NCBI GenBank assembly: GCA_029287575.1
Contig: JARFQW010000010.1
Span: 1 to 64,000, forward strand
DNA: 64,000 nt
Reading direction: 5' to 3'
Source of the DNA: Gammaproteobacteria bacterium
GTDB lineage: Bacteria; Pseudomonadota; Gammaproteobacteria; Steroidobacterales; XN24
Shown piece by piece: positions 1 through 64,000 of this stretch. The position numbers and the translations under genes are program-made. The notes below the pieces were generated by a model, which was not told where the DNA came from, ran no database searches, and saw only the letters and a program-made list of their open reading frames with translations. Positions within the stretch are counted from its first letter, which is position 1; every line of letters starts with the position of its first letter.

Positions 1-13
1 GTATAAGAGACAG
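1..13 (+). other. Probable sequencing-adapter remnant (Tn5/Nextera mosaic end)
   Basis: The first 13 bases, GTATAAGAGACAG, are identical to the 3' end of the 19-bp Tn5 mosaic end used in Nextera adapters. They sit at position 1, where untrimmed adapter would be expected at a contig end. Genomic sequence probably begins at about base 14. A chance match of 13 bases exactly at the edge is very unlikely. Confidence 0.85.
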
Positions 14-178
14 GAACGAGTGCGCGCGGCGCTGGGTCCTGACCACATATTCCGCCAGATCGACAACGCAGGGCACACGTTGCACTATGAAAGCGCGACC
101 GCGGAGAATCGCCAACTCCTGGCGTTTCTCCGCGGGAACGGCAGCGATACCGCGATGGGCCGGCAAGCGCCTCGCTGA
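2..178 (+). CDS. Alpha/beta hydrolase, C-terminal fragment
   Basis: This is the tail of a gene cut by the left edge; the reading frame is open from base 2 to a TGA at 176-178. The translated end contains the segment AGHTLHYE, which resembles the catalytic-histidine loop of alpha/beta hydrolases, followed by an amphipathic final helix (NRQLLAFLRGN). The nucleophile and acid are off the window, so the substrate cannot be inferred. The first four codons are probably adapter and not coding. Confidence 0.5.
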   Translation, partial: YKRQERVRAALGPDHIFRQIDNAGHTLHYESATAENRQLLAFLRGNGSDTAMGRQAPR

Positions 179-213
179 GTGAATTCTCGTTGCACCCTGT
201 TCGGAGCCTTCCG

Positions 214-639
214 ATGCCTCACAAACTCTCCAGGGAAGATCTTGAGTTCGTTCACCGGTTCGAGTCATGCGGCATGAGACCGGGAGACTTCGATCACCGC
301 GCTCATGTCAGGCTCGCCTATTGCTACCTGGCACAACACGACACCGAGACCGCCCGCCGGATGATGAGCCAGGCCTTGCGGGCTTTTCTCGCGGCCAACG
401 CCGTGGACCCCGGCAAGTACCACGAGACGCTGACGACCGCCTGGATCCGCGCGGTCCGGCACTTCATGGGCAGGCAGGTGGCCAACGATTCTGCCAGCGG
501 CTTTATCGACGAAAACCCCGTCCTGCTGAATCCGGCAATCATGCTGACCCACTACTCCGCCGAGGTGCTGTTTTCCGACGAGGCGCGTCGGCGGTACGTC
601 GAGCCGGACCTGGATCCGATACCCCAAGAGAACGCATGA
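214..639 (+). CDS. Conserved hypothetical protein (141 aa)
   Basis: I do not recognise a characterised family. The protein is soluble, without signal peptide or membrane segment, and has conserved-looking His/aromatic motifs: FDHRAH near residue 28, a YHETLT segment near 69 followed by a Trp, and a C-terminal LTHYSAE. Proteins of this pattern occur as short conserved hypotheticals in proteobacteria. I chose ATG 214 because GGAG lies at 203-206 with 7-nt spacing; an in-frame TTG at 190 has no clear ribosome site. The gene is followed 82 bases later by a DJ-1/PfpI gene on the same strand. Confidence 0.6.
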   Translation: MPHKLSREDLEFVHRFESCGMRPGDFDHRAHVRLAYCYLAQHDTETARRMMSQALRAFLAANAVDPGKYHETLTTAWIRAVRHFMGRQVANDSASGFIDENPVLLNPAIMLTHYSAEVLFSDEARRRYVEPDLDPIPQENA

Positions 640-721
640 CGACGGCGCCGGAGCGGCGCAATCCGTTCCCCGCGGCGGGCATTGCAAAGCGAAATCAGAA
701 CAATCCGGGAGATTCTCCACG

Positions 722-1342
722 ATGCAAACACCGTCTCGTTCCGTTGCTGTGGTTCTCTTCCCTGACTTCGAACTTCTGGACGTGTTCGGCCCGCTGGAGA
801 TGTACGGCATGGCGCCCGAAACGTTCCACCTCCACCTGGTCGCCGAGAAGGCCGGGCCGGTTGCCAGCCGGCAAGGCCCGATTTCCGTCGCAGAGCGCGC
901 GTTTGCGGAGAACCGGCAGTACGATCTTCTGCTGGTCCCGGGAGGCCAGGGTACGCGGACGGAAGTCGACAACCCGGTGATCCTCGACTGGCTCGCGGCT
1001 CAGGCCGGCCGGGCCGAGTACGTCTGCTCCGTTTGCACCGGCAGCGCATTGCTGGCCCGGGCGGGCCTGCTGGACGGGGTTCGGGCCACGACCAACAAAA
1101 TGGCCTTTGCCTGGGTTGCCGCGCAGCGGGAGCAGGTGAAATGGGAGAAGGAAGCCCGATGGGTAGAAGACGGCAGGTTCTTTACGTCCTCCGGGGTCTC
1201 GGCCGGGATGGACATGAGCCTGGCGATGATCGCCCGCATTCTGGACCAGCAGACCGCCGAACAGTTCGCCTGCTGGGCCGAGTATGAATGGCACCAGGAT
1301 GCCGGCTGGGATCCCTTCGCCCGGATCCACGGGCTGGTTTAG
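722..1342 (+). CDS. DJ-1/PfpI family protein (isonitrile hydratase-like)
   Basis: A 206-residue class-I glutamine-amidotransferase-like fold protein. The N-terminal strand carries VLFPDFELLDVFGPLE, followed by LVPGGQGT near 71-78. The nucleophile elbow is SVCTGSALLA with Cys105. The trailing AGLLDGVRATTN matches the isonitrile hydratase/transcription-regulator-like branch of the superfamily, but there is no DNA-binding domain here. The substrate is unknown. It is cytoplasmic, with a GGGAG-type ribosome site just before ATG 722. Confidence 0.8.
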   Translation: MQTPSRSVAVVLFPDFELLDVFGPLEMYGMAPETFHLHLVAEKAGPVASRQGPISVAERAFAENRQYDLLLVPGGQGTRTEVDNPVILDWLAAQAGRAEYVCSVCTGSALLARAGLLDGVRATTNKMAFAWVAAQREQVKWEKEARWVEDGRFFTSSGVSAGMDMSLAMIARILDQQTAEQFACWAEYEWHQDAGWDPFARIHGLV

Positions 1343-1372
1343 CCCCCTTTCCTGATTTCCCGGTACGGAGTC

Positions 1373-1903
1373 CTAGTCGGAGGCCCTGGAAGCGCCAAGC
1401 AGTTCCCGGATCCTCGCCTCCGTTACGGCGTAGTCGCCCTCGCCGATTTTCCGGTACACGATCCGGCCCTCTCTGTCGATCAGATACAGCGTGGGCCAGG
1501 CACGATTCTCATACGCCCTCCAGGTCGAAAAATCATTGTCGATAGCAACGGCATACTCGATGCCGCTGGCTTCCACGTATTCAGCGACGTTCGATACATC
1601 GGCCTCGAAGGCAAACTCGGGCGAATGGACGGCCAGCACCACGAGACCCTCGTCGGCATAACGCTCGTGCCACTGCATGACGTAGGGCTCCACGTTCTTG
1701 CAGTTCCGGCAGGCAAAGGTCCAGAACTCCACCAGCACGACCCGCCCCCTGAGTTCTTCCATGCTCAGAGGCACGGAATTCAGCCAGGTCTCGGCCGTGA
1801 CTTCCGGAGCCTTCGGTAAGGCCGCCGCTGAGGAACCCGGCACGATCATCGCAAGGACGGAGGCAGCGATGAGCGTCACCATGAGTGGCCGCAGAACGTT
1901 CAT
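1373..1903 (-). CDS. Secreted TlpA/ResA-like thioredoxin-fold protein
   Basis: A 176-residue protein with an N-terminal hydrophobic segment (about residues 5-27) that looks like a signal peptide. It is followed by a thioredoxin-like domain with the redox motif CRNC (Cys65, Cys68) and a typical cis-Pro region (RAWPTLYLIDREGRIVYR). The motif FWTFACRNCKN resembles the periplasmic domain of DipZ-type proteins. It probably acts as a periplasmic thiol:disulfide oxidoreductase. It is convergent with the DJ-1 gene and no cytochrome-c maturation genes are near, so its partner is unknown. Confidence 0.75.
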   Translation of the reverse strand: MNVLRPLMVTLIAASVLAMIVPGSSAAALPKAPEVTAETWLNSVPLSMEELRGRVVLVEFWTFACRNCKNVEPYVMQWHERYADEGLVVLAVHSPEFAFEADVSNVAEYVEASGIEYAVAIDNDFSTWRAYENRAWPTLYLIDREGRIVYRKIGEGDYAVTEARIRELLGASRASD

Positions 1904-2059
1904 ACCCCGAGATAGACGCCACCGGATCCGGGAAGTTTCACGGTGTCGGGGCAGGTCGGGCCAGCGTCAACCGGGGGGTCCCGCGATACAGGAATGTCAT
2001 CCGCTTGGACTATCCTGTGTTCTTCATCGTCTGTCTCTTACCCATGCCGGAGGTGATCC

Positions 2060-2413
2060 ATGGCATACGTGGACGGGTTCGTGGCTGCGGTACCTACGGA
2101 CAGCAAAGCTGCTTACAAAAAACACGCCGAAGACGCGGCCGTGGTCTTCAGGGACCATGGGGCGCTGCAGGTAGTGGAATGCTGGGGCGACGACGTGCCC
2201 GACGGCAAGCTGACGTCTTTCCCTATGGCCGTGCAGTGCAAGGCCGGTGAAACCGTCGTCTTCTCGTGGATCCTCTGGCCCTCACGGGAGGCTCGCAACG
2301 AGGGCGTGGAAAAAGTGATGAAGGATCCCCGCCTGAGCCCGGAAGAAAACCCCATGCCGTTTGACGGTCAGCGCATGATTTTCGGAGGATTTCACATTCT
2401 GGTCGATGAGTGA
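2060..2413 (+). CDS. DUF1428 family protein
   Basis: A 117-residue protein beginning MAYVDGFVAAVP and containing HGALQVVECWGDDVPDGK, FSWILWPSREARNEG and the closing MPFDGQRMIFGGF, all hallmarks of the DUF1428 (YbaA-like) family, a ferredoxin-like alpha/beta-barrel fold. Length equals that of the family. The biochemical role is unknown. It is a single-gene unit with GGAGG at 2049-2053 before ATG 2060. Confidence 0.9.
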   Translation: MAYVDGFVAAVPTDSKAAYKKHAEDAAVVFRDHGALQVVECWGDDVPDGKLTSFPMAVQCKAGETVVFSWILWPSREARNEGVEKVMKDPRLSPEENPMPFDGQRMIFGGFHILVDE

Positions 2414-2510
2414 GTCGATCGGCGCGCTCGCGGTTTGCCCGGAGCATTAACCGGGTCCATAAGCCGGGATGTTCTGGGTAAACGCGATGCATCCGCCCCG
2501 GAGATTCACC

Positions 2511-2939
2511 ATGGCGAAACGCACTGCCAGACGCCGTCAGCGTGTGCTTCGACAAGCCACCGATCTGATGTTCGCCACCCCGCAGGTCATGGCCCTTCGT
2601 CTCTCCCGCATGGCTCTGGCCGGCCCGTCTCTTTCGCGGCGAGACCGACGGGAGTTCACAACGATGGGGACCGAGAAGGTTACGGCCTTCGCACAGTCCT
2701 GGAACGCCATGACTCTCCAGGCCCTGCGCTTCAGTCAGGCACTGGCTCTCGAGTGCTGGACAGCCGCCGGGGCTGCCTGGGGGGCACCGGGCCGTCAGTC
2801 CGCGTTGCCCCGAAGGCTAACGGACCCTCGGCGCCTCGAGGCCGCGGCACTGGATACGTTCGGCAAGGGCCTGGCACCCATCCGTCGGCGGGCGGTAGGT
2901 AACGCGCGCCGCTTGAACCGGCAGGCCCGCTCTCGCTGA
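2511..2939 (+). CDS. Phasin-like polyhydroxyalkanoate granule-associated protein
   Basis: A 142-residue basic helical protein. The central part (MALRLSRMALAGPSLSRRDRREF...EKVTAFAQSWNAM) resembles polyhydroxyalkanoate granule-associated phasins, which coat storage granules. The termini are Arg-rich. I chose ATG 2511 because GGAGA lies at 2500-2504 with 6-nt spacing; an upstream in-frame ATG at 2469 has no ribosome site. No PHA synthase gene is in the window, so the assignment rests on sequence pattern alone. Confidence 0.55.
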   Translation: MAKRTARRRQRVLRQATDLMFATPQVMALRLSRMALAGPSLSRRDRREFTTMGTEKVTAFAQSWNAMTLQALRFSQALALECWTAAGAAWGAPGRQSALPRRLTDPRRLEAAALDTFGKGLAPIRRRAVGNARRLNRQARSR

Positions 2940-3229
2940 TGATCGAGGCGAATCGTTGCATCATCTTCCCGACCGGGCCCCGGGCCAGGTTCGCCCTGAC
3001 ACCTTCCTCATGCTCCGCCAACCGCAGCATCCGCTGTGATTGGCGCACCGATCACTCCGCGACCGTCCGGCGTTTCGAGCATCCTGCCCGTAGCTCCCGG
3101 GAACAGGCGCAACCGATGGCCGGCAGCGCGAATAGCGTCTACCCTTCGATGACAGCCCGCTGGCGCGAAATGCGTATTCGGGCGAACCAGTATGAATAAA
3201 TCCGTCGACTCGGCCTGGAGGGAAACACG

Positions 3230-3682
3230 ATGACTCGAGCCCGTAGTTCTCTGGCAGCCATTGGCGCCATGCTGGTCCTGATCTCGTCGGGTTCGGCCAA
3301 CGCCGCCGAGCCAGCGCTTGTGATCGGCACCGACGCGGCGGATATCCAGTGGGGCTCCTGTCCCGAATTCTTCCCCGCGGGCTGCGAAATTGCAGTGCTG
3401 CACGGCGATCCCGGCAAGCCCAATGCGGATATCTTTTTCAAGGTACCCGCTGACTATACGATTCCTCTGCATACCCACACATCGGCGGAACGGATGGTGC
3501 TCGTCTCGGGCACCTTGCGGGTCACCTATGCTGGCCAGGAAGCGTCTGTGATCCGCACCGGAAATTATGCGTATGGTCCGCCCGAGCGGCCTCACGAAGC
3601 GTATTGCGAGCCGGGCGACGCCTGTATCTTGTTCATCGCGTTCGAACAGCCCGTCGACGCCTTTCCGATCACCAGACCCTGA
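3230..3682 (+). CDS. Secreted cupin-domain protein
   Basis: A 150-residue protein with a clear signal peptide (cleavage likely after SANAA, residue 26) and a single cupin barrel. The first cupin motif contains PLHTHTSAERMVLVSG (His81, His83, Glu87) and the second RPHEAYCEPG (His122), so the usual metal ligands are present. It contains four or more Cys (44, 52, 126, 132), suggesting periplasmic disulfides. Substrate is unknown. GGAGG lies about 10 bases before ATG 3230. The 290 bases upstream (2940-3229) show no convincing gene. Confidence 0.75.
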   Translation: MTRARSSLAAIGAMLVLISSGSANAAEPALVIGTDAADIQWGSCPEFFPAGCEIAVLHGDPGKPNADIFFKVPADYTIPLHTHTSAERMVLVSGTLRVTYAGQEASVIRTGNYAYGPPERPHEAYCEPGDACILFIAFEQPVDAFPITRP

Positions 3683-3694
3683 ACTGCCCCCGGT

Positions 3695-3739
3695 GCCGGC
3701 CTGACGATGGGCCGGCTCACCGGTCTGAAGACAGGACCG
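3695..3739 (+). promoter_or_regulatory. Two-hairpin leader, possible guanidine-II (mini-ykkC) riboswitch
   Basis: Upstream of the SugE/Gdx gene a 9-bp stem (3695-3703 with 3708-3716, the inner two pairs G-U wobbles) closes an ACGA tetraloop, the ACGR loop that defines guanidine-II hairpins. A second hairpin follows (3721-3727 with 3732-3739, one bulge) but its loop is AAGA, not ACGR. In known guanidine-II riboswitches both loops are ACGR. The gene context is right, the second loop is not, so this is only a candidate. Confidence 0.3.
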
Positions 3740-3779
3740 ATCTCACCCGGAATCTTGCCGGCTATCAGGAGACCCTCTC

Positions 3780-4109
3780 ATGGCATGGCCATTGCTGATC
3801 CTCGCGGGTCTGTTTGAAATCGCCTGGGCCATCGGCCTGAAATACGCGGACGGTTTCTCCCGCCCTCTTCCCACCGTCCTGACGATCGCGGCAATGATCA
3901 TCAGCGTGTGGCTTCTGGGCATGGCCATGAAGTCCCTGCCCGTGGGCACGGCCTATGCCGTATGGGTCGGAGTCGGCGCCGTGGGCACGGTGATTCTGGG
4001 CATCGTGCTGTTCAAGGAACCGGCCGGGTTGCTGCGATTGGTCAGCGTGGGCCTGATCGTGGCAGGTATTGTTGGACTGAAACTGGCCACGCCGGCAACT
4101 CATGCCTGA
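3780..4109 (+). CDS. sugE: SMR-family guanidinium exporter SugE/Gdx
   Basis: A 109-residue, four-helix small multidrug resistance protein. The first helix carries the essential Glu13 in [17 protein letters not shown]; this Glu-Ile-Ala-Trp sequence is typical of the SugE/Gdx branch rather than EmrE. The third helix has [17 protein letters not shown]. Family members export guanidinium in exchange for protons as dual-topology dimers in the inner membrane. AGGAG lies 8 bases before ATG 3780. The leader contains two hairpins that may be a guanidine sensor. Confidence 0.9.
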
Positions 4110-4174
4110 ACCCAACGCGGTCGACCAGGAAGGAGCGAAGTGGGGATCCCGATGTCCGAGCCTACTTCCATGGC

Positions 4175-4492
4175 GTGCCCGCTGAGCGGCAGGCGCTCAT
4201 GGACGAACTGCACACGTTCATCATGAAGCTGTATCCAGACGCGGACACGGGCCTGTCCTGGGGCATGCCGACTTACCGGTCGGGAGACGGCTGGGTCAGC
4301 ATCGCCAATCAGAAGCGCTACATCTCCCTGTACACCTGCGGGGCCGAGCATCTGGCCGCGTTCAGGAAACTTCAGCCCGGTGTGAGAACCGGCAAGGGCT
4401 GCATTAATCTCAAACCCACCGAGCCGCTCCCACTGGCCGACCCGGAGTCTGTCATCCGCTCTGCCATGGAAATGCGCAAACCCGCGAAATAA
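4175..4492 (+). CDS. DUF1801 family protein, start uncertain
   Basis: The frame encodes VRAYFHGVPAERQALMDELH, GLSWGMPTYRSGDGWVSIANQKRYISLY and TGKGCINLK, the pattern of DUF1801 (YdhG/YjhT-like) proteins. Homology clearly begins near base 4151, but the frame has no ATG, GTG or TTG there. The first usable starts are GTG 4175 and ATG 4199. A good AGGAG (4131-4135) precedes a GTG at 4140 and an ATG at 4152 that are in other frames. A one-base frameshift between about 4140 and 4165, real or from assembly, would restore a normal start. Confidence 0.65.
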   Translation: MPAERQALMDELHTFIMKLYPDADTGLSWGMPTYRSGDGWVSIANQKRYISLYTCGAEHLAAFRKLQPGVRTGKGCINLKPTEPLPLADPESVIRSAMEMRKPAK

Positions 4493-4574
4493 TAACCGCC
4501 CCGCCTCGGTCTGTTCCTTCAACGCCGGCAATGCCGGAACCGGATCAAGCTGCGGTCACCCGGCGGGGATATTC

Positions 4575-5054
4575 ATGAAAAAAGTCATACTGCTTCTGAT
4601 CACGCACCTGGCGGTAGGTATCGCCGGTTTTGCCGCCGGCATCTACTTCCTGCCGATTCTCACGGCGCCGCCCGCCCCGACTCAGGCCGAAGTTGAGGCA
4701 GTGGCGAGGACCGCCACCTACAGCGGGGAATTCCGAAGAGATCTCGCCGACAGCGATGCGCTGCACTGGGGTGAGGGCACGATATCGGTATCCCGGGACA
4801 CGATTTCCCTGATGGGCTCGGTGTCTCCCGGACCGGACTATAAGCTCTACCTGTCGCCGGAGTTCGTCGAGACCGAGGCGGACTTCGAGCGTTTGAAAAG
4901 CCGCATGGCACGGGTCGGTGACGTGAAGACCTTCGACAACTTTCTGGTCGCTGTCCCGGCGACGTTGAATCCGGACGATTACACTACCGTGATCGTCTGG
5001 TGCGAGTCTTTTGGTGAATTCATTACCGCCGCACAATACCGGCAGCCCAATTGA
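4575..5054 (+). CDS. Membrane-anchored DM13-domain protein
   Basis: A 159-residue protein with an N-terminal membrane anchor or uncleaved signal (residues 4-30) and an exported domain. The segment HWGEGTISVSRDTISLMGSV...PGPDYKLYLSP followed by FLVAVPATLNPDDYTTVIVWCESFGEFITAA is the DM13 domain, including its single conserved Cys in VWCESF. DM13 domains are proposed to be redox-active, electron-transfer-related beta-sandwiches. The next gene overlaps its 3' end, so the two may be translated together. Confidence 0.8.
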   Translation: MKKVILLLITHLAVGIAGFAAGIYFLPILTAPPAPTQAEVEAVARTATYSGEFRRDLADSDALHWGEGTISVSRDTISLMGSVSPGPDYKLYLSPEFVETEADFERLKSRMARVGDVKTFDNFLVAVPATLNPDDYTTVIVWCESFGEFITAAQYRQPN

Positions 5055-5535
5055 GGACCGGCCCGTCACGCTTGTTCCGGCGCGGCCGGAAGAAGCCGAC
5101 ATTCTTGGCGACCTGGCCATCCGGTCAAAAGCTTTCTGGGGATACGATCAAGCGTTCCTGGCAGCCTGCCGCGAGGAACTGACCGTCGAATCCGACGCCA
5201 TCGACTCGCCTGAAAACCACTATGCGGTGGCACGAATCGGGAAGATCATCGCTGGTTTTTATGCGCTTGCGCAGCTGCGCGACAACCAGTGGGAACTCGA
5301 CGCGCTCTTCGTGGATCCGCCGTTTATCGGGCGGGGCATCGGCTCACGATTGCTGGCCCACGCCGTGGAGACCGCAGTCGCAGCGGGGGGCCGTTCGATC
5401 AGAGTCCAGAGTGATCCCTGGGCGGAGACATTCTATCGACGCGCCGGAGCCATACCCGTGGGTTTCGAGCCCTCGGGCAGTATCCCGGGCCGGATCCTGC
5501 CGGTTCTCGAACTCGTCCCGGTCGGTTCGGCATGA
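5014..5535 (+). CDS. GNAT-family N-acetyltransferase
   Basis: A protein of about 173 residues with the GNAT acetyl-CoA motif A: LDALFVDPPFIGRGIGSRLLAHAVETA, including the GRGIGS pyrophosphate loop. A motif B-like segment WAETFYRRAGAIPVGFEP follows. The N-terminus overlaps the DM13 gene by about 40 bases. GTG 5014 and TTG 5011 are the only near starts, and conserved sequence (VTLVPARPEEADIL) starts about 15 codons later. The acceptor substrate is unknown. Confidence 0.8.
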   Translation: MNSLPPHNTGSPIEDRPVTLVPARPEEADILGDLAIRSKAFWGYDQAFLAACREELTVESDAIDSPENHYAVARIGKIIAGFYALAQLRDNQWELDALFVDPPFIGRGIGSRLLAHAVETAVAAGGRSIRVQSDPWAETFYRRAGAIPVGFEPSGSIPGRILPVLELVPVGSA

Positions 5536-5608
5536 TCGCCGCCCATACCTGCCGGACCCGTTGGCGTCGAACGAATCCGTTCGCCGGCGCACTCAATCCA
5601 CCAGGCGA

Positions 5609-5671
5609 ATGAAGCGGGTTTGCTTCTATCTTGGCCTCGGCGCCCTGCTCACGCACGAGCTGGACGCAATG
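5609..5671 (+). pseudogene. Remnant of a small membrane protein (YLGLG..THELDAM family)
   Basis: From ATG 5609 the frame encodes MKRVCFYLGLGALLTHELDAM, which resembles the first helix of a family of short membrane proteins (DUF6713-like, from memory) that normally continues with further helices. Here the similarity stops abruptly at about 5671; the downstream frame is low-complexity and hydrophilic and runs into the next gene. It looks like a gene truncated by a deletion. The family assignment is uncertain. Confidence 0.35.
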
Positions 5672-5873
5672 ACGTACTCGGCCGTGACTCCACCGACGAA
5701 GAGCGGGCATACCTCTGCTCCGGCGGCGAGCGGTTCTGACGTCCGCGGGACCGAGCGGGACGGCGGGTGTCCGGCCGCAGTTACTGAAGCATCCGCCGCG
5801 TCCCGGACACTGTGTTTCTGTGTGCGGGGTCACGGCATGAGCGCTGAGGCTGCGCTCATCATGGGCGGCGATC
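5672..5873. other. Intergenic stretch with two inverted repeats
   Basis: No gene is supported here. Two inverted repeats are visible. GTGTCCGG at 5767-5774 pairs with CCGGACAC at 5803-5810 (28-base loop). ATGAGCGC at 5837-5844 pairs perfectly with GCGCTCAT at 5852-5859 (7-base loop) and lies just ahead of the VOC gene at 5874. Neither is followed by a T-run, so they are not typical terminators. The second could affect translation of the next gene. Confidence 0.4.
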
Positions 5874-6533
5874 ATGCGTTACGAAATCGATCATGCCTTT
5901 GTCTGGACGGCCGCCGGGGCCCCGGCGGCCGATCGATTGGTCTCGCTCGGCTTCACCGAGGCATCCAGCCGGGAGCATCCGGGTCAGGGAACGGCTAATC
6001 GTCGTTTCGTTTTTCGCAACGCCATGCTCGAGTTCCTCTGGGTGCGCGACGAACGCGAGGCGCTCACAGCCGGCGGTGGCCGCCTGAAGCTTCTGGATCG
6101 GTGGCGTCGCCGGAACAACGGGGCCTCCCCGTTCGGTCTGTGTTTGCGCCCGGCCGATGGCGATGCCCGGGCCGGCGAGCCTTTCCCCTCCTGGGACTAT
6201 CGGCCGTCCTGGCTGCCCTCGGCGTGGTCCATTCAAGTGGACCAAGGCAGCGAATCCCCGGCCTCACCACTCCTGTTCTGCCTGCCATTCTCGAGCGGGT
6301 CCGACCACACGGGCCGCACGCCCGCCCACCCGTCAGGCGTCAGCTCGCTAACGGGCCTCCGGATCGAGGGCCCCGGGCTCGGTGCGCTGCGCACACGTCT
6401 TCCCGATACGCTCGGCGCGGGTTTCGAAACGAGCGAAGGCAGCACCCCGGGGATGGATGTCATATTCGATCGCCGGGCCCGTGGCATATCCTTCGATCTC
6501 TCACCGGCCCTGCCGATTCGGCTTCACTGGTAG
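5874..6533 (+). CDS. VOC/glyoxalase-like superfamily protein
   Basis: A 219-residue protein. The N-terminal part (IDHAFVWTAAGAPAADRLVSLGFTEA, HPGQGTANRRFVFRNAMLEFLWV) is typical of a glyoxalase-like branch of the vicinal-oxygen-chelate superfamily. The C-terminal half carries a second, more divergent module (SLTGLRIEGPGLGALRTRLPDTLGAGFE). A metal-binding His is visible in IDHAF. The reaction is unknown. It is convergent with mnmE with 34 bases between them. Confidence 0.7.
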   Translation: MRYEIDHAFVWTAAGAPAADRLVSLGFTEASSREHPGQGTANRRFVFRNAMLEFLWVRDEREALTAGGGRLKLLDRWRRRNNGASPFGLCLRPADGDARAGEPFPSWDYRPSWLPSAWSIQVDQGSESPASPLLFCLPFSSGSDHTGRTPAHPSGVSSLTGLRIEGPGLGALRTRLPDTLGAGFETSEGSTPGMDVIFDRRARGISFDLSPALPIRLHW

Positions 6534-6567
6534 GCGAGACCCTGCGCCGGGAATATCCGCAGCGCGC

Positions 6568-7920
6568 CTACTTGCCGATACAGAACGTGGAGAAAATTCG
6601 GCCGAGCAGGTCCTCGGTCGTGACCACGCCGGTGATCTCGCCGAGCTGGTCCTGTGCCAGTCTCAGTTCCTCGGCCATGAGCTCACCGTCTTTCGCCGCA
6701 GTGAGGTGCTCCCGGGCGGCGAATACGTGGCCCCTGGCATCTCTGAGCGCCGCGAGGTGTCGGCGGCGTGCCGACAGCGCCCCGCCGGCTTCCGGATGAA
6801 ATCCCATGCAGGACTTCAGGTGTGCCTGCAGAAACTCGATGCCGGCGCCGTGGGTTGCCGACAGGGCGAGCGTCACCGGATCGGCCTGCCCGGCCACGAT
6901 GCCCGGGGCTTCTCCAGTGAGATCGATCTTGTTGCGGATGAGGGTGACCGGTATGCCTTCGGGCAGTTCATCTGGACCTGGAACTCCTGACGGGTCTGTG
7001 GCATCGACGACGAGGAGAACCCGGTCCGCCTTCGCCATTTCCATCCGCGCCCGTCGTACCCCCTCCTGTTCCACAATATCGGCGCCGTCCCTCAGCCCCG
7101 CCGTGTCAACGACATGCAGGGGCATGCCGTCGATCTGTATCTGCTGGCGCAGGAGATCCCGGGTCGTGCCCGGAAGATGCGTCACGATGGCCGACTCCTC
7201 GCCGGTAAGACAGTTGAGCAGGCTGGACTTGCCGGCGTTGGGCCGGCCGGCGATCACGACGGTCATCCCGTCCCTCAGCAGCCGGCCCTGGCGAGCGGTT
7301 TCCGTCAACCGCTCGAAACGCTCCAGCAGGGCGTCGACCTGCCCGACGACCTCGGCGTCAGCCAGGTAGTCCACTTCTTCCTCGGGGAAATCCAGGGTGG
7401 CCTCCACCCAGGCTCTGAGCCGTGTCAGCTCGTCGGTCAGCGCGTGGACCTGCTCGGAGAAGGCCCCCTGAAGGGAAGCAAGCGCGGCGGATGCGGCCTG
7501 CCGGGATCCACTCTCTATCAGGTCCGCAATTGCCTCGGCCTGCGCCAGATCGATGCGGTCATTGAGGAAGGCCCGCCGGGAGAATTCCCCCGGCTCGGCC
7601 ATGCGCGCGCCAGCCGCGACGCACGCTTCAACAATCAGCTCCACCAGCACCGGGCCGCCGTGGCAATGGAGTTCCACAACGTCTTCACCGGTAAACGATG
7701 CCGGTCCCGGAAAAACCAGCAGCAGACCTTCATCGAGGACATGTCCGTCAGCGTCCCGGAAGCGGCGCACCCGCGCCTCGCGCGGAGCCGGCAGGGAGCC
7801 GGCGACCGCCTGGCCGACCTTCAGGGCATCGGGGCCGGACAAGCGCACCACCGCGACGCCGCCGCGACCAGGCGCGGTTGCCGGCGCAACGAGTGTTTCG
7901 GTCTCCGCGATCAGCTTCAT
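6568..7920 (-). CDS. mnmE: tRNA-modification GTPase MnmE (TrmE)
   Basis: A 450-residue full-length MnmE, which with MnmG installs the carboxymethylaminomethyl group on U34 of tRNAs. Visible parts are the folate-binding N-domain (GRGGVAVVRLSGP), a helical domain, and the inserted G domain with GRPNAGKSS (225-233), DTAGLRD (272-278) and NKID (330-333). The C-terminus FCIGK carries catalytic Cys447. It is normally directly downstream of yidC; here a convergent hydrolase-OsmC gene is inserted between the two. No mnmG is in the window. Confidence 0.97.
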   Translation of the reverse strand: MKLIAETETLVAPATAPGRGGVAVVRLSGPDALKVGQAVAGSLPAPREARVRRFRDADGHVLDEGLLLVFPGPASFTGEDVVELHCHGGPVLVELIVEACVAAGARMAEPGEFSRRAFLNDRIDLAQAEAIADLIESGSRQAASAALASLQGAFSEQVHALTDELTRLRAWVEATLDFPEEEVDYLADAEVVGQVDALLERFERLTETARQGRLLRDGMTVVIAGRPNAGKSSLLNCLTGEESAIVTHLPGTTRDLLRQQIQIDGMPLHVVDTAGLRDGADIVEQEGVRRARMEMAKADRVLLVVDATDPSGVPGPDELPEGIPVTLIRNKIDLTGEAPGIVAGQADPVTLALSATHGAGIEFLQAHLKSCMGFHPEAGGALSARRRHLAALRDARGHVFAAREHLTAAKDGELMAEELRLAQDQLGEITGVVTTEDLLGRIFSTFCIGK

Positions 7921-8057
7921 ATCGACATTCCCCTGGCCCGGTCTGATGCGCGCGTGCTGAGGTCACGTTCCGCGACAAGGTGATTGCTGCCGGCAGCCGG
8001 AAAGTGTGACGCTCGTTCCCATCTATAGTTGGACGGAATTCTACGGGAGGGTCCGGT

Positions 8058-9275
8058 ATGGACGTAACGTTCTCAAATCCGGAGGGCGAGGCTCTGGTCG
8101 GGCGAATCGAGGAACCGGCCAGCGGCGGGCCCCGGGCGTGGGCGGTCTTTGCCCATTGTTTTACCTGCACGAGCAACATCCGGGCAGCCCGGCGGATCAC
8201 CCGGGCCCTGGCGGATGCCGGTTATGGCGTCCTGCGTTTCGATTTCACCGGGCTCGGGGAAAGCGGCGGAGACTTCGCCGACACCAGCTTCAGCGGCAAC
8301 GTCCGCGATCTGTGTGCCGCCGCCGAGTATCTGGCCGAACACCACGCAGCACCCACACTTCTGGTCGGCCATTCTCTGGGGGGCGCCGCGGTACTCGATG
8401 CGGCAGGCCGGATTGCGTCGGTGCGCGCTGTGGCCACCATCGGCGCTCCATCTCGCGCCGATCATGTACTGCATCTGCTGAAGGGCTCCGAATCGGAACT
8501 CGAAACGGCCGGAGAAGCGGAAGTCAATATCGGCGGCCGGGGATTCCGGATAAAACGCGGGTTTGTCGACGACCTGCGCACTCATGCTCTGCCCGGCTCG
8601 CTCGCCGATTTACGCAAGGCGCTGTTGTTCCTGCACGCGCCGCTGGATGCCATCGTCTCCATCGACAATGCCGCCGAACTTTACGCGGCCGCGAAACATC
8701 CCAAGAGCTTCGTGTCCCTGGACGACGCGGACCACCTGCTGTCCCGTCCTGAGGACGCGGCCTATGCGGCGGCGGTCATCGGGGCCTGGGCCTCCCGGTA
8801 CGCCCCAACCGAGACCACGGATGACGACCTCCCGGAGGGTCGCGTGGTCGCCCGCACCCTGCCCGGGGGCTTCAGAACCGAACTGACGGCGGGCGGCCAC
8901 CCGCTGGTGGCCGATGAACCCGCATCCGTCGGCGGGTCCAACACCGGCCCCACGCCCTATGACCTGCTCGGTGCCGCGCTGGCCGCCTGCACAACCATGA
9001 CGCTGAGGATGTATCTGCAGCACAAGGGTATTGAAGCCGGCGACGTGATTGTCACCGTGGAACACGAAAAGGTGCACGCAAAGGACTGCGCGGAGTGCGA
9101 GACCTCCAGCGGCAAGGTGGACGTCTTTCGCCGCAGGCTTGCGGTTCGGGATCTGGATCCGTCACTGGAAGCCCGGATCCTGGAAATCGCGGACAAATGT
9201 CCGGTCCACCGCACACTGCACTCCGAGGTGCGCGTGGAGACCGGACTGCTTGATTCCGAAATCGACCGGGTTTAG
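8058..9275 (+). CDS. Alpha/beta hydrolase fused to OsmC domain
   Basis: A 405-residue two-domain protein. Residues 1-250 are an alpha/beta hydrolase with nucleophile Ser106 in GHSLGG, Asp197 or Asp203 as likely acid, and His226 in DADHLL. Residues 260-405 are an OsmC/Ohr-type domain with Cys311 (ALAACTTMTLRMYL) and Cys381 (DKCPVHRTL), the usual peroxidatic and resolving cysteines. Such fusions are known as bifunctional hydrolase/OsmC proteins of uncertain substrate. The gene overlaps the 3' end of yidC by 4 bases on the opposite strand and has its own GGGAGGG ribosome site. Confidence 0.92.
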   Translation: MDVTFSNPEGEALVGRIEEPASGGPRAWAVFAHCFTCTSNIRAARRITRALADAGYGVLRFDFTGLGESGGDFADTSFSGNVRDLCAAAEYLAEHHAAPTLLVGHSLGGAAVLDAAGRIASVRAVATIGAPSRADHVLHLLKGSESELETAGEAEVNIGGRGFRIKRGFVDDLRTHALPGSLADLRKALLFLHAPLDAIVSIDNAAELYAAAKHPKSFVSLDDADHLLSRPEDAAYAAAVIGAWASRYAPTETTDDDLPEGRVVARTLPGGFRTELTAGGHPLVADEPASVGGSNTGPTPYDLLGAALAACTTMTLRMYLQHKGIEAGDVIVTVEHEKVHAKDCAECETSSGKVDVFRRRLAVRDLDPSLEARILEIADKCPVHRTLHSEVRVETGLLDSEIDRV

Positions 9276-10936
9276 CCGTCCCGTTCCACAACCCGGTTTA
9301 TGTGCCACTGCTGGGCAATGGACAGCAGGTTGTTCACGAACCAGTAGAGCACCAGACCTGCCGGAAAGAACGCGAAGAAAACGGTGAACACAACCGGCAG
9401 CACCATCATCACCTTGGCCTGGATCGGGTCCGGTGGAGCCGGGTTGAGCTTCTGCTGGACGAACATGGTGACGCCCATGAGCAGCGGCAGGATGAAGTAC
9501 GGATCCCTGGCCGAAAGGTCGTCGATCCACAGGGCCCAGGGTGCCTGGCGCAGCTCGACGCTTTCCAGAAGAACCCAGTAGAGCGCGAGGAATACCGGCA
9601 TCTGGACAAGGATCGGCAGGCAGCCGGAGGCCGGATTGACCTTCTCCTTGCGATACAGCTCCATCATGGCCTGGGAAAGTTTCTGACGGTCCTCGCCATA
9701 GCGTTCCTGCAGGGCTTTCAGACGAGGCTGCAGCTTGCGCATCTTGGCCATTGACCGTCCGCTCGTTTCCTGCAGCTTGTAGAAGGCCAGCTTGATCAGG
9801 ATGGTCAGCAGAATGATGGCCCAGCCCCAGTTGCCGACGAGCGCGTGGATCTTCGACAACACCCAGAACAGGGGCTGTGAAATGATGGTCAGCCAGCCGT
9901 AGTCCACGGTCAGACGCAGCCCCGGTGCGGTGGCCTTGAGCTGGTCCTGGAGCTTGGGGCCGACGAAGAGGGTGTCCTCGAACATGCCGGTGCCGCCGGA
10001 GGCGACGTCAACGGGGTCGCCGATGGCGGACAGGCTGAACACGTTGTTGCGCACCGCGCCGCTGTAACTGGCCTGGGTGCTGCCAGGAATGGCGGCGGCC
10101 AGGAAATGATGCTGGATGGCCGCTACCCAGCCCCCGGTGTACGTGGCCTGCAAGGGCTCCTTGGCCAGGTCCTTCACCTTGAGCTTGTCATAGCTCTCGC
10201 CGTCATAGATGACCGGACCCACGAATGAATAGGTATCCACGTCGGTCATCGAGCGTTCTCTCGGCGTGTTCCGCTTGCGGATCTGGACATAGCTTGCCCC
10301 GCGCCAGGGTTCGGCGCTGCGATTCACCACGTCGTAGCGAACGCCCACCGCATAGCTGCCGCGGCGGAAGGTATAGGTCTTGCGTACCTCGAGTCCTTCC
10401 GGGCTGGTCCAGGTCAGCGGAACCTCGAGCATGTCGCTGCCTTCGGCGAGGGTAAAACGTTCGGCCGGTGCGCTAAAGCGCGTCTCGGCGGTTACCCTCG
10501 GCTGGCCCTGGCCGGCCTGCAACCCGGTGCGGAAAACAAACTCTCTGGAAGCCGACGGATCCAGAAGCTGGACCTTGATGTCGGGCTGGTCCTTGCGGAC
10601 CGGGTAGTCAGGGAGAATGACCTTGACCAGATCGCCGCCGTCCAAGGCGATCTCTGCGTCAAGCACATCGGTGCGCACGCTGAAGGTGTCGCCGGCGAGG
10701 GAAGCCTCCATCTCCAGTGCCGCGGCCGATGGCACATCATCCGTTCCCGGTAGGGCCGGTGCATCGATTTCTCCGCCATTGGCCGGTTGCGGAAGGTCAG
10801 GCGCCGATTCGGTTACCGACGGATTCTGGGAGCCTCCTGGCGCGGCCGCGGGCCGCCGGTCGTCGTGCCAGGCCTGCCAGTTGACCCAGATTGCGAGCGC
10901 AAGAGCGACCCACAGAAAGATGCGCTGATTGTCCAT
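9272..10936 (-). CDS. yidC: Membrane protein insertase YidC
   Basis: A 554-residue gammaproteobacterial-type YidC. TM1 (IFLWVALALAIWVNW) is followed by the large periplasmic beta-sandwich domain (about 60-340) and then the five-helix insertase core beginning at DYGWLTIISQPLF. The conserved basic residue of the hydrophilic groove, Arg in E. coli, appears to be Lys here (ILLTILIKLAFYKL). The cytoplasmic hairpin SMAKMRKLQPRLKALQERYG is typical. It acts with SecYEG or alone to insert inner-membrane proteins. It lies directly downstream of yidD in the rpmH operon. Confidence 0.97.
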   Translation of the reverse strand: MDNQRIFLWVALALAIWVNWQAWHDDRRPAAAPGGSQNPSVTESAPDLPQPANGGEIDAPALPGTDDVPSAAALEMEASLAGDTFSVRTDVLDAEIALDGGDLVKVILPDYPVRKDQPDIKVQLLDPSASREFVFRTGLQAGQGQPRVTAETRFSAPAERFTLAEGSDMLEVPLTWTSPEGLEVRKTYTFRRGSYAVGVRYDVVNRSAEPWRGASYVQIRKRNTPRERSMTDVDTYSFVGPVIYDGESYDKLKVKDLAKEPLQATYTGGWVAAIQHHFLAAAIPGSTQASYSGAVRNNVFSLSAIGDPVDVASGGTGMFEDTLFVGPKLQDQLKATAPGLRLTVDYGWLTIISQPLFWVLSKIHALVGNWGWAIILLTILIKLAFYKLQETSGRSMAKMRKLQPRLKALQERYGEDRQKLSQAMMELYRKEKVNPASGCLPILVQMPVFLALYWVLLESVELRQAPWALWIDDLSARDPYFILPLLMGVTMFVQQKLNPAPPDPIQAKVMMVLPVVFTVFFAFFPAGLVLYWFVNNLLSIAQQWHINRVVERDG

Positions 10937-11178
10937 TACTTCAATTGTCGTCCGTTAGCGTCTGGCACACCGGGTACGGGGTCGAAGCCCCCTTCGGCCC
11001 AGGGGTGACAGCGGAGAATGCGTTTGAGGCCCATCCATGCCCCCGCGGAGAAACCGTGGTGGCGGATAGCCTGTCGGGTGTATTCGGAGCAGGTGGGATG
11101 ATACCGGCAATGACGTCCGATGAGGGGACTAATCAGTGCCTGATACATCCGGATCAGGAAGTCGGCGGCTTTGCGCAT
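10936..11178 (-). CDS. yidD: Membrane protein insertion efficiency factor YidD
   Basis: An 80-residue YidD: an N-terminal amphipathic helix (RKAADFLIRMYQALISPLIG) followed by the Cys-containing signature RHCRYHPTCSEYTRQAIRHHG. It helps YidC-dependent insertion at the inner membrane. Its 3' end shares one base with the yidC start and its 5' end overlaps rnpA by 25 bases, so rnpA-yidD-yidC are translationally packed. Confidence 0.95.
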   Translation of the reverse strand: MRKAADFLIRMYQALISPLIGRHCRYHPTCSEYTRQAIRHHGFSAGAWMGLKRILRCHPWAEGGFDPVPGVPDANGRQLK

Positions 11179-11534
11179 CGTCGGGCGAGCCTCTTCCAGT
11201 GCGCGTTGATCGAGCGCGTGATTTCCTGATTGCTGCGGTCGGCGATGCCCGCGCGGGCGATCACGACAACGTCAACCGCCGGCAGACGGCAGGCCTGGGT
11301 TCGAAACGACTGTCGAACGAGCCGCTTGATCCGGTTGCGCTGGGTAGCCAGCCTGGCAGTTTTTTTCGAAACGGCAAGACCGAGTCGCGGACCCGGATGG
11401 CCGGAGGCCGCGGCAATTACCGTGAACAACGAATCACGGCGCGATCGGCCGTTGCGAAAAACATAGCGAAACTCCGGCGGATTTCTCAGGCGCTGTTCAG
11501 GCCTGAACCGGGCGCGGGGGCGCTGGGGATAGAT
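11154..11534 (-). CDS. rnpA: Ribonuclease P protein component, non-canonical start
   Basis: The protein part of RNase P, which matures tRNA 5' ends. The RNR signature TQRNRIKRLVRQSFR and GHPGPRLGLAVSKK are clear. Homology reaches upstream through RFRPEQRLRNPPEFRYVFRNGR, but this frame has no ATG, GTG or TTG before TTG 11429. Starting there would remove about 25-30 residues of the conserved N-terminus. An in-frame TAA lies just beyond 11540. Candidates are ATC 11534 (used here), CTG 11489, or a sequence error. It sits between rpmH and yidD. Confidence 0.8.
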   Translation of the reverse strand: MYPQRPRARFRPEQRLRNPPEFRYVFRNGRSRRDSLFTVIAAASGHPGPRLGLAVSKKTARLATQRNRIKRLVRQSFRTQACRLPAVDVVVIARAGIADRSNQEITRSINAHWKRLARRCAKPPTS

Positions 11535-11566
11535 GCTCGACCCGGCTTACCGCCCAGGGGCGGCGA

Positions 11567-11701
11567 TCAGGCGCTGAGGCGAGCGCGGCCCTTGGCGCGG
11601 CGGCGGGCAATGATCTGCCGGCCGCTCTTCGTGGCCATCCGGGCGCGGAAACCGTGGGTGCGCTTACGCCGAAGATTGCTGGGCTGATAGGTCCGCTTCA
11701 T
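11567..11701 (-). CDS. rpmH: 50S ribosomal protein L34
   Basis: A 44-residue, extremely basic ribosomal protein of the large subunit, beginning [20 protein letters not shown] and ending [12 protein letters not shown], the standard length and sequence for L34. ATG 11701 is the start; a longer in-frame reading to 11794 is not supported. It is the first gene of the leftward rpmH-rnpA-yidD-yidC unit and has a strong sigma-70 promoter at 11766-11794. Confidence 0.98.
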
Positions 11702-11765
11702 GGTTCCGTTTCCGTATCGTGAAAATCTACTCGCCGTAAGGCGGGCCGCGCGAAAAAGGGGCCGA

Positions 11766-11794
11766 ATCGTAAGCCGGCACCCCGGCGGTGTCAA
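11766..11794 (-). promoter_or_regulatory. Sigma-70 promoter for rpmH operon
   Basis: On the minus strand TTGACA (11794-11789, perfect -35) and TACGAT (11771-11766, good -10) are separated by exactly 17 bases. Transcription would start near 11759, about 58 bases before the rpmH ATG at 11701. Strength and position suit a ribosomal protein operon. Confidence 0.7.
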
Positions 11795-11827
11795 CCGTTT
11801 GCAGGCATTCCGGAGGGCGGGTCTGCC

Positions 11828-11836
11828 TGTGGATAA
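11828..11836 (-). promoter_or_regulatory. DnaA box upstream of dnaA
   Basis: TGTGGATAA on the plus strand is TTATCCACA on the minus strand, a perfect consensus DnaA box. It lies 64 bases before the dnaA GTG start. A TATAGA (11851-11856) 17 bp downstream could be the dnaA -10, which would put the box over the -35 and suggest autorepression. The -35 itself is poor. Confidence 0.75.
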
Positions 11837-11899
11837 CCCATCCTCTCCAGTATAGACTCCCTCGTTCGATCCGAGAACCTCGGGTGGCAGGAAATCCCC

Positions 11900-13255
11900 G
11901 TGTCTGACAGCCTTTGGGAGCAGTGTCTTCGGCGACTCGAAACCGAGCTCCCGGAGCAGGCCTTTAATACCTGGATCCGACCGCTACAGGCCGTCGAGGA
12001 GCCGGAGGGTATGCGCCTGCTCGCCCCGAATCGCTTTGTCGTGGATTGGGTGCGGGAGCACTTTCTGGAGAATATTCGCGAAACGGTAACCCGCTGCGAC
12101 GAAGGCGGATCGCGGCAGGTCATTCTCGAAGTCGGTACGCGAGCCGTGCCCGCCATTCCCGAGAATCGCCCCGCTGCCCCGTCACCGGAAAAACCGGCCG
12201 CCGGCCCGCAGCGGCGGAGGGGATTACTGGCCGGTGGCCGGCTCAACCCGGATTTCAGCTTCGATAATTTTGTCGAGGGCAAGAGTAATCAGATAGCTCG
12301 CGCCGCGGCTCTCCACGTCGCGCGAAACCCGGGCAACTCGAACTCCAACCCGCTGTTCATCTACGGCGGCGTAGGTCTCGGCAAGACCCACCTGATGTGT
12401 GCAATCGGCAACCAGGTTCTCGCCAACAGCGCAGAAGCGCGCGTGGCCTATGTCCACTCCGAACGCTTTGTCGGCGATATGGTTCGGGCGCTGCAGCACA
12501 ACACGATCAGCGAGTTCAAACGGGCCTATCGGGAATTAAACGCCCTTTTAATTGACGACATCCAGTTCTTTGCCGGCAAGGACCGCTCGCAGGAAGAATT
12601 CTTTCACACATTCAATGCCTTATTCGAAAACAACCAGCAGATCGTCCTGACCTGTGACCGCTATCCGAAGGAAGTAGACGGCCTGGAGGACCGGCTGAAG
12701 TCCCGGTTCGGCTGGGGACTGACGGTTGCCATCGAACCGCCGGAACTGGAAACGAGCGTGGCAATCCTGATGAAGAAGGCTCACGCGGAGGGCACCGACC
12801 TGCCGGAGGAAGTGGCCTTTTTTATCGCCCAGCGAATCCGGTCAAACGTCAGAGAACTCGAAGGCGCGCTGCGCCGGGTCATCGCAAACTCGCGGTTCCT
12901 GGGCCGACCCATCAACATCGATTTCACTAAGGAAGCGCTACGCGACCTGCTGAGTCTTCAGGAACGGCTGGTAACGATCGAAAATATCCAGAAAACGGTG
13001 GCGCAATACTTCAAGATCCGGGTGGCTGACCTGCACTCGAAGAGCCGGAGTCGGGCAGTGACGCGTCCGCGCCAGATTGCCATGGCGCTGGCGAAGGAAC
13101 TGACCAATCACAGCCTCCCGGAAATCGGTGATGCATTCGGGGGTCGTGATCACACAACAGTCATGCACGCATGCAAACGAATCAAAGGATTGCGTGAGGA
13201 GGAAGTCCGTGTCCGCGAAGACTATGAAAACCTGTTGAGAACCCTGACAGCATGA
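11900..13255 (+). CDS. dnaA: Chromosomal replication initiator DnaA
   Basis: A 451-residue DnaA that binds boxes in oriC and melts the origin. Domain I ([26 protein letters not shown]) is followed by a short linker (about 85-110). The AAA+ domain has Walker [10 protein letters not shown] (156-164) and Walker [10 protein letters not shown]. The C-terminal domain IV has the box-recognition helix [15 protein letters not shown]. The start is GTG 11900 with AGGA at 11888-11891. DnaA boxes lie upstream and immediately downstream. Confidence 0.98.
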
Positions 13256-13464
13256 TGGTGAAAACCTGTGGACAAAATCGCCTTCCGGGTTTATCCACAA
13301 TTCGTGCACAGGCTGTCAGCCAAGTGGCGAACCGGGTAGAGCACAGGTAAAAGTCATTCAACTTATTGTTTTCAATCAGATTTAAAAAGTTATCCACAAT
13401 TAACCCTGGCCCTAATAACTGTAATAATCTCTATATATTCAATGATAATTAACAGGAAGAACGG
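13256..13464 (+). other. oriC: Chromosomal origin oriC (dnaA-dnaN intergenic)
   Basis: This 209-base gap contains two perfect DnaA boxes TTATCCACA at 13291-13299 and 13390-13398 and a one-mismatch box, TTGTCCACA on the minus strand, at 13267-13275. The 3' half is strikingly AT-rich against the GC-rich surroundings. After the last box comes a GC cluster (13404-13412) and then TAATAACTGTAATAAT (13413 onward), which resembles the DnaA-trio part of a basal unwinding element. The AT-rich tract up to dnaN is the likely unwinding region. Confidence 0.75.
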
Positions 13465-14562
13465 ATGAAGCTCGTTGCTCAAAGAGAGGCATTGTTGGAT
13501 CCACTCCAGGCCGTGGTCGGAGTGGTTGAACGGCGTCAGACCATGCCGATTCTGGCGAATATTCTGATTTCCGCCAGGAGCGACCGTGTCTCGTTCACCG
13601 CAACGGACCTGGAAGTGGAACTCGTGGCCTCCACGAACATGAGCGTCGAGCAAGAAGGTGAGATCACCGTTCCCGGGCGCAAGCTGCTGGATATCGTGAA
13701 GGCGCTGCCGGAAGGGGTGGACGTGGTGTTCCAGTTGTCCGGGGAGAAGGTGACGGTTCGGGCGGGGCGGAGCCGGTTCACGCTGTCGACGCTGCCGGCC
13801 ACCGAGTTCCCGGTGGTCGAGGATGTTCACGCGCAGCAGACCGTGACCTTGCCCCAGGGCGCACTGAAACGTCTTCTGGAAAAGACGCACTTCGCGATGG
13901 CCCAGCAAGATGTGCGCTACTACCTCAACGGGCTGTTGCTCGAGATTGCGGGACCTTCCGTACGGGCAGTGGCAACAGATGGTCACCGGCTGGCTTTGTG
14001 TGAGGCGGCGGTTGAAGGGGCTGATGCTTCGCCGCAGCAGGTTATCCTGCCACGTAAGGGGGTTCTGGAACTGCAGCGCCTGATCAGCGAATCCGGGGAT
14101 GTGACCCTGGCGATCGGCACGAATCATCTTCGCGCCGAGCTGGGGGATATCCGGTTCACGTCAAAACTGATCGATGGCCGTTTTCCGGACTACGAACGTG
14201 TCATTCCGGCGGAGGCGGCTGAGCCGGTAGTGGCGGACCGGGAGGACTTGCGTCGTTCTCTGTACCGCACGGCAATTCTGTCCAACGAGAAATACCGGGG
14301 CATCAGGCTTGAGCTGAAGGCCGGGGGACTGACGATGCAGGCCCATAACCCGGAGCAGGAGGAGGCTGAGGAAGAAGTCGAGGTCGGTTACGCCGGGGAT
14401 GAGATCGAAATCGGTTTCAACGTGAACTATCTGATGGATGCGTTAAGTGCTCTCGAAAGCGAACAGATCCATCTCATGATTCGCGATCCCAACAGTAGCT
14501 GCCTGATCAAGGATCCGGAAACGGACGAATGCAAGTATGTTGTGATGCCCATGCGGCTGTAG
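13465..14562 (+). CDS. dnaN: DNA polymerase III beta sliding clamp
   Basis: A 365-residue beta clamp, which tethers polymerase III to DNA as a ring dimer. The three repeated clamp domains are visible: MKLVAQREALLDPLQAVVGVVERRQTMPILANILI at the start, the middle domain with VRYYLNGLLLEI, and the C-terminus ending YVVMPMRL, which forms the partner-binding cleft. It is preceded by AGGA just before ATG 13465 and followed by recF with a 3-base gap. Confidence 0.98.
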   Translation: MKLVAQREALLDPLQAVVGVVERRQTMPILANILISARSDRVSFTATDLEVELVASTNMSVEQEGEITVPGRKLLDIVKALPEGVDVVFQLSGEKVTVRAGRSRFTLSTLPATEFPVVEDVHAQQTVTLPQGALKRLLEKTHFAMAQQDVRYYLNGLLLEIAGPSVRAVATDGHRLALCEAAVEGADASPQQVILPRKGVLELQRLISESGDVTLAIGTNHLRAELGDIRFTSKLIDGRFPDYERVIPAEAAEPVVADREDLRRSLYRTAILSNEKYRGIRLELKAGGLTMQAHNPEQEEAEEEVEVGYAGDEIEIGFNVNYLMDALSALESEQIHLMIRDPNSSCLIKDPETDECKYVVMPMRL

Positions 14563-14565
14563 GGT

Positions 14566-15633
14566 GTGGCGGTCAGGAAACTTCGGGTTGAAGACTTCAG
14601 GTGTCTTGGAGAAGTTGACGTCGATCCGGCCACCGGTCTGAATTTTTTTTACGGCGAGAATGCCTCGGGCAAGACCAGCTTGCTCGAGGCATTGTTCGTT
14701 CTGGGCCGCGGCCGTTCGTTCCGTGCGTCCCGGAAGGATGTGCTCATTCGGGATGGCAAGGACGCTGCGAGGGTGATCGTCCGGGGTGAAGGGCACGCCG
14801 GAACGTTTCAAGCGGGTCTGGAAATTTCGGGGGGCCGCGCGGAACTCCGTGTGAATGGAGAACCGGCGTCGAACGTGGCGGATGTGGCGGAACGCCTGCC
14901 GGTGGAGGTTATTGATCCCGATGTTCAGGACCTGGTCTCCGGGGGGCCGGCGGAACGTCGGCGGTACCTGGATTGGTCGGTGTTCCACGTGGAACCTTCG
15001 TTTCTTGGTGCGTGGCGGCGCTATCAGCGGGCGTTACGTCATCGAACCGCCCTGCTCCGTCAAGGGGCTCGGGGACGGGAACTGGACCCCTGGGAGGAAG
15101 AGATGGAACTCAGAGCGAGGGCTATCGATGAGGCGAGGCAAAGAGCACTGGCCGGCATTGTGCCTCTGGTGCGTGACTTTGGTTCATCCCTGCTGGATGC
15201 CGAAATTCGGTTGGCATATCGGGCGGGGCACGGCGAAGACAGTTCGCTTGGCACCCAACTCGCGGCAGGTCGGGAGCGAGACGCGAAGATGGGTCAGACG
15301 GTCAAGGGGCCGCATCGGGCGGATGTGCACGTGGAAGTGTTCGACCGTCGTGCGAGGGGCCGTGTGTCCAGAGGACAGCAGAAGCTCGTGGCTGCATCGA
15401 TGATCCTGGGCCAGCATCGTTATCAGGCAGAAGCGACCGGGGAGACGGGAGTTCTTCTGGTGGATGATGTCAGCGCCGAGCTGGATCGGGGCCGCGTGGG
15501 GCGACTGCTGGAAGCGCTTTCGTCGATACCCGGACAGGTTTGGATCACGGCGCTGGACCGGTCGGATATCGGGAATCTGCAACCCGATCGAATGTTCCAC
15601 GTGGAACAGGGAAAAGTGACAGCAGTGGTATAA
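14566..15633 (+). CDS. recF: DNA replication and repair protein RecF
   Basis: A 355-residue SMC-like ATPase that helps load RecA at gaps through RecOR. Walker A is GENASGKTS (about 30-38), the ABC signature is SRGQQKLVAASMILGQ, and Walker B is LLVDDVSAELD. The start is GTG 14566, 3 bases after dnaN. The gene carries two parS-like 16-mers, one at 14981-14996 and one at 15593-15608 near its end, so its DNA has a second role in chromosome segregation. Confidence 0.95.
   Translation: MAVRKLRVEDFRCLGEVDVDPATGLNFFYGENASGKTSLLEALFVLGRGRSFRASRKDVLIRDGKDAARVIVRGEGHAGTFQAGLEISGGRAELRVNGEPASNVADVAERLPVEVIDPDVQDLVSGGPAERRRYLDWSVFHVEPSFLGAWRRYQRALRHRTALLRQGARGRELDPWEEEMELRARAIDEARQRALAGIVPLVRDFGSSLLDAEIRLAYRAGHGEDSSLGTQLAAGRERDAKMGQTVKGPHRADVHVEVFDRRARGRVSRGQQKLVAASMILGQHRYQAEATGETGVLLVDDVSAELDRGRVGRLLEALSSIPGQVWITALDRSDIGNLQPDRMFHVEQGKVTAVV
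14981..14996 (+). promoter_or_regulatory. parS: parS centromere-like site 1
   Basis: TGTTCCACGTGGAACC differs at one end position from a perfect 16-bp palindrome and fits the general bacterial ParB-binding consensus TGTTNCACGTGNAACA. It lies inside recF, about 1.5 kb from oriC, where parS sites are expected. ParB would nucleate here and spread to form the segregation complex. Confidence 0.85.
15593..15608 (+). promoter_or_regulatory. parS: parS centromere-like site 2
   Basis: TGTTCCACGTGGAACA is a perfect 16-bp palindrome matching the ParB-binding consensus. It lies at the 3' end of recF, 612 bp from the first site and about 2.1 kb from oriC. It also sits just upstream of a TATAAT (15629-15634) that could be the -10 of gyrB, so ParB binding might affect that promoter. 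Confidence 0.9.
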
Positions 15634-18069
<2,436 letters not shown>

Positions 18070-18314
18070 GCCTGGCCCCGACACGATCCCTGCATTTCGG
18101 CGCCATTGGGCGGAGTTAACGGCATTTTGCCTATTTTCACCGAGCATTGAGAGGCGATGGGCGTCAAATCGGCCGCCGCCGGCGATGCCATTTCTGTGAC
18201 CGTGCTCGCCGAATGCCGGGAACCTCTGGAGGACAATTTCCCGGTCCGCCGGCGGCTGGGCCGTGATCTGTCCGCGCCGGGCTTCAGACGAAAACGCCAA
18301 TCGGAGTCCCCGCC

Positions 18315-18656
18315 ATGGAAGGCCATCGACGAATTCGCCGTTACTGTGCTGCCTTAGCACTTGCCTGTCTTTCCGGATGCGCCTACGCGCCCCCGACGGG
18401 CGTACTGCCCATTTCCACCGAACCCGCCGGCGCGCTGGCCTGGACACCCGACGGCGCTACCTGCCGGACCCCGTGTGACCTCGAAATCCGCCTCGACCGC
18501 CCTGTGCTGGTCAATCTGGATGCCGAGGGCTACGAGCCGATTCGAAACATCCTCGTGTTGCGTGGACCTGACCGCTCGACCCGCCTCGCGCCGGGTCGCC
18601 TGGAACGAATCCTCGAACCGGCAGCGGACTCACGCCTGGCCGAGCGCGTCTTCTGA
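18315..18656 (+). CDS. PEGA-domain lipoprotein
   Basis: A 113-residue protein with a lipoprotein signal peptide whose lipobox is LSGC (Cys22). The rest, STEPAGALAWTPDGATCRTPCDLEIRLDRPVLVNLDAEGYEP, resembles a PEGA-type beta-sandwich repeat, with two Cys that may form a disulfide. It is likely in the outer membrane or periplasm. Its 3' end overlaps the convergent plsC gene by 27 bases. The 245 bases between gyrB and this gene hold nothing I can support. Confidence 0.65.
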   Translation: MEGHRRIRRYCAALALACLSGCAYAPPTGVLPISTEPAGALAWTPDGATCRTPCDLEIRLDRPVLVNLDAEGYEPIRNILVLRGPDRSTRLAPGRLERILEPAADSRLAERVF

Positions 18657-19385
18657 TACCGGGTCGACCCCGTACGCTTCGGGACTGATCCGGCGCATCG
18701 TGCCCTCGACCCAGCTTTGGGCCAGCTGGTTGATTTCCTCGGGGGACCGACCGGCCGGATCGATTACCGGGCCAATCACCACCTTGACCGTTCCCGGGTA
18801 TTTTCTCCAACTGCGCCTGGGCCAGTAGTCCCCCGCGTTGTGGGCGACCGGAAGAATCAGGCAACCGCAGTCCTTGGCCAGTGCGGGACCGCTTCTGCCA
18901 TAGCGTCGGGTCTTGCCTGGCGCTACCCGTGTCCCCTCCGGATAAATCACGATCCAGAGCCCGTCCCTGATCCGATCCCTGCCCTGTCTTACCACCTGGC
19001 GCACCGCGCGTCCGCCGGATGACCGGTTGATCGCAATCGGGTGCAGAAACTTCAAGCCCCAGCCGAGAAATGGCACCCACATCAGTTCTCTCTTGAGAAC
19101 CCAGCACTGATGGGGAAATTCATTGGCGCCAACGAGGATCTCGTAGGCCGACTGATGCTTCACGTAGAGGATGCCGTTGGTGTCAGGAATATTCTCCCGG
19201 CCCTCCAGTTCGTAGTCGATGTCGCAAAGGACTTTCGCGAGCCAGAGGTTCGTTCGGGCCCAGGCCCGGGCAGTCAGAAACGGCAGGGACTTGCTGAACA
19301 GCCCGGTCGTCGCGACCGCGATGGCATATGGGATGACCGTAAGAAAAAACAGCGTCGTAAACAAAAGTGAACGAACAAGAATCAC
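18630..19385 (-). CDS. plsC: 1-acyl-sn-glycerol-3-phosphate acyltransferase
   Basis: A 251-residue inner-membrane acyltransferase making phosphatidic acid from lysophosphatidic acid. An N-terminal membrane segment (LLFTTLFFLTVIPYAIAVA) is followed by KHQSAYEI, where the usual H(X)4D is H(X)4E. Then come INRSSGG, IYPEGTR and a Pro-containing VAHNAGD segment. The HQSxxE form is known in proteobacterial PlsC relatives, so activity is likely. GTG 19385 overlaps the gmhB stop in a GTGA, implying coupled translation. Confidence 0.9.
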   Translation of the reverse strand: MILVRSLLFTTLFFLTVIPYAIAVATTGLFSKSLPFLTARAWARTNLWLAKVLCDIDYELEGRENIPDTNGILYVKHQSAYEILVGANEFPHQCWVLKRELMWVPFLGWGLKFLHPIAINRSSGGRAVRQVVRQGRDRIRDGLWIVIYPEGTRVAPGKTRRYGRSGPALAKDCGCLILPVAHNAGDYWPRRSWRKYPGTVKVVIGPVIDPAGRSPEEINQLAQSWVEGTMRRISPEAYGVDPVSEDALGQA

Positions 19386-19930
19386 GCGCTCGACTCGTCC
19401 AGCAACGCCCGCGCCGCCGCACCGAGATCGGCGTAAACTTCCGTCTGTTTTCCGGCCGCCTGGCGCAGCTCCAGGGTCTTCGGTCCGTTTCCGGTCAGCA
19501 CGAGAATGGGTCTGGCGCCTACGCTTTCGGCCGCTTCCAGGTCCCGTTCCGAATCCCCGATGACGGGGACGGCGCCGAGATCCGAAGAAAAAGCCCCCGC
19601 AATCTGCCACAGCAGCCCTGGCCGGGGCTTGCGGCAGTCGCAGCCGTCGTCGGGGCCGTGCGGGCAGAAGAACACGCCGTCCAGCCGGCCGCCGGCCGCG
19701 CTCACGGCCGACTCCATCCGGGCGTTAATGCGAGCCAGGGTCTCGGCGTCGAACAGGCCGCGAGCCACGCCGGACTGGTTGCTGGCCACGGTGACCGTCC
19801 AGCCTGCGTTCGACAAAGCGGCGATACCTTCCAGGCTTCCGGGCAGCGGACGCCACTCATCGGGCGACTTGATGTAATCCTTGCTGTCGGCGTTGATTAC
19901 ACCGTCCCGATCGAGAACAACCAGCGCCAC
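19382..19930 (-). CDS. gmhB: D-glycero-beta-D-manno-heptose-1,7-bisphosphate 7-phosphatase
   Basis: A 182-residue HAD-family phosphatase of the LPS heptose pathway. The catalytic motif is LDRDGVIN, the second motif SNQSG, and the zinc-binding loop CPHGPDDGCDCRKPRPG is the GmhB hallmark, with the last acidic motif in VIGDSERDLEAA. The start is GTG 19930, one base after the glyS stop, and the stop overlaps plsC. The unit glyQ-glyS-gmhB-plsC occurs in many gammaproteobacteria. Confidence 0.93.
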   Translation of the reverse strand: MALVVLDRDGVINADSKDYIKSPDEWRPLPGSLEGIAALSNAGWTVTVASNQSGVARGLFDAETLARINARMESAVSAAGGRLDGVFFCPHGPDDGCDCRKPRPGLLWQIAGAFSSDLGAVPVIGDSERDLEAAESVGARPILVLTGNGPKTLELRQAAGKQTEVYADLGAAARALLDESSA

Positions 19931-19931
19931 G

Positions 19932-22016
19932 TTAGCCCGCCAGCCGGGACAGGTCCGCTGTCTGTCCGAACAACGCACGCATCCGGGCCAGGAGCGCGAG
20001 CCGGTTGCGTCGCTTGGCCGCATCCTCGTCCATGACCATGACCGCATCGAAAAATGCGTCAACGGGCTCGCGCAGCGCTGCGAGGGTTACCAGGGACTCG
20101 GTGTATTGCCCTGATGACATTTGTTCTGTGAGCTGGGGCTCGATCCGGTGGAGATGCTCATAAAGGGCGATTTCCTCGGGCGCTTCCAGCTTGTCCGGGT
20201 CAGGCGTCGCGCCGGCTTCGTCGCCGGATTTTCTGAGGATGTTGGCCACCCGCTTGTTGGCAGCCGACAGGGCGCCGGCGGCGTCGAGCTTCTGGAAAGC
20301 GAGTACAGCGAGCACCCGTTCGTGAAAGTCCAGCGGTGACGGCGGTCGATTCGCCATGACCGCTTCGAAGACGTCCGGCGGCGCGGTGATCTCGCCCGCC
20401 CCATCCACGTAGTACGCCCGCAGCCGATCCATCATATAGTCGAACACTTCTCCGGCGATCGTCTCTGCCCTGTCCCCGGCCCCGGGAATCTGTTCCACCG
20501 CCCGGCCGATCAGCTCGTCGAGATCAATCTGCCGGCGGCCTTCGATCAGCATCCGGAGAATACCCAGTGCCGCGCGCCGCAGACCGAACGGATCTTTCGT
20601 GCCAGTAGGACGCTGGCCGATTGCGAAAATGCCCGCCAGGGTATCCAGCTTGTCGGCCATCGCCAGCGCGACGCCGGCCGCCGTCTCCGGCAGATCATCG
20701 CCGGCAAAGCGAGGCCGGTACTGCTCGTCGATCGCCGCGGCAACCGCCGGGTCTTCCCCGTCATGGGCGGCGTAGTACCGGCCCATGATCCCCTGAAGCT
20801 CGGGGAACTCACCCACCATTTCGGTCAGCAGGTCACACTTGGCCAGCTCGGCGGCGCGGCGGGCCAGCGCCGGATCCGCGCCGATGGACCCGGCGATATG
20901 TGCCGCCAGGGCGGCCACCCGCCGGGCCTTGTCGGCCACCGTACCGAGGTCGCGCTGAAACACCACGTGTTCGAGACCGGCCTGCCGGTCCGCAAGCGGG
21001 GTCCGCCGGTCCTGATCCCAAAAGAATGCGGCGTCGGCAAGCCGCGGCCGCACCACCCGTTCGTTGCCCTCGCGCACGGCGTCGGGCTGTTTGCTTTCCA
21101 GATTGGCCACCGCCACGAAATCGCTCATGAGCCGGCCATCGGGGCCGCGCAACGGGAAGTAGCGCTGGTGGGACTGGAGCGTGGCCACGAGCACCTCGGC
21201 GGGGAGGTCAAGGAAGCGCGCCTCGAAGCTGGCAGCCACCGGGACCGGCCATTCCACGAGGGCGGTCACTTCTTCCAGCAGGGCCTCGTCGTAGACCGGG
21301 CTGCCACCCCTGGACGCGGCCGCGGACAGAACGGTGTTTTCGACTGCCTGCCGGCGGTTCTCGAAATCCGCCATCACGTAACCGCCGTCCTCAATGGCCG
21401 CCGGATAGTCGGATGCGGAATTCAGGGTGACAGGCCCGGGTGCGTGGAAACGGTGGCCCCGGGTCTCGCGCCCGGCGGGGATTCCGAACAGAGTCGCGGG
21501 AACGATGTCGGCACCCAAAAGCATGACCACCCAGTGAACCGGGCGAACGAAGTCCTCGTCACGGCTGCCCCAGCGCATGCGCTTGGGAATTGGCAGATTT
21601 GAAAGCGCCTTGCCGACCAGTTCAGGCAGGAGCTCGGCCGCGGGGCGGCCCGACTCGGTTCCCCGATGCATCAGCCAGTCGCCCTTGGGTGTCTCGATCC
21701 GCTGCAGATCGGCGACCGCGACTCCGCACTTGCCGGCGAAGGCTTCTGCAGCGCGCGTGGGTTTGCCGTCGGCGTCGAAAGCGATTCGGACCGGTGGCCC
21801 CTTCAGCTCGGTTTCCACGTCCGGCTGGCGGTCGGCCAGCTCCGCCACCCGCACGGCAAGGCGCCGCGGCGTCGCATAGAGATCTACCGCGCCATGGGCC
21901 AGCCGGGCTTCCTCGAGGCCCGATACCAGGCCGGCGCCAAAGGCCTTCGACAGTCGCGCGAGCGCCCTTGGCGGCAATTCCTCGGTTCCGACCTCCACCA
22001 GAAATTCACTAGCCAT
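19932..22016 (-). CDS. glyS: Glycine--tRNA ligase beta subunit
   Basis: A 694-residue beta subunit of the heterotetrameric bacterial glycyl-tRNA synthetase. It begins [19 protein letters not shown], the family N-terminus, and contains the HD-like segment and a C-terminal DALR-type anticodon-binding region ([17 protein letters not shown] on the coding strand). ATG 22016 was chosen because upstream in-frame sequence is antisense to glyQ coding in another frame. It overlaps the glyQ stop by 8 bases. Confidence 0.97.
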
Positions 22017-22974
22017 TGACCGCCTCCCGTGCCGAGGCCGCTGCATCCACCATCGGGAATCCCAGCGCCTCGCGGCTTGCGAAGTAGGCCTCCGCCACGG
22101 CTCTGGCCATGCCCCGAACGCGCAAAATGTACCGTTGCCGCTCGGTGACCGAAATGGCGTGCCGGGCATCGAGCAGGTTGAAGGCATGGGACGCGTCGAG
22201 AACACGTTCATAGGCGGGCAGGGCGAGCTCTTTCTCCAGCAGCAAACCGCAGGCGGTCTCGCTGCTGTCGAACAGACCGAACAGCACGTCGGTGTCCGCC
22301 TCCTCGAAGTTGTAGGCGGACTGCTCCACCTCGTTCTGATGGTAGACATCACCATAGGTGACCCGGCCCAGCGGTCCGTCGGTCCATACGAGGTCGAAAA
22401 TGCTCTCGACGCCCTGCAGATACATGGCGATCCGTTCCAGCCCGTAAGTGATCTCACCGGTGACCGGGCGACAATCCAGGCCGCCGACCTGCTGAAAGTA
22501 CGTGAACTGCGTGATTTCCATGCCGTTCAGCCAGACCTCCCAGCCCAGGCCCCAGGCCCCCAGGGTCGGCGATTCCCAGTTGTCCTCCACGAAGCGTATG
22601 TCGTGAATAAGAGGATCGATCCCCAGCGCGCGAAGCGAATCGAGATACAGCTCCTGAATTTCCAGGGGCGACGGCTTGATGACGACCTGGAACTGGTAGT
22701 AGTGCTGTAGCCGGAAGGGATTCTCACCGTAGCGCCCGTCGGTCGGCCGGCGGCACGGCTGGACGTAGGCGGCGCTCCAGGGCTCCGGTCCGATCGCGCG
22801 CAGGAACGTGGCCGGATGAAAGGTGCCGGCGCCCATGGCCATGTCGTAGGGCTGAACGAGCACGCAGCCTCGTTCCGCCCAGTAGCTCTGGAGCGCGAGG
22901 ATCAGGTCCTGGAAGGTAACCGGCGGCCGGTCCGCGACCGGAGCGGCCGGCATGCCGGCAATGGAACCACTCAT
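22009..22974 (-). CDS. glyQ: Glycine--tRNA ligase alpha subunit
   Basis: A 321-residue class II catalytic subunit that forms glycyl-adenylate. Signature segments are [63 protein letters not shown] and [14 protein letters not shown]-like [16 protein letters not shown] 22974 gives the family length with about 20 extra N-terminal residues; the upstream in-frame extension is not conserved. A possible -10 (TATACT, 23010-23005 on the minus strand) lies 31 bases upstream. The gene is divergent from glnA. Confidence 0.97.
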
Positions 22975-23048
22975 GGGCCTATCCACTTGATCAAACAGCC
23001 GACAAGTATAACCGAGAGCCTCTGCCCGCCGGAGTGCTGGCGGCGACC

Positions 23049-23054
23049 TATAAT
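23049..23054 (+). promoter_or_regulatory. Possible sigma-70 -10 element for glnA
   Basis: A perfect TATAAT stands upstream of the NtrC sites, in the place where E. coli glnA has its weak sigma-70 promoter. No good -35 is seen 16-18 bases upstream, so this is suggestive only. Confidence 0.3.
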
Positions 23055-23057
23055 GAA

Positions 23058-23072
23058 GCACGGCAAGCGTGT
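23058..23072 (+). promoter_or_regulatory. Weak second NtrC site
   Basis: GCAC-N7-GTGT, one base from the NtrC dyad GCAC-N7-GTGC, lies 19 bp (centre to centre) upstream of the perfect site. A tandem pair of sites is usual for NtrC enhancers because NtrC oligomerises. Confidence 0.35.
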
Positions 23073-23076
23073 CGTC

Positions 23077-23091
23077 GCACCCTTTCGGTGC
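23077..23091 (+). promoter_or_regulatory. NtrC (NR-I) enhancer site upstream of glnA
   Basis: GCACCCTTTCGGTGC is a perfect dyad GCACC-N5-GGTGC, flanked by C and G that extend the symmetry, and matches the NtrC consensus. Its centre is about 100 bp upstream of the start predicted from the sigma-54 promoter at 23158-23173, as in E. coli glnA. The ntrB and ntrC genes are 2.3 kb downstream. Confidence 0.75.
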
Positions 23092-23157
23092 GTTTCTGAA
23101 GGCGATGGCCCCCGCAATCGGGCCGGCCCGACGGACCCCCCGCCGCGACAGCGCGTC

Positions 23158-23173
23158 TGGCACGCTTTCTGCA
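23158..23173 (+). promoter_or_regulatory. Sigma-54 promoter of glnA
   Basis: TGGCACG (23158-23164), four bases, then CTGCA (23169-23173) matches the RpoN consensus TGGCACG-N4-TTGCA with one mismatch. The invariant GG (23159-23160) and GC (23171-23172) are exactly 12 bases apart. Transcription should start near 23184, leaving a leader of about 84 bases before the glnA ATG. Confidence 0.75.
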
Positions 23174-23267
23174 GGATCCGTGATCCAGAAAACTCACCGG
23201 AATTCCGGCCCCGTGTCCACCGGGCGCGCGGGCGGGTTCGTATGCAACCGCTTCGGAGGAACAACGC

Positions 23268-24677
23268 ATGAAAGCGGATGACGTTCTCAAACTCATCAAG
23301 GACAAAGACATCAAGTTCGTGGATCTCCGCTTCACGGACACGAAGGGCAAAGAGCAGCACGTCACCGTTCCCGCGGCGACTGTGGAAGACGATTTCTTCG
23401 AAGACGGCAAGATGTTCGACGGATCGTCCATTGCGGGCTGGAAGGGGATTCAGGAGTCGGACATGATCCTGATGCCGGACACCGAGACCGCCACGGTGGA
23501 CCCGTTTGCCGAGGACGCCACGGTGAACATCACCTGTGATGTGATCGAGCCGAACACGATGCAGGGCTACGAGCGCGACCCGCGGTCTCTGGCCAAGCGC
23601 GCAGAGGCTTACCTCAAGTCCAGCGGCATCGCCGATACCGCCTACTTTGGCCCGGAGAACGAGTTTTTCGTCTTTGACGATGTGCGCTGGGGCGCGGAGA
23701 TGAAAGGCGCGTTCTACCAGATCGATTCGGCCGAGGCTGGCTGGAATTCCGAGCGCATGTATGACGACGGCAATTTTGGCCACCGGCCCGGTGTCAAGGG
23801 CGGTTATTTCCCGGTGCCGCCGGTGGACAGCCTGCATGACCTGCGTTCAGCGATGTGCCTGACACTCGAGGAAATGAACCTCAAGACGGAAGTTCATCAT
23901 CACGAGGTCGCAACAGCCGGGCAGTGCGAAATCGGCGTTTCCTTCAACTCCCTGGTCCGCAAGGCCGACGAGGTGCAGATCCTCAAGTACGTCGTGATGA
24001 ACGTTGCCCAGGCCTACGGCAAGAGCGCCACCTTCATGCCGAAACCGGTCGTCGGTGACAACGGCAACGGTATGCACGTGCACATGTCCCTGGCAAAGAA
24101 GGGCAAAAACCTGTTCACGGGCGATGCCTATGGCGGTCTGTCGGAGGAGGCTCTTTTCTACATCGGGGGCATCATCAAGCACGCCCGGGCCATCAATGCG
24201 TTCTCCAACGCTTCCACCAACAGCTACAAGCGGCTGGTGCCGGGCTTCGAGGCGCCGGTCAAGCTGGCCTATTCCGCCCGCAACCGGTCGGCCTCGGTGC
24301 GGATTCCGTTCATTGCCAACCCCAAGGCGCGGCGTATCGAAGTGCGCTTCCCGGATTCCACGGGCAATCCGTACTTCGCGTTCACCGCCATGCTGATGGC
24401 CGGCCTCGACGGAATCCAGAACAAGATCCACCCGGGCGATCCCCTGGACAAGGATCTCTACGACCTGGCCCCGGAGGAGGCAAAGGGAATTCCGGAAGTC
24501 TGTTATTCCCTGGACGAGGCGCTCGCCGCCCTGGACGAGGACCGGGACTTCCTTAAGGCCGGCGGCGTCTTCACCGATGACGTCATCGATGCCTATATCG
24601 GCCTGAAAATGGACGACGTGACGCGGATGCGGATGACCACGCATCCCGTGGAGTTCGATCTCTACTACAGCCTGTAG
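23268..24677 (+). CDS. glnA: Glutamine synthetase type I
   Basis: A 469-residue GS-I beta type enzyme that makes glutamine from glutamate, ammonia and ATP as a dodecamer. Visible signatures are the beta-grasp [13 protein letters not shown], metal-binding [11 protein letters not shown] and [14 protein letters not shown]-site [16 protein letters not shown], and NRSASVRIP. The adenylylated Tyr lies in [13 protein letters not shown], so regulation by GlnE is expected. AGGA precedes ATG 23268. Upstream NtrC and sigma-54 elements show nitrogen control. Confidence 0.98.
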
Positions 24678-24687
24678 GGGAACTGAG

Positions 24688-24713
24688 CGGTGCCGCCCGG
24701 CCGGGCGGCACCG
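24688..24713 (+). terminator. Perfect 26-bp palindrome after glnA
   Basis: The 13 bases at 24688-24700 (starting CGGTGCCG) pair perfectly with 24701-24713 (ending CGGCACCG), 11 bases after the glnA stop. A stable GC hairpin would form and could terminate or protect the glnA transcript. No U-tract follows, so it is not a classical intrinsic terminator. Confidence 0.45.
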
Positions 24714-24780
24714 TTGCCTCAGGCCAAGATCGACGCTAGAGAAGAGCGGTGCATGGATGTGCCGCTGTTTGGGGCGACGC

Positions 24781-24824
24781 CTGTGGCTCATCGAGGGAAT
24801 GATGGGCCACAGGTTTCTCTCTTC
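24781..24824 (+). terminator. Rho-independent terminator between glnA and the DUF4124 gene
   Basis: CTGTGGCTCATC (24781-24792) pairs with GATGGGCCACAG (24801-24812), 12 pairs with a single wobble around an 8-base loop, followed by the pyrimidine/T-rich GTTTCTCTCTTC. This is the best intrinsic terminator in the window and would separate glnA from DUF4124-ntrBC. Confidence 0.6.
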
Positions 24825-24941
24825 GGCGGTAGGCAGCGCGCTCCGCACCTCATTTGACATAACCGCCACTGCGAACCAGTCGTTTTTCCGCAAGGCCCCG
24901 CCGCGCTATGCTATCGCTGCATCAGGCCATGGAGCACGGAT

Positions 24942-25568
24942 ATGCGGAACAGCCTGTGGATACTCGCGCTGGCAGCCAGCGCCGTGTTCGCGACCGAGAC
25001 CTATCGCTGGGTAGATGAAGACGGTGTGATCCATTATTCGGATACGCCGCGGGAAGGCGCGGAGGTTGTGAACATCAGGCCCGCCCAAGGCTACAAGCCG
25101 CCGGCCCCCACCGTTCCGAAAGCCGTGTTCGAGGACTCCGACGAGGAGGCGGGCTCGGCGGCCGACGAAAAGGATAGGGACGCGGCGGCTACGGACTACA
25201 CCGTGGAAGTGGCCCGCCCGCAGCAGGAGGAAACCCTGTGGAACCTCGAAGGCCAGATGGACGTCAGCCTGAACATCAGCCCGCGTCTGAAGCGCGGTGA
25301 CAGGATCCGGGTGTTCGTGGATGGCGAGGAGATCAAGGGCACGCCCGGTCGCAATACGTCGTTCACCGTTTCGGAGATCTGGAAGGGAGCTCACACCCTG
25401 CGAGCGGGTGTCTATGACAGTTCAGGGCGGGAATTGGCCTTGAGCGATACGGTTCGTTTCTACGTCCAGCAGACTTCGACCCAGAACCCGAACAGCCTGA
25501 CCAGTCCGGCCAACCGTCCGGGCGGTCCCAATCGACCGGTTCGGCCCACGCCCCGCGGTGGCCGATAA
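24942..25568 (+). CDS. DUF4124-domain secreted protein
   Basis: A 208-residue protein with a short signal peptide and a DUF4124 N-terminal domain (TYRWVDEDGVIHYSDTPREGAE), then an acidic linker. A C-terminal Ig-like domain follows (RGDRIRVFVDGEEIKGT...ISEIWKGAHTLRAGVYDSSG-like) with a Pro/Arg-rich tail. Similar genes stand between glnA and ntrB in many Chromatiales-type genomes. The function is unknown. Its last 11 bases overlap the ntrB start. Confidence 0.85.
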   Translation: MRNSLWILALAASAVFATETYRWVDEDGVIHYSDTPREGAEVVNIRPAQGYKPPAPTVPKAVFEDSDEEAGSAADEKDRDAAATDYTVEVARPQQEETLWNLEGQMDVSLNISPRLKRGDRIRVFVDGEEIKGTPGRNTSFTVSEIWKGAHTLRAGVYDSSGRELALSDTVRFYVQQTSTQNPNSLTSPANRPGGPNRPVRPTPRGGR

Positions 25569-26667
25569 GCCGCAGGACCGCTCCGGCGATACGGGTCGCC
25601 ATATCGAGAACCTGAGCACGGCGGTGCTGGTCCTGGATGACCGGCTCAAGGTGCGCTACGCCAACCCCGCCGCCGAGCAGCTCCTCGGCGTCAGCCGGCT
25701 TCAGCTGGTTGGACGGCGGCCGGGCGACGTCGTCCCGGGCCTGTCGCTGCTCGATCCTCTGCTCGATCGCTGCGTTGCGGGTGACTATGGCCTCTCGCGC
25801 CGCGAACTGGCGGTGGACCTGGATCCGTCCGGCACCCGGCGGACGAATGTGGACTGCGCCGTTACCGCGCTGGAAAAGCCCGACGGCACAACGGAAATTC
25901 TGATCGAACTGACCGGTGCAGACTGGCGCCTGCGGATGAAACGGGAAGCCGGCCTGCTGGCTCAGCTCTCGATCACCCGGTCCATGATGCGCCAGCTCGC
26001 CCACGAGATTCGCAATCCTCTGGGCGGTATCCGGGGCGCGGCCCAGCTGCTCGAGCGTCAGCTGCCGGGGCAAGAACTGGGCTCCTACACGTCGCTGATC
26101 ATTCGCGAGGCCGATCGTCTGGCCAGCCTCGCGGGGGGCTTCCTGGCACCGTCGGCGCAGCCGGCGGTGGAGTGGCTCAACGTCCACGAAATCGTGCAGC
26201 ACATCCACAGCCTACTCGTCGCGGAGGCCCCCGATAGTGTCCGGATCGCCAGGGACTATGATCCGAGCCTCCCGGAGCTCAAAATCGACCGGAACCAGAT
26301 TATTCAGGCGATGATGAACCTGGCCCGCAACGCCCTGCAGGCTGCGGGGCCGGAGGGTCGTCTTGTCCTCAGGACGCGAGCGCTCATGAATCGGAACATC
26401 CGCAATCGTGGCCACCGTATTGTGGCGAGCGTGGAGATCGAGGACGATGGGCCCGGCGTGCCTGAAGCGCTCCGTGAGACCTTGTTTTATCCCCTGGTTA
26501 CCGGCAGCAGCGGCGGCACCGGTCTCGGACTGGCGATCGCCCAGGACCTGGTCAGCCGCCATGGCGGACTGATCGAGTTTGACAGCCGACCGGGACGAAC
26601 CGTGTTTTCGATGCTGTTTCCCATCGATGAGGAACTCCGGGAGGAGAATGAGCCGGCGCGAACCTGA
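25558..26667 (+). CDS. ntrB: Nitrogen regulation sensor kinase NtrB
   Basis: A 369-residue cytoplasmic histidine kinase/phosphatase that controls NtrC according to PII state. A PAS domain (about 15-115; LDDRLKVRYANPAAEQLLG) is followed by the H-box RQLAHEIRNPLGGIRGAAQLL with His149. The ATPase has an N-box (NLARNALQAAG), G1 EDDGPGVP and G2 GGTGLGLAIAQDLV. The start is GTG 25558 inside the end of the DUF4124 gene, and it overlaps ntrC by 20 bases. Confidence 0.95.
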   Translation: MADKPQDRSGDTGRHIENLSTAVLVLDDRLKVRYANPAAEQLLGVSRLQLVGRRPGDVVPGLSLLDPLLDRCVAGDYGLSRRELAVDLDPSGTRRTNVDCAVTALEKPDGTTEILIELTGADWRLRMKREAGLLAQLSITRSMMRQLAHEIRNPLGGIRGAAQLLERQLPGQELGSYTSLIIREADRLASLAGGFLAPSAQPAVEWLNVHEIVQHIHSLLVAEAPDSVRIARDYDPSLPELKIDRNQIIQAMMNLARNALQAAGPEGRLVLRTRALMNRNIRNRGHRIVASVEIEDDGPGVPEALRETLFYPLVTGSSGGTGLGLAIAQDLVSRHGGLIEFDSRPGRTVFSMLFPIDEELREENEPART

Positions 26668-28054
26668 AGCGTGGATCGTCGACGACGACGAGGCGATTCG
26701 CTGGGTGCTGGAGCGTGCCCTCCAGCATGCGGATATCCGCGTCCGCGGTTTCGAGGATCCGGACACCTTTCGGACGGCGTTGGCCGACAGTCAGCCCGAC
26801 GTGGTCATCACCGACATCCGGATGCCGGGGTTCGACGGTCTGGATCTCCTGTCCATGCTACGGCGCGAGCATCCGAAACTGCCGGTCATCGTGATCACCG
26901 CCCACTCAGACCTGGAAACGGCCGTCGCCGCCTATCAGGGCGGTGCCTTCGAGTATCTCCCCAAGCCCTTCGACGTGGATCAAGCCGTTGAACTCGTGCG
27001 CCGCGCAGCTACCGCCGACGGTTCGGCCGAGCGCGACAGCCGGGGCCTTGAGATTCCCAGCCTGATTGGACAGGCGCCGGCGATGCAGGAAGTCTTCCGT
27101 GCCATCGGACGCCTGTCCCGCAGCAGCATGAACGTGCTCATCACCGGCGAATCCGGAACCGGCAAGGAACTCGTTGCGCAGGCGCTGCACGAGCACAGTC
27201 CCCGGTCGGAGGCTTCCTTCGTGGCGATCAATACCGCGGCCATTCCCGCGGAGCTGCTGGAGTCCGAACTGTTCGGCCACGAGCGCGGAGCCTTCACTGG
27301 TGCGGAGGCGCGCAGGGAAGGCCGCTTCGAGCAGGCGAATGAGGGCACCCTGTTTCTGGATGAAATCGGCGATATGTCCATGGATCTCCAGACCCGTTTG
27401 TTACGGGTGCTTGGCGAGGGCGAGTTTTACCGGGTGGGCGGGCGCGTGCCGATTCAGGTGGATGTCCGGGTCATCGCCGCGACCCACCGGGATCTCGAGA
27501 ACCGGGTTGCCGCCGGAACATTTCGCGAAGATCTGTTTCACCGTCTCGACGTCATGCGGATCGAAATGCCGCCGCTGAGGGATCGACACGAGGACGTTCC
27601 CCTGCTCCTTACCCACTATCTGGCGCGGGCGGCCGCGGAGCTGGAGGTGGCCCCCAAGCAGCTTGGCCCGGGTGTGGAATCCAGTCTCGTCGCCTGGCAC
27701 TGGCCAGGCAACGTCCGGGAGCTGGTCAACGTCTGCCGGCGGATGACGGTGACCGCGCCCGGCCGCGAGATCCGGATGGACGATCTGCCCCGGGAGCTTC
27801 GCAGCCAGCCATCGGGTTCGGTGCCGAGCAGCCCGGGGGACTGGCCAACGGCGCTGGCCGCCTGGGCCACCGAGGCCCTCGAATCCGGAGCCGAACCGCT
27901 GTTGCCCACGGCGCTGCCGGAGTTCGAACGCGCCCTCATCCGGACGGCCATGGCGGCCGCGGGGGGGCAGCGGCAGCAGGCAGCCCGCCTGCTCGGATGG
28001 GGGCGTAATACGCTGACCCGCAAAATCAAAGAACTCGGACTGAGCGACCTCTGA
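26648..28054 (+). CDS. ntrC: Nitrogen regulation response regulator NtrC
   Basis: A 468-residue sigma-54 activator. The receiver domain has phospho-acceptor Asp56 (VVITDIRMPGFDG). The AAA+ domain has Walker A GESGTGKE (167-174), the sigma-54-contacting GAFTGA (214-219), Walker B GTLFLDEIGDM and R-finger region. The C-terminal Fis-type helix-turn-helix ends RQQAARLLGWGRNTLTRKIKEL. ATG 26648 follows GGAGG. Its predicted sites lie upstream of glnA. Confidence 0.96.
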   Translation: MSRREPEAWIVDDDEAIRWVLERALQHADIRVRGFEDPDTFRTALADSQPDVVITDIRMPGFDGLDLLSMLRREHPKLPVIVITAHSDLETAVAAYQGGAFEYLPKPFDVDQAVELVRRAATADGSAERDSRGLEIPSLIGQAPAMQEVFRAIGRLSRSSMNVLITGESGTGKELVAQALHEHSPRSEASFVAINTAAIPAELLESELFGHERGAFTGAEARREGRFEQANEGTLFLDEIGDMSMDLQTRLLRVLGEGEFYRVGGRVPIQVDVRVIAATHRDLENRVAAGTFREDLFHRLDVMRIEMPPLRDRHEDVPLLLTHYLARAAAELEVAPKQLGPGVESSLVAWHWPGNVRELVNVCRRMTVTAPGREIRMDDLPRELRSQPSGSVPSSPGDWPTALAAWATEALESGAEPLLPTALPEFERALIRTAMAAAGGQRQQAARLLGWGRNTLTRKIKELGLSDL

Positions 28055-28357
28055 TTCGGGATCCCGGCCGTTGGCCAGGCGAAATGCCCAGCAGATCAAG
28101 GGCCTGTGCCTGCCCGCGTCTCGAGCCGAAAGAATTAAATTTCTGTTCAATAACGCGGTCCAGGCGCTCGCCTCCACGGCCTCGCCGGCTGCAGGACCCG
28201 ATGGCGGCAGGCTGAAATTAAATTTCCGTTTGATTATCGGCTCTCGCCACAGGCGGGCGGATCTGCCGCCGCCGGGAGGAAAGAGCAACTCTTTCCGTGG
28301 CGCCGGATCGGCGGTCTGGGTGAGACTTCTCTCGGGATTTCCTGCCAATATATAGGT
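28055..28357. other. Intergenic region with AT-rich direct repeats and a hairpin
   Basis: No gene is supported. The region holds a duplicated AT-rich motif: GAATTAAATTTCTGTT at 28132-28147 and GAAATTAAATTTCCGTT at 28214-28230, 82 bp apart. The core GAAATTAAATTTC of the second is palindromic. A perfect hairpin GGAAAGAG-CAA-CTCTTTCC lies at 28278-28296. TATATA (28347-28352) ends only a few bases before the next ATG, and no ribosome site is seen. These look like operator and leader elements for the downstream pair. Confidence 0.45.
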
Positions 28358-29386
28358 ATGTTTTCTACCAGGCCGCTAGCGCTGCTGGTCCTCCTTCTGC
28401 CCGGTGCAGCGATCGCCGCCGAGCCTCGCAGCGCGACAGACGGGTCGGAGGAAGCGAGCGACCTGCTGGTCATTCCCGGGTTCGCAGTGAACCACCGGCA
28501 CTGCGACGGGACCGAGTCCACGCCTGCCGTGATGCCGCTGCCCAAACCCCTGAGCCGGCGCTTCGCGGATACCCGTCTGGAGCTGGAAGCTGACCTGGAT
28601 GACGAAGGACGCATTGCGGACGTTCGCCATCTGGAGGGGTCCGCTGCCCTGCTCGATGAACTCGCCTTCAGCCTGGAGCGCACCCGGTTCGCGCCGGTTT
28701 CCGACTGCGTGCGGCTCAGCTTCCGGGTCACCGAGACGGTCGTGAAAGCGGCGAATATCATTCGGCTGCGGTCGTGGGCGGATGTGACCGTGGATGCCGG
28801 CGGCCAGGTACGCGACGTGCGCGTTCTCGAGGATCTGCCGGGCACCGTCGCCGGGGTCCTTCAAGCACGAATCATCAACTGGGACCTGGATCCGGATCAC
28901 CCCGTTCCCGAAGGCGAGACCTGGACGACCTCTGTGCTCGTGGAAGCGGAACTCATACCCACAGGCCCCGGCCGGATGAAAGTCGTAGCCCGCCCGGTTC
29001 GCACCGGCCCGCGCCCGGTGCGCGAGCTTCGCCCTGCCCTGCCCGGGCGTCTGAAGGGCCAGCGGGTGGACGGCCGCGTCGAGGTGGCCTTCATGGTGGA
29101 CAAGAACGGCCGCCCCAAGGACCCGGTGGTTCTCGGTTCGGACGGGCCGGCTAAACTCGAGCGCTATGCCGTGATGACCGTCAAGCAGTGGCGCTACAAG
29201 CCCGAGACGATTGCAGGAAAACCGGTTATCGCGGGGCCTGTGTCGGTCATCGTGGATTTCGCCGACGCCCGCTTCCGTGAGACCAACCGCACGCTGCTGG
29301 TCTCACGCCGGGAGTACGGCCGCTTCGGTCGCCGGGGCGCCTACCAGTCCCCCTGGCCCGAAGTCCGGGAGGATCGGGAATTTTAG
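28358..29386 (+). CDS. Secreted protein with three TonB_C-like repeats, paralogue 1
   Basis: A 342-residue protein with a signal peptide (cleavage near AIAA, residue 21) and then a FAVNHRHCDG motif (43-51). I see three modules resembling the TonB C-terminal domain at about 73-124, 141-199 and 240-302. Each has the form beta strand, D-x-x-G-x-V/I, helix, then W-x-x-x-P or equivalent; the last is classical (VEVAFMVDKNGRP...VKQWRYKPETIAGKPV). There is no TonB transmembrane anchor or Pro-rich linker, so it is not a standard TonB. The next gene is a clear paralogue. Confidence 0.7.
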   Translation: MFSTRPLALLVLLLPGAAIAAEPRSATDGSEEASDLLVIPGFAVNHRHCDGTESTPAVMPLPKPLSRRFADTRLELEADLDDEGRIADVRHLEGSAALLDELAFSLERTRFAPVSDCVRLSFRVTETVVKAANIIRLRSWADVTVDAGGQVRDVRVLEDLPGTVAGVLQARIINWDLDPDHPVPEGETWTTSVLVEAELIPTGPGRMKVVARPVRTGPRPVRELRPALPGRLKGQRVDGRVEVAFMVDKNGRPKDPVVLGSDGPAKLERYAVMTVKQWRYKPETIAGKPVIAGPVSVIVDFADARFRETNRTLLVSRREYGRFGRRGAYQSPWPEVREDREF

Positions 29387-29484
29387 GCTCGTCCGCGGTC
29401 CGATTTTCGCCTGGGCACGGCGGATTTTGTCCTCGCCGGCAGATTTGTCAGAATGAAGACACCGTTTCGGGCCTGGAGGGGATT

Positions 29485-30531
29485 ATGGCTGGCGGGCTGG
29501 TTTTTGTGGTGTTGGCCGGAGCCATGTCGTCCGGAGCGGCGGATGCGGCCATTGTGCCAGCCACCTCCGGATTCCCCTCGGGGGATTTCGAGACGCTGGA
29601 AGAACCGGGCTTTGCGGTTGATCACCAGCACTGCGACGGATCGCTCTCCACGGCTGCCGTGCTGCCGCTTCCAAAACCCCTGGGCCGCCAGTTTGCCGGC
29701 ACCGAGGTGGTCCTCGAAGCACCGCTGGATGACACGGGGCGGCTGAAGGACGCGGATTTCCGATCCGGCCACGAACCGCTGCTCGAAGAGCTCGAATTCA
29801 CCCTCGAGCGCAGCCGCTTTGCCGCCGGAGAGGATTGTGTCCGCCTCAGGTTCCGGGTGACTGACACGGTGGTCAAGGAAGCCGACATCATCCGGCTGCG
29901 CCCCTGGGCGGACATTACGATCGATCCTCGGGGCACGGTTACGGCCGTGCAGTTCGGGACGGAGGTTCATCCGGCGGTGGCCGCGGCCCTGGAATCACAG
30001 GTCGCCGCCTGGAACTTCGAGGCGGGCGTCAAGGACGGACAACCCGCCGAGCGGACCACCTCGGTGCTTCTGGAAGCCGAGCTGGTGCCGGACGGCCCGG
30101 AGCGCTGGGCCTTGACTTCGGAGCACCTCATGACCGGGCCGCGCCTGGTCCGCAGAACCGCGACCCAGTGGCCCCGGCGGGGCGCGGGGGCCGGTGCGCC
30201 GGGACTGGTTCGGCTGAGCTTCGTCGTAGACAAAAAAGGCCGTCCCAAGGATATCGAGGTGATCGAGGCCGAGCCGCCGCAGATTTTCGACCGTGCCGCC
30301 CGTGGCACGGTAAAAAAATGGCGCTACAAGCCTGAGACCATCGCCGGCAAACCGGTGCAGTCGGCGCCGATGGAAGTCGTGATCGATTTCGATCCCCGCC
30401 GGGCGGCGATCAATGCCAGCCAGGACCCTCACGCCCAGACTCTGGCGAAGGAGCGGCTGGGTGACCTCGAGCGCATGTGGGACCAGGCTCAGATGATGCG
30501 CGACCGACAGCGGCTAACGCCGAGGCCCTGA
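29485..30531 (+). CDS. Secreted protein with three TonB_C-like repeats, paralogue 2
   Basis: A 348-residue tandem paralogue of the preceding protein, aligning end to end: FAVDHQHCDGS, LPLPKPLGRQFAGTE, RFRVTDTVVKEADIIRLR, and the final VVDKKGRPKD...VKKWRYKPETIAGKPV. It has a signal-like N-terminus (GGLVFVVLAGAMSSGAADA) and an extra C-terminal helix (LAKERLGDLERMWDQAQMM). ATG 29485 is preceded by GGAGGGG. An out-of-frame ATG at 29453 also reads into a signal-like sequence. Function is unknown. Confidence 0.7.
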   Translation: MAGGLVFVVLAGAMSSGAADAAIVPATSGFPSGDFETLEEPGFAVDHQHCDGSLSTAAVLPLPKPLGRQFAGTEVVLEAPLDDTGRLKDADFRSGHEPLLEELEFTLERSRFAAGEDCVRLRFRVTDTVVKEADIIRLRPWADITIDPRGTVTAVQFGTEVHPAVAAALESQVAAWNFEAGVKDGQPAERTTSVLLEAELVPDGPERWALTSEHLMTGPRLVRRTATQWPRRGAGAGAPGLVRLSFVVDKKGRPKDIEVIEAEPPQIFDRAARGTVKKWRYKPETIAGKPVQSAPMEVVIDFDPRRAAINASQDPHAQTLAKERLGDLERMWDQAQMMRDRQRLTPRP

Positions 30532-30537
30532 GCCAAT

Positions 30538-31530
30538 TCAGGGGGATTCGGGGAGCTTCAGACTACCGGTCAGCTCCGAAAGCGACGCCATGCCGTTGTC
30601 TTTCAGGTAGGCCGCGATTCCGGCGTTGATTTTCCGGCAGATCAGCGGGTCGTAGAACAGGGCGGTGCCAATGCCTACCGCGGTTGCCCCTGCGATCAGG
30701 AATTCCAGCGCGTCGTCCACGGTGTGGATACCGCCTTGGCCGATGATGGGAATACCGTGCGGCGCGGCCGCCTGGCTGACCTGGTGTACCTTCAGCAGGG
30801 CAATGGGCTTGATGGCCGGTCCGGACAAACCGCCCTGAACATTGCCGATCACCGGCTCCCGACGCTTCACGTCGATGGCCATGCCCATCAGCGTATTGAT
30901 CACGGCCAAACCGTCGGACCCCGCTTCGATACACTGGCGGGCATTCTCCCGTATGTCGGTCTGATTGGGCGAAAGCTTGGTAATCAGGGGTTTCGAGGTG
31001 ACCTTGCGACAGGCGGCGACGACCCGTGCCGACATCTCCGGGTAATTGCCGAATGCCACCCCGCCTTCCTTGACATTGGGACAGGAAATGTTGATTTCCA
31101 TGGCATCGATCGGGGAATCATCAAAACGCTCGGTGACCCGTACGTATTCCTCTATGGTCGAACCGCAGACATTGGCAATAAACCGGGTCTCGCCAAAGTC
31201 CAGGTTCGGAAGTATCTCGTCCACGACCCGATCCACACCGGGATTCTGAAGGCCAATGGCGTTCAACATGCCCATGGGGGTCTCGTAAACACGATGAGCC
31301 GGGTTGCCCAGGCGGGCCTCTCCGGTGGTCCCCTTGAGGGCTACCGCGCCGACATGCGTGTTGGAGAAGCCCTCGACCCGCGTGTACTCTTCGCCGAAGC
31401 CCACGCAGCCTGACAGCAGCACGATGGGCGATGCGAACGACAGGCCGCAGAAATCCTGGCGCAGGATCGGATCCGGGGTGTCTTCGGCGATGGCCATGGC
31501 GGGGGAGGTTCCAGAATGAGTTGGCGGCAT
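30538..31530 (-). CDS. pyrD: Dihydroorotate dehydrogenase-like protein, class 1B type
   Basis: A 330-residue FMN TIM-barrel enzyme. The segment INISCPNVKEGGVAFG contains the catalytic Cys typical of class 1 (soluble) dihydroorotate dehydrogenases; class 2 enzymes have Ser. The FMN-phosphate loop IPIIGQGGIHTVDDALEFLIAGA is clear. Class 1B enzymes normally pair with an iron-sulfur PyrK subunit, which is absent here, and most gammaproteobacteria use class 2. A role as another FMN oxidoreductase is possible. ATG 31530 follows AGGGG; ATG 31497 is an alternative. Confidence 0.75.
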   Translation of the reverse strand: MPPTHSGTSPAMAIAEDTPDPILRQDFCGLSFASPIVLLSGCVGFGEEYTRVEGFSNTHVGAVALKGTTGEARLGNPAHRVYETPMGMLNAIGLQNPGVDRVVDEILPNLDFGETRFIANVCGSTIEEYVRVTERFDDSPIDAMEINISCPNVKEGGVAFGNYPEMSARVVAACRKVTSKPLITKLSPNQTDIRENARQCIEAGSDGLAVINTLMGMAIDVKRREPVIGNVQGGLSGPAIKPIALLKVHQVSQAAAPHGIPIIGQGGIHTVDDALEFLIAGATAVGIGTALFYDPLICRKINAGIAAYLKDNGMASLSELTGSLKLPESP

Positions 31531-31580
31531 TATCCCCTACCGGGGCCGTGTGGTGAACGTCGGACGGCGTCGGAGTGACG

Positions 31581-32054
31581 ATGTTCCGGGTGGTACTGTT
31601 TGAACCGGAAATTCCCCCGAACACGGGCAATGTCATCCGGCTCTGCGCGAACGTGGGCGCGGAATTGCACCTGGTGGGTCCCCTGGGTTTCGATCTCGAC
31701 GACGCACGGCTCCGCAGAGCCGGCCTCGACTACCGGGAATACGCCAGGGTCAGGAACCACGACAGCCTGCACGATTGCCTGGAGAGCCTGGGCCGGCCCA
31801 GGGTCTTCGCGTGCTCCACCCGCGGTTCGGCCCCCTATGCGGACACCGCTTTCCGGCCGGGCGACACGTTCCTGTTCGGTCCCGAGACCCGCGGTCTGCC
31901 CGACGCCGTGCTGGACCGCTACCCTGATACGCGCCGGCTGGTAATCCCGATGCGGCCGGACAACCGCAGCCTCAACCTGTCCAACGCTGTCGCCGTCATC
32001 GTCTACGAGGCCTGGCGTCAGCAGAACTATGCCGGTGCCGCGCCCCGCGCCTGA
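31581..32054 (+). CDS. trmL: tRNA (cytidine/uridine-2'-O-)-methyltransferase TrmL
   Basis: A 157-residue SPOUT methyltransferase that modifies the wobble nucleotide of tRNA-Leu. Trefoil-knot motifs are visible: EIPPNTGNVIRLCANVGAEL, DTFLFGPETRGLP and NRSLNLSNAVAVIVYEAWRQ. ATG 31581 has GGAG at 31572-31575 with 5-nt spacing. It is convergent with gpsA, near which it is also found in E. coli. Confidence 0.95.
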   Translation: MFRVVLFEPEIPPNTGNVIRLCANVGAELHLVGPLGFDLDDARLRRAGLDYREYARVRNHDSLHDCLESLGRPRVFACSTRGSAPYADTAFRPGDTFLFGPETRGLPDAVLDRYPDTRRLVIPMRPDNRSLNLSNAVAVIVYEAWRQQNYAGAAPRA

Positions 32055-32070
32055 CCGGCTCAGCTGACGT

Positions 32071-33081
32071 TCAGCCGCCGGTCTCGCTCTTCAGCGTGCG
32101 GGTCATCAGGGCCTGAACGGCCGCGATGGGCTGCTCTCCCTTGTAGATGATCTCGAAGATCTTCTCGCAAATCGGCATTTCCACACCGTTGGCCTCGGCT
32201 ACCCGGTGAACCGCTTCCGCTGCCTTCACGCCTTCCACAACCTGGCGGATTTCCTCTTCGGCCTCGGCGACGGTCTTGCCCGCGGCCAGTGCGAGACCCA
32301 TGCGGCGGTTGCGGGACTGGTTGTCCGTGCAGGTCAGGACCAGGTCGCCCATGCCGGCAAGACCCATGAATGTCTGGGGTTCCGCGCCAAGGGCAACGCC
32401 CAGTCGGGTCATCTCCACCAGTCCGCGGGTGATGAGCGCAACCCGCGTGTTGGCGCCAAATCCGAGGCCGTCAGAGATGCCTGCACCGATCGCCAGTGCG
32501 TTCTTGACCGCGCCGCCGACCTCCACACCGATGATATCGGCGGACGTGTAGGCGCGGAAATTGTCACTGGAAATGGTCTCCGCCAGCCTGCGGGCGTAAT
32601 CGGCATCGCTGGCGGCGACCGTCATCGCCGACGGCAGGCCCGCACCCACTTCCTTGGCGAACGTGGGGCCCGACAACACGGCGCGTTTCGAGTCCGGTCC
32701 CAGCACTTCCAGTGCGACTTCGTGGGGAAGCTTGCCGGTGGCGACTTCGAATCCCTTGGTGGCCCAGGCGAGGGGGCTGCCGGGCCGCAGGTGCTGCCGC
32801 AGGTGGCCGAGCTGGGTCCGAAAGGCGTGACTGGGCACTGCGACCAGGACAATGGAGGCCGCCGAAACGGCGGCGCCGAGGTCCGGCTCAACGTTCAGTG
32901 CTTCCGGAAACATGGCCCCCGGCAGGTAATGCTGATTTTCCCGGTCAGCCTGCAGCCGGTCCAGATGATCCTCGGCCCGCCCCCAGAGGCGGGTGTCGTG
33001 CCCGGCGCGGGCGAACTGAATAGCCAGCGCCGTGCCCCAGGAACCCGCTCCTACGACCGTAATGCTTTCGCCCGCGCCCAT
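32071..33081 (-). CDS. gpsA: NAD(P)H-dependent glycerol-3-phosphate dehydrogenase
   Basis: A 336-residue enzyme making glycerol-3-phosphate for phospholipid synthesis. The Rossmann motif is VVGAGSWGTALAIQFARAG, followed by ATKGFE, LSGPTFAKEV and the catalytic-Lys segment EVGGAVKNALAIGAG. GMGDLVLTC and SRNRRMG are also family marks. It is the last gene of yibN-grxC-secB-gpsA, starting 6 bases after secB. Confidence 0.97.
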   Translation of the reverse strand: MGAGESITVVGAGSWGTALAIQFARAGHDTRLWGRAEDHLDRLQADRENQHYLPGAMFPEALNVEPDLGAAVSAASIVLVAVPSHAFRTQLGHLRQHLRPGSPLAWATKGFEVATGKLPHEVALEVLGPDSKRAVLSGPTFAKEVGAGLPSAMTVAASDADYARRLAETISSDNFRAYTSADIIGVEVGGAVKNALAIGAGISDGLGFGANTRVALITRGLVEMTRLGVALGAEPQTFMGLAGMGDLVLTCTDNQSRNRRMGLALAAGKTVAEAEEEIRQVVEGVKAAEAVHRVAEANGVEMPICEKIFEIIYKGEQPIAAVQALMTRTLKSETGG

Positions 33082-33087
33082 GGCCGG

Positions 33088-33591
33088 TCAGCCTGCGGGC
33101 GCGTCGGCTTGGGCGCCGTCACCCGCCGCTTCGCGGCGACGGGCTTCGTCGATCAGGGCTTCGAAGTTCACCGGCTTGAGATGGACCTGCGGAAAACCGC
33201 CCTTGCCCGTCAGGTCGGCAACCACTTCCCTCGCATAGGGATAGAGCTGGGCCGGGCAATAGCTGCCCAACACCTGGGCGACCTGCTCGTCGCTCATGCC
33301 GCGCATGAGAAACAGGCCGGCCTGCTGCACTTCCACGAGGAAGGCGACCGTGTCGCCCTGCTTGGCCTCGACGGTAATTTCGAGGACGACCTCGATCAGG
33401 TCGTTACCGACATCCCGGTGGCGGGTCGCGAGGTTGAGGGTCATGACCGGAGCCCACTCGCCGCTGAAAATGGCGGGGCTGTTCGGTGCTTCGAAAGACG
33501 AGTCCTTGAGAAAAATTTTCTGCAGACCCAGCTGGGCGGCAGTGCCATTTGCGCCCGAGTTCGTGCTGGCGCTGTTGTCGGTGTCACTCAT
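33088..33591 (-). CDS. secB: Protein-export chaperone SecB
   Basis: A 167-residue SecB, a cytoplasmic tetrameric chaperone that delivers unfolded preproteins to SecA. Signature segments are QKIFLKDSSFEAPNSP, VEVQQAGLF and CPAQLYPYAREVVADLTGKGGFP, with an acidic, Ala-rich C-tail. Its ATG overlaps the grxC stop in ATGA. Confidence 0.97.
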   Translation of the reverse strand: MSDTDNSASTNSGANGTAAQLGLQKIFLKDSSFEAPNSPAIFSGEWAPVMTLNLATRHRDVGNDLIEVVLEITVEAKQGDTVAFLVEVQQAGLFLMRGMSDEQVAQVLGSYCPAQLYPYAREVVADLTGKGGFPQVHLKPVNFEALIDEARRREAAGDGAQADAPAG

Positions 33592-33887
33592 GATTCGGAT
33601 ACCCGTGATGGTTCAGAATTCCCATCCGGAAACAACAGCGGATCCAGTCCGCCGGTCCGGTCCAGGGCGTGCAGGTCGTCAAAACCGCCGATATGACGGT
33701 CATCGATAAAGATCTGGGGGACGGTGCGGCGCTGGCTGCGTGCTTCCATTTCCCGGCGTTTCTCGAAATCCCGGTCCACCGGGATCTCGGTGAAGTCGAT
33801 TCCCTTGCGTTCCAGCAGGTCGCGTGCGCGCATGCAGTACGGGCAGAACCGCGTGGTGTAGATTTCCACCCGCCCGGCTCCGGTCAC
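33588..33887 (-). CDS. grxC: Glutaredoxin 3
   Basis: A 99-residue class I glutaredoxin with active site FCPYCMRARDLLERKG and the glutathione-binding TVPQIFIDDRHIGGFDDLHAL. It reduces disulfides with glutathione. The start is GTG 33887, overlapping the rhodanese stop; the stop overlaps the secB start. The protein has a short C-terminal extension beyond GrxC. Confidence 0.95.
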   Translation of the reverse strand: MTGAGRVEIYTTRFCPYCMRARDLLERKGIDFTEIPVDRDFEKRREMEARSQRRTVPQIFIDDRHIGGFDDLHALDRTGGLDPLLFPDGNSEPSRVSES

Positions 33888-34333
33888 GCCGAATCACCAC
33901 GGCGCCGCGCCTTCCCGGACTGTAGCGGAAGGGATTCCTGACGCCAGGCGTTGAGGCCGCCCTTGAGCATCGCGACCGCCCCGAATCCCTGTTCCCGGAG
34001 CAGCCCCGCCGCCTTGCCCGAGGTCATGCCGTTGTCGCAGCAAACCAGGACCGCGCCATTCTTATGTTTCTGCAGCGTGCCGATCTTCTGTTCCATCTCC
34101 GACAGGGGCATATTGTGGGCGTCGATGATATGGCCCTGCTCGAAAGCCGAGGTCCCGCGAACGTCCACGACAATGGCCCCGTCATTGATGGCGCGCACGG
34201 CGTCGGCCGGGGAAAGGTCAGTGCCGCGCCGCCCCCGGCCCCGGATCTCCATGCCGATTACCATCGCAAGCGCAACCGCCAGGAGGGCGGACAGGACGGG
34301 ATGGTTCGTGACGTGTTGGACAAGCGCTTCCAT
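33884..34333 (-). CDS. yibN: Membrane-anchored rhodanese-like protein (YibN type)
   Basis: A 149-residue protein with one N-terminal membrane segment (VLSALLAVALAMVIGMEI) and a cytoplasmic rhodanese domain (IVVDVRGTSAFEQGHI...VLVCCDNGMTSGKAAGLLREQGF). The catalytic Cys is in CCDNGM. In E. coli YibN is likewise upstream of grxC and secB. The 5' end is divergent from envC. Confidence 0.92.
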   Translation of the reverse strand: MEALVQHVTNHPVLSALLAVALAMVIGMEIRGRGRRGTDLSPADAVRAINDGAIVVDVRGTSAFEQGHIIDAHNMPLSEMEQKIGTLQKHKNGAVLVCCDNGMTSGKAAGLLREQGFGAVAMLKGGLNAWRQESLPLQSGKARRRGDSA

Positions 34334-34393
34334 GGGGACTCTATTTGGCAGAGACTAGCCGACCATTATATCAGTCGGTGGAGCACGAGAAGG

Positions 34394-35572
34394 TTGCCGG
34401 GCCGCTACAGGGACACCATCTTCAGCTTCGCGGCAGCCGCCGCTCGCCTCGTCTCGGTCTGCCTGGCCCTAACCTGGGCTCAGGCGGGTGCCGCCAACGA
34501 CCCGGAGAGCGACCTTGCCGCGCTGCGGGCGCGAATCAAGGACGTCCAGTCCGCCATTGATGCGGATCTGGCCCGCCGGGACAGTGTCAGCGCGCGCCTG
34601 CGGGATGCCGAACGCGCCGCCGCCTCCGCCAGTCGGGATCTGACGGCCGTGCGCGGGCAAATCGCCGCCAATCAGGACCAGGCCCGGGCTCTGCGCAAAG
34701 AGCGGGATCGGCTGCGGGTCGAACTGGCGGCGCAGCGGGATCACCTGGCAGAGCAGGCCCGGGTGGCCTACATGGCCGGTCAGCAGAGCCGCCTGCGGCT
34801 GATGCTCAACCAGGAGGATCCGGCCAGGCTGGGACGCCTGATGGCCTGGTACGGTTATGTCGCCGACGCCCGCGCCCGCCAGGTGCATACCGCCGTGGAG
34901 CAGCTGGGCGAGCTGGTAACCGTGGAGACAGCCCTTGCGGATCGGGAAGCGGAACTGGAGCTCCTGGCCCGCCAGCGCCGTTCCGAGGTCGCCCGCCTGG
35001 AGTCGGCCCGCACCGATCGTGCCGCGGCTCTGGCCGACCTGGACCAGCGTCTTGCCGAACAGGGTGACCAGAAATCCCGTCTCGAAGCGGAGGCGGCCAC
35101 TCTCGAGGATCTCATCGAAGAGCTTCGCGAGGCCCTGGCCGATCTGCCGGACACACCTCAGCAGCCGTTTAACTCCCGGAAGGGCAAGCTTCAGTGGCCG
35201 GTTGCCGGGCGGCTTCTCAGGGACTACGGGCAGCCCAGGGGCGGCGGCATGAAATGGCGCGGCGTGCTCGTGGCCGCGCCCCGGGGCACCGAGGTGCGCT
35301 CCATCTATTATGGCCGTGTCGCGTATGCGGACTGGCTTCCCGGGATGGGACTGCTGGTCATCATCGACCATGGTGACGGCTATCTCAGTCTCTACGGTCA
35401 TGCCGAGGCCCTGTACAAGGCGGTCGGCGAGTGGGTCGGCCCCGGCGACGTCCTTGCGGCGGCCGGAGACAGCGGCGGCGGCGAGCAGACCGCTCTGTAT
35501 TTCGAAATCCGCAAGGGCACCCGCCCGGAGAACCCGCACCGCTGGTTCGGCCAGCGTCTGTCGGCCCGCTAG
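34394..35572 (+). CDS. envC: Murein hydrolase activator EnvC
   Basis: A periplasmic septal protein of about 392 residues that activates amidases. After an N-terminal signal (SFAAAAARLVSVCLALTWAQAGA) comes a long coiled coil (about 40-260) and a C-terminal LytM domain (LQWPVAGRLLRDYG...IIDHGDGYLSLYGH). The first zinc motif is missing (KWRGVLVAA in place of H-x-G-x-D), as expected for a non-catalytic activator. No good start is visible: TTG 34394 directly follows AGAAGG. Further upstream GTG/TTG codons overlap the yibN start region. Confidence 0.9.
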   Translation: MPGRYRDTIFSFAAAAARLVSVCLALTWAQAGAANDPESDLAALRARIKDVQSAIDADLARRDSVSARLRDAERAAASASRDLTAVRGQIAANQDQARALRKERDRLRVELAAQRDHLAEQARVAYMAGQQSRLRLMLNQEDPARLGRLMAWYGYVADARARQVHTAVEQLGELVTVETALADREAELELLARQRRSEVARLESARTDRAAALADLDQRLAEQGDQKSRLEAEAATLEDLIEELREALADLPDTPQQPFNSRKGKLQWPVAGRLLRDYGQPRGGGMKWRGVLVAAPRGTEVRSIYYGRVAYADWLPGMGLLVIIDHGDGYLSLYGHAEALYKAVGEWVGPGDVLAAAGDSGGGEQTALYFEIRKGTRPENPHRWFGQRLSAR

Positions 35573-35634
35573 GATCCGGATCTGCTTCTCATTTCCGCAA
35601 ATCCGCCATTCCCCCGGCCCGATGGCCTATGCTA

Positions 35635-35646
35635 ATGTCCGGACAT
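35635..35646 (+). promoter_or_regulatory. 12-bp palindrome upstream of ctpA
   Basis: ATGTCCGGACAT is a perfect palindrome 20 bases before the ctpA ATG, next to TATGCT (35629-35634), which could be a -10. It could be an operator overlapping the start of transcription. A chance occurrence is possible. Confidence 0.3.
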
Positions 35647-35665
35647 AATCCCTTCGGTCCGCGAT

Positions 35666-36859
35666 ATGTCATTGAAAATCAGAGGTTTGCTGGCGGTGAG
35701 CATCGGCGTCATCCTGGGCCTGTCCCTGGGTGTCGGTTCCGGTGTTCTGGCTGACCGGCAAATTTCGGACGATTCGCTGCCCTGGGAAGAGGCCCGGCTC
35801 CTCGCGGAGGTGCTCGAGCGGGTCAAGCGGGACTACGTGGAGAATGTGGACGATGCCGAGCTGATCGAGGCGGCCATCCGCGGCATGGTGGCGGATCTGG
35901 ATTCCCATTCGGCGTTCCTCGACTCGGAGGAATACGAGGAAATCCGGATCAGCACCACCGGCAACTACTCCGGCGTCGGCCTCGAGGTCAGCTCGGAGGA
36001 CGGGCGCGTCGTGGTCGTGGCACCGATCGAGGACAGCCCGGCGGAGGTAGCCGGGATTCGTGCCGGCGATCTGATTATCTCCGTGGACCGGATGCCCGTG
36101 GATCCCGAGAATCTCAACGACACGGTCGCCCGCCTCCGGGGGCGCTCGGGGACGACGGTCAGTCTGGGTGTCCTGCGCGGCGATGACAGCGAGAATCCGC
36201 TGGTATTCGAGCTGCGCCGGGCCCGCGTGGAGCTGCACAGCGTAAAGGCCGAAATGCTGGAACAGGGCATTGCCTACGTTCGAATATCGCATTTCAGCGA
36301 GACCACCGGCCGGGATCTGTACGATGCGCTGGAGGATCTGCTGGCCGAAGCGGATGGTTCGCTGGATGGTCTGGTCCTCGACTTGCGCGACAATCCCGGT
36401 GGAGTCCTCGACGCAGCGGTGGAAGTCTCCGACGCCTTCCTCGATGCCGGTATTATCGTCTCGGCCAATGGCCGCGTTCCGGACGCGCGTTTCCGGCACG
36501 AGGCGACCCCCGGTGATCTGCTCGAAGGTGCGCCGGTCACCGTTCTGGTCAACAGCGGCTCTGCCTCCGCGTCGGAGATCGTTGCCGGCGCGCTGCAGGA
36601 TCACGGCCGCGCCCAGCTGCTGGGCACATCGACCTTCGGCAAGGGCTCCGTGCAGACCGTCGTCCCGCTCTCGGAGGGCCGCGCCATAAAGCTGACCACG
36701 TCGCGCTACTACACCCCCTCGGGACGATCCATTCACGATCTCGGCATCAAGCCTGACGTGGAGCTGGACCAGCCCGAGGACGACGACGACGATTCCCAGC
36801 TAGCCGCGGCCTTGTCGGGCCTGAAGGAGCGCAAGTCGGTGCGTACTGCCCGGCCATAG
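35666..36859 (+). CDS. ctpA: Carboxyl-terminal processing protease (S41)
   Basis: A 397-residue periplasmic serine protease of the CtpA/Prc group. A signal segment (LAVSIGVILGLSLGVGSGVLA) is followed by a PDZ domain (about 95-175; GVGLEVSSEDGRVVVVAPIEDSPAEVAGIRAGD). The S41 core has catalytic Ser in NSGSASASEIVAGAL and Lys in STFGKGSVQTV. It lies between envC and yibQ, a common arrangement (envC-ctpA-yibQ), suggesting a link to cell-wall hydrolase control. Confidence 0.95.
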   Translation: MSLKIRGLLAVSIGVILGLSLGVGSGVLADRQISDDSLPWEEARLLAEVLERVKRDYVENVDDAELIEAAIRGMVADLDSHSAFLDSEEYEEIRISTTGNYSGVGLEVSSEDGRVVVVAPIEDSPAEVAGIRAGDLIISVDRMPVDPENLNDTVARLRGRSGTTVSLGVLRGDDSENPLVFELRRARVELHSVKAEMLEQGIAYVRISHFSETTGRDLYDALEDLLAEADGSLDGLVLDLRDNPGGVLDAAVEVSDAFLDAGIIVSANGRVPDARFRHEATPGDLLEGAPVTVLVNSGSASASEIVAGALQDHGRAQLLGTSTFGKGSVQTVVPLSEGRAIKLTTSRYYTPSGRSIHDLGIKPDVELDQPEDDDDDSQLAAALSGLKERKSVRTARP

Positions 36860-36863
36860 GAAC

Positions 36864-37751
36864 ATGAACAACGATCGTGCCCAGGGATGGGGCCGGAGCG
36901 GGATCGCCCGCGTCTTGCCGACTGTGATCTGCTCAGCGCTGCTCTGGGGCAGTGCGTTCGGCAAGGACGACCCGCAACCCTCGGCCGGAGAGAATTCCGG
37001 CCCCGCGCCTTCCGTGGCCAGCGGGCCGGCCGTCGCTATCATCATCGACGATCTCGGCCACAGCGAGCGGCTGGGATTCAGGACCGCGGATCTGCCGGGG
37101 TCGATTGCCTGCGCCGTCCTGCCGTCGACACCGTTTGCCCGCGGCATCGCCGAGCGATGCCACGCCGGAGGCAAGCAGGTAATACTGCACATGCCGATGC
37201 AGCCCACGAATCACAATGCGTCGCTGCATCCGGGCATGCTCCGCCTCGGTGCCAAGCGCACGGATTTTGCGGCCTTGCTCCAGGCAAGCCTCGACGACAT
37301 CCCCCATGTGGCGGGCGTCAACAATCACATGGGTAGCCTGCTCACCCGGCACATCACGTCCATGGTGTGGCTCATGGAGGAGCTCAGGGGACGGCCGGAT
37401 CTTTTCTACGTGGACAGTCGCACATCGCCGGTCAGCGTCGCCCACACCGTGGCGCAAAGCCGTGGCGTACCGTCGCTTTCACGGGATGTATTTCTCGACC
37501 ATGATCCCACCGAGGCCGCGATTCGGCGGCAGCTGGCCCATGGACTGGCCATCGCCGCGCGTGACGGTTCGGTTGTCATGATCGGTCATCCGTACCCTCG
37601 AACGCTCGCGGTGCTGGAGGAAATTCTCCCCTCTCTGACCGATCGCGGTTTCACCCTGGTGGACGTGGCCGATATGATTCGCCTCCAGGCCCACGGTGAG
37701 GAAGCATGGCCAGCGTACTCGTACCCCTTGCAGACGGCTTTGAAGAAATAG
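36864..37751 (+). CDS. yibQ: Divergent polysaccharide deacetylase (YibQ type)
   Basis: A 295-residue exported protein with an N-terminal signal segment and a divergent NodB-type barrel: VAIIIDDLGHSERLGFRTADLPG, LHMPMQPTNHN, NNHMGSLLT, YVDSRTSP and MIGHPYPRTLAVLEE. The Asp-Asp and His positions of the deacetylase active site are largely retained. It starts 4 bases after ctpA and its end overlaps the next gene by 46 bases. Substrate is unproven. Confidence 0.9.
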   Translation: MNNDRAQGWGRSGIARVLPTVICSALLWGSAFGKDDPQPSAGENSGPAPSVASGPAVAIIIDDLGHSERLGFRTADLPGSIACAVLPSTPFARGIAERCHAGGKQVILHMPMQPTNHNASLHPGMLRLGAKRTDFAALLQASLDDIPHVAGVNNHMGSLLTRHITSMVWLMEELRGRPDLFYVDSRTSPVSVAHTVAQSRGVPSLSRDVFLDHDPTEAAIRRQLAHGLAIAARDGSVVMIGHPYPRTLAVLEEILPSLTDRGFTLVDVADMIRLQAHGEEAWPAYSYPLQTALKK

Positions 37752-38275
37752 AGGCCGTGACGGTCATCGACCTGCTTCGGCGGGCGGACATCGACGTGGT
37801 CGTCGCGGGCCTCGATCAGGGCCCGGTCAGCGGTTCGCACGGAATTGTCATCCAGACCGACCTGGGGCTGGAGGCGGCACTCGAGCGGGACTACGACATG
37901 GTGGTCCTGCCCGGCGGTCTGCCGGGCGCCGATAATCTCGAAGCCGACAGCCGGATTCGGGAGCTGCTGGTCCGAATGGCCAACAGCGGGCGTTTCACGG
38001 CGGCAATCTGCGCCGCTCCCAAGGTTCTGGCCGCGGCCGGGGTCCTGGAGAACCGGAACGCCACCAGTTTCCCGGGATTCCTGTCGACAGCCGATGTGTC
38101 GGGCCTGACGCTGAGCGAGGCGTCCGTCGTCGTGGACGGCCGCGTCATCACTTCCCGGGGTCCGGGCACGGCCATGGATTTCGCCCTTGCCCTGATCGAG
38201 GCCCTGAACGGACCGGTGGCGCGCGCGGACGTGGAGGATCGCCTCCAGCGTCCGGGCGGAGTCCACCCGGCCTGA
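37706..38275 (+). CDS. DJ-1 family protein (YajL-like)
   Basis: A 189-residue DJ-1/ThiJ protein: VLVPLADGFEEIEAVTVIDLLRRA, VVLPGGLPGADNL and the nucleophile elbow AICAAPKVLAAAG with Cys at about 104, ending with ITSRGPGTAMDFALALIEAL. This is the YajL/human DJ-1 branch rather than the PfpI branch seen at 722. Family members are linked to oxidative and carbonyl stress. It overlaps yibQ by 46 bases. Confidence 0.9.
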   Translation: MASVLVPLADGFEEIEAVTVIDLLRRADIDVVVAGLDQGPVSGSHGIVIQTDLGLEAALERDYDMVVLPGGLPGADNLEADSRIRELLVRMANSGRFTAAICAAPKVLAAAGVLENRNATSFPGFLSTADVSGLTLSEASVVVDGRVITSRGPGTAMDFALALIEALNGPVARADVEDRLQRPGGVHPA

Positions 38276-38288
38276 TGCGAGTTCTCCC

Positions 38289-39389
38289 ATGAAAGGGCTG
38301 ACCCGGGCCCTGATGCGCGATATCGGCGCCCAGGTGGACCAGGACGAGCTGAGGAGCTTCGCGCGCAGTCTGGGCGAAGTGCACTGGCTGAGCCTGATCC
38401 TGGTGGTTCTCTACGCGCTGGTGCCCGGCGCGGAGATCGAGAACCCGAATCTCGTCATGTGGGCGGTGGCCGCCTATGCGGGCTTTGTCGTGATTTTCCG
38501 GCTCGGTCTCGCGCGGGGGCGGGAGACCCGGCTGCGCATTGCCACGGAAGTTCTTGCCATGATCGCCTTCGTCACTGTCGTGACCTGGGCGGCCGGTTCG
38601 CCCTACAGTCCGATCAGCATGCTGTATCTCGTGCCCATCGTCGTCAGTGGCGTGACGCTCGGGCGCTGGGTCACGCTGCTCAATACCGCGCTGATCGCGG
38701 TTTGCCTGCTCCTGGTGGGTACCGTTTCAGGCGTGGAAACCCTCGCATCCCTCGAGCATGCAGCCAGTTTCATGACCCGCCTCGCGCCGCTGATTCTGGT
38801 GGCCTTCGTCACGAGCATCCTCGCCCACGACCTCAGGCTGGCCAAGAGCCGGATCCGCACGCTCTCGGAAACCGATGAACTCACCGGCCTGCTCAACATG
38901 CGGGCGTTTTCGCGGATTCATCGGCGGGAGCATGAAAAGGCCGCGCGGCACGGCCGCACCTACGCGATCCTCTTGATCGACATGGACAACCTCAAGAAAA
39001 TCAACGACGCGCACGGCCATGATGCCGGCAACCGCGCGATCATCGTCGTGGCGAACGTGATTGCCCGCCTGATCCGGGTCACGGATGCCGCTGCCCGTTA
39101 CGGCGGCGACGAGTTTATCGTGCTGCTTTCCGAGATCAGTCCGGAGTCCGCGACCCGGATCGGTCAGCGCATTCGAAACAGCGTTCAGAAAACGTCCCTT
39201 GACGTCGAGGGGCACATGGTTCGGACCACGATCAGTGTCGGTGTCGCCACGTATCCGGCGGACAGCCCGGATCTGCGCGAGCTGGTCAAGCACGCGGACA
39301 CGAACATGTACCAGAACAAGGAGCTGCAGAGGCCGCCCACCGCAGAATCCGGCCCGGTGGCCTATCGGCGGAAAGGCGCCGATGACTGA
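38289..39389 (+). CDS. Membrane diguanylate cyclase (GGDEF)
   Basis: A 366-residue protein with about five to six transmembrane helices (residues 32-180), no recognised sensor domain, a short helical linker, then a GGDEF domain. The active site is GGDEF (272-276) and the inhibitory I-site RVTD (263-266) lies exactly five residues upstream, so product inhibition is expected. It makes cyclic di-GMP from GTP. The next gene overlaps by 8 bases. Confidence 0.92.
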   Translation: MKGLTRALMRDIGAQVDQDELRSFARSLGEVHWLSLILVVLYALVPGAEIENPNLVMWAVAAYAGFVVIFRLGLARGRETRLRIATEVLAMIAFVTVVTWAAGSPYSPISMLYLVPIVVSGVTLGRWVTLLNTALIAVCLLLVGTVSGVETLASLEHAASFMTRLAPLILVAFVTSILAHDLRLAKSRIRTLSETDELTGLLNMRAFSRIHRREHEKAARHGRTYAILLIDMDNLKKINDAHGHDAGNRAIIVVANVIARLIRVTDAAARYGGDEFIVLLSEISPESATRIGQRIRNSVQKTSLDVEGHMVRTTISVGVATYPADSPDLRELVKHADTNMYQNKELQRPPTAESGPVAYRRKGADD

Positions 39390-39873
39390 CCGGCGCCTCA
39401 GCCGCCGGGGGTGGGCGGCCGTACCTCCGGGCCTGCTTTGCGCAGGCCTCGCCGCGCTGCTGATGGCGATGGCGAGCGCCGCGGCCGCGCAACAGACCGG
39501 CGAGGACTTTGATTTGCTGCACGTGAACGAGGACTACCGCCAGCCCGTGGAAATTCTTGCCGCCAGTACCGGCACCCCCGAAGTGCACTACACCCTGCTC
39601 GGGCGCACGGGCATTTTCGCCGTCGATCTGGATCCCCTGCCCCATGGCGTACAACGGCTCACCCTCGACCTTCGCGGGCTTACGCGGCTGGAATCGGTAA
39701 GCCTTACCGAACCCGACGGTGAGTTTGTCGAGCTTCATGCCCTGCGGGTCGAAGCCCGGCCCGGCGTGGACGTGACTCCCAAGGGCGACGGCTACCGGGT
39801 GGCATTCTCCGACGAGGGCCTTGCGCTGCTGGCGGACGGCGGACGGCTGCAGGTCGTGGACGCATGGCGATGA
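39382..39873 (+). CDS. Secreted hypothetical protein (163 aa)
   Basis: It has a signal peptide (LLCAGLAALLMAMASAAAAQ) and an all-beta mature part (VEILAASTGTPEVHYTLLGRTGIFAVDLDPLPHGVQRLTLDLRGL). No known family is recognised. It starts inside the end of the diguanylate cyclase gene and its own end overlaps the next small secreted protein by 10 bases, so the three are likely co-translated. Confidence 0.6.
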   Translation: MTDRRLSRRGWAAVPPGLLCAGLAALLMAMASAAAAQQTGEDFDLLHVNEDYRQPVEILAASTGTPEVHYTLLGRTGIFAVDLDPLPHGVQRLTLDLRGLTRLESVSLTEPDGEFVELHALRVEARPGVDVTPKGDGYRVAFSDEGLALLADGGRLQVVDAWR

Positions 39874-40343
39874 GGCCCAACGCGCGCCTCGTCGGGCTTT
39901 TGATTGTTGCCTCGTTGCTGACGACGCCTGCCCTGGGTGAGTCGCCCACCCGTGAACTGGCCCTGGAATTGCTGGCCACATACGACGAGGCGTATGCCAC
40001 CGGCGACCTGGATGACCTCAACCGGCTCGTTGAGGAAGATGCGCGGTTTTCCACGACCCTCTGGTATGAAGGTGAGATGGAACAGGTGATCGTCAACCGC
40101 AAGCGCTACTTCAAGGCGGCGCAGGCAATCTGGCGCTCGACGCGCCCGAACCGGCCCAGTCGGGAGATCGTCGACGTGAATATCTCGCCGGATGGCAAGG
40201 AGATCACCGTGGTGTCCGAGCTGGCCATCGAGCGGGACATGGATGGCCGCAAGGTCTCCCAGAGCAATCGTGACGTTTTCCTGTTCGTTTCCGACGGCAA
40301 GCGCTTCCGGCTTCGGCGGCACGAGTCGGAAACGCGGTTCTGA
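39864..40343 (+). CDS. Secreted NTF2-like hypothetical protein (159 aa)
   Basis: A signal peptide (VGLLIVASLLTTPALG) is followed by a domain with the look of a SnoaL/NTF2-like cone: LLATYDEAYATGDLDDLNRLVEEDARF, then beta strands ending DVFLFVSDGKRFRLRRHES. Starts at ATG 39864 or ATG 39870 are both possible. Function is unknown; it overlaps the previous gene by 10 bases and is followed by a thioesterase after 2 bases. Confidence 0.65.
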   Translation: MAMRPNARLVGLLIVASLLTTPALGESPTRELALELLATYDEAYATGDLDDLNRLVEEDARFSTTLWYEGEMEQVIVNRKRYFKAAQAIWRSTRPNRPSREIVDVNISPDGKEITVVSELAIERDMDGRKVSQSNRDVFLFVSDGKRFRLRRHESETRF

Positions 40344-40345
40344 CG

Positions 40346-40792
40346 ATGGATGGCCGGCACTTCAGGGCCCTGGAATCCATGTATCTCCAGGCGCCGGTGA
40401 ATCGATTCTATCGGCCCACCGTGGAAATCTCGGAAGGCGCATGTCGAATCACCGTGGAAGTCCGGGAAGCGTTTTTCCATGCGGCGGGCGCCGTCCATGG
40501 TTCGGTGCTGTTCAAGCTTCTCGACGATTCGGCCTTTTTTGCCGCCAATTCCCTTGATTCCGAACACTTCGTGTTGACAGACGGCTTTTCCAGCTGGTTC
40601 CTCAGGCCGGTGGCCGGCGGCACGATGACCGCCCACGGCCGGGTTGCCCACGCCGGACGGTCCCGCTTCCTGGCGGATTCCGTCGTGACCGATGCCGAGG
40701 GCCGCGAACTTGCCCGGGGTTCGGGCAGCTTTGCCCGCGGCCGCGTCTCGCTGGCCCCCGACGTCGGCTACCATCGTAAGAAGAGTTCCTGA
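40346..40792 (+). CDS. PaaI-like hotdog-fold thioesterase
   Basis: A 148-residue hotdog protein. The signature is FFHAAGAVHGSVLFKLLDDSAFFAANSL, where the Asp/His arrangement resembles the catalytic loop of PaaI-type acyl-CoA thioesterases. It continues with LRPVAGGTMTAHGRVAHAGRSRFLADSVV. The acyl-CoA substrate is unknown. It lies 2 bases after the preceding gene. Confidence 0.85.
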   Translation: MDGRHFRALESMYLQAPVNRFYRPTVEISEGACRITVEVREAFFHAAGAVHGSVLFKLLDDSAFFAANSLDSEHFVLTDGFSSWFLRPVAGGTMTAHGRVAHAGRSRFLADSVVTDAEGRELARGSGSFARGRVSLAPDVGYHRKKSS

Positions 40793-40822
40793 TCTCACCG
40801 ACGCGCACCGAACACCGTACTC

Positions 40823-42025
40823 ATGACCTTGCCCACTGACTCCGGCGCCGACGCGAGCGCTCTGGCCCGGGATGCGAGCCAGGCGCTGGATGCCGGCGAG
40901 ACCGTTCGGGCGGAGGCGCTTTTCAGCCAGGCCCTGGCTCTGCGACCGGATGTCGAGGCGTGGCGCCTCGGCCGGGCGACCGCGCGCGCGTTCCTGGCCC
41001 GGTACGAGGAGGCTCTGGCCGACGTGGAGACCGCGCTGGCCAACGACCCTGGCAGCCTCAGGCTTCGCCTGGAGCGGGGCCATGCGCTGCGGGCCGCTGG
41101 CCGATCGTCCGAAAGTGAGGCGGTCTACCGGGCCGTGCTGGACGAGCACGCGGACCAGGTTGAGGCCCTCGCAAATCTGGGCATGCTGCTTCGGCAGGAG
41201 GCGCGGCACGCGGAGGCCGTGCAGGCCCTGGAGAGGGCCGCGGCGCTTCGGCCCGCGGACAACGAGGTTCTGACAGCACTGGGCATCACCCGGCTCCACG
41301 CTGGCGATCCGGCGGGCGCGACCCGCGACCTGGACCAGGCCATGGCGGCCAATCCCTGGAACCGGAACACGCTGGCCCATCGCTATTCCGCAGCGTGTGC
41401 CATGGGGGACTTCGCGGCGGCCTCCCGTCTGCTGCCCATGGAAGGCACGGTGGCGGTCTATGATGACCTGTTGTCAGCTGCCGAAGCCCAGGGGCTGCTG
41501 CAGGTGGTCGAGAACCATCCCAGTCTCGTATGGGAGCGAACCGGCAATACGACGCGCGGTGGCGCGCATACCGGCAATCTTCTCGACGAGCCCCATCCGC
41601 GGGTCGCCGCGCTCGCCGCAAGGCTGGACGCGGTCCTCGGCCAATATCTGGCCGCCCTTCGCAAGGACCCTGGACACCCCTACCTGGCCTGGCGGCCGGA
41701 CCGCTGGCGCCTGGAGATCTGGAGCGTGGTCCTCAAGAGCGGCGGCTATCAGGAGCCGCACATTCACCCGGACGGCTGGGTCAGCGGGGTCTGTTATCTC
41801 GCCGTTCCCGAGGAGATCGACACCGCCCGGGACGCAGCGGGCTGGCTGGAAATCGGCCGTCCGCCGGTGGCCCACCGGCCTGCGTCCGGGCTGCCTGTCC
41901 GGACCGTCCAGCCCCGCCCGGGCCGGCTGGTACTGTTCCCGTCATCCGCCTGGCACCGTACCCTGCCGTTTCACTCGGACCGCCAACGGGTTTGCGTCGC
42001 CTTCGACATGCGGCCCATGGCCTGA
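40823..42025 (+). CDS. TPR-repeat protein with 2OG-Fe(II) oxygenase domain (1)
   Basis: A 400-residue protein: about four to five TPR repeats (residues 10-190), then a putative 2-oxoglutarate/Fe(II) oxygenase domain. It includes QEPHIHPDGWVSGVCYLAVP and, near the C-terminus, GRLVLFPSSAWHRTLPFHSDRQRVCVAFDM, where the distal His and Arg are present. This architecture resembles the 2OG-FeII_Oxy_5 family. It is paralogous to the protein at 58560. The substrate is unknown; TPRs suggest a protein target. Confidence 0.88.
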   Translation: MTLPTDSGADASALARDASQALDAGETVRAEALFSQALALRPDVEAWRLGRATARAFLARYEEALADVETALANDPGSLRLRLERGHALRAAGRSSESEAVYRAVLDEHADQVEALANLGMLLRQEARHAEAVQALERAAALRPADNEVLTALGITRLHAGDPAGATRDLDQAMAANPWNRNTLAHRYSAACAMGDFAAASRLLPMEGTVAVYDDLLSAAEAQGLLQVVENHPSLVWERTGNTTRGGAHTGNLLDEPHPRVAALAARLDAVLGQYLAALRKDPGHPYLAWRPDRWRLEIWSVVLKSGGYQEPHIHPDGWVSGVCYLAVPEEIDTARDAAGWLEIGRPPVAHRPASGLPVRTVQPRPGRLVLFPSSAWHRTLPFHSDRQRVCVAFDMRPMA

Positions 42026-42033
42026 AGCCGGGG

Positions 42034-42612
42034 TCAGAAGAACGCGGGAACCACCATGGGTGCCACGACCAGAGGCAGGAAGAACAGGGCCAGCCCCTTG
42101 GTAGCCTCCTCCAGAATGACCGGTTCGACGGTGTCCGATACCACCGGCACGATGAACTTGCCGCCGGGGAACCGGTGCGTGTCGGCACCGGGAATCGTGC
42201 TCCGGGTGTAGACCACATTGGTGCGAGCGGCGAGGAAGTAGCGATGGCCCGGCTGTACGTCGATCGTGATCGACTCCACCGAGATGTTCTCGCGTCGGAT
42301 GCGGACCGTATCGGGAACGATCTGGAGAGAGCGCGGCGCTGAATCGATCGGCCATACCCGGATCGTGTGCTCACCGGCCGGGAGACGGAACGACCGCCGG
42401 GTATGGGGCACGTGCTCGCCGTCGATCTCGTAGATATAGGCTCGTTCCATCCCGGCACTCGGGAAATTCAGAAAGGTGTTCGTCACCACGCCGGAGGGAT
42501 TTTCCGGGTCCAGGCCCTGGTTGACGATGTACTGGACCTTCGTGGCGCATCCGGCGAGCATGGCCAGCAGCAGAGCGAGCGCGGATCGGCTGCAGAGTCT
42601 CGACGTCATCCG
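42034..42612 (-). CDS. Putative lipoprotein (192 aa)
   Basis: The signal peptide ends in a lipobox LAGC (ALALLLAMLAGC). The mature part contains YEIDGEHVPHTRRSFRLPAGEHTIRVWPI, a PEGA-like beta motif that also appears in other cell-surface lipoproteins, and a hydrophobic C-terminal tail (LALFFLPLVVAPMVVPAFF). The tail could be a second membrane contact. ATG 42612 gives the correct signal peptide. Function is unknown. Confidence 0.65.
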   Translation of the reverse strand, partial: RMTSRLCSRSALALLLAMLAGCATKVQYIVNQGLDPENPSGVVTNTFLNFPSAGMERAYIYEIDGEHVPHTRRSFRLPAGEHTIRVWPIDSAPRSLQIVPDTVRIRRENISVESITIDVQPGHRYFLAARTNVVYTRSTIPGADTHRFPGGKFIVPVVSDTVEPVILEEATKGLALFFLPLVVAPMVVPAFF

Positions 42613-42698
42613 GTTCGGCCTCCCTGTTTTCACGGCTGCTGCCTCGCCGCAACGCATCCGGCTGGTCCACGGCGTGGCGCACGGGCATTATCTTCACC

Positions 42699-43073
42699 GT
42701 GAGCTCGCCTGCGCGCAATGTACTGGGTGAACCGCTGGGATTGTGCTGCAGCGACCCCTTGACCGGTTTCTATCGGACCGGGCGCTGTGAAACCGGGCCC
42801 GCCGACCGTGGCGCGCACGTGGTCTGCGCCCAGGTTACCGCCGCATTTCTCGAGTTCACCCGGGCCCGGGGCAACGATCTGTCCGCGGCCGTACCGCAAG
42901 CCGGATTCCCGGGACTGAGGCCCGGCGACCGCTGGTGTCTGTGCGCGGCCCGGTGGGCCGAGGCGGCTGCGGAGGGAGTCGCGCCCCCGGTGATTCTGGG
43001 CGCCACCCATGAGCGCGCCCTGGAGATCATCGATCTGGCGACCCTGAAGAAGCATGCCCTGGATCTGGTCTGA
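42699..43073 (+). CDS. DUF2237 family protein
   Basis: A 124-residue protein beginning NVLGEPLGLCCSDPLTGFYRTGRCETGPAD and containing HVVCAQVTAAFLEFTRARGNDLS and WCLCAARWAEAAA, all family signatures of DUF2237, which is rich in conserved Cys. Function is unknown. It starts at GTG 42699, divergent from the lipoprotein gene. Confidence 0.92.
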   Translation: MSSPARNVLGEPLGLCCSDPLTGFYRTGRCETGPADRGAHVVCAQVTAAFLEFTRARGNDLSAAVPQAGFPGLRPGDRWCLCAARWAEAAAEGVAPPVILGATHERALEIIDLATLKKHALDLV

Positions 43074-43130
43074 CGCCGGGAGTCGTGGCAACCCGGACGG
43101 CATCTGTCCGCCACCGGCGCCCGGCAGGGC

Positions 43131-43592
43131 TCAGCCGGCCTGCAGACGACGCGCGAACAGTCCGCCTGCCATCAGCGGTAGCATCAGCGAGCCGATCAGG
43201 TTGGGCGTCAGCAGGCTCAGCTGGAACAGCCATTCCCTGACCTCGAGGTTCGGCCGGACCGTGGCGACGGCATCGGCAAAGTTGAAGGTGAGGCAGCCCA
43301 GACAGGTGAAGGCCGCAATCAACGTGCCCTTGAGCACGTGTTCGGGACGCCAGCCCAGAAAAACGATGGCCACGGGTATGGCCGCAGCGATCCAGGCGGG
43401 AACGAAGGTTGCGAACCCCAGAATCAACTGCCCCGCCCACGGATTCTCCCGCACCCAGGGCACAGCGAATCCGGGGGCTGAAATAGCGGCAGCGTGGCCG
43501 ACCAGCCACGCTGCCAGCTCCCAGTACATCCACCCGAGCCCTACCGCAAGCAATGCGTACTGGAGCCGCATCGGCTGTTTCGGTGTCTTCAC
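43131..43592 (-). CDS. Four-helix membrane protein, unknown function
   Basis: A 153-residue protein with about four transmembrane segments (ALLAVGLGWMYWELAAWLVG; LILGFATFVPAWIAAAIPVAIVFLG; LKGTLIAAFTCLGCLTFNF; SLLTPNLIGSLMLPLMAGGLF). No family is recognised. It is divergent from the DUF429 gene and convergent with DUF2237. Confidence 0.6.
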   Translation of the reverse strand: MKTPKQPMRLQYALLAVGLGWMYWELAAWLVGHAAAISAPGFAVPWVRENPWAGQLILGFATFVPAWIAAAIPVAIVFLGWRPEHVLKGTLIAAFTCLGCLTFNFADAVATVRPNLEVREWLFQLSLLTPNLIGSLMLPLMAGGLFARRLQAG

Positions 43593-43802
43593 GCTGGTTC
43601 CGGACCCCTTGTTCTCTTGCCTCGCGGCTTCTCCAGGCCGCGATGCCGGAACATCGGGCAGCCACCCTGTCTCGGCCCGGACGCCGTTTCGGCTCCGACC
43701 GGGTCGTGGCCCGCATGTTTACCACAATCGGGCGGGTTTTCGGGAGTCGTTGCCGCCATGGGAGCCCAAATCGGCGATCCGCGCAAGCGCAAGGTCCTGG
43801 TG

Positions 43803-44561
43803 ATGAGCTCCCCGGCGGCCGGGGTCGGAGTCGATGGTTGTCGCACAGGCTGGGTCTGGGTCCGCGCGACCAGAGCCCATTTCACTACCGGCATCGCCGC
43901 ATCCCTGGAGGAGATCGTCGCCCGCTTTCCCGGCGAGCGCGTGCTGGTCGACATTCCGATCGGTCTGCCATCCGATACGCGCCCGCGGGGCTGCGAGGCC
44001 CCCGCACGCCGGTTCATCGGCCCGCGCCGGGCCAGCGTGTTTACACCACCCGGCCGGGCCGCGATTGCGGCCCCGGATTACGCCTCTGCGAACCTGGCAA
44101 ACCGGAAGCAGACCGGCAGGGGTCTTTCGAAACAGGCCTGGAACCTGGTTCCGAAGATCCGCGAGGCGGACCGGCTCCTCCGCGCTGATCCCGAGCTGAC
44201 AACCCGGGTCCACGAAAGCCACCCGGAGGTATGCTTCCGTGGCCTTTCGAAAGCCCCCCTGGCCCACTACAAGAAAACCCGGGAAGGACGGTCCGAGCGC
44301 CTCGCGGTGCTCGGCAACCTGCGTCCCGGGCTGGAGTTGCGGCTTGCCGATTTCCTGACGGCACGGCATCCGGGCAGCGCTGCCGATGATTTTCTCGATG
44401 CGTTCGTTCTTGCGCTCACCGCCGCGCTGCCCCTCGGCCGCCTGGCAACCTTTCCGAGTCCACCTGAACGCGACGCCTTCGGCCTGCCCATGCAGATAGT
44501 GTTGCCGCAGCCCGCTAGAATTGACCCGTCGCTAAAGGGCAGCCTGGGGACACTGGAATGA
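43803..44561 (+). CDS. DUF429 family protein (predicted RNase H-fold nuclease)
   Basis: A 252-residue protein with VGVDGCRTGWVWVRA at the start, VLVDIPIGLPSDTRPRGCEAPARRFIGPRRASVF, and VHESHPEVCFRGL and DDFLDAFVLALTAAL later. These acidic motifs match DUF429, predicted to have an RNase H-like fold. The function is unproven. ATG 43758 is an in-frame alternative start. Its stop overlaps the next gene start by 4 bases. Confidence 0.85.
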   Translation: MSSPAAGVGVDGCRTGWVWVRATRAHFTTGIAASLEEIVARFPGERVLVDIPIGLPSDTRPRGCEAPARRFIGPRRASVFTPPGRAAIAAPDYASANLANRKQTGRGLSKQAWNLVPKIREADRLLRADPELTTRVHESHPEVCFRGLSKAPLAHYKKTREGRSERLAVLGNLRPGLELRLADFLTARHPGSAADDFLDAFVLALTAALPLGRLATFPSPPERDAFGLPMQIVLPQPARIDPSLKGSLGTLE

Positions 44562-45220
44562 AGCTGGGTATTCTGGGCAGTGGCATTGTCGGACGAACAC
44601 TTGGCGCGGGTTTCGCGAGCCGAGGACACCCCGTGCGTCTCGGCACCCGGTTTCCGGCCCGCCCGGAACTGCGTCACTGGGTGCATTCCCAGGCCGGTGA
44701 CGCCCGGGTCGTTTCTTTCGCCGAGGCGGCTCGTTTCGGCGACGCGGTAGTCCTCGCCACGGACTGGAAAGGCACGGAACACGCGCTGGAACTGGCCCGG
44801 CCCGCACATCTGGCGGGAAAGGTCGTTATCGATGCAACCAATCCGCTGGATTTCTCCAGCGGCATGCCGCCGAGGCTGGATATCGGCCATTCGGACTCCG
44901 GCGGCGAGCAGGTCCAGCGATGGCTTCCGGGGGCCAGGGTCGTCAAGGCGTTCAATACTGTCATCGCCAGGCACATGGTCGGGCCAAAATGCCCTGGGGC
45001 TGCGCCGGCCATGTGGATCGCCGGCAACGACGACGAGGCCAAGAATGAGGTGGCAGGCCTCCTGGAGGAACTTGGCTGGCAGACTCTCGATGCCGGGGCT
45101 CTCTCGCAAGCACGTCTTCTTGAACCCCTCGCGCTGCTGGTCCTTTGTCGTGTCGTTCAGACCGGGCGGGATGATTTCCTCGTCCAGCCCCTCGAGATCC
45201 CAGCAACCGGAAAAGAGTGA
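44558..45220 (+). CDS. F420-dependent NADP reductase-like oxidoreductase
   Basis: A 220-residue Rossmann protein with GILGSGIVGRTLGAGFASRGHPVRLGTR, VVLATDWKG, VIDATNPLDFSSG and VVKAFNTVIARHM, the pattern of the NADP oxidoreductase family that includes F420-dependent reductases. Many bacterial members do not use F420, so the cofactor partner is unknown. The start overlaps the DUF429 stop by 4 bases. Confidence 0.82.
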   Translation: MKLGILGSGIVGRTLGAGFASRGHPVRLGTRFPARPELRHWVHSQAGDARVVSFAEAARFGDAVVLATDWKGTEHALELARPAHLAGKVVIDATNPLDFSSGMPPRLDIGHSDSGGEQVQRWLPGARVVKAFNTVIARHMVGPKCPGAAPAMWIAGNDDEAKNEVAGLLEELGWQTLDAGALSQARLLEPLALLVLCRVVQTGRDDFLVQPLEIPATGKE

Positions 45221-45314
45221 CATTTCTCGCTGCTTCGCCGTCTCCGGGCGAGTCCAACTGGCTTCGAAACTGCGAGCGCGGCAAACTGCCTTTCTGATTT
45301 CCGGAGAGAGATCC

Positions 45315-45746
45315 ATGTCGAAACCGACCCTTTCGGCCGTAAGACACCTCCTGTGCATCGCAATAGCCGGCCTGTTGGCGGTCAGCGCGCACGCCTCCGA
45401 AGAGCGAACGCGGGCGGCCATCGACGCGGCTACCGGCTGGCTGGCACTCGTGGAAGCCGGCAAGGCAGAGGAATCCTATGCTGCGGCGGGTGCGGACTTC
45501 CGGTCCACCGTGTCCGCCGGGGACTGGGCGCGGGTGGTCGAGAGCCGGCGCGAGGAACTCGGGGCGGTGCGCGTTCGCAAGGCCACCAAGGTCAACTACT
45601 TCCCCGGTCCGGAGGGTGCGGCATCCGGTGACTGGGTCATGATCCGCTTCGTCACCGGGTTCGAGCACCGGGACCAGGTCAGCGAAACCGTCACGGTGAT
45701 CGGCTATCCTGACGCATGGCGCATTTCGGGTTACTACATTCGCTAG
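45315..45746 (+). CDS. DUF4019 family secreted protein
   Basis: A 143-residue protein with a signal peptide (LLCIAIAGLLAVSAHA) and the DUF4019 domain: AAIDAATGWLALVEAGKAEESYAAAGADFRSTVS, and the closing WVMIRFVTGFEHRDQVSETVTVI...WRISGYYIR. Function is unknown. It is preceded by GGAGAGAG. The next frame overlaps its 3' end. Confidence 0.85.
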   Translation: MSKPTLSAVRHLLCIAIAGLLAVSAHASEERTRAAIDAATGWLALVEAGKAEESYAAAGADFRSTVSAGDWARVVESRREELGAVRVRKATKVNYFPGPEGAASGDWVMIRFVTGFEHRDQVSETVTVIGYPDAWRISGYYIR

Positions 45747-46141
45747 ATCTGACCAGAGGGAAGGCGGTTTCGGCCCGTGCTGCGGCTTCCGGCCCGCACC
45801 AGGCGTCCCGTCCGCGCCCCCTCTTCTCCACCGGGGCCGTCTACCACCGGACTCCGTTCGACACGCTCATTGAGGGTCGGGCGGCGATTGTATCGGCCTG
45901 GGCCCAGGCCTTAGAGAACCAGGTGGAGGCAAAGATGACATCGACGCCGTTGGCTGCCGTGTCCTCGCGGGGAATTGCCCACGAGGCCACGACGTTCCGG
46001 CGCCCGGCCAAGGGCGATCGCGTGCACATGAACGGCGCGCTGGTCGACGAGTTTGGCGATTCAGGTGATTGCTGTGTTTTCCGGGAATGGCGGCACACCA
46101 CGGACCCGTCCTGCGCCGGCGTAGAGGCCAGGGCCAGGTGA
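45716..46141 (+). CDS. N-terminally truncated NTF2/SnoaL-like protein
   Basis: From about base 45830 the frame encodes VYHRTPFDTLIEGRAAIVSAWAQALE...FRRPAKGDRVHMNGALVDEFGDSGDCCVFREWRHTT, the C-terminal two thirds of an NTF2-like domain. The first helix expected before LFSTGAVYH is missing. It is replaced by about 35 unrelated residues read from ATG 45716 inside the DUF4019 gene. It is probably a decaying fragment. Its stop overlaps the start of the following GFA gene. Confidence 0.45.
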   Translation: MAHFGLLHSLDLTRGKAVSARAAASGPHQASRPRPLFSTGAVYHRTPFDTLIEGRAAIVSAWAQALENQVEAKMTSTPLAAVSSRGIAHEATTFRRPAKGDRVHMNGALVDEFGDSGDCCVFREWRHTTDPSCAGVEARAR

Positions 46142-46539
46142 GTGACGAGACCTTCAGCGGCGGCTGTCTCTGCGGGCAGGTGCGTTTCACCGTGCAGTCC
46201 CCGACCCTGTGGTGCGCCCATTGCCACTGCAGTCTTTGCCGCAAGGCTCACGGCGCTGCCTGGGTTACCTGGGTAGGCGCGGCCGATTCGCGGGCGGTGA
46301 TCGACGCCGCCGCCGGTGCCCTGAGCTGGTATGCCTCCACGCCGGAAGCTGAGCGGGGGTTTTGCCGCCACTGCGGCAGCACGATATTTTTCCGGAGCTC
46401 TCGCTGGCCGGGTGAGCTGCACATCACACACGCCAGCTTTGACGCGGCCATTGACCGCGATCCCTCGGCGCATGTCTGGTGGGACCAGCATGTAGATTGG
46501 GCCGAGCCCGGCGACAGTCTGCCGCGGAAGCCATCCTGA
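46138..46539 (+). CDS. GFA family protein (glutathione-dependent formaldehyde-activating type)
   Basis: A 133-residue zinc protein with the GFA Cys pattern: GGCLCGQVRF, AHCHCSLCRKAHG and GFCRHCGSTIFF. Family members include glutathione-dependent formaldehyde-activating enzymes, but most have unknown substrates. GTG 46138 forms a GTGA overlap with the stop of the upstream fragment. Confidence 0.88.
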   Translation: MSDETFSGGCLCGQVRFTVQSPTLWCAHCHCSLCRKAHGAAWVTWVGAADSRAVIDAAAGALSWYASTPEAERGFCRHCGSTIFFRSSRWPGELHITHASFDAAIDRDPSAHVWWDQHVDWAEPGDSLPRKPS

Positions 46540-46593
46540 AGGCTGCCGACGGTTGCCTCGGCAATCCGCTTCGCAGCGGTCTACAGTTCGGGA

Positions 46594-47064
46594 ATGGCCA
46601 ACCACACAAGCAACGAACAGGGCGTGACGCTGCCCTGCGCCGAATGTAAAGCGGGCAACCGAATACCGTGGGACCGGCTGCACCAGGCACCGAAATGCGG
46701 CCGCTGCAAGGCGTTCCTGCCGGGCATCGACCGGCCGGTCGTTCTCCCCGACGACGCCACGTTCGCGGCTGCGACGGGCACCGGCTCCCTCCCACTCGTC
46801 GTGGATTTCTGGGCCGAGTGGTGTGCACCCTGCCGTATGCTGGCGCCAACTCTCGAATCCCTTGCAGAGGACCTCGAGGGGGCCGTCGTGTTCGCGAAAC
46901 TGGACACCGAGGCGGTTCCTGGCCCGGGCCGGAGCCTGGGCCTGCGTTCGATTCCCACCCTCGCCCTGTACCGCCGCGGCGAGCTGCTCGGGCAGCAGGC
47001 CGGCGCGCATCCCGCGCAGACGATTCGTCAGTGGCTGCGGGCCGCCGGCGGCCTTGACGGATGA
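46594..47064 (+). CDS. trxC: Thioredoxin 2
   Basis: A 156-residue TrxC. The N-terminal zinc finger (LPCAECKAGNRIPWDRLHQAPKCGRC) precedes a thioredoxin domain with active site WAEWCAPCRMLAP and cis-Pro loop LRSIPTLALYRRG. Thioredoxin 2 is a stress-linked cytoplasmic reductant. It overlaps the next gene by 4 bases. Confidence 0.95.
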   Translation: MANHTSNEQGVTLPCAECKAGNRIPWDRLHQAPKCGRCKAFLPGIDRPVVLPDDATFAAATGTGSLPLVVDFWAEWCAPCRMLAPTLESLAEDLEGAVVFAKLDTEAVPGPGRSLGLRSIPTLALYRRGELLGQQAGAHPAQTIRQWLRAAGGLDG

Positions 47065-47519
47065 ATGAGCGGCTGCGGCCGGCCGTTACCGCCGACCTGC
47101 CTGCGGTCCTCGATCTGCTCCAGGAGGCCGCGTTGCCTACCAGCGATCTCAGCCCGGCGTCACTGGCCGGATTTCTGGTGGCTCCATGCGGCGAAGACGG
47201 GTCCCTTCTCGGGGCCGGCGCTCTGGAGATACATGGTCGCCATGGCCTGCTCCGGTCTGTCGTCGTCACCCCGGACCGTCGGGGCGCCGGGATCGGCGGG
47301 GCCCTGACACGGTCTCTTCTTGCCGAGGCCGCGGTGCGGGACCTGGCCAGTGTGTGGCTGCTGACCACGACGGCCGCAGACTACTTCCCGGCATTCGGGT
47401 TCCGAAAAAGGGTACGCACGGAGGCCCCGCCGGCGATAGCCGGCAGCCCGGAATTCGCGAATCTGTGTCCGGCCAACGCCGTTTGCCTTGCCCTGGAGTT
47501 CAGCGATGCGCGAGGCTGA
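47061..47519 (+). CDS. GNAT acetyltransferase, ArsN2-like
   Basis: A 152-residue GNAT with acetyl-CoA motif LLRSVVVTPDRRGAGIGGALTRSLL and the closing ADYFPAFGFRKR. This matches the arsenic-resistance ArsN2-type branch, though no ars genes are near. It overlaps trxC by 4 bases and the next gene by 14, forming a compact string. Confidence 0.82.
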   Translation: MNERLRPAVTADLPAVLDLLQEAALPTSDLSPASLAGFLVAPCGEDGSLLGAGALEIHGRHGLLRSVVVTPDRRGAGIGGALTRSLLAEAAVRDLASVWLLTTTAADYFPAFGFRKRVRTEAPPAIAGSPEFANLCPANAVCLALEFSDARG

Positions 47520-47874
47520 GCGGCGGCCGGGCTTTCAGCCTGGAAACAACATCGCGGTCAAGGTGCCGACGCACGAGTTTTCAGCACTTGCCGCCTTCTA
47601 CCGGGACGTGCTCGGCTTCGAGCCTGTCGATGTCAAGGGACCGGGCACGGCGTTTCGGTTCGGGGACAAGACCTTGTGGATTGATCCGGTCGCGCACCTG
47701 AGTCAGGCAGAGATCTGGCTGGAGGTATGCTGCGACGATCCGGACCAGGCGGCACGCTGGCTGGACCAGGCGGGTGTTTGCCGCTGCGACGAGATCGAGT
47801 CTCTGCCCGACGCGCTGCGGGGCTTCTGGATCATGGCGCCGGGGAACCTCGTCCACCTCGTGTGCCCCGCATGA
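47506..47874 (+). CDS. VOC/glyoxalase family protein
   Basis: A 122-residue single VOC module: NIAVKVPTHEFSALAAFYRDVLGFEPV, then GDKTLWIDPVAHLSQAEIWLEV and FWIMAPGNLVHLV. The usual metal His/Glu positions are only partly visible. The reaction is unknown. ATG 47506 lies within the end of the preceding GNAT gene. Confidence 0.78.
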   Translation: MREAERRPGFQPGNNIAVKVPTHEFSALAAFYRDVLGFEPVDVKGPGTAFRFGDKTLWIDPVAHLSQAEIWLEVCCDDPDQAARWLDQAGVCRCDEIESLPDALRGFWIMAPGNLVHLVCPA

Positions 47875-47961
47875 CCGGTACGGTCTCCCTACCGGACCGT
47901 ACGGTATCCTCTGCGGTCCGTGACACCCGGGGCGGCGGAGAAATGCCCGAGGTCAGCAAAC

Positions 47962-48213
47962 ATGATCGACAAGCCCCTGCAGTTCCTCATCTGGACGCTC
48001 GTCGTCGTCGTCGCAATCTGGCTTATCCCGCGGCGGCGCTGGCGGCGTCACGCGCTGCCGCTCCCGCTGCGGATGATTGCCTGGGCCGCTATCTTGATTG
48101 TCCTGCTCGTCAGTCTGCTCGGCATGCTAGACGCCACGCGCTTCGCCCGGGTCAATATCTGTGTCGATCTGATTGACGGTCACGAATGGTGTAACCATGA
48201 ACCCGAGCACTGA
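47962..48213 (+). CDS. Small two-helix membrane protein (83 aa)
   Basis: Two hydrophobic segments (LQFLIWTLVVVVAIWLI and MIAWAAILIVLLVSLLGML) flank an Arg-rich loop RRRWRRHALPLPLR; the C-terminus carries two Cys. No family is recognised. ATG 47962 gives a clean protein. It overlaps the GST gene by 17 bases. Confidence 0.55.
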   Translation: MIDKPLQFLIWTLVVVVAIWLIPRRRWRRHALPLPLRMIAWAAILIVLLVSLLGMLDATRFARVNICVDLIDGHEWCNHEPEH

Positions 48214-48877
48214 CATGGCCGACCTCACCCTCGTCATGGGCAATCGCAATTATTCCTCATGGTCCCTGCGGCCGTGGTTGCTGATGCGGCATGCGGGGCT
48301 GGAGTTCCGCGAGGTTCGCATTGCCCTGGATCAGCCGGACACGCGTCAGAAAATTCTCGAATACTCACCGTCCGGACGCGTACCGGTGCTTATTCACGGG
48401 ACGCTGAAAGTCTGGGATTCGCTGGCTATCTGCGAGTACGTCAGCGAGGCTCTCTGGGGTGGCCGGGGCTGGCCGCGCGATTCACGGGTCCGCGCCGAAG
48501 CCCGTTCGGCCGCTTGCGAGATGCATGCCGGTTTCGCGGCGCTACGGCAGGAGCTGCCGATGAACTGCAGAGCCAGGGACCGCCGGGTAACCCTGTCCGC
48601 AGAGGGACAGGCGGACGTGGATCGCATGTGTGAGATCCTCGAGTCGTCTAGGCGCCGCTTCGGGCACGATGGACGCTGGCTGTTCGGAGACTTCGGTGTG
48701 GCCGACGCGATGTTCGCTCCCGTGGCCCTGCGGTTTCTGACCTATGGCGTGGACACGCCGCCGGAGACCCGGGACTGGTGCAGCCGGATCCTTCGGCATC
48801 CGGCCATGACCGAATGGATCGGCTCCGCCACGGCGGAAGCAGAAGTTCTGGAACGTGAGGAGCGCGGGCGCGGCTGA
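48197..48877 (+). CDS. Glutathione S-transferase family protein
   Basis: A 226-residue GST. The N-terminal thioredoxin-like domain has MGNRNYSSWSLRPWLLMRHAGLEF, where Tyr/Ser of NYSSW is the usual glutathione-activating position, and RVPVLIHGTLKVWDSLAICEYV. The helical C-domain follows. ATG 48215 is an alternative start. The substrate is unknown. Confidence 0.88.
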   Translation: MNPSTDMADLTLVMGNRNYSSWSLRPWLLMRHAGLEFREVRIALDQPDTRQKILEYSPSGRVPVLIHGTLKVWDSLAICEYVSEALWGGRGWPRDSRVRAEARSAACEMHAGFAALRQELPMNCRARDRRVTLSAEGQADVDRMCEILESSRRRFGHDGRWLFGDFGVADAMFAPVALRFLTYGVDTPPETRDWCSRILRHPAMTEWIGSATAEAEVLEREERGRG

Positions 48878-48910
48878 CCCCGTGGCCGCTTTGCTCCGGG
48901 GAGATAGGCG

Positions 48911-49090
48911 ATGCGGTACGACGTCGGGTTTTTTTCGGTGCTGGTTCTCATTGCCCAGATCTGGGCCGCTGTAAACATTCTACAGAGTGATGCCACTACC
49001 GGAGCGAAAGTGGGCTGGATCGCGCTGGTGTTGCTCGTGCCGCTGGTTGGCTTCGTGATCTGGCTTCTTGCCGGGCCCCGGGGCCGATGA
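48911..49090 (+). CDS. Small membrane protein with PLDc_N-like domain (59 aa)
   Basis: A 59-residue protein: MRYDVGFFSVLVLIAQIWAAVNILQ, then GWIALVLLVPLVGFVIWLLAGPRG. Two helices, the second with the W-I-A-x-x-L-x-P-x-x-G-x-x-x-W pattern, resemble the PLDc_N domain found in short inner-membrane proteins. Its TGA overlaps the ATG of the DUF389 gene in ATGA, so the two are probably co-translated. Confidence 0.7.
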   Translation: MRYDVGFFSVLVLIAQIWAAVNILQSDATTGAKVGWIALVLLVPLVGFVIWLLAGPRGR

Positions 49091-50085
49091 AACTCATTGA
49101 GGTGGTGGCCGATGAAGGCCACACCGGTACCGTCCTCGGTATCGCCGAGCAGCAGGGAGCAGTGGACTGCTGGGTGGGTGCCTCCCAGGAGGAAGGGCGC
49201 GTGTCGGTGCGCATCGTCACGGACTCGGATTCCACCCAGCCGGTCATCGACGCGCTGCATACGGTCATTGCGGCCTCCTCCCATGCGCGGCTGGTCATCA
49301 TCAACGTGGAGGCTTCGCTGCCGAGGCCGGAGGTGACCGAACGCGACGAGGAGGACGAGGGCCAGCGCGAAGCGAAGAAAACGGCGGCTTCCCGGGAGGA
49401 GCTATACAACAGCATCGAAAAGAACGCCCACCTGGACGCCAACTTTCTCCAGCTCGTGTTTCTGTCCACCGTCGTGGCGGCGGTCGGCCTGCTGGAGGAC
49501 AACGTGGCCGTTGTCATCGGCGCCATGGTCATTGCACCCCTGCTCGGACCCAGCCTGGCGCAGGCGCTGGGCGTGGCTCTCGGAGACCGGGACCTGGCCT
49601 GGCGGGCACTCGTCACCAACCTCGGTGGGATCGCTTTCGCCGTTGCCCTGAGCGCGGCCATCGGTTTTCTTCTTCGCGGTGACCTGGTCAGCGAGGAGCT
49701 TCTGCAGCGAACGGAGGTCGGCCTTGACTCGGTGACGCTGGCCCTGGCGTCCGGGGCGGCGGCCGTGCTGTCGATCAGCACGGGGCTCCCCAGCGTTCTC
49801 GTCGGCGTCATGGTAGCCGTCGCCCTTCTGCCCCCCGCTGCCACCATGGGGATCATGCTGGGTCACGGCAATCTGGATCTCGCGGCGGGTGCGGCGCTGC
49901 TGCTCGCGGTCAACGTGGTCTGCGTCAACGTCGCCGGGGTGGCGGTGTTTGCCCTGAAGGGCGTGCGACCGCGGACCTGGCTGGAACAAAAGAAAGCGCG
50001 GCAGTCGGTCACCCTGAACCTTGTTGTCTGGGGAGGTTCGTTGCTCGCCCTGATCGGTCTGATCGTTCTGAGACAGGCCCAATGA
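49087..50085 (+). CDS. DUF389 / TIGR00341 family membrane protein
   Basis: A 332-residue protein with an N-terminal soluble domain (about 1-110; RIVTDSDSTQPVIDALHTVI, an acidic stretch near 80-100). About six transmembrane helices follow, with VVIGAMVIAPLLGPSLAQALGVALGD and LVGVMVAVALLPPAATMGIMLG, signatures of DUF389. Function is unknown. It is linked by overlap to the upstream small membrane protein. Confidence 0.9.
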   Translation: MKLIEVVADEGHTGTVLGIAEQQGAVDCWVGASQEEGRVSVRIVTDSDSTQPVIDALHTVIAASSHARLVIINVEASLPRPEVTERDEEDEGQREAKKTAASREELYNSIEKNAHLDANFLQLVFLSTVVAAVGLLEDNVAVVIGAMVIAPLLGPSLAQALGVALGDRDLAWRALVTNLGGIAFAVALSAAIGFLLRGDLVSEELLQRTEVGLDSVTLALASGAAAVLSISTGLPSVLVGVMVAVALLPPAATMGIMLGHGNLDLAAGAALLLAVNVVCVNVAGVAVFALKGVRPRTWLEQKKARQSVTLNLVVWGGSLLALIGLIVLRQAQ

Positions 50086-50109
50086 GAGCTGTTCATTGAG
50101 GCGGTGTCC

Positions 50110-50337
50110 ATGAACGAATGGCTGGCGATCGCCCGCCGCCCCGATATCGTCTACCGATCACTGCGGGTCGCCCTCGTCGTGGGAACCGTTCTGGTGCTGA
50201 TCAACCATGGTGACCGGATTGCCACCGGCGTTGCCTCCGGCGCCGACTGGTTGAAGATAGGCCTGACCTACCTGGTGCCCTACGCTGTCTCGACATGGGC
50301 CGCCGTGAGCACGATTCGCGCGGCCGGGAAGAGCTGA
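50110..50337 (+). CDS. nrtS: NrtS-type nitrate/nitrite transporter
   Basis: A 75-residue two-helix protein: RRPDIVYRSLRVALVVGTVLVLINHGDRI, then WLKIGLTYLVPYAVSTWAAVSTIRA. These match the NrtS family of small nitrate/nitrite transporters, known to act as oligomers. ATG 50110 is preferred; an in-frame GTG at 50104 is possible. It is followed by apt after 3 bases. Confidence 0.8.
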   Translation: MNEWLAIARRPDIVYRSLRVALVVGTVLVLINHGDRIATGVASGADWLKIGLTYLVPYAVSTWAAVSTIRAAGKS

Positions 50338-50340
50338 GCC

Positions 50341-50859
50341 ATGCAGCGCATACGTGATCGGATTCGTGCTATCGCAGACTTCCCCGAGGCCGGCGTCGTG
50401 TTTCGCGACATTTCCCCGCTGCTGCGGGATCCCGTCGCGCTTCGACTGGCGGTGCACCAGCTGCTGCATCCGTTTCTCGGCCGGAGGATCACCGCAGTGG
50501 CGGGCATGGAAGCCCGCGGCTTTATATTCGGTTCGCTAGTGGCCTGGGAGCTGTCGGTCGCGTTCGTGCCGCTGCGCAAGCCGGGCAAACTGCCGCCCGC
50601 AACGGACCGGGCCGACTATCGGCTGGAGTACGGATTCGCATCACTGGAGATGCACCTGGATGCACTGGATGCCGATGACCGGGTGCTGATCGTCGACGAC
50701 GTGCTGGCGACCGGCGGGACCGCGTCGGCGAGCTGCGAACTCGTGGAACGCCGCAGTGCCGAGGTGGCGGGCCTGAGTTTTCTGATCGAGCTGTCGGGAC
50801 TGGGCGGCCGCGCCGTCCTGAACGGGCGGAAGATCCACTCGGTCCTGATCTACGACTGA
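50341..50859 (+). CDS. apt: Adenine phosphoribosyltransferase
   Basis: A 172-residue purine-salvage enzyme that makes AMP from adenine and PRPP. Signature segments are IRAIADFPEAGVVFRDISPLL, EARGFIFGSLVAWEL, the PRPP loop VLIVDDVLATGGTASA and LIELSGLGGRAVL. Length is typical. It is convergent with the Sel1/oxygenase gene. Confidence 0.96.
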   Translation: MQRIRDRIRAIADFPEAGVVFRDISPLLRDPVALRLAVHQLLHPFLGRRITAVAGMEARGFIFGSLVAWELSVAFVPLRKPGKLPPATDRADYRLEYGFASLEMHLDALDADDRVLIVDDVLATGGTASASCELVERRSAEVAGLSFLIELSGLGGRAVLNGRKIHSVLIYD

Positions 50860-50866
50860 GATCGCG

Positions 50867-52174
50867 TCAGACGGTGCCCGTGTACACGTGCTCCCGAATC
50901 CAGCGCGTGGCGAGCCACTTCCGGCCCTGCTCCACCGGCAATCCGGCGTGCAGGCTGGCCGGATCCAGCTCGCCGTCGGGATGCACGTTGAAAAACAGCA
51001 CGCCCATGCCCGGCGTCGGGTCGATGGTGAGGCCGGTTTCGGGAAAACGGGTCTGGCCACCGGCGGCTACGCCGGAGAGATAGATCATGAACGTGGCCAG
51101 GCGTTGGCCGCCCCGCGACAGGGGAATGTCTCGCCCGGCCACCTGGGGGTCGAAATAGTCGTAGTGCGGCCGATACTCGTCCCCGGCTCCGTAGTGGAGC
51201 ACCGCGATGGGTTCGCCGTTTTCGGCCGGCAGGTGCGTCAGATCGGCGATTCGCCGTTCGATGCTGGCCACCACCACATCCTTGAGGCCGGAGGTCAGGC
51301 GCGTGACGCCGCTTCGCCGGCCACCCGCGGCCGCATTCTCGCCCGACCCGCGCTGAATGACCTGTGAGGGTCTGAGCAGCGGCGCCGCCAGGCGAATCAG
51401 ATGCGAGCGCTCCCAGAGGCTCAGCATGTCGTGAATGCAGAAAACCCGCGGTCGCCAGCTCCTGGTCTCGATCGATGGACCCGGCAGCGGCCGGTCGAGG
51501 TCATTGTCCGGCGCGGAGAGCCGGTCCAGGTCCGGCGGGGACGCCGGTGCCCCGCAGTCCAGGTCAGCCGCGGCGGATGTTGCTTCCGGACAGCCACGGC
51601 GGGCGGATTCCTCATAGCACCATCGGGCAGCGCAGGCATCGGCGGGCAACGTGTGGCCCCGCTCGAGCCGCTGCCCGAGGGCCAGCAGCCCGGCCGGGTC
51701 GCCGGACCGTGCCGCAATGACGGTCAGCGCCGTTGCGGCGGCCGGGTCTCGAGGTCCGCCCAGACCGAGCTCCATGCAGTAGGCGAGGTGCAGCTGGGCC
51801 TGGGGGTGGTCAACGGCTGCCGAGAAATCCTGACGGGCGGCTGACAGGTCCGCAGCCGTCCCGACACCCGCGGCGCGCATCTCTCCACGCCGGTACACCG
51901 CCTCTTGAAAACCCTGGCGCGCCGCCTCGTCGAAACACGCATACGCCGCGGCCGGGTCGCCGCCCTGTCCGCGCAGGGCAAGGTAACCAAGTGCGGAATA
52001 TGATGGTGCGTGGCCCTGCTCCGCGGCCCGTTCGAATTGGACACGCGCCGCAGCCGGGTCCGGCTCGCCGCCGTCGCCGTTGAGCAGCCACACGCCCAGG
52101 TTGTAGCAGGCCCCCGGGCGGCCCGCCTCGGCGTCCCTGCGCAGCGTGTCGATGTTTGGGGGTGTCTGATTCAT
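50867..52174 (-). CDS. Sel1-repeat protein with prolyl-4-hydroxylase-like domain
   Basis: A 435-residue protein. The N-terminal half (1-205) is a set of Sel1-type repeats (ACYNLGVWLLNGDGG, SYSALGYLALRGQGG, AQLHLAYCMELGLGG). The C-terminal half is a 2OG-Fe(II) oxygenase of the prolyl-4-hydroxylase type with HxD in PHYDYFDP, distal His in LHAGLPV and Lys in GRKWLATRWIRE. The metal and 2-oxoglutarate residues are all present. It probably hydroxylates a protein target. Confidence 0.88.
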   Translation of the reverse strand: MNQTPPNIDTLRRDAEAGRPGACYNLGVWLLNGDGGEPDPAAARVQFERAAEQGHAPSYSALGYLALRGQGGDPAAAYACFDEAARQGFQEAVYRRGEMRAAGVGTAADLSAARQDFSAAVDHPQAQLHLAYCMELGLGGPRDPAAATALTVIAARSGDPAGLLALGQRLERGHTLPADACAARWCYEESARRGCPEATSAAADLDCGAPASPPDLDRLSAPDNDLDRPLPGPSIETRSWRPRVFCIHDMLSLWERSHLIRLAAPLLRPSQVIQRGSGENAAAGGRRSGVTRLTSGLKDVVVASIERRIADLTHLPAENGEPIAVLHYGAGDEYRPHYDYFDPQVAGRDIPLSRGGQRLATFMIYLSGVAAGGQTRFPETGLTIDPTPGMGVLFFNVHPDGELDPASLHAGLPVEQGRKWLATRWIREHVYTGTV

Positions 52175-52248
52175 CGCGTCGGCCTTCCAGGGTCAGCATA
52201 CACCAGGCCGGTCACCTACAATCGATCCGGATCCAAGGAGAACCGCTC

Positions 52249-52617
52249 ATGCCGACCCTGGTCGCTCAGCCCGCCATCGTGGAGGCGGTGGGTACGCCGC
52301 CGAAGCAGATTGCCGAGTTTGCCGGGCGGGTGCGCACCGGCCACGAGTCCGTCAGCGTGGCCAGAATGCGCTCTCCCGAAGGCTGGTCCGAACCGGGGCA
52401 GCGGCCCGAGTTCGAGGAAATCACGGTGGTCACAAAGGGCATGCTCCGGGTTGAGCACAGCGACGGTGTGATGGACGTCCATGCCGGTCAGGCCGTCGTC
52501 ACGGCCGCCGGGGAGTGGGTGCGTTACTCGACGCCCGGGGCGGGCGGCGCGGAGTACGTTGCGGTCTGCGTCCCCGCCTTCTCTCCCGGGACCGTGCACC
52601 GGGATTCGGAAACGTGA
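52249..52617 (+). CDS. Cupin-domain protein
   Basis: A 122-residue single cupin without signal peptide. The barrel includes EFEEITVVTKGMLRVEHSDGVMDVHAGQAVVTAAGEWVRY. The His ligands of typical metal cupins are mostly replaced, so it may be non-catalytic. AAGGAG lies 9 bases before ATG 52249. It precedes a phosphoesterase gene by 7 bases. Confidence 0.7.
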   Translation: MPTLVAQPAIVEAVGTPPKQIAEFAGRVRTGHESVSVARMRSPEGWSEPGQRPEFEEITVVTKGMLRVEHSDGVMDVHAGQAVVTAAGEWVRYSTPGAGGAEYVAVCVPAFSPGTVHRDSET

Positions 52618-52624
52618 GAGCGAA

Positions 52625-53107
52625 ATGCGCGTCGGTCTGATTGCCGATACCCATGGCTTGCTCCGGGCGGAAGCCGTGAACGCGCTGGCGGGATCCGACT
52701 GCATACTGCATGCGGGAGACGTCGGGAAACCCGAGATTATCGAGGGCCTGACGCGGATCGCCCCCGTGCATGCCGTCCGCGGCAACGTGGATCGTGCCGG
52801 GACCGTCAGTGAACTCCCGGAGCGTCTCGAACTGGACCTGGCCGGCTGGCGGATCCTGATCGTCCATGAACGACCCGCGGCGGGTCGCGCGCCCGGTGCC
52901 GATGTGGTCGTCTTCGGGCACTCCCATCTGCCGCTTGTGGAGCGCGCCCGTGACAAGCTGTGGGTCAACCCGGGCAGTGCCGGGCCGAGACGATTCCGCC
53001 TGCCGGTCTCGGTCGGCCGGCTGGAACTGGCGGGCCGTCGGCCCGAGGCCCGTCTCGAGACGCTCGCCGTTTCGCCATCCCGGCGCCGGGACGGCCCCCG
53101 TGGCTGA
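52625..53107 (+). CDS. Metallophosphoesterase (YfcE/MJ0936 type)
   Basis: A 160-residue calcineurin-like phosphoesterase: GLIADTHG (D-x-H), LHAGDVGKPE (G-D), VRGNVD (GNxD), IVHERP (degenerate GHxx) and VVFGHSHLP (GHxH), ending WVNPGSAGPRRF. It is a small MJ0936/YfcE-type enzyme, likely a phosphodiesterase of unknown substrate. The end overlaps the RidA gene by 8 bases. Confidence 0.9.
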   Translation: MRVGLIADTHGLLRAEAVNALAGSDCILHAGDVGKPEIIEGLTRIAPVHAVRGNVDRAGTVSELPERLELDLAGWRILIVHERPAAGRAPGADVVVFGHSHLPLVERARDKLWVNPGSAGPRRFRLPVSVGRLELAGRRPEARLETLAVSPSRRRDGPRG

Positions 53108-53507
53108 ACGATTGAACCTCGGGTCGGGTGCGCCGTGGGAGGCGCGGGCCGGCTACTGCCGTGTCGTAAGACGGGGCCCGCAGGTGTGGGTGTCCGGCAC
53201 GGTGGCCCTGACCCCGGACGGCGACCCTGTGACCGGTGCCGACGCCTATGGTCAGGCCCGCCGCTGTCTGGAAATCATCGATGCGGCTCTACAGCGTGCC
53301 GGAGCGCGCCTTCAGGATGTCGTCCGCACCCGGATGTATGTCACCGAGATCACTGACTGGGAAGCCGTGGCCAGGGCGCATGGAGAGGTGTTCGGCGAAA
53401 TCCGGCCGGCTACGACGCTGATCGCCGTCAAGGCCCTGATTTCTCCGGAGTTCAACGTTGAAATCGAAGCCGAGGCGTGGGTGGAGACCGCCGGAAACGA
53501 CTCCTAG
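53100..53507 (+). CDS. RidA family protein
   Basis: A 135-residue RidA/YjgF-like protein: WVSGTVALTPDGDPVTGADAYGQARRCLEIIDAAL, DVVRTRMYVTEITDWEAVARAHGEVFG and RPATTLIAVKALISPEFNVEIEAEAWV. The conserved Arg (RTRMYVT) that contacts the imine is present. Enamine/imine deaminase activity is possible. GTG 53100 lies inside the previous gene. Confidence 0.9.
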   Translation: MAERLNLGSGAPWEARAGYCRVVRRGPQVWVSGTVALTPDGDPVTGADAYGQARRCLEIIDAALQRAGARLQDVVRTRMYVTEITDWEAVARAHGEVFGEIRPATTLIAVKALISPEFNVEIEAEAWVETAGNDS

Positions 53508-53654
53508 ATAGGCGCCGGAGAATCCTGCGCCGTCCTCAAGGCGAAATGCTCTCGGGCCTGCGCGGTACAGGGCCGGATGTGAGCCGCTTTCGGCTGGCGC
53601 GCGCTGGCCGCCAGACTGGTGAGGCATGGCTGAAATTTGCAGCGAGGCAGACGC

Positions 53655-53975
53655 ATGATTGTGACGACGACACCCGACATCCAGGGCCGCAACATCACCG
53701 CCTACCGGGGCGTGGTCAACGGTGAGGCCATCCTCGGCGCGAATGTCCTCAAGGACATGTTCGCCGGTATCCGTGACATCGTCGGTGGACGCTCCGGCGC
53801 ATACGAGCGAGAGCTGCGCCGCGCGCGGGGACTGGCGCTGGAGGAACTCGAGCACGAAGCCCGCAAGCTGGGGGCCGATGCCGTCGTGGGCGTGGACATC
53901 GATTATGAGGTCCTGGGCCAGGGAGGCAGCATGATGATGGTGAGTGCCAGCGGCACGGCTGTGAGTCTCGGATGA
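53655..53975 (+). CDS. YbjQ family (heavy-metal-binding domain) protein
   Basis: A 106-residue protein, the YbjQ/DUF74 family: [65 protein letters not shown]. It forms pentameric rings in known members, with metal-binding proposed. ATG 53655 is preferred over the in-frame TTG 53637. It overlaps the DUF427 gene by 4 bases. Confidence 0.92.
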
Positions 53976-54481
53976 GGTCGCGTCTCGGATTGCCCGAGCC
54001 CGAGATCGCGGGACCCGGCGAGGAATCCGTGTGGGCTTATCCGAGGCCTCCGGAACTTGCGCCGGACAAGCGCCATGTCGAAGTCCGGTTCGGAGGAGAA
54101 ATCATCGCGTCCAGCACCCGGACCGTCCGGCACCTCGAGACGGCCAGCCCGCCGACGTTCTACATTCCGCCCGAGGACGTGAGTGGCGAATTTCTCGAAC
54201 CGGCGGACGGCTCCAGTTTCTGCGAATGGAAGGGCCGTGCCGTCTATTTCGACTTGGTGGCCGGCAAGCGCCGGGCTCGCCAGGCGGCCTGGTCCTATCC
54301 GCGTGCCGCATCCCCCTACCAGTCTCTGTCGGGCTGGCTGGCGTTCTACCCGGGCCGGGTCGACGAGTGCTTCGTCAACCGCGAGCTCGTCCGCGCGCAG
54401 CCCGGCCCGTTCTACGGCGGCTGGATTACCGATGAGATCCGCGGCCCGGTGAAAGGTCCTCCCGGCACCGAGTGGTGGTAG
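53972..54481 (+). CDS. DUF427 family protein
   Basis: A 169-residue protein with [59 protein letters not shown] and [11 protein letters not shown]-like [14 protein letters not shown]. This is the DUF427 signature; function unknown. ATG 53972 overlaps the preceding stop in ATGA. Confidence 0.92.
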
Positions 54482-54503
54482 GAAACGGGATTCCCCCGGA
54501 CCG

Positions 54504-55067
54504 TCAGAGCCCCGCCTTGATCATGCCGATGATCTCGTCGATCTGCGCTGATGACAGCTCCCCGACGTGGGTTTTCAGGACCGTTCCCTTCTGATCCACG
54601 ACCAGGATCGTGGCGGTCTTCTTCTCCAGCCCCCAGGCGTCGCGGACCGTGCCCTCCTCGTCGAGTACGACGCTGCTCCACGGGAATTCCTTTTTGCTGG
54701 ACTCCGCCCGGCCGCTGACGACGCCGCCGGTCCCGAAGAGGGCGTCGGACTTGTCGATGATCGTGGTCGTCTGATAGGCGTCCTCGGCGAAACTCGCGGC
54801 GGTGATCGCCGCGGTCAGCGGCTCGGTGAGTTTGCGTGCCGAAGACCGCCCGGCGAGGTGCTGGACAACCCGCATGCGTCCGGTGAGATCGTTGCTGTTC
54901 CATGGCTGATAGGCGATCTCGTCGCCGTCGACCTCGAGCTCTCCGGCTTTCGATACGGTGACCGGCGGCGGGGGCGACCCGACCTCGACGGACAGGGCAA
55001 GAACAGGCACCGGCAGGATGATCGAAAGGACCAGCGCGGCGATACTGAAACGTGCGATATGACTCAT
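54504..55067 (-). CDS. ytfJ: YtfJ family secreted thioredoxin-fold protein
   Basis: A 187-residue periplasmic protein with a signal peptide (SIAALVLSIILPVPVLA) and the YtfJ domain: GRMRVVQHLAGRSSARKLTEPLTAAI, YQTTTIIDKSDALFGTGGVVSGRAESSKKEFPWSSVVLDEEG, ending VVDQKGTVLKTHVG. The fold resembles thioredoxin, but no CxxC is present. ATG 55067 gives a clean signal peptide. Confidence 0.88.
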   Translation of the reverse strand: MSHIARFSIAALVLSIILPVPVLALSVEVGSPPPPVTVSKAGELEVDGDEIAYQPWNSNDLTGRMRVVQHLAGRSSARKLTEPLTAAITAASFAEDAYQTTTIIDKSDALFGTGGVVSGRAESSKKEFPWSSVVLDEEGTVRDAWGLEKKTATILVVDQKGTVLKTHVGELSSAQIDEIIGMIKAGL

Positions 55068-55163
55068 GGCAATTCCCCCCCTGAACCGGCGGCGAGCCCG
55101 ATGGCCGGTGCCGGTGAACACTGGCAGTATATGCAGTCATGGCGGATTCTGCCGGTGGCCCGT

Positions 55164-55613
55164 ATGGGTGAAACAATCACGGCCTGGCTGCATTTCGTGG
55201 CCATGATGTCGCTTCTGGCCGCGCTGACAGCCGAGCACCTGCTGTTCAAGCCACCCCTGGACCAGCGGGCCGCGCGGCGTTTGATCCGAATCGACCTGAT
55301 CTACGGCCTGTCGGCGCTCGTCGTCCTGATCACGGGCATTCTGCGGGTTCTGTATTTCGGCATGGGAGCGCCTTTCTACCTGTCGAACCCGGTATTTCAT
55401 GCGAAGTTCGGCGCTTTTCTCGTGCTGGTTCTTCTCTCGGTCTATCCGACGCTGCAGTTTCTCGGCTGGCGGCGAGCCCTTCGGCTCGGTCAGCCACCCG
55501 ACGTGCCCATAAGCCGGGCCCGGACCATCGTGTTCGCGATCCGCCTTGAGCTGTCGCTCGTCCTGCTGCTGCCGCTGCTTGCCGTTCTCACGGCAAGAGG
55601 CTACGGACTCTAG
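55164..55613 (+). CDS. DUF2214 family membrane protein
   Basis: A 149-residue protein with four transmembrane helices: AWLHFVAMMSLLAALTAEHLL, DLIYGLSALVVLITGILRVLYFG, KFGAFLVLVLLSVYPTLQF and ELSLVLLLPLLAVLTARGYGL. LHFV..T.E and GK/FG-type motifs match DUF2214. The short gap before ytfJ (divergent) may hold promoters of both. Function is unknown. Confidence 0.85.
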   Translation: MGETITAWLHFVAMMSLLAALTAEHLLFKPPLDQRAARRLIRIDLIYGLSALVVLITGILRVLYFGMGAPFYLSNPVFHAKFGAFLVLVLLSVYPTLQFLGWRRALRLGQPPDVPISRARTIVFAIRLELSLVLLLPLLAVLTARGYGL

Positions 55614-55615
55614 GG

Positions 55616-56113
55616 GTGGCCGGCCTGAGCGGGCGTCGATCCGCCACTCGGGATGCCGGCCGGTCGGGCCCGGTTTTCGCCTATGGAACCCTGATGTTTG
55701 CGGAGGTGGTCGCCTCGGTGACCGGACTCGCCATTGCGGGGCGGTCCGCGCGTATCGAGGATTTCGCCCGTTTCCGGGTCCGCGGCGCGGTCTACCCGGG
55801 CATCCGGCCCAGTGTCGGCGACGGCGTGCAAGGCGTGCTGTATCCGGAGGTGAGTGCCAGGTCGCTGCGGCTGCTGGACCTGTTCGAGGGCGACCTCTAC
55901 CGGCGGGAGGCACTCCAGGTGATGGCCCGGGACGGCAGCATCGTGACCGCTCATGCCTGGATCGTCCGTCCTTCCCAGATTCGCCGCCTGTCCGATCGGC
56001 CCTGGGACCCGGAACTGTTCCGGCGCCGGCACCTGTCCCGCTACCTGGACCGTATCGGCCGTTTCCCCGCCCGTGCCGCCACCCGCAGGCACCTGTGGAG
56101 CCCCGGGGTGTGA
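55616..56113 (+). CDS. Gamma-glutamylcyclotransferase-like protein
   Basis: A 165-residue protein of the GGCT/AIG2 fold: VFAYGTLMFAEVVASVTG, ARFRVRGAVYPGIRP and LLDLFEGDLYRREAL, with the catalytic Glu in FEGDLY. The reaction is probably on a gamma-glutamyl or similar compound, but the exact substrate is unknown. GTG 55616 is 2 bases after the upstream gene. Confidence 0.85.
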   Translation: MAGLSGRRSATRDAGRSGPVFAYGTLMFAEVVASVTGLAIAGRSARIEDFARFRVRGAVYPGIRPSVGDGVQGVLYPEVSARSLRLLDLFEGDLYRREALQVMARDGSIVTAHAWIVRPSQIRRLSDRPWDPELFRRRHLSRYLDRIGRFPARAATRRHLWSPGV

Positions 56114-56131
56114 GCGTTCCGTCGGCGGACG

Positions 56132-56149
56132 CCGTGTCCACGGACACGG
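56132..56149. repeat. Inverted repeat CCGTGTCC-AC-GGACACGG
   Basis: Two perfect 8-base arms (56132-56139 and 56142-56149) separated by two bases lie between the cyclotransferase and the DUF2905 gene. The arms could fold into a hairpin with little loop or be an operator. No T-run follows. Confidence 0.4.
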
Positions 56150-56223
56150 GATGCCCCGAGCCCGGCGTTGCCCATTGGCGGCCCGGCCGCTAGGCTGCGG
56201 GTTCCCGGGTACTGGGGAGTCGC

Positions 56224-56433
56224 GTGGGCAAGCTGCTGATCACCGCAGGCATCCTGCTGCTCGCCCTGGGGCTCGTGCTTCAGGTCTGGCCGGCGGCACT
56301 GAGCTGGTTCGGCAGGCTTCCCGGGGATCTTCGGATCGAGCGGGAGAATGGCGTTCTGCTGATTCCGCTGACCTCCATGATCCTGGTCAGCCTCGCGCTG
56401 TCCCTGATCCTCAATCTGTTCCTTCGCCGGTAA
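56224..56433 (+). CDS. DUF2905 family small membrane protein
   Basis: A 69-residue protein with two helices and the loop WFGRLPGDLRIERENGVLLIPLTSMI, the DUF2905 signature. Function is unknown. The start is GTG 56224. It is followed by a lipoprotein gene after 11 bases with AAAGGAG at the junction. Confidence 0.92.
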   Translation: MGKLLITAGILLLALGLVLQVWPAALSWFGRLPGDLRIERENGVLLIPLTSMILVSLALSLILNLFLRR

Positions 56434-56444
56434 AGGAGTTCCTC

Positions 56445-56936
56445 GTGCCACGCTGCGCTCTTGTGTGTTCTGCCGTTCTCGTACTCACGGCTTGCGGAGC
56501 GCCGCTGGACGAGCGCGGGCTGACCTCCGAACTGCTGGAGACGGATCGGGCGTTTGCGGCGCGTTCGGTCGAGGCCGGAGCGGCGAATGCGTTCCGGGAA
56601 TTTCTTGCCGACGAAGCGCTTCAGCTGCCCGACGACCGGCCCCCGGTGGCGGGACGGGATGCCATTGTTGCTGGCCTCGAGGCCGCGGGCGATGGCTGGG
56701 TGCTGGACTGGGAGCCCCGCGCCGCGCACCTGGGTGACGGCGGCAGCATGGGCTGGACCTGGGGCGAATGGGTGCTGCGGCCCGTCGAGGCCGAGGATTC
56801 CGAGCGCCGCTACGGGAAGTATCTGAACGTATGGCGACGCGGCCGCGATGGCCGCTGGCAGGTGGTCGTCGACATGGGCAACGGCTCGCCGCCTCCAGAT
56901 CCCGAGGACCCGCCGGCCGAAGCGGAGTCCGACTGA
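56445..56936 (+). CDS. NTF2-like (DUF4440) lipoprotein
   Basis: A 163-residue protein with a lipobox LTAC (VLVLTACGAPL, Cys about 17) and an NTF2-like domain: LLETDRAFAARSVEAGAANAFREFLADEALQL, GWTWGEWVL and GKYLNVWRRGRDGRWQVVVDMGN. The tail is Pro/Glu-rich. Start is GTG 56445 after AAAGGAG. Function is unknown. Confidence 0.78.
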   Translation: MPRCALVCSAVLVLTACGAPLDERGLTSELLETDRAFAARSVEAGAANAFREFLADEALQLPDDRPPVAGRDAIVAGLEAAGDGWVLDWEPRAAHLGDGGSMGWTWGEWVLRPVEAEDSERRYGKYLNVWRRGRDGRWQVVVDMGNGSPPPDPEDPPAEAESD

Positions 56937-56937
56937 G

Positions 56938-57459
56938 GTGGTGGACGCGGGAGAAGAAGGTGTCAGTGACGCAGATCTGACCCCCGTCTACGCGGAGTTC
57001 GGCGCCGCTCTGCATGATGCCCAGGTCCTTGAGTTCGGGCTGATTCTGCTGATGGCTCTGGCGACCCGCTACGACCAGGTGCACTTCCCCGATGGACCCA
57101 GGGAATCCCTGTCCCCGGCGCGGGTCGGGAAGACCCTCGGGCAGCTCTTTTACGCGGTCCGCGAGAAGGAGTACTTCACCAAAGCCGAGAAAAAGATGAT
57201 CTTCAAGGCCATACGCAAACGCAACGACCTGATCCATGGCTATATGGTCGACAAGGTCCACGAGCTGCTGACCCCGGACGGCCGCCAGTTTCTTCTCGAG
57301 GATATCCGCCGTACCCGCAAGGCGCTGCAGGACGCAGACCGCGTCAGCGCGTCGATGATCGATCGTTATCTGCAGGACTACGGCACCTCGCTGGACGAAG
57401 TGGAGAACCAGGCATGGACCGCGATGCGCCATGAGATGGGGTCGGACGAGACGGACTAG
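56938..57459 (+). CDS. Hypothetical protein with HEPN-like RX4H motif
   Basis: A 173-residue helical protein. Residues 95-100 are RNDLIH, fitting the R-x4-H signature of HEPN nuclease domains, followed by GYMVDKVHELL; an N-terminal helix pair (LHDAQVLEFGLILLMALA) precedes it. I do not recognise a named family. No obvious nucleotidyltransferase (MNT) partner lies next to it. The gene starts 2 bases after the lipoprotein stop (GTG 56938 or 56941). Confidence 0.6.
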   Translation: MVDAGEEGVSDADLTPVYAEFGAALHDAQVLEFGLILLMALATRYDQVHFPDGPRESLSPARVGKTLGQLFYAVREKEYFTKAEKKMIFKAIRKRNDLIHGYMVDKVHELLTPDGRQFLLEDIRRTRKALQDADRVSASMIDRYLQDYGTSLDEVENQAWTAMRHEMGSDETD

Positions 57460-57548
57460 CTCCGGCGTGCCTCGGGCGGTTGTCTTTCCGGGCGGGTGCC
57501 CGTCCCGTCCACCACGCCGTCCACCACGGACCGATATCCGGTCGGAGA

Positions 57549-57554
57549 TATAAT
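57549..57554 (+). promoter_or_regulatory. Probable -10 element for transaldolase
   Basis: A perfect TATAAT stands 36 bases before the tal ATG at 57590. The sequence 17 bases upstream is a weak -35, so only the -10 is clear. Confidence 0.45.
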
Positions 57555-57589
57555 CTCGTGTCCCAGGCCCGATCCGGAGAGCCCCGATC

Positions 57590-58552
57590 ATGAACAAGCT
57601 CGCGCAGCTTCGCGAACTGACCACCGTTGTGGCGGATACCGGTGACATCGAATCCATCCGCCAGTATCAGCCGGTTGACGCCACCACGAACCCGTCGCTC
57701 CTGTACAAGGCAGCCCAGGACCCCCAGTACCGGCATCTCGTGGAGGACGCGGTGGCGGCCGGGGATGGTCGGCTCGAAACGGTTCTGGACCAGCTCGCGG
57801 TGAATTTCGGCAAGGAGATCGTCGGCATCGTACCCGGACGGGTTTCCACGGAGGTGGATGCTCGCCTGTCTTTCGACACCCAGGCCACCGTGGCGCGCGC
57901 GGAGGCCATCATGGAGCGATACGCGGCGGCCGGCATCGGTCCTGACCGGGTCTTGATCAAGATTGCCTCGACCTGGGAGGGGATCCGCGCCGCCGAACTC
58001 CTCGAGCAGCGCGGCATTCACTGCAACCTGACCCTGCTGTTTTCCTTCGCGCAGGCCGTTGCCTGCGCGGACGCGGGCGTCACGCTGATTTCACCCTTCG
58101 TGGGCCGCATCCTCGACTGGTACAAGGCCAGCGAAGGCGTGGACGGTTATCCGGCTCCCGAGGACCCGGGCGTGAAATCGGTGACGCGCATTTACCACTA
58201 CTACAAGCGGCACGGCCACGAGACCGTGGTCATGGGCGCGAGTTTCAGAAACAGCGGCGAGATTCTCGAGCTGGCGGGCTGCGACCTGCTGACAATCTCG
58301 CCGGGTCTCATGGCCGAACTCGAAGGGGCCGAAGGCGACGTCCCGCGCAAGCTGTCGGCGGACAGGGCCGCTGCGCTCGGGGAAGATCGGGTGAGTTTCG
58401 GTGAGGGAGAGTTCCGGTGGGCGCTCAATGAAGATGCCATGGCCACCGAGAAACTGGCCGAGGGCATACGCAACTTCACGCGGGACACGGAGAAGCTTGA
58501 GTCCCTCGTAGCCGATCCGGGATTCCGGGCGCGGGCCGTTGCCGGGGGATGA
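57590..58552 (+). CDS. tal: Transaldolase
   Basis: A 320-residue type B transaldolase of the pentose phosphate pathway, close to E. coli TalB in length. The Schiff-base Lys124 is in [52 protein letters not shown] and [11 protein letters not shown] are family marks. The ribosome site GGAGAG lies about 10 bases before ATG 57590. It overlaps any long start of the next gene, but not GTG 58560. Confidence 0.97.
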
Positions 58553-58559
58553 GTCGAGC

Positions 58560-60056
58560 GTGACCGCCGTGTCCCTTGCCCGGGCGCTCGCCGCACTGGA
58601 GGCCGGAGACCTGGAGACCGCCCGCGGCGCCATCGGGCCCGCCCTGGCAGCCGCGCCGGATGATCCGTCCACCCTCCACGCTGCCGGGCGGCTTGCGCTG
58701 GCGCTGCGGCGTCCGGCGGATGCGGTGCAGCTGCTGCAACGGGCTGCGCCGCGTCTCGGCCTGGCGGCCGCCTGGAGCGATCTTGGCCGCGGGCTGAACA
58801 ATCTGCGCCGCCTCCAGGATGCCGAGGCGGCATTCAGGCGTGCCCTTGAACTCGATCCGGCCGATGCCGGGCTGCATGACCGGCTGGGCCATGTCCTGCG
58901 CAGCCGGAATCGGATCGACGAGGCGCTGGAAGCATTCCGCAAGGCCGCTGAACTGGATCCCGGGCGCGTACGCGCGTGGCGCAACCTGGGGGCCACGCTG
59001 CTTGCCGCTGACCAGCCGGAGGAAGCCCGCGCGGCTCTGCTGAGGGCACGCGAACTCGATCCCGATGATGTGCGCGTTCGCGAGTTCCTTGCGGCATCCG
59101 CGCACGCAGCCGGCGATCTCGCCACCGCAACCGCCGAGTATCGAGCCTTGCTGGGGGAGCATCCGGAGCTGGCCGATGCCTGGGCCAATCTCGGCATGGC
59201 CCTGCAGGACGCCGGCGACCTGGACGGGTCCGTCGAGGCCTATCGGGCGGCCGTGGCCCGGCAGCCGGCCGACAGCGTGACCAGAAACCGGCTTGGCGAT
59301 GCCCTGCTGGCCGCCGGGCGACCCGGCGAGGCCATGGCGTCCGCGGACCGTTGCCTGGAGGCCGATCCGGGCAATCCCGGCGCTATCGCGGCACAAGCGG
59401 TCGCGCTCGTGGACCTGGACCGGGAAGCAGAGGCCCGGGATCTGCTGGCAATGAACCGTGTAGTGCGTGCCGTGCCGCTAGCGCCGCCGCCTGGGTATGC
59501 CAGCCTTGGCGATTTCAATCGGGATCTCGTCGACTTCGTGGCCGGGCATCCGTCGCGGCGCTACGAGCCCGTTGGACACGCCACTCGCAAGGGCAGCCAT
59601 ACACGCGATCTTCTGGGGGGCGACCCGGGACCCGTCGGCCTGCTGGCCGACGCCATCCGCACGGCGGTAACCGGCTACATCGGGTCCGTTTCCCTTCCGG
59701 CCCGGCATCCGTTTCCCGGGCCAGTGCCGGCCGATCATCGCCTGGTGATCTGGGCTGTGATCATGGATCAGTACGGCCATCAGCTGCCGCATATCCATCC
59801 GGCCGCCTGGCTTTCCGGCGTGTATTACGCGGAGTTACCCGAGGACGTCGGCGTACAGTCGGGCCACGAGGGCTGGATCGAGTTCGGCCAGCCCCCGGAT
59901 GAGCTCGTCCACGGAGCAGCCCATCCGGTCCAGCTGTTTCGGCCCGCCGAGGGCACGCTGTTCCTGTTTCCCTCTTATCTATACCATCGGACCGTGCCCT
60001 TCTCGACGGGCCGGCGCCGGGTCAGCCTGGCCGTGGACGTGCTGCGGCGGGCCTGA
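58560..60056 (+). CDS. TPR-repeat protein with 2OG-Fe(II) oxygenase domain (2)
   Basis: A 498-residue protein with about eight TPR repeats (residues 1-280; e.g. AEAAFRRALELDPADAGLHDRLG). A C-terminal oxygenase domain follows: YGHQLPHIHPAAWLSGVYYAELPEDV, then GTLFLFPSYLYHRTVPFSTGRRRVSLAVDVL. It parallels the protein at 40823 in order and motifs. GTG 58560 avoids overlap with tal. The target is unknown. Confidence 0.88.
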   Translation: MTAVSLARALAALEAGDLETARGAIGPALAAAPDDPSTLHAAGRLALALRRPADAVQLLQRAAPRLGLAAAWSDLGRGLNNLRRLQDAEAAFRRALELDPADAGLHDRLGHVLRSRNRIDEALEAFRKAAELDPGRVRAWRNLGATLLAADQPEEARAALLRARELDPDDVRVREFLAASAHAAGDLATATAEYRALLGEHPELADAWANLGMALQDAGDLDGSVEAYRAAVARQPADSVTRNRLGDALLAAGRPGEAMASADRCLEADPGNPGAIAAQAVALVDLDREAEARDLLAMNRVVRAVPLAPPPGYASLGDFNRDLVDFVAGHPSRRYEPVGHATRKGSHTRDLLGGDPGPVGLLADAIRTAVTGYIGSVSLPARHPFPGPVPADHRLVIWAVIMDQYGHQLPHIHPAAWLSGVYYAELPEDVGVQSGHEGWIEFGQPPDELVHGAAHPVQLFRPAEGTLFLFPSYLYHRTVPFSTGRRRVSLAVDVLRRA

Positions 60057-60059
60057 AGC

Positions 60060-60767
60060 GTGCCGAGGATTCGCAGCCTGCAGCTTCTCGAGGGGGCCCG
60101 CCGGGCAGCCGGCCTCACCGTGGTGATCGACGTCTTCCGGGCCTTCAGCGTCGCGCCGCTGGCCATCGCCGCCGGAGCGGTCAGGATTCACCCGGTCGCC
60201 ACGCCCCGGGACGCGTTGCTGGCCCGGAAGCGGCATCCGGACTGGCTGCTGATCGGTGAACGGGACGGCCAGCCCCTGCCGGGTTTTGATTTCGGCAATT
60301 CCCCCGCGGACATCATGGCCGCGGATCTGACCGGGCGGGTTCTCGTACAGCGAACCAGTGCCGGAATACAGGGGTTGCTGGCGGCCGGCGAAAACAGCGA
60401 CGTGACGGATGTGATCACCGGCAGCTTCGTGAACGCCCGGGCCGTCGTGGACTACGTGCGCTCGGCAGATTCGCCGGTGGTCAGCCTCGTGGCCATGGGA
60501 TGGAATGCCGCTGAACCCACGCTCGACGACGAGCTGTGCGCCGGCTATCTCGCCGCAGGGATCCGCGACGGCGTGCTGCCCGGTATCGATCCGATCCGCG
60601 ATCGTCTGCGCAGTGACCCTTGTGGCGCCAAATTCTTCGACGACAGCAGACCGTGGTTCAAGCCCGCCGATTTCGACATCTGCCTGACGCCATCGACGGT
60701 CGATAGCGTGCTCGGACTCGGCCCGGCGGGAACCGACGGCCCGGTCCTCAGTCCGGTGGCTGCCTGA
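60060..60767 (+). CDS. comB: 2-phosphosulfolactate phosphatase family protein (ComB-like)
   Basis: A 235-residue ComB-type protein: LTVVIDVFRAFSVAPLAIAAGA, LLIGERDGQPLPGFDFGNSPADI, VLVQRTSAGIQGLLAAGE and VSLVAMGWNAAEPTLDDELCAGYL. ComB hydrolyses 2-phosphosulfolactate in coenzyme M or sulfolactate synthesis, but the role in gammaproteobacteria is unknown. GTG 60060 lies 3 bases after the upstream gene. Confidence 0.88.
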   Translation: MPRIRSLQLLEGARRAAGLTVVIDVFRAFSVAPLAIAAGAVRIHPVATPRDALLARKRHPDWLLIGERDGQPLPGFDFGNSPADIMAADLTGRVLVQRTSAGIQGLLAAGENSDVTDVITGSFVNARAVVDYVRSADSPVVSLVAMGWNAAEPTLDDELCAGYLAAGIRDGVLPGIDPIRDRLRSDPCGAKFFDDSRPWFKPADFDICLTPSTVDSVLGLGPAGTDGPVLSPVAA

Positions 60768-60789
60768 GCCGGGAGCGTCCGGCGCGTCT

Positions 60790-62664
60790 TCAGGTTTTCC
60801 CGAGCTCGCCGATCCGGCTCTGCAGCTTGTCCCCTTTTTCGCGCAGTCCCGTCAGCAGCTCGCTGCGCCGGTCGAGCACCGTGTCGTCCTCCATGTCGAT
60901 CCGCGCTTCTTCCAGCGGCGATGACAACAGTTCCCGCCGGGTCCGGAACAGACCGTCGGCTGCCGTCACGATCTTTGTGAGGACCTCGTAGGCGTAGGCC
61001 GAATCGTTCATGAGAGACGACGCCATTTCCGGTGTGATCAGGTGGTCACGAATAAGCTGATCGAGGCGGCCGTTCGCGAGAATGTCGTCCTCTGCCATGG
61101 CGTCCTTGACCGCTTCCAGCAGAGCGACAGCCACGTCGGGGTCCTCGGTTTCCCGCGCAGTCTGGATATCCCTGAGCATCTGGCCCAGGTGCGTCCGGAG
61201 ACGGTCGTACTCGGCGCGCATCGTGTCGTTTTCGGAGTTCATGTAGGTGCCCAGGTTTCGCTCGAGCAGGCGCAGGGCCTTGACGCTCTCGACCAGATCT
61301 CTCGCGGCGCCCCGCAGCCGGTAGACGGCATCGGTCTGCTCGGGCGTCATGTTCGAGGTGGCTTTCGACGCGAACTCCACGATCTCGCTGTAGATGCCCT
61401 TCATCCGCGTTCGATAAAGTTCGTCCACGTTCGTTTGTTCGTAGGCCCTGGCCTCGCCAACGACCTCGGACATGGGCCGCGTTCCGAGGACTTCGGCCAG
61501 GGGGAGCTGCAGGACCCGCGCGATGATTTCGATCGCGTTCAGGCCCAGGTGGCGGATCTCGCTGTCGAGTGCGACCAGCGCGGCGTCGGGAAACTCTCCC
61601 ACCGCTTCGTTGATGAACATGGCTTGTTCGACGCCGGCTTCGATCGGCGTCTTGTCCGGGATCACCCGCTCCAGGAAGCGCACCATCCACCCCACCAGCG
61701 GCATGAACACGACAACGCCGAGGACGTTGAAGATCGTGTGGAACAAAGCGAGCTTCAGGGTGTAGTCGTCCGCGGCAATGCCGAACCAGCCGGCGGAAAT
61801 GTCGACAAGGGTCTTTATCGGTCCGATGAGCAGGATGGCGATCAGTCCCGTGCCGAAGTTGAAGATCATGTGGGCGCCTGCCAGCCGCCTCCCGGCGGGA
61901 TTGGCATTGAGCGAGCCGAGCACCGCGGTGATGGTCGTGCCGACGTTTGCGCCGATTGCCAGCGCCAGGCCGTTGTCATAGGTGACCTGGCCGGTGGCCA
62001 GAGCGGCGATCGTCAGCATCAGTACTGCATGGGAGGACTGCATGACGACGGTGGCGACGATGCCGATCGAGGCGTAGAGGAGCAGCCCGGGCAGGCCGGC
62101 CACCGCATACTGCGAAAGATCGATGCTCTGGCTCAGGCTTTCGAAGCCGTCTTTCATGTTGGCGATGCCCAGAAACAGCAGGGACACGCCGAACAGGATC
62201 TGGCCGCCGGCCTTGAGTTTCCGGTCGGACTGGAAAATCAAGAGGATGCCGAAGACCAGCATGGGCAGTGCGAACTTGGCGATGTCCATCTTTACCCCCA
62301 CCGTTGCCATGAGCCAGGCGCCGGTGGTCGTGCCGATGTTCGATCCGAAAATGATGCCGATGCCCTGAGCCAGGCTGATCAGGCCGGCGCTCAGGAACGT
62401 GATGGTCAAGAGGGATACGAGGGAGCTGGACTGCATGAGCGTCGTCGTCACCAGTCCAAAGACCAGGCTGCGTATCGGCCCCTTGGTCGCGACGTCGAGG
62501 ATCCGCTCCAGAATGCCGCCGGTGAAAGTCTGAAAGCCTTCCTCCAGGGACAGCATCCCGAACATGAAGATCGCCACGCCGGCAGCGACCTGCATGAACT
62601 CGGGGCTGATCCAGAAACCCCAGCTGAGGATCAGAATGATGGAGGGAAGGATCACTTTCTTCAT
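60790..62664 (-). CDS. Na/Pi cotransporter family protein with PhoU-like domain
   Basis: A 624-residue inner-membrane protein. The N-terminal part has about nine helices with the inverted-repeat signatures TTTLMQSSSLVSLLTI...FGSNIGTTTGAW and VVMQSSHAVLMLTI...GANVGTTITAVLGS. The C-terminal 270 residues form a helical PhoU-like cytoplasmic domain. It is an NptA-type transporter of phosphate or a related anion. ATG 62664 (MKKVIL) is preferred. It is divergent from ppk2. Confidence 0.93.
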   Translation of the reverse strand: MKKVILPSIILILSWGFWISPEFMQVAAGVAIFMFGMLSLEEGFQTFTGGILERILDVATKGPIRSLVFGLVTTTLMQSSSLVSLLTITFLSAGLISLAQGIGIIFGSNIGTTTGAWLMATVGVKMDIAKFALPMLVFGILLIFQSDRKLKAGGQILFGVSLLFLGIANMKDGFESLSQSIDLSQYAVAGLPGLLLYASIGIVATVVMQSSHAVLMLTIAALATGQVTYDNGLALAIGANVGTTITAVLGSLNANPAGRRLAGAHMIFNFGTGLIAILLIGPIKTLVDISAGWFGIAADDYTLKLALFHTIFNVLGVVVFMPLVGWMVRFLERVIPDKTPIEAGVEQAMFINEAVGEFPDAALVALDSEIRHLGLNAIEIIARVLQLPLAEVLGTRPMSEVVGEARAYEQTNVDELYRTRMKGIYSEIVEFASKATSNMTPEQTDAVYRLRGAARDLVESVKALRLLERNLGTYMNSENDTMRAEYDRLRTHLGQMLRDIQTARETEDPDVAVALLEAVKDAMAEDDILANGRLDQLIRDHLITPEMASSLMNDSAYAYEVLTKIVTAADGLFRTRRELLSSPLEEARIDMEDDTVLDRRSELLTGLREKGDKLQSRIGELGKT

Positions 62665-62796
62665 CTGGGTTCTCACACGTCGTATCTACCCTCTACAGGG
62701 TGGCACCCGCCGGCGATTGCGGCAATCCCGGGTGGCGGGCAGGGTCATGGCCGCTATAGTTGGCAAAGATGCACGGTTATGGCCGCGGGGAGCGTC

Positions 62797-63693
62797 ATGG
62801 GGAAGCAGGCAGCGGGACAGGGAGAAAGCGAGCGGATGCCGGATGCCGAATCGGAACACGGTTCCGGTGCGCCAGGGCCTTCGCCGGACCGGCCAGCGGA
62901 CTGGTATACGAAAAAGGGCAGGCTGAAGCGGACGATCTACGAATCCGAGCTGCGGCGCCTTCAGGTAGAGCTCGTTGTTCTCCAGGAGTGGGTCAAGCAC
63001 CACAAGAAAAAGGTCGTCATCCTTTTCGAGGGGCGGGATGCCGCCGGCAAGGGCGGATCGATCAAGCGGATCGTGGAACGCCTCAACCCCCGGGTAGCGC
63101 GTATCGCCGCCCTGCCCGCGCCCACCGAGCGGGAACGGACCCAGTGGTATTTCCAACGCTACGTGGCGCACTTGCCGGCGGGCGGCGAAATCGTGCTGTT
63201 CGACCGCAGCTGGTATAACCGGGCCCTGGTCGAGCGTGTCATGGGGTTCTGCACCCGGGATGAGTTCCTCGAGTTTGCCCGCTCGGTTCCGGAGTTCGAA
63301 CGCATGCTAGTGCGTTCCGGAACAACTCTCATCAAGTACTGGTTCTCGGTCAGTGACGACGAGCAGGAGCGCCGTTTCCAGGCCAGGATTCACAATCCGG
63401 AAAAACGCTGGAAGCTGTCGCCCATGGATCTCGAGTCACGGCGACTGTTCAGGGAATACTCCCGCGCCAAGGACGAGATGTTCAAATTCTCCGACATCAA
63501 GCAGGCGCCCTGGTGGGTCATTCCGGCGGACGACAAGCGCCGCGCCAGGCTCAACTGCATCTCCCATCTCCTGGACAGCCTGCCCTACGAAGACATCATG
63601 CCGGATCCGCCGGTCCTGCCGCCAAAGGAAGACAGCAAGATCTACGTCCGCTCGCCGTTCGAGGACCAGAATTTCGTTCCGCTAAAGTATTAG
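62797..63693 (+). CDS. ppk2: Polyphosphate kinase 2
   Basis: A PPK2 of about 298 residues, which transfers phosphate between polyphosphate and nucleotides. Walker A is GRDAAGKGGS (about 79-88) and the lid/Walker B region FDRSWYNRALVERVMGF follows, with WKLSPMDLESRRLFREYSRAKDEMF near the C-terminus. ATG 62797 follows GGGGAG; ATG 62779 and ATG 62836 are alternatives. The long upstream open frame is antisense to the transporter and not coding. Confidence 0.93.
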   Translation: MGKQAAGQGESERMPDAESEHGSGAPGPSPDRPADWYTKKGRLKRTIYESELRRLQVELVVLQEWVKHHKKKVVILFEGRDAAGKGGSIKRIVERLNPRVARIAALPAPTERERTQWYFQRYVAHLPAGGEIVLFDRSWYNRALVERVMGFCTRDEFLEFARSVPEFERMLVRSGTTLIKYWFSVSDDEQERRFQARIHNPEKRWKLSPMDLESRRLFREYSRAKDEMFKFSDIKQAPWWVIPADDKRRARLNCISHLLDSLPYEDIMPDPPVLPPKEDSKIYVRSPFEDQNFVPLKY

Positions 63694-63751
63694 CCGATCA
63701 GCCGGCGGCCAGCTTCTCTGACAATCACTATCCGTTTAGCCGGAGGTATCC

Positions 63752-64000
63752 ATGGCGAACGAAGGCCTGCACGAACGATACGAAGACCTCAGCGACGAGA
63801 CCAGGGACATGCACCGGGCCATCATCTCGCTGATGGAAGAGCTCGAAGCCGTTGACTGGTACAACCAGCGGGTCGATGCCTGCACGGATCCCGAGCTGAA
63901 GAAAGTCCTCGCCCACAACCGGGACGAGGAGAAAGAACACGCGGCGATGACCCTGGAGTGGATACGCCGCCGGGACCCGGTGTTCGACAAGGAGCTCAAG
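63752..64000 (+). CDS. Encapsulated-ferritin-like protein (EncFtn), partial
   Basis: The frame is open from ATG 63752 to the end of the window (83 codons). Two helices, ETRDMHRAIISLMEELEAVDWYNQRVDACTDPELKKVL and NRDEEKEHAAMTLEWIRRRDP, match encapsulated ferritins, with ferroxidase Glu in EELEAVDWY and Glu/His in EEKEHAAM. Known members oxidise iron inside encapsulin shells and carry a C-terminal targeting peptide, which is off the window. CGGAGG lies 8 bases before the ATG. Confidence 0.85.
   Translation, partial: MANEGLHERYEDLSDETRDMHRAIISLMEELEAVDWYNQRVDACTDPELKKVLAHNRDEEKEHAAMTLEWIRRRDPVFDKELK

What the first reader, a model, noticed from the sequence alone, without database searches (positions are those of the whole stretch)
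63752..64000. Edge gene is an encapsulated ferritin: encapsulin locus probably just off the window
The open frame matches EncFtn, a cargo iron oxidase that is packed in encapsulin shells and usually lies directly upstream of the encapsulin gene. The C-terminal targeting peptide and the shell gene should lie just past base 64000.
Basis: partly seen in the sequence, partly recalled or inferred. Interest (0 to 1): 0.6.

Follow-up and report, generated by a model that had tools for sequence, protein, structure and literature searches.

The report
Shell-less relative of encapsulated ferritin
The gene cut off at the window edge is a small iron-oxidising ferritin relative of the kind first found packed inside protein shells (encapsulins), but this one has no packing tag and its draft genome shows no shell gene; it sits next to an iron/zinc efflux pump gene instead, so it most likely works free in the cell.

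Summary
The edge gene is an EncFtn-family ferritin (PF22277, 147.9 bits for the full protein; best solved match Nitrosomonas europaea 3K6C, E 1.4e-38). Read on to the contig's end (68,908), the gene stops at 64,051 as a 99-aa protein ending LFTDGEIGHGHGHD, without a targeting peptide. No shell gene follows, and none (Pfam PF04454 or PF19307 over cut-off) is found in the 92.8%-complete genome. A FieF-like cation efflux gene overlaps its end by 35 nt, then two small membrane-protein genes. This is the known 's-FLP' class, for which a 2024 review (PMC11202242) left open whether the short tail is an undefined targeting peptide. I tested that: in 369 class-level genomes, 83 carry a short EncFtn and only 4 of them also a shell, against 15 of 286 without one: no association (p = 1). 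All 19 shell-bearing genomes have a separate EncFtn copy directly beside the shell gene, 17 with a targeting peptide. Ferroxidase residues are invariant in the short class. Best reading: a decameric ferroxidase working without a shell. New member of a known kind; the new parts are the co-occurrence test and a lineage-specific PPK2-EncFtn-FieF cluster.

The parts
63752..64000 (+). EncFtn-family ferritin, short form (s-FLP) without targeting peptide; continues past the window to 64051 (99 aa in all; L004:3753-4052)
   Evidence: ferroxidase residues E30, Y37, E60, H63 and entry-site E29/E32 present. Beyond the window, in extended coordinates: FieF-like CDF at 64017-64985 (+), VC0807-family protein at 65020-65712 (+), PF04020 membrane protein at 65715-66092 (+)
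63742..63746 (+). ribosome-binding-site-like GGAGG before the EncFtn start
   Evidence: sequence
62797..63693 (+). polyphosphate kinase 2 (PPK2), 298 aa, 58 nt upstream of EncFtn, same strand; adjacency kept in all six EncFtn-bearing genomes of the family

Best explanation
The gene encodes a non-encapsulated member of the EncFtn ferritin family (the 's-FLP' class of PDB 3k6c). Two-helix subunits are inferred to pair around a shared di-iron centre and to form a ring-shaped decamer that oxidises Fe2+ in the cytoplasm. With no shell to receive the mineral, the inferred role is iron detoxification or buffering: the ferric product is passed to other sinks (the genome has three other ferritin-superfamily genes), while the FieF-like pump encoded by the overlapping next gene would export excess Fe2+/Zn2+. 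The His-rich tail may bind metal rather than target a shell. Shown: family, intact ferroxidase residues, no targeting peptide, no detected shell gene, gene order, independence of short EncFtn from shells across the class. Inferred: decamer, ferroxidase activity, free cytoplasmic state, co-expression with the pump, function of the tail.
For: Full-length protein: PF22277 147.9 bits and 3k6c over residues 1-83 without gaps; the literature says 3k6c is a decamer (PMC11202242). Ferroxidase residues of R. rubrum EncFtn (Glu32, Tyr39, Glu62, His65; PMC5012862), shifted by two in the alignment, are E30, Y37, E60, H63 here and invariant in 183 of 183 short EncFtn rows. The tail lacks a targeting peptide, as in 184 of 184 EncFtn rows without a neighbouring shell, against 38 of 41 with a targeting-peptide-like motif beside a shell (some loci overlap). 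No shell gene on the rest of the contig or over cut-off in the genome. Class survey: 79 of 83 genomes with a short EncFtn have no shell; the other four hold a separate EncFtn beside their shell gene. Next gene is FieF-like (2qfi, E 3.4e-83).
Against: The genome is a 208-contig draft, 92.8% complete, so a missing shell gene elsewhere cannot be excluded for this organism alone. No oligomer, activity or localisation data exist for this protein. Only three of six EncFtn-bearing genomes in the family have the pump gene there, and other short EncFtn genes have no constant neighbour, so the functional link to FieF is weak. A divergent shell that PF04454 and PF19307 miss could exist.
Confidence: 0.85

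Rival explanations
1. The short EncFtn is encapsulated after all: the conserved tail LFTD-KPIAHE is an uncharacterised targeting peptide, as tabulated as putative in PMC11202242, and the shell gene lies elsewhere or is of an unknown family.
For: The review lists LFTD(E/N)KPIAHE as a putative, uncharacterised targeting sequence and says the matter is unclear. The tail is well conserved across the class.
Against: Short EncFtn and shell genes are statistically independent in 369 genomes (4 of 83 against 15 of 286, Fisher p = 1). The LFT(D/E) part also occurs in targeting-peptide EncFtns before their linker (for example YLFTTGDITHLEEE...FTVGDLKGD in L154), so it is the end of the shared domain rather than a tag of this class.
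Confidence: 0.07
2. The protein is a metallochaperone or metal-sensing partner of the FieF-like pump: the EncFtn ring hands metal to the pump through its His-rich tail, with translation coupled through the 35-nt overlap.
For: Overlap of the two genes with no later ATG/GTG/TTG before the conserved part of the pump; pump gene adjacent in three of six EncFtn-bearing family members; His present in the tail of 178 of 184 short rows.
Against: The pump gene is absent from this place in the other three EncFtn-bearing genomes of the family, and of the 80 database loci only one has a FieF-like gene nearby, about 1.5 kb downstream. An association limited to one family says little about the class.
Confidence: 0.06

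Closest known systems
s-FLP class of EncFtn, type structure PDB 3k6c (Nitrosomonas europaea NE0167), PMC11202242
   Same: Length (95-99 aa), near-identical domain (phmmer E 1.4e-38, ungapped over 1-83), LFTD...H tail, no targeting peptide
   Different: His-rich tail GHGHGHD slightly longer than the usual LFTDKPIAHE; FieF-like gene overlaps it downstream (not compared with the N. europaea locus, which was not held)
Classical encapsulated ferritin (FLP-TP), R. rubrum Rru_A0973 / H. ochraceum Hoch_3836 (5da5, 5n5f, 7oe2)
   Same: EncFtn fold by sequence, same ferroxidase and entry-site residues
   Different: No 10-40 aa linker with a GSL-type targeting peptide; no shell gene downstream or detected in the genome
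FieF (YiiP) cation diffusion facilitator, 2qfi
   Same: The downstream gene aligns over residues 20-304 (E 3.4e-83) with the DxxxD and HxxxD metal sites kept
   Different: Scores 368 against the NCBIfam FieF equivalog cut-off of 420, so it is FieF-like rather than a certified FieF

Membership tests
EncFtn ferritin family (PF22277) | Match to the family model over its length | tested here: met
   147.9 bits against a cut-off of 27, model positions 2-85 of 85
EncFtn ferritin family (PF22277) | Di-iron ligands Glu32, Glu62, His65 and Tyr39 (R. rubrum numbering), ExxH motif | tested here: met
   E30, E60, H63, Y37 in this protein; invariant in 183 short rows
EncFtn ferritin family (PF22277) | Decameric ring with ferroxidase activity | not testable with these tools
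   Inferred from the 3k6c decamer reported in PMC11202242
Encapsulated ferritin (FLP-TP) | C-terminal targeting peptide after a 10-40 aa linker | tested here: not met
   Protein ends LFTDGEIGHGHGHD at residue 99
Encapsulated ferritin (FLP-TP) | Encapsulin shell gene adjacent or in the genome | tested here: not met
   None on the remaining contig; best PF04454 hit 11.7 bits, below cut-off 24.3; no PF19307 hit; genome 92.8% complete
s-FLP class (3k6c) | Short form, about 95-101 aa, no targeting peptide, LFT(D/E)...H tail | tested here: met
   99 aa; tail aligned with class members
FieF-type CDF (downstream gene) | Cation_efflux plus ZT_dimer domains and DxxxD/HxxxD metal site | tested here: met
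   PF01545 130.8 bits, PF16916 81.3 bits; residues in the 2qfi alignment
FieF-type CDF (downstream gene) | NCBIfam FieF equivalog cut-off | tested here: not met
   368.2 against 420

The most novel reading that the evidence does not exclude
Short EncFtns form a widespread shell-free branch of the EncFtn family in Proteobacteria that solves the 'where does the mineral go' problem in a way not yet known, in this lineage by coupling a ring ferroxidase to a FieF-type efflux pump and a polyphosphate enzyme.
Probability: 0.2. Interest if true: 0.6.

Novelty: new member of a known kind. Interest (0 to 1): 0.35.

Why it matters
EncFtn is studied mainly as an encapsulin cargo, and the databases name the whole family 'encapsulin-associated'. 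In the class sampled here most EncFtn-bearing genomes (79 of 98) have the short form and no detectable shell. That makes the open question in the 2024 review directly testable: what an EncFtn ring does with ferric iron when there is no compartment. It also warns that finding an EncFtn does not imply an encapsulin locus.

Tried and rejected
Encapsulin just past the edge: rejected by reading the contig to its end. Family 2 encapsulin: no PF19307 hit, but that model's control rang weakly in only one control genome, so it is a weaker test. A universal partner gene for short EncFtns: clustering of the neighbours of 80 database loci and 15 further loci gave no partner shared by more than 8 of them; the largest two clusters are, judging by their representatives and positions, EncFtn itself and frames antisense to it. 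A fusion of EncFtn to the pump: rejected, stop codon at 64049-64051. The N. europaea record for 3k6c's own gene neighbourhood was not in the collections. No structure prediction was run because an ungapped solved homologue exists. The tree of 191 EncFtn domains puts shell-linked proteins in a few clusters (5 label changes against 19.3 in shuffles) but has only 86 columns and weak deep support, so I draw no order of events from it.

Full report
Observation. The frame at 63752 is real. It opens with ATG after a GGAGG site and runs past base 64000. The visible 83 residues score 138.7 bits to Pfam EncFtn-like. They align without gaps to N. europaea NE0167 (3k6c, E 1.4e-38) and also match the encapsulated ferritins of H. 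ochraceum and R. rubrum.

What lies past the edge. The window is bases 1-64000 of a 68,908-base contig. The gene ends at 64051 and encodes 99 aa: MANEGLHERYEDLSDETRDMHRAIISLMEELEAVDWYNQRVDACTDPELKKVLAHNRDEEKEHAAMTLEWIRRRDPVFDKELKDALFTDGEIGHGHGHD. There is no linker and no GSL-type peptide. The next gene, at 64017-64985 and overlapping by 35 nt, is a cation diffusion facilitator with Cation_efflux and ZT_dimer domains. Its closest solved relative is FieF (2qfi, E 3.4e-83), with D60/D64 and H168/D172 at the positions of the FieF metal site (the identity of those FieF residues is from my own knowledge). It scores below the NCBIfam FieF equivalog cut-off, so I call it FieF-like. The pump frame has no later ATG, GTG or TTG before its conserved part, so the overlapping start is probably real (inference). 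Two small membrane-protein genes follow (VC0807 family at 65020-65712 and PF04020 at 65715-66092). The rest of the contig holds further ORFs, among them (by eye, not scanned) a glyoxalase-like and an EamA-like protein, and no shell.

No shell in the genome. PF04454 gives only a sub-threshold 11.7-bit hit (cut-off 24.3) and PF19307 none. The genome is 92.8% complete, so this is strong but not final for one organism. It has three other ferritin-superfamily genes (PF00210).

Known class, open question. A 2024 review (PMC11202242) names this class s-FLP, typified by 3k6c. [quoted passage not shown] The present protein ends LFTDGEIGHGHGHD, a variant of that tail.

Test by co-occurrence. In 369 genomes drawn evenly from the class, 98 have a strong EncFtn hit and 19 have an encapsulin. 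I fetched the DNA of every strong EncFtn hit and read the tails. All 19 shell genomes have an EncFtn domain directly beside the shell gene. Its tail carries a targeting-peptide motif in all but two: G296, which ends FTVGKP, and G232, where the domain runs on in frame into the C-terminal half of the shell. The remaining 79 genomes have no shell, and none of their EncFtns carries a targeting peptide; 70 of these genomes are, by the listed values, at least 90% complete. Four shell genomes (G052, G232, G272, G283) have a short EncFtn as well, at another place. So 4 of 83 genomes with a short EncFtn have a shell, against 15 of 286 without one: odds ratio 0.91, Fisher p = 1. If the short form needed a shell, shells should be enriched; they are at background. 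The species are not independent draws, so the p-value is only indicative, but the absence in 79 genomes does not depend on it. A wider sample of 398 genomes from the phylum agrees: short EncFtns mostly in genomes without a shell, and the two clear targeting-peptide forms (G109, G525) beside shells. Two genomes there (G442, G462) hold a divergent EncFtn and a shell at unlinked places.

The tail. The LFT(D/E) part is shared by targeting-peptide EncFtns, which continue into a linker (for example YLFTTGDITHLEEE...FTVGDLKGD in L154), so it marks the end of the common domain. The part specific to the short class is the short, usually His-containing end (His in 178 of 184 rows). A metal-binding role is a guess.

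Ferroxidase site. R. rubrum EncFtn coordinates iron by Glu32, Glu62, His65 and Tyr39, with an entry site at Glu31/Glu34 (PMC5012862). With the two-residue offset these are E30, E60, H63, Y37 and E29/E32 here. All six positions are invariant in 183 short rows (some loci overlap). The short class is therefore most likely under selection as an iron-binding protein and not a decayed cargo.

Gene neighbourhood. In all six EncFtn-bearing genomes of the organism's family the order is PPK2 - EncFtn - (FieF-like) - VC0807 - PF04020. The pump is present in three of the six (G000, G002, G003) and absent from this place in G001, G004, G006. PPK2 also precedes EncFtn in G020 of the same order. Outside that, 80 database loci from many Proteobacteria share no constant neighbour. 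So the cluster is lineage-specific and gives only weak functional evidence.

Mechanism and verdict. Most likely a shell-free, ring-shaped ferroxidase for iron detoxification or buffering, here next to an iron/zinc efflux pump gene. Family membership, intact site, missing tag, missing shell and gene order are shown; oligomer, activity, free state and cooperation with the pump are inferred. The finding as written (encapsulin locus off the edge) is refuted by its own criteria. The useful residue is a clean negative answer, at the level of genome content, to whether short EncFtns are shell cargo, and the observation that NCBI's TIGR04535 name 'encapsulin-associated' fits proteins of genomes without shells (it matched all 22 members tested at E below 0.001; the curated cut-off was checked for this protein only).

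Noticed in passing
L234 (G232:C227:2954-9205), minus strand: An EncFtn domain runs in frame, right after ...DTYLYSEGSICGLEE, into the C-terminal half of an encapsulin (from model position 116), the shell's N-terminal half being absent: a deletion fusion, decayed locus or assembly collapse.
   Followed up: partly
L237 (G007:C72:9521-15634): EncFtn and encapsulin pieces lie in broken frames (EncFtn matches only 38 model positions; shell in two pieces), while the same genome keeps an intact short EncFtn: looks like a decayed encapsulin locus.
   Followed up: partly
L196 (G111:C20:62265-68513): An EncFtn in a genome without a detected shell, 122 aa long with an Ala/Lys/Pro-rich tail (KAEKPAAKPKAAPKAKKPTPKSE), unlike both the short class and targeting peptides.
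   Followed up: no
L260-L263 (G462, G442, G509, G658): A divergent EncFtn (37-40% identity, tail ILFTTGDIVKAGE.GEKKVD) in one genus of the phylum; two of the four genomes have an encapsulin at an unlinked place. Relatives at about 41% identity lie on Bradyrhizobium plasmids.
   Followed up: no
window 60790-62676 and 62797-63693: A large membrane protein that reads like a Na/phosphate cotransporter (by eye, not scanned) faces away from PPK2 just upstream of EncFtn; phosphate, polyphosphate and iron genes are side by side.
   Followed up: partly
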